A DNA stretch of 11,214 nt from an uncultured Oscillospiraceae bacterium (lineage in GTDB: Bacteria; Bacillota; Clostridia; Oscillospirales; Ruminococcaceae), in the NCBI GenBank assembly GCA_958403605.1, contig CATXYA010000017.1, positions 1 through 11,214 on the forward strand, written 5' to 3'. The position numbers were made by a program, and so were the translations under genes. The notes beneath the pieces are model-generated. The model made no database searches and was not told the origin of the DNA. It saw only the letters and a program-made list of their open reading frames with translations. Shown piece after piece: positions 1 through 11,214 of the stretch (position 1 is its first letter; each line of letters opens with the position of its first letter).

Positions 1-1
1 C

Positions 2-760
2 CACAAAAACGGCGTGCCCCTCATCGTGGACAACACCTTTGCCACGCCCGTGCTGTGCCGCCCCTTCGAGTTCGGCGCCGATATCGTAGTGCACTCCACC
101 ACCAAATACATGGACGGCCACGCCGTGCAGGTGGGCGGCGTCGTGGTGGACTCCGGCAAGTTCGATTGGACGAATGGCAAATTCCCCGAGCTGTGCACCC
201 CCGACGAAAGCTATCACGGCGTCACCTATACCGCGCAGTTCGGCAGCGCGGCCTATATCACGAAGGCCCGCGTGCAGCTGATGCGGGACTTCGGCATGTA
301 CCCCAGCGCCCAGGCGGCCTTTTTGCTGAACCTGGGCCTGGAGACGCTGGCCGTGCGCATGGAGCGCCACTGCCGCAACGCCGAGCGCGCCGCCGAATTT
401 TTGGCCGCCAGCGACAAGGTGGAGTTCATCAACTACCCCACGCTGCCCGGCGACCGCTATCACGCGGCGGCGCAGAAATACCTGCCCCAGGGCTGCTCCG
501 GCGTCATCTCCTTCTCCGTGAAGGGCGGGCGGGAGGCCGCCGTGCGCTTCATGGACAGCCTGGAGCTTGCCAACAATGTGGTGCACGTGGCTGATATCTG
601 CACCTGCGTGCTGCACCCGGCCTCCAGCACTCACCGCCAGCTCACTGACGAGCAGCTGGTGGCGGCGGGCATCACGCCGGGCCTCATCCGCCTCTCGGTG
701 GGCCTGGAGCACATCGACGACATCCTGGCCGACCTGCAAAAGGGCCTGGACGCCATCTGA
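2..760 (+). CDS. metY: O-acetylhomoserine sulfhydrylase (MetY type), C-terminal part, 5' end outside window
   Basis: PLP enzyme of the Cys/Met metabolism family. MetY-type members join O-acetyl-L-homoserine with sulfide (or methanethiol) to give homocysteine (or methionine) and acetate in the cytoplasm. Seen: about 252 in-frame residues with the family core LIVDNTFATP, then HSTTKY, whose Lys (codon 104-106) is the expected Schiff-base lysine. The C-terminal HPASSTHRQLT and the end LIRLSVGLEHIDDILADL are typical of the O-acetylhomoserine sulfhydrylase branch rather than cystathionine gamma-synthase. The family is about 425-430 residues long, so roughly the first 40% lies upstream of the window. 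The reading frame is intact to TGA at 758-760 and a strong terminator follows 17 bases later. The usual regulation (SAM or T-box leader) would be upstream and cannot be seen. A methionine gamma-lyase is the main alternative, but the sequence is less like it. Confidence 0.9.
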   Translation, partial: HKNGVPLIVDNTFATPVLCRPFEFGADIVVHSTTKYMDGHAVQVGGVVVDSGKFDWTNGKFPELCTPDESYHGVTYTAQFGSAAYITKARVQLMRDFGMYPSAQAAFLLNLGLETLAVRMERHCRNAERAAEFLAASDKVEFINYPTLPGDRYHAAAQKYLPQGCSGVISFSVKGGREAAVRFMDSLELANNVVHVADICTCVLHPASSTHRQLTDEQLVAAGITPGLIRLSVGLEHIDDILADLQKGLDAI

Positions 761-776
761 GGCAATCGAAAATAGG

Positions 777-818
777 AAACGCCCCGCGCTGCGAAAAATT
801 CGCGGCGCGGGGCGTTTT
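777..818 (+). terminator. Intrinsic terminator after metY
   Basis: Arms 780-793 and 801-814 pair over 14 positions (one G-U wobble) around a 7-base A/T loop. The stem is almost all G-C and is followed by TTTT at 815-818; AAA at 777-779 can extend the base of the stem. It sits between convergent genes and could also stop leftward transcripts, but the U run in that direction is poor. Confidence 0.9.
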
Positions 819-838
819 ATAATTTGTTTCACGCGGTC

Positions 839-1861
839 TTATGCGGCGGCAGAGGCCGCTTGCTTTTTCAAAGCGTCTAGTTTAGCGGCCAGGCTGTCCT
901 TGGACACGGGGAAGTCTTCATAGGTGGATTCCATCCAGATGTCGGTCTTGCCGTCGCCGTCCTGGTCCTCCTGCAAAAGGAACCGGTTGCCGGCTTCGTC
1001 ATACTCGTATTGGGAGCGGCTAATAACGCTGCCATCTTCCACGTAGCCTTCCTTCCCTGTCTGACGGCCCTCGCTGTCGTAGGTATACGTCATGTACCAC
1101 CCCGTGCCTTCCTCGTCCGCGTAATATTGCTCGCGGATGCGGTTGCCCTGCTCGTCGTAGGTGTACTCCATGCGCCCGCCCAGGCTGCCGTCCGCGTTAT
1201 AATACTGCCAGCCGAGGTCTTGTCCGTTGGCGTCATAGAGGTGCTCCTTCCAATCTCCGGGCGCACCGCTTTGCGTATAATATTGTTCCCGTATTTGATT
1301 GCCCTTGTCGTCATACGTCCACTCCGTGCGGTTGAGAGGGGCGCCCTCCGCGTCGTAATTCTGCTGGCTGACCAGCTGGCCCTTGGCGTCGTAAGAGTTT
1401 TCGAAGCAATACTCCGCGTCCTCGCCGCCGCTAAAGTTGTAACAATTGCGCAGCAGCCTGCCCGTGCGGTCATAGGTGAATTCGATCCAAGTGATGAGCT
1501 CGCCGTCCGCCTGATACAACCCCTCGCGCTGGGTGATCTCACCATTCTCGCCTTCCCGGTAGGTGCATTTCCGCCCGCCGTCGGCTGTGCCGTCGGCATC
1601 ATAAAATTGAATGCTGAGCAGCGCGCCCGCATCGTCATAGGTGTAGTCGGTCCGGCTGACGAGCGTCCCGTCGCTGTCATAGGAAAGGGACTGCGTGCAC
1701 AGCCGGATGGTGACCGTCTTGGGCAGCAAGGCCCAAACCACGGCGCCCACCAATGCAAGCAGCAGCAAAACCGCCGCGAAGATCAGAAACCATTTTTTGT
1801 GCTGGGGGGCAGGGGATGTGGTCTCCATGGTGTTGGTGGCGGACATTTCGGTATCAGACAT
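839..1861 (-). CDS. Membrane-anchored RHS/YD-like repeat protein
   Basis: 340 residues, function unknown. Seen: a short polar N-terminus (1-21), one hydrophobic segment at about 24-46 (WFLIFAAVLLLLALVG...) after HKK, which suggests a type II signal anchor with the rest outside the cell, then a repeat domain at about 55-315. The repeats have the form Y-D-x-x-G-x-x, for example YDDKGNQI at 183, YDANGQDL at 209, YDEQGNRI at 235, YDSEGRQT at 261 and YDEAGNRF at 287. These are spaced exactly 26 residues apart, with a weaker half-repeat (YxxDG) between them. This matches the RHS/YD class of beta-strand repeats; MORN-like YwqK repeats are the alternative. Residues 299-307 (DQDGDGKTD) resemble a calcium-binding loop. 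There is no RHS core closure or C-terminal toxin domain, and the protein is far shorter than polymorphic toxins. Start: ATG at 1861-1859 with AAGGAGGG upstream and a promoter at 1885-1913. It is likely a single-gene unit that shares its far terminator region with metY. Confidence 0.85.
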   Translation of the reverse strand: MSDTEMSATNTMETTSPAPQHKKWFLIFAAVLLLLALVGAVVWALLPKTVTIRLCTQSLSYDSDGTLVSRTDYTYDDAGALLSIQFYDADGTADGGRKCTYREGENGEITQREGLYQADGELITWIEFTYDRTGRLLRNCYNFSGGEDAEYCFENSYDAKGQLVSQQNYDAEGAPLNRTEWTYDDKGNQIREQYYTQSGAPGDWKEHLYDANGQDLGWQYYNADGSLGGRMEYTYDEQGNRIREQYYADEEGTGWYMTYTYDSEGRQTGKEGYVEDGSVISRSQYEYDEAGNRFLLQEDQDGDGKTDIWMESTYEDFPVSKDSLAAKLDALKKQAASAAA

Positions 1862-1884
1862 CGCGCTTCCCTCCTTTTTTCTTT

Positions 1885-1913
1885 ATTATAAAGGGCTTAG
1901 CGCTGGAAGACAA
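1885..1913 (-). promoter_or_regulatory. Promoter of the RHS-like gene
   Basis: On the minus strand, TTGTCT (1913-1908), 17 bases, then a perfect TATAAT (1890-1885). The start of transcription would fall near 1878, leaving a short leader that holds the AAGGAGGG ribosome site. Found by eye only. Confidence 0.65.
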
Positions 1914-1926
1914 GCCCCGCGGCGCC

Positions 1927-1955
1927 TTGACAGCCCCCAGATGCTCTGATATACT
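1927..1955 (+). promoter_or_regulatory. Near-consensus sigma-A promoter for the MFS gene
   Basis: Perfect -35 TTGACA at 1927-1932, a 17-base spacer, and -10 TATACT at 1950-1955 (5 of 6 bases). Transcription should start near 1961-1963. It is one of the best promoters in the window, yet a terminator-like hairpin lies only about 25 bases downstream. Confidence 0.8.
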
Positions 1956-1968
1956 ACAAAAGAACCGA

Positions 1969-2070
1969 ATGAGGCGTTATGACTGCCCGCAAAATGCAGA
2001 TTTTGCGGGCGTTTTTTTGTCTTTTGCGGGAGCATGGCGCTCTCATCCACAGAGGGGAATTTGTGTATGA
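1969..2070 (+). CDS. Possible 33-residue leader peptide upstream of the MFS gene
   Basis: ATG at 1969, 33 codons (MRRYDCPQNADFAG... to RGICV), TGA at 2068-2070. The stop overlaps the MFS start as ATGA, the usual sign of translational coupling. The terminator-like hairpin 1985-2010 lies within the reading frame, so a ribosome on this ORF would change whether the hairpin forms. Weak points: the ATG is only about 6-8 bases after the predicted transcript start, no good ribosome site precedes it, and the peptide has no known relative. A second ATG at 1979 (GAGG at 1971-1974) opens another frame that runs past the MFS start. Treat as a candidate only. Confidence 0.35.
   Translation: MRRYDCPQNADFAGVFLSFAGAWRSHPQRGICV
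1985..2018 (+). terminator. Terminator-like hairpin in the MFS leader (candidate attenuator)
   Basis: GCCCGCAAAA (1985-1994) pairs perfectly over 10 bp with TTTTGCGGGC (2001-2010) around the 6-base loop TGCAGA, followed by seven T at 2012-2018. No gene on this strand ends upstream, so it is not a normal gene terminator. The 3' arm is repeated: TTTTGCGGG recurs at 2022-2030, after the T run, so the 5' arm (1986-1994) could pair with either copy. The second pairing would prevent the terminator. A short terminated RNA of about 57 nt is the expected default product. Confidence 0.7.
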
Positions 2071-3299
2071 AATTTATCCGGCAATATTTAGGCCTGCGGC
2101 GCGAATTATACATTGTTTTCTGGGGCCGCGTGGTCACCAATATGGGGGCGCTCATCTGGCCGATGATGACGCTGATCTTAAAAAGCAAGCTGGGCTTTTC
2201 CGCCTCGGAGATCGCGGGGCTGTTGCTGCTGCTGGGCTTCGCGCAGCTGCCCTGCACGCTCATCGGCGGCAAACTGGCGGACCGGTTCAATAAGCGCAAC
2301 ATCATCATCGTGTGCGACCTCGTCACCGTCATCAGCTATTTTATCTGCGCTTTTTTGCCCATGAGCCCCCATGTGATCTGGGTGCTGGCGCTGGCAGCCA
2401 TTTTTGCGCAGATGGAATGGCCCAGCTATGACGCGCTGGTGGCCGACCTGTCCACCTCGGCGGACCGGGAGCGGGCCTACAGCCTCAACTATCTAGGGGC
2501 CAACCTGGGCCTGGTGCTGGCGCCCACCCTCGGCGGCTTTCTGTTTGCGCAGCATCTGAACCTGGCGTTCCTCATCAGCAGCCTGGCCACGCTGTCCTCC
2601 ACGGTGCTGATTTTCCTGTTCATCAAGGATGTCACGCCCGCGCAGGACGATGCGCAGGCCGGCCATTACGAGCAGACCCAGGACGGCCAAAGCATCTGGC
2701 AGGTGCTGCGAGGCAACAAGCTGCTGCTGCTGTTTTTGCTGTGCGGCGCGGTGTGGCAGCTGGTATACAGCCAATTCAATTTCCTGCTGCCGCTCAATTT
2801 GGAGCAGCTGTACGGTGAACAGGGGGCCGTCTGGTTCGGCATGCTCACCAGCGTCAACGCCGTGGTGGTGATCGTGGGCACCCCGGTGCTCACGCGGTGT
2901 TTTTCCCACATGCGGGACGTGAACAAGCTGCTGGTGGGGCAGGGTCTGATCGTGGCGGGCTTTGCCGTGTATGCGCTGGTGCAGAACGTCCTGGCACTGT
3001 ACTTTGTCTCCATGGTGGTGTTCACGGTGGGCGAGGTGTTCGACACCCTGGGCAAGCAGCCGTATCTCACCCGGCGCATCCCGTCCTCGCACCGGGGGCG
3101 GTTTGCCTCCTTTGCCACAGTGTTCGGCGGGGCGTTCCAGCTGATGGGCCAGCAGGCGGTGGGGCAGATGGCCGATGCCTGGCCCATGCGGGCGGTGTGG
3201 GCCGTCATCGTGGCGCTGGGCGCGTGCAACGTGCTGGGCTATCTTTTGCTGCGGCGCAAGGACCGCGCCGCGTATCCGCTGCTTTATCGGGAACCATAA
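2067..3299 (+). CDS. Major facilitator superfamily transporter, probably efflux
   Basis: 410 residues with about 12 hydrophobic segments, the size and pattern of a 12-TM MFS permease in the cytoplasmic membrane. The best family mark is motif A in the loop after TM2, GGKLADRFNKRN at residues 67-78, with the expected G, D and R/K positions. A hydrophilic central loop at about 190-213 separates the two six-helix halves, followed by a second-half loop region near GTPVLTRCFSHMRDVNK. The substrate cannot be read from the sequence. The mix of motif A and a terminator leader resembles drug-efflux MFS genes, so a drug or metabolite exporter is inferred. Start: ATG 2067 is preferred over ATG 2034 because AGAGGGG lies at 2051-2057 with 9 bases spacing, and the start gives a normal N-terminus. 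It is a single gene between its own promoter and a terminator. Confidence 0.88.
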   Translation: MKFIRQYLGLRRELYIVFWGRVVTNMGALIWPMMTLILKSKLGFSASEIAGLLLLLGFAQLPCTLIGGKLADRFNKRNIIIVCDLVTVISYFICAFLPMSPHVIWVLALAAIFAQMEWPSYDALVADLSTSADRERAYSLNYLGANLGLVLAPTLGGFLFAQHLNLAFLISSLATLSSTVLIFLFIKDVTPAQDDAQAGHYEQTQDGQSIWQVLRGNKLLLLFLLCGAVWQLVYSQFNFLLPLNLEQLYGEQGAVWFGMLTSVNAVVVIVGTPVLTRCFSHMRDVNKLLVGQGLIVAGFAVYALVQNVLALYFVSMVVFTVGEVFDTLGKQPYLTRRIPSSHRGRFASFATVFGGAFQLMGQQAVGQMADAWPMRAVWAVIVALGACNVLGYLLLRRKDRAAYPLLYREP

Positions 3300-3307
3300 A
3301 TAACAGG

Positions 3308-3345
3308 GGCGCTGCATCTTTTTACAGAGGTGCCGCGCCTTTTTT
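3308..3345 (+). terminator. Intrinsic terminator after the MFS gene
   Basis: Arms 3308-3321 and 3326-3339 pair with one internal mismatch and a few G-U pairs (core GGCGC with GCGCC), followed by TTTTTT at 3340-3345. It begins 8 bases after the MFS stop. Confidence 0.8.
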
Positions 3346-3354
3346 CTTGCGTTT

Positions 3355-3382
3355 TGCAACAAAATCCGCTATGGTTCGACTA
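3355..3382 (+). promoter_or_regulatory. Candidate ECF-type promoter of the sigma operon
   Basis: TGCAAC at 3355-3360, a 16-base spacer, CGACTA at 3377-3382. ECF promoters commonly show an AAC motif at -35 and CGTC/CGTA-like bases at -10 with 16-17 bases between them, so this fits self-activation by the adjacent sigma factor. A weak sigma-A alternative is TTGCGT (3347-3352), 17 bases, TATGGT (3370-3375). Confidence 0.4.
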
Positions 3383-3407
3383 ATGGTACAGGGAAGGGGG
3401 AACGGCC

Positions 3408-3914
3408 ATGCAGGAAGTGGAACGCTTGTACCGCGCGTACCGGGACGATATCTACCGATATCTGTGCGGCCTGACCCATGACCCGGCCCTGGCCGAGGAC
3501 CTGCTGAGCGAGACCTTTTTGAAGGCGCTGCAGGGCCTGTCCCGCTTTTCCGGCGGGGCCAGTGTGAAGACATGGCTGTGCAGTATCGCGCGCCACGCCT
3601 GGATCGATGAGCTGCGCCGCCGCCGGCCCACCTTTTCTTACGACGATCTGCTGGCCCAGTATCTGGCCGACGAGACGGCAGACCCCGAGATCATCGAAGC
3701 GGAGCTGGATATCAAGGACTTGGCCGAGCGGGTGCGCCGGCTGCTGGCGACCCGCAAGCCGCCCGCCGGAGAGATCGTCCTCTTGCGGGCGCAGGGATAT
3801 TCCTTCGCCGAGATCGCTCAAAAATGCGGGATCTCCGAAAGCTCGGCCCGCACGCTCGACTTCCGCACACGGCATTGGCTGCGGGAGAACATGCAAAAGG
3901 AGGAACAGCCATGA
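3408..3914 (+). CDS. ECF-family RNA polymerase sigma factor
   Basis: 168 residues, normal for an ECF sigma factor, with only regions 2 and 4. Region 2 lies at about 5-75: LYRAYRDDIYRYLCGLTHD, then AEDLLSETFLKAL and VKTWLCSIARHAWIDELRRRR, which carry the core-binding and -10-recognition helices. Region 4 lies at about 105-165, with the helix-turn-helix YSFAEIAQKCGISESSARTL that reads the -35 element. GGGAAGGGGG at 3391-3400 is the ribosome site for ATG 3408. The stop overlaps the next ATG by 4 bases, and that gene encodes a zinc-finger membrane protein, the classic sigma/anti-sigma order. It should stay inactive at the membrane until a cell-envelope signal releases it. The exact ECF subgroup and signal cannot be named from sequence alone. 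Confidence 0.93.
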   Translation: MQEVERLYRAYRDDIYRYLCGLTHDPALAEDLLSETFLKALQGLSRFSGGASVKTWLCSIARHAWIDELRRRRPTFSYDDLLAQYLADETADPEIIEAELDIKDLAERVRRLLATRKPPAGEIVLLRAQGYSFAEIAQKCGISESSARTLDFRTRHWLRENMQKEEQP

Positions 3915-4504
3915 AACAAGGGATCGTGTGCGAGATCACCTGTGACGTCTGCCGCGACCTCATCCCCCTGGTGGTGGACGGCGTGGCCAGTGAGGACAGC
4001 GAAAGCTTAGTGCGGGAGCATACGGCCCACTGCGAGGCCTGCCGCGCCTACATGCAGGAGGGCGGCCCGGTGGACCTGCCCAGCCCGGACGATGTCAAGA
4101 TTCTGCACCGGCTGAAACGGCGCATGACGGTGTCGGCGCTGGTGTTCGCCGTCATCGGCGCCGCGCTGTGCCTGGCGCTGCGCTTCAGCGTTTACCTGAT
4201 GTGGTGGATGCCGGTGCTGGGCATGCTCAGCTATGTGCTGGCGCGCAAGCGCTGGTGGCTGGTGTCCGCGGGCGTCGGCGTGCTGGCGTTCCTGGGGAAC
4301 TTCTGCTGGAACGTTTGGGAAATGACCCGCTATGCGGACGGCTGGCTGATGGTAAAAAACAGCCTTTCCTGGACGCTGCAAAGCAGTTTTCACCAAGGCA
4401 TCCTGTATTTGGTGTTGGTGGCGCTGGGCGTCTGGGTGGCGGCGCTGCTGCACTTTGCTTTCAGCGGCCTGCACTGGCATAGAGGGAAGGAGGAGCGGTT
4501 ATGA
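3911..4504 (+). CDS. Zinc-finger (zf-HC2/ZAS-like) membrane anti-sigma factor
   Basis: 197 residues. The cytoplasmic N-terminus has CDVC at 11-14 and the anti-sigma zinc motif H-x3-C-x2-C as HTAHCEAC at 37-44; His37, Cys41 and Cys44, with an upstream Cys, are the likely zinc ligands. About residues 73-184 hold roughly four hydrophobic segments (about 74-97, 99-111, 115-133 and 163-184). Many anti-sigmas have a single helix and a large outer domain, but here almost nothing projects outside, so signal sensing may occur in the membrane or through the next gene. Start: ATG 3911, chosen over an upstream in-frame start because AAAAGGAGGAA lies just before it and it forms an ATGA overlap with the sigma gene. 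Inferred role: binds and holds the sigma factor encoded upstream. Confidence 0.85.
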   Translation: MKQGIVCEITCDVCRDLIPLVVDGVASEDSESLVREHTAHCEACRAYMQEGGPVDLPSPDDVKILHRLKRRMTVSALVFAVIGAALCLALRFSVYLMWWMPVLGMLSYVLARKRWWLVSAGVGVLAFLGNFCWNVWEMTRYADGWLMVKNSLSWTLQSSFHQGILYLVLVALGVWVAALLHFAFSGLHWHRGKEERL

Positions 4505-5403
4505 AACGGTCGTCGCTGTGGCCCATCAAACAGAATTGGCTCACCCGGCTGCTGGCCCTGGGCTTGGCGCTGCTCATCATCGTGGTGCTTTTTTTGGTGG
4601 TGGACCGTCAGGTGGGCAATCCGCTGGGTTGCTGGTATACGGAAAAAAAGATCGAGGCCCATTACCGGGCGTACCATCCCGGCGTCCCCTACGTGGTGGC
4701 GCCCGCCAAATTCACCTATGCCGACGGCCAGATGCGCTATGTCTGCCACATCTATTTGAAGGGCAGCCAGGATACGGGCTTTCTGGCGTATTTCAGAGAT
4801 GGCGCGGTATTGTCCACCGAGGCGGCGGAGACGTTGAGCGGCAACAATACTTACAACCGCTTCCGGCTGCGTCTCAACGAAGAGGCCCTGACGCCGGAGC
4901 TGCGGGCCCAATCGCGCCAGGGACCCTATGCCGTCAACGCCCTGCGGGCGGATTTCTATCCCGGCGAGCGGCAGATGGCGTTCGATTTGCAGGACCCTGT
5001 CTTTCAGGTGGACGCGGAATATGACCGCGATCATCTGCCGCTGCCCACGGTTCTGTGCGCGGAATTCCAGCCCGAAAGCGGCGGCGGCACCCAGGATAAG
5101 GACCTTGCCGCGCGGCTGCGCTGGCTGAAAGAGTTGGCGGAGGAAAACGGCCAAAAATTTGATTACTACTCTGTACAGTGGTATGACGGCGTGAGCTATC
5201 CCACGGCACAGGATGTTCCATCCCGTCTGATCACGCCGTCAAGGGAAGACGCGGAAGAGGACCCGCTGCTCCGCTATCTGGCAGACCTGCCGGCGGCGGA
5301 GAAGATCAGCTATTATCCGCCCAATGCGCTGTCTCAGCAAAAGGGCAGGCTGCTCTACTCCCAGCAATCGGTCTTTTTGCCCTGTGTGGATCACGAAGGA
5401 TAA
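4501..5403 (+). CDS. YfjL-like membrane-anchored protein, third gene of the sigma operon
   Basis: 300 residues. One membrane helix at about 15-34 follows a basic N-terminus, and the rest is probably outside the cell. Residues 39-125 (GNPLG..., then a Y/F-rich stretch, SQDTGFLAYFRDG and NNTYNRFRLRL) match my recollection of the YfjL-like family pattern (GNP, S-x-D-T-x-F, N-T-x-x-R) found in Firmicutes. That link is from memory and should be tested by profile search. The second half has no motif I recognise. Start: ATG 4501, with AAGGAGG at 4487-4493, overlapping the anti-sigma stop as ATGA, so the three genes are translationally coupled. Inferred role: an accessory or sensor of the sigma/anti-sigma pair, or a co-regulated envelope protein. 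It ends at TAA 5401-5403, just before a hairpin terminator. Confidence 0.75.
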   Translation: MKRSSLWPIKQNWLTRLLALGLALLIIVVLFLVVDRQVGNPLGCWYTEKKIEAHYRAYHPGVPYVVAPAKFTYADGQMRYVCHIYLKGSQDTGFLAYFRDGAVLSTEAAETLSGNNTYNRFRLRLNEEALTPELRAQSRQGPYAVNALRADFYPGERQMAFDLQDPVFQVDAEYDRDHLPLPTVLCAEFQPESGGGTQDKDLAARLRWLKELAEENGQKFDYYSVQWYDGVSYPTAQDVPSRLITPSREDAEEDPLLRYLADLPAAEKISYYPPNALSQQKGRLLYSQQSVFLPCVDHEG

Positions 5404-5412
5404 GACGAAGCT

Positions 5413-5463
5413 AAAAGTGAGGATGCCCTGCCAGATAGGACTATCCTCACTTTTGCTGTTTTT
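5413..5463 (+). terminator. Hairpin terminator of the sigma operon
   Basis: AAAAGTGAGGAT (5413-5424) pairs perfectly over 12 bp with ATCCTCACTTTT (5443-5454) around an 18-base loop. The T-rich tail GCTGTTTTT follows. The broken T run makes it less ideal than the other terminators here. It marks the left edge of the AT-rich island. Confidence 0.7.
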
Positions 5464-5503
5464 GGGGTAAGAAAAAAGTGTTTATTTTTGGTAATTATGC
5501 GTA

Positions 5504-5532
5504 TTTACGTTAATAATGGACCGTAGTAGAAT
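5504..5532 (+). promoter_or_regulatory. Candidate promoter of the small-protein island
   Basis: TTTACG at 5504-5509 (4 of 6 consensus bases), 17 bases, TAGAAT at 5527-5532 (5 of 6). It leaves a leader of roughly 85-90 bases before ATG 5627, in which I see no clear riboswitch or terminator. Confidence 0.45.
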
Positions 5533-5626
5533 ATCTATAGGGATAGTTAATCTCTTAAAAATTGTGCGAGGCGATTCCCGCGCTTTAGCCAACAGCTATG
5601 ACAACTTTATTAGAAAGGAGTACCTT

Positions 5627-5977
5627 ATGAAATTTCGTAAATTTATATCACTAATAATCAGTTTGCTGCTTTTTTCTGCTTTTGGTATCAATGTTTTCGC
5701 AAGCACACCTGAAGCCGTTCAAACTTTTAGCGAGGATGGGAGTGCTTTTACTGAAAAAGGGATAAGTTCAGAAACAAACTCACAAATTACAAGAGACCAG
5801 CGTAGTTATTGGAAAAGCGCTGTGGTTCAATCTTATAGCGAAAAAGGGAATCCTAGTTGGTCCGATTGGCCGCAGACCATCTACTATTCGGAACCGAATC
5901 CTTATGGCAGTGGAACAGCCCATGGTACGCTTTCTTTAGCTGGCTACACACATATACAAGAAATTGTACCTGGATGA
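5627..5977 (+). CDS. Small secreted protein, paralog of the 6511-6882 product, probably truncated by an in-frame TGA
   Basis: 116 residues as encoded. Residues 1-25 form a clear signal peptide (MKFRK, a hydrophobic core, VFA before S26), so the product is exported. The mature part starts STPEAVQ and carries KGIS at 44-47 and AHGTL at 98-102. The same two motifs occur in the same order in the protein at 6511-6882, with a short shared stretch before AHGTL (PQTIYYSEP here, PLEIYVTVP there). Start: ATG 5627, with AGAAAGGAG just upstream, preferred over an in-frame start at 5516 that would bury the signal peptide. The frame stops at TGA 5975-5977, directly after PG, but it continues for 15 similar codons to TAA at 6023-6025. 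Either the gene lost its C-terminal strand by a nonsense change, or the end differs naturally. The function is unknown. Confidence 0.75.
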   Translation: MKFRKFISLIISLLLFSAFGINVFASTPEAVQTFSEDGSAFTEKGISSETNSQITRDQRSYWKSAVVQSYSEKGNPSWSDWPQTIYYSEPNPYGSGTAHGTLSLAGYTHIQEIVPG

Positions 5978-6025
5978 CACCTATTTCAAGTTACTTATAC
6001 GGGCTATATGTATTACTACGATTAA
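5975..6025 (+). pseudogene. Stranded C-terminal tail of the 5627 gene beyond the in-frame TGA
   Basis: Reading on in the same frame after TGA gives HLFQVTYTGYMYYYD and then TAA. The paralog ends PGMYQGTYRGIVTAYLNDY at the matching place: both have PG, a TYxG step and a tyrosine-rich end. The tail therefore looks like the original C-terminus of the 5627 gene, now untranslated unless the stop is read through. Confidence 0.6.
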
Positions 6026-6045
6026 AACAGGCGTAGGTGGTTATT

Positions 6046-6495
6046 ATGGAAAACGTTTTTTTTAAAATCGCAAGTGTTTTTCTTGCTTCTTGCCTGCTTG
6101 TTTTTGGAGGTACAGGCTGCAATCAAAGAATAAGTGACGCCAATTCTTCTTCTGAAACTTCTACAGAGTTTATCCATGAAGTTCCGACTTCTCAAACGGA
6201 AGAGAACGTTCATGTTCAACTTGTGCTTCCCGATTCTATTTGTTTGGAGAAACCGGGGTCTACTTATCAGCTATCACCTATTATTGAACCTGACCTGCCC
6301 TGTTCTTTTGAGTTTTCTTGCTCTATCGCCGATGAACTTATTTCAATTGATGAACATGGCCTGATCACCTATGATTCTGAACTGAGTGGAACAGTGGAAG
6401 TTTATGTAAAGGGAACACTGGAAGATGGAAAGATCCTTAACGGGGAGGTACCCGTTCTGTGTGGGAATCTGATTGCAAAAAATTCCGAGTCATAA
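6046..6495 (+). CDS. Small lipoprotein with bacterial Ig-like domain
   Basis: 149 residues. The N-terminus has a hydrophobic signal (FFKIASVFLASCLLVFGG) ending in GTGC with Cys25, a probable lipobox, though Gly at -3 is unusual. A Ser/Thr/Glu-rich linker follows at about 26-50. Residues about 50-140 resemble a BIG2-type Ig-like domain: the run ISIDEHGLITYDSELSGTVEVYVKG fits the pattern of a value, 'xGxIT', then 'SGTVxVxVxG' strands. Such domains mediate surface adhesion or structural contacts; the partner is unknown. Start: ATG 6046 with AGGTGG at 6035-6040; a GTG at 6037 in the same frame is less likely because it overlaps that ribosome site. It lies 20 bases after the stranded tail and 15 bases before the next gene, so it is probably co-transcribed with the two secreted paralogs. 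Confidence 0.75.
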   Translation: MENVFFKIASVFLASCLLVFGGTGCNQRISDANSSSETSTEFIHEVPTSQTEENVHVQLVLPDSICLEKPGSTYQLSPIIEPDLPCSFEFSCSIADELISIDEHGLITYDSELSGTVEVYVKGTLEDGKILNGEVPVLCGNLIAKNSES

Positions 6496-6510
6496 AGGAA
6501 GGGGAAAATA

Positions 6511-6882
6511 ATGAAAAAAGCAATTTCTTTTTTAATTGTCTTGGTTTTTCTTTTCAGCTTTGGAGCAGTTGGTAGTTTTGCGGAATCACCTGAGGGAAGA
6601 AATTTAACATCAAGTGTAAATTTGTTAGAGGACGAAAAGGGGATTTCTCCCCGATGGGTGTATCAATTTGAGTATACAAAGTATCTTAGTGCTACAAGTG
6701 CCAATATGTTGCCCCTCGAAATTTATGTTACGGTTCCTTCTGGATATTATAATGCAGATGGAACCCCAATTATGGCACATGGTACGCTACCTTGCGTAGG
6801 GATTGCGTCTGGTTTCCCTTCTCCTGGTATGTATCAAGGAACATATCGAGGGATTGTAACTGCATATCTCAATGATTATTAA
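6511..6882 (+). CDS. Small secreted protein, intact paralog of the 5627 gene product
   Basis: 123 residues. Signal peptide at 1-24 (MKKAISFLIVLVFLFSFGAVGSFA, probable cut before E25). The mature part has an acidic lead (LLEDEKGIS at 38-46), then a Y/F-rich, probably beta-strand region, AHGTL at 89-93, and the end YQGTYRGIVTAYLNDY. Order and motifs match the protein at 5627. The acidic lead before KGIS may be a pro-segment removed outside the cell, but this is inference. AAGGAAGGGG precedes ATG 6511. No family I can name; it looks like one of the many uncharacterised short exported proteins of Clostridia. It is closed by the strong hairpin at 6887-6934. Confidence 0.75.
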   Translation: MKKAISFLIVLVFLFSFGAVGSFAESPEGRNLTSSVNLLEDEKGISPRWVYQFEYTKYLSATSANMLPLEIYVTVPSGYYNADGTPIMAHGTLPCVGIASGFPSPGMYQGTYRGIVTAYLNDY

Positions 6883-6886
6883 AAAT

Positions 6887-6934
6887 AAAAAGCCGGCGGC
6901 CTTGGAGGAATCTCCCAAAGGCCGCCGGCTTTTT
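6887..6934. terminator. Strong bidirectional terminator between the island and the LysR gene
   Basis: Left arm 6887-6903 (AAAAAGCCGGCGGCCTT) pairs over 17 bp with right arm 6918-6934. A small inner stem (6904-6907 with 6912-6915) closes the top. A on the left and T on the right flank the G-C core, so it can work in both directions, which suits convergent genes. Confidence 0.92.
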
Positions 6935-6954
6935 GGCGCGTAGTTCACCAAAGT

Positions 6955-7869
6955 CTATTTTTGACGCACCAGCTCGCTGATCTCGGCGCGCACGAAATCC
7001 AGGAAGGTGGAGGCGGGCTCGCTCATTTTGCCCTTCCACACCGCCGCGTCGCGGTACAGTGTGCCCGAGCGGCAGGGCCGCTGCACCAGTCCCTGGCGGG
7101 CCAGCACGGCGGCGGGCATGGGGCTGACCCACATATAGCTGCCCGCCACGCTGCGCAGCACGTCGAACTGTCCGGCGCGGTCATAGACCGCGATCTCTCC
7201 GCCCGCCGCCGTCTGCGGCGCGCTGTCGGCCCCGTCCTGCGGGCCCATGGGGGCAAAGTCCCCGTGCACCAGGCGGGGATAGGCCGCCAGCCGGGAGAAG
7301 GGGATCTCCTCCAAATGCGCCAGGGGATGCGCCTCGTGCATCAGCAGGGCCATGCTGAACTCCCACAGCGGCGCCTGGTGCAGGCCGTGGCCCAACACGG
7401 TGCTTTCAAAATAGGCGGCGTCGCGCCGCTCGTAGCGCACGATGCCCAGCTCCGCCTCCTCCAGGGAGACGGCCTCCAGGGTGGCGGCGGTGTTCGTCTC
7501 GCGGTAGCGCAGGTGCATGGGCGCGGCGGCATAGCGTTTGGCCCAGCGGCTGAACGCGTCCGCGATATAGCTGGCGCGGGGCACGCAGGCGGAAAAGCGC
7601 AGCTCGCCGTCCTCCTGGGGATGGTACATGGCCGTCAGGCTGTCCATCTGCTCCAGGATGGTGCGGGCGTAGATCAAAAATTCCGCGCCCACCGACGTGG
7701 GCTCCACGCCGCGGGCCGTGCGGCGGAACAGCGGCCGCCCGATCTCGTTTTCCAGCTCCCGCAGGCTTTTGGAGAGGTTGGGCTGGCCCATATACAGCCG
7801 CCCCGCGGCCTTGTTGATGGAGCCGCACTCCGCCACCGTGACGGCGTACCGCAGCTGCTGAAGGTCCAT
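6955..7869 (-). CDS. LysR-type transcriptional regulator
   Basis: 304 residues, the normal LysR length. The N-terminal winged helix-turn-helix (about 1-60) shows the family pattern CGSINKAAGRLYMGQPNLSK, then LRELENEIGRPLFRR and TSVGAEFL. A linker helix and a periplasmic-binding-like effector domain (about 88-295) follow. Start: ATG 7869-7867, because GAGG lies 8 bases upstream; a GTG three codons earlier overlaps that site. It is divergent from the alcohol dehydrogenase gene and shares with it a perfect palindrome in the promoter region, so it likely controls that gene and itself. The effector cannot be read from sequence; an aldehyde, alcohol or other redox metabolite would fit the context. 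Stop TAG at 6957-6955. Confidence 0.93.
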   Translation of the reverse strand: MDLQQLRYAVTVAECGSINKAAGRLYMGQPNLSKSLRELENEIGRPLFRRTARGVEPTSVGAEFLIYARTILEQMDSLTAMYHPQEDGELRFSACVPRASYIADAFSRWAKRYAAAPMHLRYRETNTAATLEAVSLEEAELGIVRYERRDAAYFESTVLGHGLHQAPLWEFSMALLMHEAHPLAHLEEIPFSRLAAYPRLVHGDFAPMGPQDGADSAPQTAAGGEIAVYDRAGQFDVLRSVAGSYMWVSPMPAAVLARQGLVQRPCRSGTLYRDAAVWKGKMSEPASTFLDFVRAEISELVRQK

Positions 7870-7922
7870 TTCACACACCTCACAACAATTAGTTATGCTT
7901 TTTTGAGATAACTCTTATTCTT

Positions 7923-7950
7923 ATTATACAGTTTACAAACGAAAAGTAAA
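7923..7950 (-). promoter_or_regulatory. Promoter of the LysR gene
   Basis: On the minus strand, TTTACT (7950-7945), 16 bases, then perfect TATAAT (7928-7923). The -35 box lies inside the right half of the palindrome 7929-7953. Confidence 0.6.
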
Positions 7951-7953
7951 CTG
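7929..7953. promoter_or_regulatory. Palindromic operator shared by the LysR and alcohol dehydrogenase genes
   Basis: CAGTTTAC (7929-7936), 9 bases, GTAAACTG (7946-7953): a perfect 8-bp inverted repeat. It does not give a symmetric T-N11-A, the usual LysR core, although LysR sites vary. Both divergent promoters overlap it. Confidence 0.6.
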
Positions 7954-7960
7954 ATAAAAT
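7932..7960 (+). promoter_or_regulatory. Promoter of the alcohol dehydrogenase gene
   Basis: TTTACA (7932-7937), 17 bases, TAAAAT (7955-7960). The -35 box lies inside the left half of the palindrome. The leader to ATG 8058 is about 90 bases and holds a 7-bp hairpin (TTTTCCG 8002-8008 with CGGAAAA 8015-8021) without a T run, so it is not a terminator. Confidence 0.6.
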
Positions 7961-8057
7961 TTTAACGAAGGACAGAAAGAGACAATTTTCTGCCCTTGAA
8001 TTTTTCCGAAAAGCCGGAAAATGTACCGGTGTCATATTTTTGGGAGGTATTTATACA

Positions 8058-9269
8058 ATGGGTCGTTTTACTTTACCGCGTGATCTGTATCATGGCAAGG
8101 GCTCTTTGGAGGAGCTGAAAAACCTGACCGGCAAAAAAGCGATGGTCGTTGTGGGCGGCGGCAGCCTGAAGCGTTTCGGCTTCCTGGACCGCGTCGTCAG
8201 CTACTTAAAAGAAGCGGGCATGGAAGTGGAGCTGTTTGAAGGCGTGGAGCCCGATCCTTCCGTGACCACCGTCATGAAGGGCGCCGAGGCCATGCGCAAA
8301 TTTGAGCCGGATTGGATCGTCGCCATGGGCGGCGGCAGCCCCATCGACGCGGCCAAAGCCATGTGGGCGTTCTACGAGTACCCGGAAGTGACCTTCGAGC
8401 AGCTGTGCGTGCCCTTCGGCTTCCCCACGCTGCGCACGAAAGCGCACTTCTGCGCCATCCCCTCCACCTCCGGCACGGCAACCGAGGTCACCGCGTTCGC
8501 AGTTATCACCGATTATGACAAGGGCATCAAATATCCCTTGGCCGACTTCAACATCACCCCGGACGTGGCCATTGTCGACCCCGAGCTGGCAGAGAAAATG
8601 CCCCCGAAGCTGACGGCCCACACCGGCATGGACGCCATGACCCACGCCATCGAGGCCTATGTGTCCACCCTGCACTGCAACTACACCGATCCGCTGGCCC
8701 TGCATGCCATCAAGATGATCCACGACGATCTGAAGAAATCCTACGACGGCGACATGGAAGCCCGCGACCGCATGCATGACGCCCAGTGCCTGGCCGGCAT
8801 GGCGTTCTCCAACGCGCTGCTGGGCATCGTGCACTCCATGGCCCACAAGACCGGCGCGGCCTTCTCCGGCGGCCACATCATCCACGGCGCGGCCAACGCG
8901 ATGTACCTGCCGAAGGTCATCAAGTTCAACGCCAAAAACCCCGAGGCGGCCGAGCGCTATGCCGAGATCGCCCGCTTCATCAATTTGCCGGGCAATACCA
9001 CCGAGGAGCTGGTGGACGCGCTGATCGCCGAGCTGCGCAGCATGAACCAGCAGCTCAACATCCCCCTGTCCATCCAGAACTACGGCGAGGCCGGCGTGAT
9101 CGCCGACAAGAGCATCATCGACGAAGCCGAGTACAAAGAGAAGCTGTCCAGTGTGGCGGAACTGGCCATCGGGGATGCCTGCACGGGTTCCAACCCCCGT
9201 CAGCCCAGCCAGGAAGAGATGGAGAAATTGCTGCTTGCCGTGTACTACGACAAAGACATCGATTTCTAA
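8058..9269 (+). CDS. Iron-containing (group III) alcohol dehydrogenase
   Basis: 403 residues. Reversible NAD(P)-dependent oxidation of an alcohol to an aldehyde, in the cytoplasm. Nucleotide-binding motif GGGSPIDAAK at 91-100; the second family motif PSTSGTATEVTAFAVIT at 135-151. The predicted metal ligands Asp192, His196, His259 and His273 have exactly the spacing known for FucO (196/200/263/277), so the site is complete. Closest by eye to butanol or propanediol-type dehydrogenases, but substrate and cofactor choice cannot be settled here. Start: ATG 8058, with GGGAGG at 8042-8047; an earlier in-frame ATG at 8040 overlaps that site. It is divergent from the LysR gene, which likely controls it, and upstream of nfnAB on the same strand, past a large hairpin. 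In fermentation it would dispose of reducing power as alcohol or draw it in. Confidence 0.93.
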   Translation: MGRFTLPRDLYHGKGSLEELKNLTGKKAMVVVGGGSLKRFGFLDRVVSYLKEAGMEVELFEGVEPDPSVTTVMKGAEAMRKFEPDWIVAMGGGSPIDAAKAMWAFYEYPEVTFEQLCVPFGFPTLRTKAHFCAIPSTSGTATEVTAFAVITDYDKGIKYPLADFNITPDVAIVDPELAEKMPPKLTAHTGMDAMTHAIEAYVSTLHCNYTDPLALHAIKMIHDDLKKSYDGDMEARDRMHDAQCLAGMAFSNALLGIVHSMAHKTGAAFSGGHIIHGAANAMYLPKVIKFNAKNPEAAERYAEIARFINLPGNTTEELVDALIAELRSMNQQLNIPLSIQNYGEAGVIADKSIIDEAEYKEKLSSVAELAIGDACTGSNPRQPSQEEMEKLLLAVYYDKDIDF

Positions 9270-9290
9270 ATCCACACTAGCCGTTTGAGA

Positions 9291-9367
9291 GCGAAGCTAC
9301 CTACAAGCAGTCTTTCGCGGGCCATGTGCCCGCGGGAGGCTGCTTCTCGTGCAGTTTCGCTTTTTTT
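9291..9367 (+). terminator. Long hairpin with T run between the alcohol dehydrogenase and nfnA
   Basis: An inner stem of 18 pairs, including four G-U pairs, joins 9305-9322 to 9328-9345 around the 5-base loop CATGT. An outer stem joins GCGAAGCT (9291-9298) to AGTTTCGC (9353-9360) with one wobble, and seven T follow at 9361-9367. This is a terminator form, but the stem is much longer than usual and nfnA begins only 24 bases after the T run with no clear promoter between, so it may act as a partial terminator or attenuator. Confidence 0.75.
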
Positions 9368-9390
9368 GAAAATAGTAACGGAGGAAGAGT

Positions 9391-10233
9391 ATGTTCAAGA
9401 TTTTGGAGAAACAGGCGCTGAACCCGACGGTGACAAAAATGGTCATCGAGGCGCCGCTGGTAGCGAAGAAAGCAGAACCGGGCCAGTTCATCATTTACCG
9501 TGCGTCCGAGGACGGTGAGCGCGTCCCCTTGACCATTGCGGACTATGACCGCGAGCAGGGCACCATCACCATCATTTTCCAGATCGTCGGCGCCTCCACC
9601 ATGGAGCTGAACGCCCTGAATGTGGGCGACCAGCTGGTGGACTTCGTGGGCCCCCTGGGCACCCCCAGCCATCTGGACGGCCTGAAAAAAGTGGCCGTCG
9701 TGGGCGGCGGCGTGGGCTGTGCCATCGCGTACCCCACCGCCAAAAAGCTGCATGAGCTGGGTGCCGAGGTGCACTCCATCATCGGCTTCCGCAATAAGGA
9801 CCTGGTGATCCTGGAGCAGGAGTTCGAGGCTGTGTCCAACAAGGTGGCCAAAATGTCCGACGACGGCACTTGGGGCGAAAAGGGCCTTGTCACCAACGCG
9901 CTGGAGCAGCTGATCCTGGCGGGCAACCAGTATGACGAGGTCATCGCCATCGGCCCGCTGGTGATGATGAAGTTTGTCTGCCAGCTCACCAAAAAGTACA
10001 ATCTCAAAACCACCGTTTCCATGAACCCCATCATGATCGACGGCACGGGCATGTGCGGCGGCTGCCGCCTCACCGTGGGCGGCCAGACCAAGTTTGCCTG
10101 CGTGGACGGCCCCGACTTTGACGGCCATGAGGTGGATTTCGACGAGGCGATGCACCGCGGCGGCATGTACCGCGACTTTGAGGCGCATGCCCGGGAAGCC
10201 ACGTGCAACCTGCTGAACAAGGAGGTCAAGTAA
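9391..10233 (+). CDS. nfnA: NfnA: ferredoxin-NADP+ reductase subunit alpha (small subunit of NfnAB)
   Basis: 280 residues, matching the family size. Small subunit of NADH-dependent reduced ferredoxin:NADP+ oxidoreductase, a soluble flavin-based electron-bifurcating complex. Residues 1-95 form the FAD-binding beta barrel with ERVPLTIAD at 43-51; GGGVGCAIAYP at 105-115 is the dinucleotide-binding loop. DGTGMCGGCR at 217-226 with Cys222, Cys225 and Cys237 carries the [2Fe-2S] cluster; known NfnA uses an Asp as fourth ligand and Asp217 is the likely one. FACVDGPDFDGHEVDFDE is also typical. GGAGGAAGAG precedes ATG 9391. The next gene, 2 bases on, is the partner subunit. Dihydroorotate dehydrogenase PyrK is related, but the NfnB neighbour decides the call. 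Older annotations use SudB or 'sulfide/dihydroorotate dehydrogenase-like FAD/NAD-binding protein'. Confidence 0.92.
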   Translation: MFKILEKQALNPTVTKMVIEAPLVAKKAEPGQFIIYRASEDGERVPLTIADYDREQGTITIIFQIVGASTMELNALNVGDQLVDFVGPLGTPSHLDGLKKVAVVGGGVGCAIAYPTAKKLHELGAEVHSIIGFRNKDLVILEQEFEAVSNKVAKMSDDGTWGEKGLVTNALEQLILAGNQYDEVIAIGPLVMMKFVCQLTKKYNLKTTVSMNPIMIDGTGMCGGCRLTVGGQTKFACVDGPDFDGHEVDFDEAMHRGGMYRDFEAHAREATCNLLNKEVK

Positions 10234-10235
10234 TC

Positions 10236-11214
10236 ATGCCTAACATGGATCCGAAAAAATGTCCCATGCCCGTACAGGACCCCAATGTCCGCAACAAAAA
10301 CTTCTACGAGGTGGCCCTGGGCTATACTTATGAGATGGCGGTGAACGAGGCCAAGCGCTGCCTGCACTGCAAAACCAAGCCCTGTGTGTCCGGCTGCCCG
10401 GTGGGCATCGATATCCCCGGCTTTATCTCCAAAGTGGCGGAAGAGGATATGGAGGGCGCCTACCAGGTGCTGTCCGCTTCCTCCGCGCTGCCCGCCGTGT
10501 GCGGCCGCGTCTGCCCCCAGGAGAACCAGTGCGAGGGCAAATGCGTGCGCGGCATCAAGGCCGAGAGCGTGGGCATCGGCCGTTTGGAGCGCTTCGTGGC
10601 CGATTGGCACCGCGAGCACAACACCGAAAAACCGCAGATGCCCGCCGCCAACGGCCACAAGGTGGCTGTCATCGGCTCCGGCCCCAGCGGCCTGACCGCC
10701 GCCGGCGATCTGGCGAAGCTGGGCTACAAGGTCTCGATCTATGAGGCGCTGCACACGCCCGGTGGCGTGCTGGTGTACGGCATCCCCGAGTTCCGTCTGC
10801 CCAAAGAGATCGTCCGCAAGGAGATCGACGGCCTGCGGGAGATCGGCGTGGACGTGGAGACCGACGTGGTCATCGGCAAGACCATCACCATCGACGAGCT
10901 GTTCGAAATGGGCAACGAGGCCGTGTTCATCGGCTCCGGCGCCGGTCTGCCCCGCTTTATGGGCATCCCCGGTGAAAGCCTGAACGGCGTGTACTCCGCC
11001 AACGAGTTCCTCACCCGCATCAACCTGATGAAGGCGTATCTGCCCGGTTCCAAGACCCCCATTCAGCAATCCAAAAACGTGGCTATCGTCGGCGGCGGCA
11101 ACGTCGCCATGGACGCCGCGCGCTGCGCCAAACGCCTGGGCGCCGAGAACGTGTACATCGTGTACCGCCGCAGCATGGACGAGCTGCCCGCCCGAAAAGA
11201 AGAGGTGGAGCACG
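10236..11214 (+). CDS. nfnB: NfnB: NADPH-dependent glutamate synthase small-chain homolog, 3' end outside window
   Basis: 326 codons are present and the frame runs off the window end; the family is about 465 residues. The large, bifurcating subunit of NfnAB holds two [4Fe-4S] clusters and the FAD where electrons split between NADPH and ferredoxin. Seen: the Cys-rich N-terminal domain with CLHCKTKPCVSGCP at 42-55 and further Cys at 89, 93, 99 and 103; the FAD motif VIGSGPSGL at 145-153 with GGVLVYGIPEFRLP at 176-189; and the NADPH-site motif GGGNVAMDAAR at 286-296. Start: ATG 10236, with GGAGGT at 10221-10226, two bases after the nfnA stop. Glutamate synthase beta chain (GltD) has the same fold, but pairing with nfnA and the lack of a large GltB gene here favour NfnB. 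No frame break is seen in the part present. Confidence 0.92.
   Translation, partial: MPNMDPKKCPMPVQDPNVRNKNFYEVALGYTYEMAVNEAKRCLHCKTKPCVSGCPVGIDIPGFISKVAEEDMEGAYQVLSASSALPAVCGRVCPQENQCEGKCVRGIKAESVGIGRLERFVADWHREHNTEKPQMPAANGHKVAVIGSGPSGLTAAGDLAKLGYKVSIYEALHTPGGVLVYGIPEFRLPKEIVRKEIDGLREIGVDVETDVVIGKTITIDELFEMGNEAVFIGSGAGLPRFMGIPGESLNGVYSANEFLTRINLMKAYLPGSKTPIQQSKNVAIVGGGNVAMDAARCAKRLGAENVYIVYRRSMDELPARKEEVEH

Follow-up and report, generated by a model that had tools for sequence, protein, structure and literature searches.

Sec-exported bacteriocins of the lactococcin 972 type belong to a family accompanied by a membrane protein and an ABC transporter, and in some lantibiotic systems lipoprotein immunity factors protect the producers; most pore-forming bacteriocins are not acidic. 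Here we describe a locus in which two related secreted proteins, P1 and P3, have a Big_2-like surface protein, P2, between them within a foreign-looking block (positions 5464-6886) of an 11,214-base contig, the whole of which we refer to as the window (Table 1). The evidence supports this description; that the genes form a self-contained system, as a sequence-only reading of the same DNA had suggested, is not established. We regard the block as a strain-specific operon of exported orphans, probably acquired, and as a common kind of thing. The unit of P1, P3, and P2 is real and foreign-looking, and one of its exported proteins, P1, is apparently broken.

Table 1. Features of the AT-rich block and its borders (positions are those of the window)
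Feature	Position	Strand	Description
P1	5627-5977	+	ORF; small secreted protein, 116 aa as read, apparently cut by in-frame TGA; P3 paralog
Same-frame continuation of P1 past its stop	5978-6025	+	Translation; resembles P3 tail
P2	6046-6495	+	ORF, 149 aa; probable lipoprotein, divergent Big_2-like domain
P3	6511-6882	+	ORF, 123 aa; small secreted P1 paralog, intact
Terminator-like hairpin after the upstream ECF-sigma gene run	5413-5454	+	12-nt perfect inverted repeat
Bidirectional terminator-like hairpin between P3 and the convergent lysR gene	6887-6934	.	17-nt perfect inverted repeat
Possible sigma-70 promoter of the cassette (weak)	5504-5532	+	Consensus scan, 9/12 matches

The three short genes had been read as all exported, and this agrees with three co-directional ORFs that carry export signals, seen by eye in P1 and P3 and as a broad lipobox match in P2. 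Alternative starts appear in the ORF list for P1 (5516) and P2 (6037); the best start for P1 is 5627, with a ribosome-binding-site-like AAAGGAG a few bases upstream, and each of the three ATG codons has a purine-rich stretch 5′ of it, the one at P2 being weaker than the strong ones at P1 and P3. Only 15 bases separate the P2 stop from the P3 ATG, and the P2 ATG lies 20 bases from the TAA that closes the full P1 frame and 68 bases from the P1 TGA. Terminators had been placed on both sides of the block, and hairpins are indeed found there: the upstream one (5408-5472) folds at -23.6 kcal/mol (z -3.3) and the downstream one (6880-6945) at -38.4 kcal/mol on the + strand (z -5.4) and -37.6 kcal/mol on the - strand, with none of 200 shuffles as good in either case, and a simple consensus scan listed neither hairpin as a + strand terminator. 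A sigma-70 consensus scan of 5300-7100 gave six sites, compared with 3.1 expected in shuffles. We infer cotranscription of P1, P2, and P3, as well as Sec export and lipid anchoring.

The block differs sharply from its surroundings in base composition, as had been noted from the letters. It is 39.1% GC, compared with 61.1% across the rest of the window, and GC3 is 0.30 in P1, 0.32 in P2, and 0.27 in P3, against 0.75-0.91 across nine flanking genes; flanking stretches of 1423 bases, sampled at 50-base steps, span 56.6-64.0% GC, and the best-scoring AT-rich segment covers 5400-6891. AT-rich islands of this kind are uncommon, not unique, in this group, because 72 of 3852 stretches of block size in the Subdoligranulum variabile record OY725846.1 are at ≤40% GC. 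Seven islands of ≤42% GC in that record, with GC comparable to that of the block, have contents that include recombinase, glycosyltransferase-like, and ABC-type proteins (by eye); they differ from the block in carrying mostly longer genes (by eye, of exopolysaccharide, recombinase, and transporter types), and that record as a whole yielded no relative of P1, P2, or P3.

We infer that this accessory block was probably laterally acquired. Several observations count against acquisition. There is no visible vehicle: Pfam and/or NCBIfam scans of the 12 main genes on the contig revealed neither an integrase nor a transposase, and the window has no tRNA and no Rfam match. Relaxed selection is an alternative route to low GC, and relatives of the Big_2-like domain of P2 were detected in the genus set of G036, so P2 itself may not be foreign to this clade. 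As for signs of an integrative mobile element, no direct repeat of at least 8 bases is common to 5380-5490 and 6861-6960; an AT-rich inverted repeat between these two regions (15/18) was equalled by 2 of 300 shuffles. Because the contig stops at 11,214 bases, the block may belong to an element larger than the window.

The neighbouring genes, which appear to be commonplace metabolic and regulatory ones, place the block in a slot whose contents differ between relatives. On one side are the end of an O-acetylhomoserine sulfhydrylase-type gene and genes for a YD/RHS-repeat protein, an MFS transporter, an ECF sigma factor, a zf-HC2 protein, and a weakly YfjL-like protein; on the far side are a LysR regulator, an iron-type alcohol dehydrogenase, and a sulfide/dihydroorotate dehydrogenase-like FAD/NAD-binding protein, and a conserved stretch, which we take to be glutamate-synthase-type, reaches the contig end (11,214). 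OY725846.1 is the nearest record in the plasmid collection, with 83% identity over 27% of the window (8058-11214), and the gene order common to S. variabile is sulfhydrylase, ECF sigma, zf-HC2, YfjL-like, the slot, LysR, alcohol dehydrogenase, and FAD/NAD-binding protein. There the slot (L006, 11456-13610) is occupied by another LysR-type gene, the second in the region, and by two genes that look transporter-like (chromate-type, by eye), with local GC of 54-66%. Since the syntenic slot contains other genes at normal GC, the slot between the ECF-sigma run and the lysR/alcohol-dehydrogenase region is variable and the block is accessory. The block is thus absent from the syntenic S. variabile locus, rather than present in all relatives with the composition normal for the genome.

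The ECF sigma, zf-HC2, and weakly YfjL-like run (3408-5403) is kept in S. variabile (L006, 9379-11388) at 65, 39, and 40% identity, and a more distant copy is found in genome G320 (43, 35, and 27%); the YfjL-like protein had one match among 391 class genomes. The YD-repeat and MFS genes (839-3299) are unmatched in the syntenic S. variabile stretch, in which the sulfhydrylase and ECF sigma genes lie about 150 bases apart, and this part of the window is a second variable slot. We note that OY725846.1 is filed as S. variabile 'plasmid 12' (386,527 bases); because metabolic genes there are syntenic with the window, it may be chromosomal sequence or a chromid rather than an ordinary plasmid. Window DNA from 3400-7900 had no match in the 42-genome set of G036, a weak absence because the flanking genes are unmatched there too.

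Both P1 and P3 have signal-peptide-like starts (by eye), and comparison of their sequences indicates that they are diverged paralogs. As read, the mature parts share a short core, with a score equalled by 65 of 5000 shuffles; when the parts after KGIS are compared with an X at the P1 stop, the local score is reached by 1 of 5000 shuffles and the global score by 25 of 5000, and the local alignment extends almost to the P3 end. The P1 stop is an in-frame TGA (5975-5977), followed by 15 more codons in frame (5978-6022) and then TAA, and these codons align collinearly with the P3 end. The post-stop tail scores 27 against the last 30 residues of P3 (143 of 5000 shuffles), compared with 12 and 16 in the other two frames; against the whole mature P3, its score is reached by 387 of 5000 shuffles, so that, taken alone, the stretch is weak evidence. 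Because the same-frame codons match the P3 end, P1 most likely represents a truncated copy, unless the TGA itself is a sequence error. Of the features that had been listed as common to the outer genes, the P1 tail lies past the TGA stop. With P1 interrupted, it is doubtful that this strain needs both paralogs.

Neither paralog could be placed in a described family, as the sequence-only reading had anticipated. P3 matched no Pfam or NCBIfam family at E ≤ 1, and P1 matched no Pfam family and had NCBIfam matches (E 0.025-0.094) that were all under the cut-off. The top NCBIfam match, to a sortase-dependent surface protein family (residues 1-58, E 0.025, 15.1 bits against a cut-off of 47), was taken as signal-peptide similarity. 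Another, to 'SAR2788 family putative toxin', spans residues 5-59, of which a good part is signal peptide, and scores 12.5 bits where the cut-off is 50 (E 0.093); it was taken as chance. No Pfam or NCBIfam model reached its cut-off with P1, P2, or P3 and PADLOC gave no match; for P1 and P3 this includes the curated models of known bacteriocin and toxin families in Pfam, NCBIfam, and PADLOC.

Searches for homologs gave a similar picture. In a collection of 5.8 billion proteins, P1 returned nothing but itself at E ≤ 1, and P3 returned three candidates, none at E ≤ 0.001. The search did not recover P3 itself, although P1 and P2 from the same contig are present, which suggests that gene callers skipped P3 and can miss such proteins; the absence of called P1 and P3 relatives is therefore weaker than it looks, and P3 relatives may never have been called as genes. 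Exact peptide patterns for P3 in genome contigs led only to locus L001, where the match covers residues 1-30, the signal peptide, and the ORF is unrelated. Viral contigs had no match to P1, P3, the P2 relative P0003, or models A1, A2, and A3; plasmids had none to P1 or P3 (protein) or to the block DNA, and phages had none to P3 (protein) or to the block DNA.

Model A1 matched 23 places in 21 of 400 family genomes (E 3e-6 to 0.008), and these were rejected as relatives: 22 begin at model positions 1-4, in the signal peptide, and belong to open frames 165 to 2421 aa long, and the remaining one (model positions 21-79) is broken by two stops. The mature model A3, run over 57 sequences that include the 23 A1 loci, found only P1 and P3 of the window (next best E 0.028), and it had no match at E ≤ 0.05 in 245 order genomes. 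Three A3 matches in the 42 genus genomes (E 0.15-0.22) were judged chance, one being largely antisense to a longer ORF and two interrupted, and the 386,527 bases of OY725846.1 contain no P1 or P3 relative (best E 0.23). In the collections searched, P1 and P3 thus appear to be without known relatives beyond signal-peptide or chance-level matches.

P2 is a probable membrane-anchored lipoprotein, to judge from a lipobox that matches the broad PS51257-style pattern and leaves the stricter G+LPP pattern unmatched. Its only close relative in the protein collection, P0003, is 66% identical over the whole length, occurs on two contigs, the longer of 48,774 bases, and matches neither pattern. That P2 carries a BIG2-like domain, as had been proposed, received no direct Pfam call: PF02368 (Big_2) was matched by P2 at neither E ≤ 1 nor, for the mature protein, E ≤ 10, nor by P0003, and the Pfam match obtained was PKD_3 (E 0.075), under the cut-off. 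The proposal is supported indirectly, because P2 aligns to domains that Pfam does call Big_2. P0003 gave two weak matches in the 42 genus genomes, L044 and L045, both Big_2 domains of larger proteins, and these hit PF02368 at 35.2 and 38.6 bits (cut-off 22.8); the C-terminal part of P2 aligns to them with local scores of 71 and 59, reached by 0 of 3000 shuffles each. P2 thus probably carries a divergent Big_2-like domain.

The L044 and L045 proteins, from two genomes of the genus set, have a zinc ribbon, a membrane segment, Big_2 (Pfam), and an SH3-like part, the features other than Big_2 being assigned by eye. These looser relatives of the P2 domain sit within larger, unrelated proteins. AlphaFold gave a poor model for P2 (mean pLDDT 46.5) that contributes little, with weak Foldseek matches (best E 5.4e-3) that include Ig-like and Big_2 structures. 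A single P2 match among 400 family genomes was set aside as a low-complexity lipoprotein leader. No P2 relative was found in OY725846.1 (386,527 bases) and no protein match in plasmids; phages gave two records of one Staphylococcus phage, to a tail protein at E 0.1.

These distributions bear on whether the trio is a system. No full homologs with unrelated neighbours were seen, and in the collections searched neither a second example of the P1-P2-P3 trio nor repeated co-occurrence was found. The small exported genes could be merely co-located in an AT-rich island in which P1 is already decaying, which would account for the in-frame stop, for the lack of a second example of the trio in the collections searched, and for P2 having a relative in P0003 whereas P1 and P3 have none. 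We judge this somewhat unlikely: the paralogs flank P2 in one tight co-directional unit, and the missing relatives are to be read in light of a collection that has P1 and P2 and not P3.

The best explanation, which we hold to be slightly better than an even bet, is that the block is a laterally acquired accessory operon of exported proteins. This AT-rich operon, probably gained by horizontal transfer, would sit in a variable slot of a gut bacterium akin to Subdoligranulum and have three exported products: P1 and P3, small, secreted, and predicted mostly beta, and P2, a probable Big_2-like Ig lipoprotein between them. We favour the operon because of the GC and GC3 contrast, the tight spacing, the purine-rich stretches, the hairpins at the ends, the P1/P3 paralogy, and the Big_2-like domain of P2, and because a different gene set of normal GC fills the S. 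variabile slot and relatives of P1, P2, and P3 are absent from that record. The functional step is more tentative. As the most likely mechanism, though rather doubtful in itself, P3 (and P1 before its truncation) would act outside the cell, and P2 would be its anchored partner, holding or binding P3 (formerly P1) at the membrane and so displaying the secreted protein or protecting the producer. The functional readings overlap, and the likelihoods that we attach to them are not a strict partition.

P3 is predicted to be mostly beta after the signal peptide (mean pLDDT 63.5). P1 and P3 might be small beta-domain binders of glycans or of the cell envelope, with P2 serving as an anchored module for adhesion. 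Such a surface or matrix role would suit the Big_2-like P2 and mature parts rich in aromatic residues (11 of 90 in P1 as read, 13 of 97 in P3). We consider it unlikely, since no model for carbohydrate binding, S-layers, or adhesins reached its cut-off with P1 or P3, and the P3 model had no convincing match among solved folds. A more ambitious proposal, which we think very unlikely, is that P1 and P3 define an undescribed family of small, secreted, mostly beta proteins (core KGIS, IY, AHGTL, Q-TY-G); together with a Big_2-like lipoprotein dedicated to it, this family would form a mobile module for surface functions or antagonism, specific to particular strains of gut Ruminococcaceae. Were the trio shown to be a module, the accessory gene repertoire of gut Bacillota would gain a secreted family so far unrecognised.

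Compared with Big_2 proteins, P2 aligns through its C-terminal part to the Pfam-called domains of L044 and L045, and Big_2 structures are among the weak fold matches of its low-confidence model; it differs from those proteins in being short, with one such domain and no direct Big_2 Pfam match. A bacteriocin-like antagonism, in which P3 (formerly P1) would be a Sec-exported antagonist and P2 the lipoprotein that protects the producer, is quite unlikely. The absence of any model at cut-off for the three proteins and of a PADLOC match weighs against it, as do the acidity of P1 as read and P3 (pI 4.7 and 4.8) and a block that has neither a transporter nor a modification gene. In favour of antagonism, small secreted paralogs adjoin a probable lipoprotein within an accessory AT-rich block, and the orphan status of P1 and P3 would suit fast-evolving competition genes. 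P1 and P3 differ from the lactococcin 972-type bacteriocins in having no Pfam match and none above the NCBIfam cut-off, and their block lacks the accompanying membrane protein and ABC transporter; they resemble them in being small, signal-peptide-bearing, and, by prediction, mostly beta.
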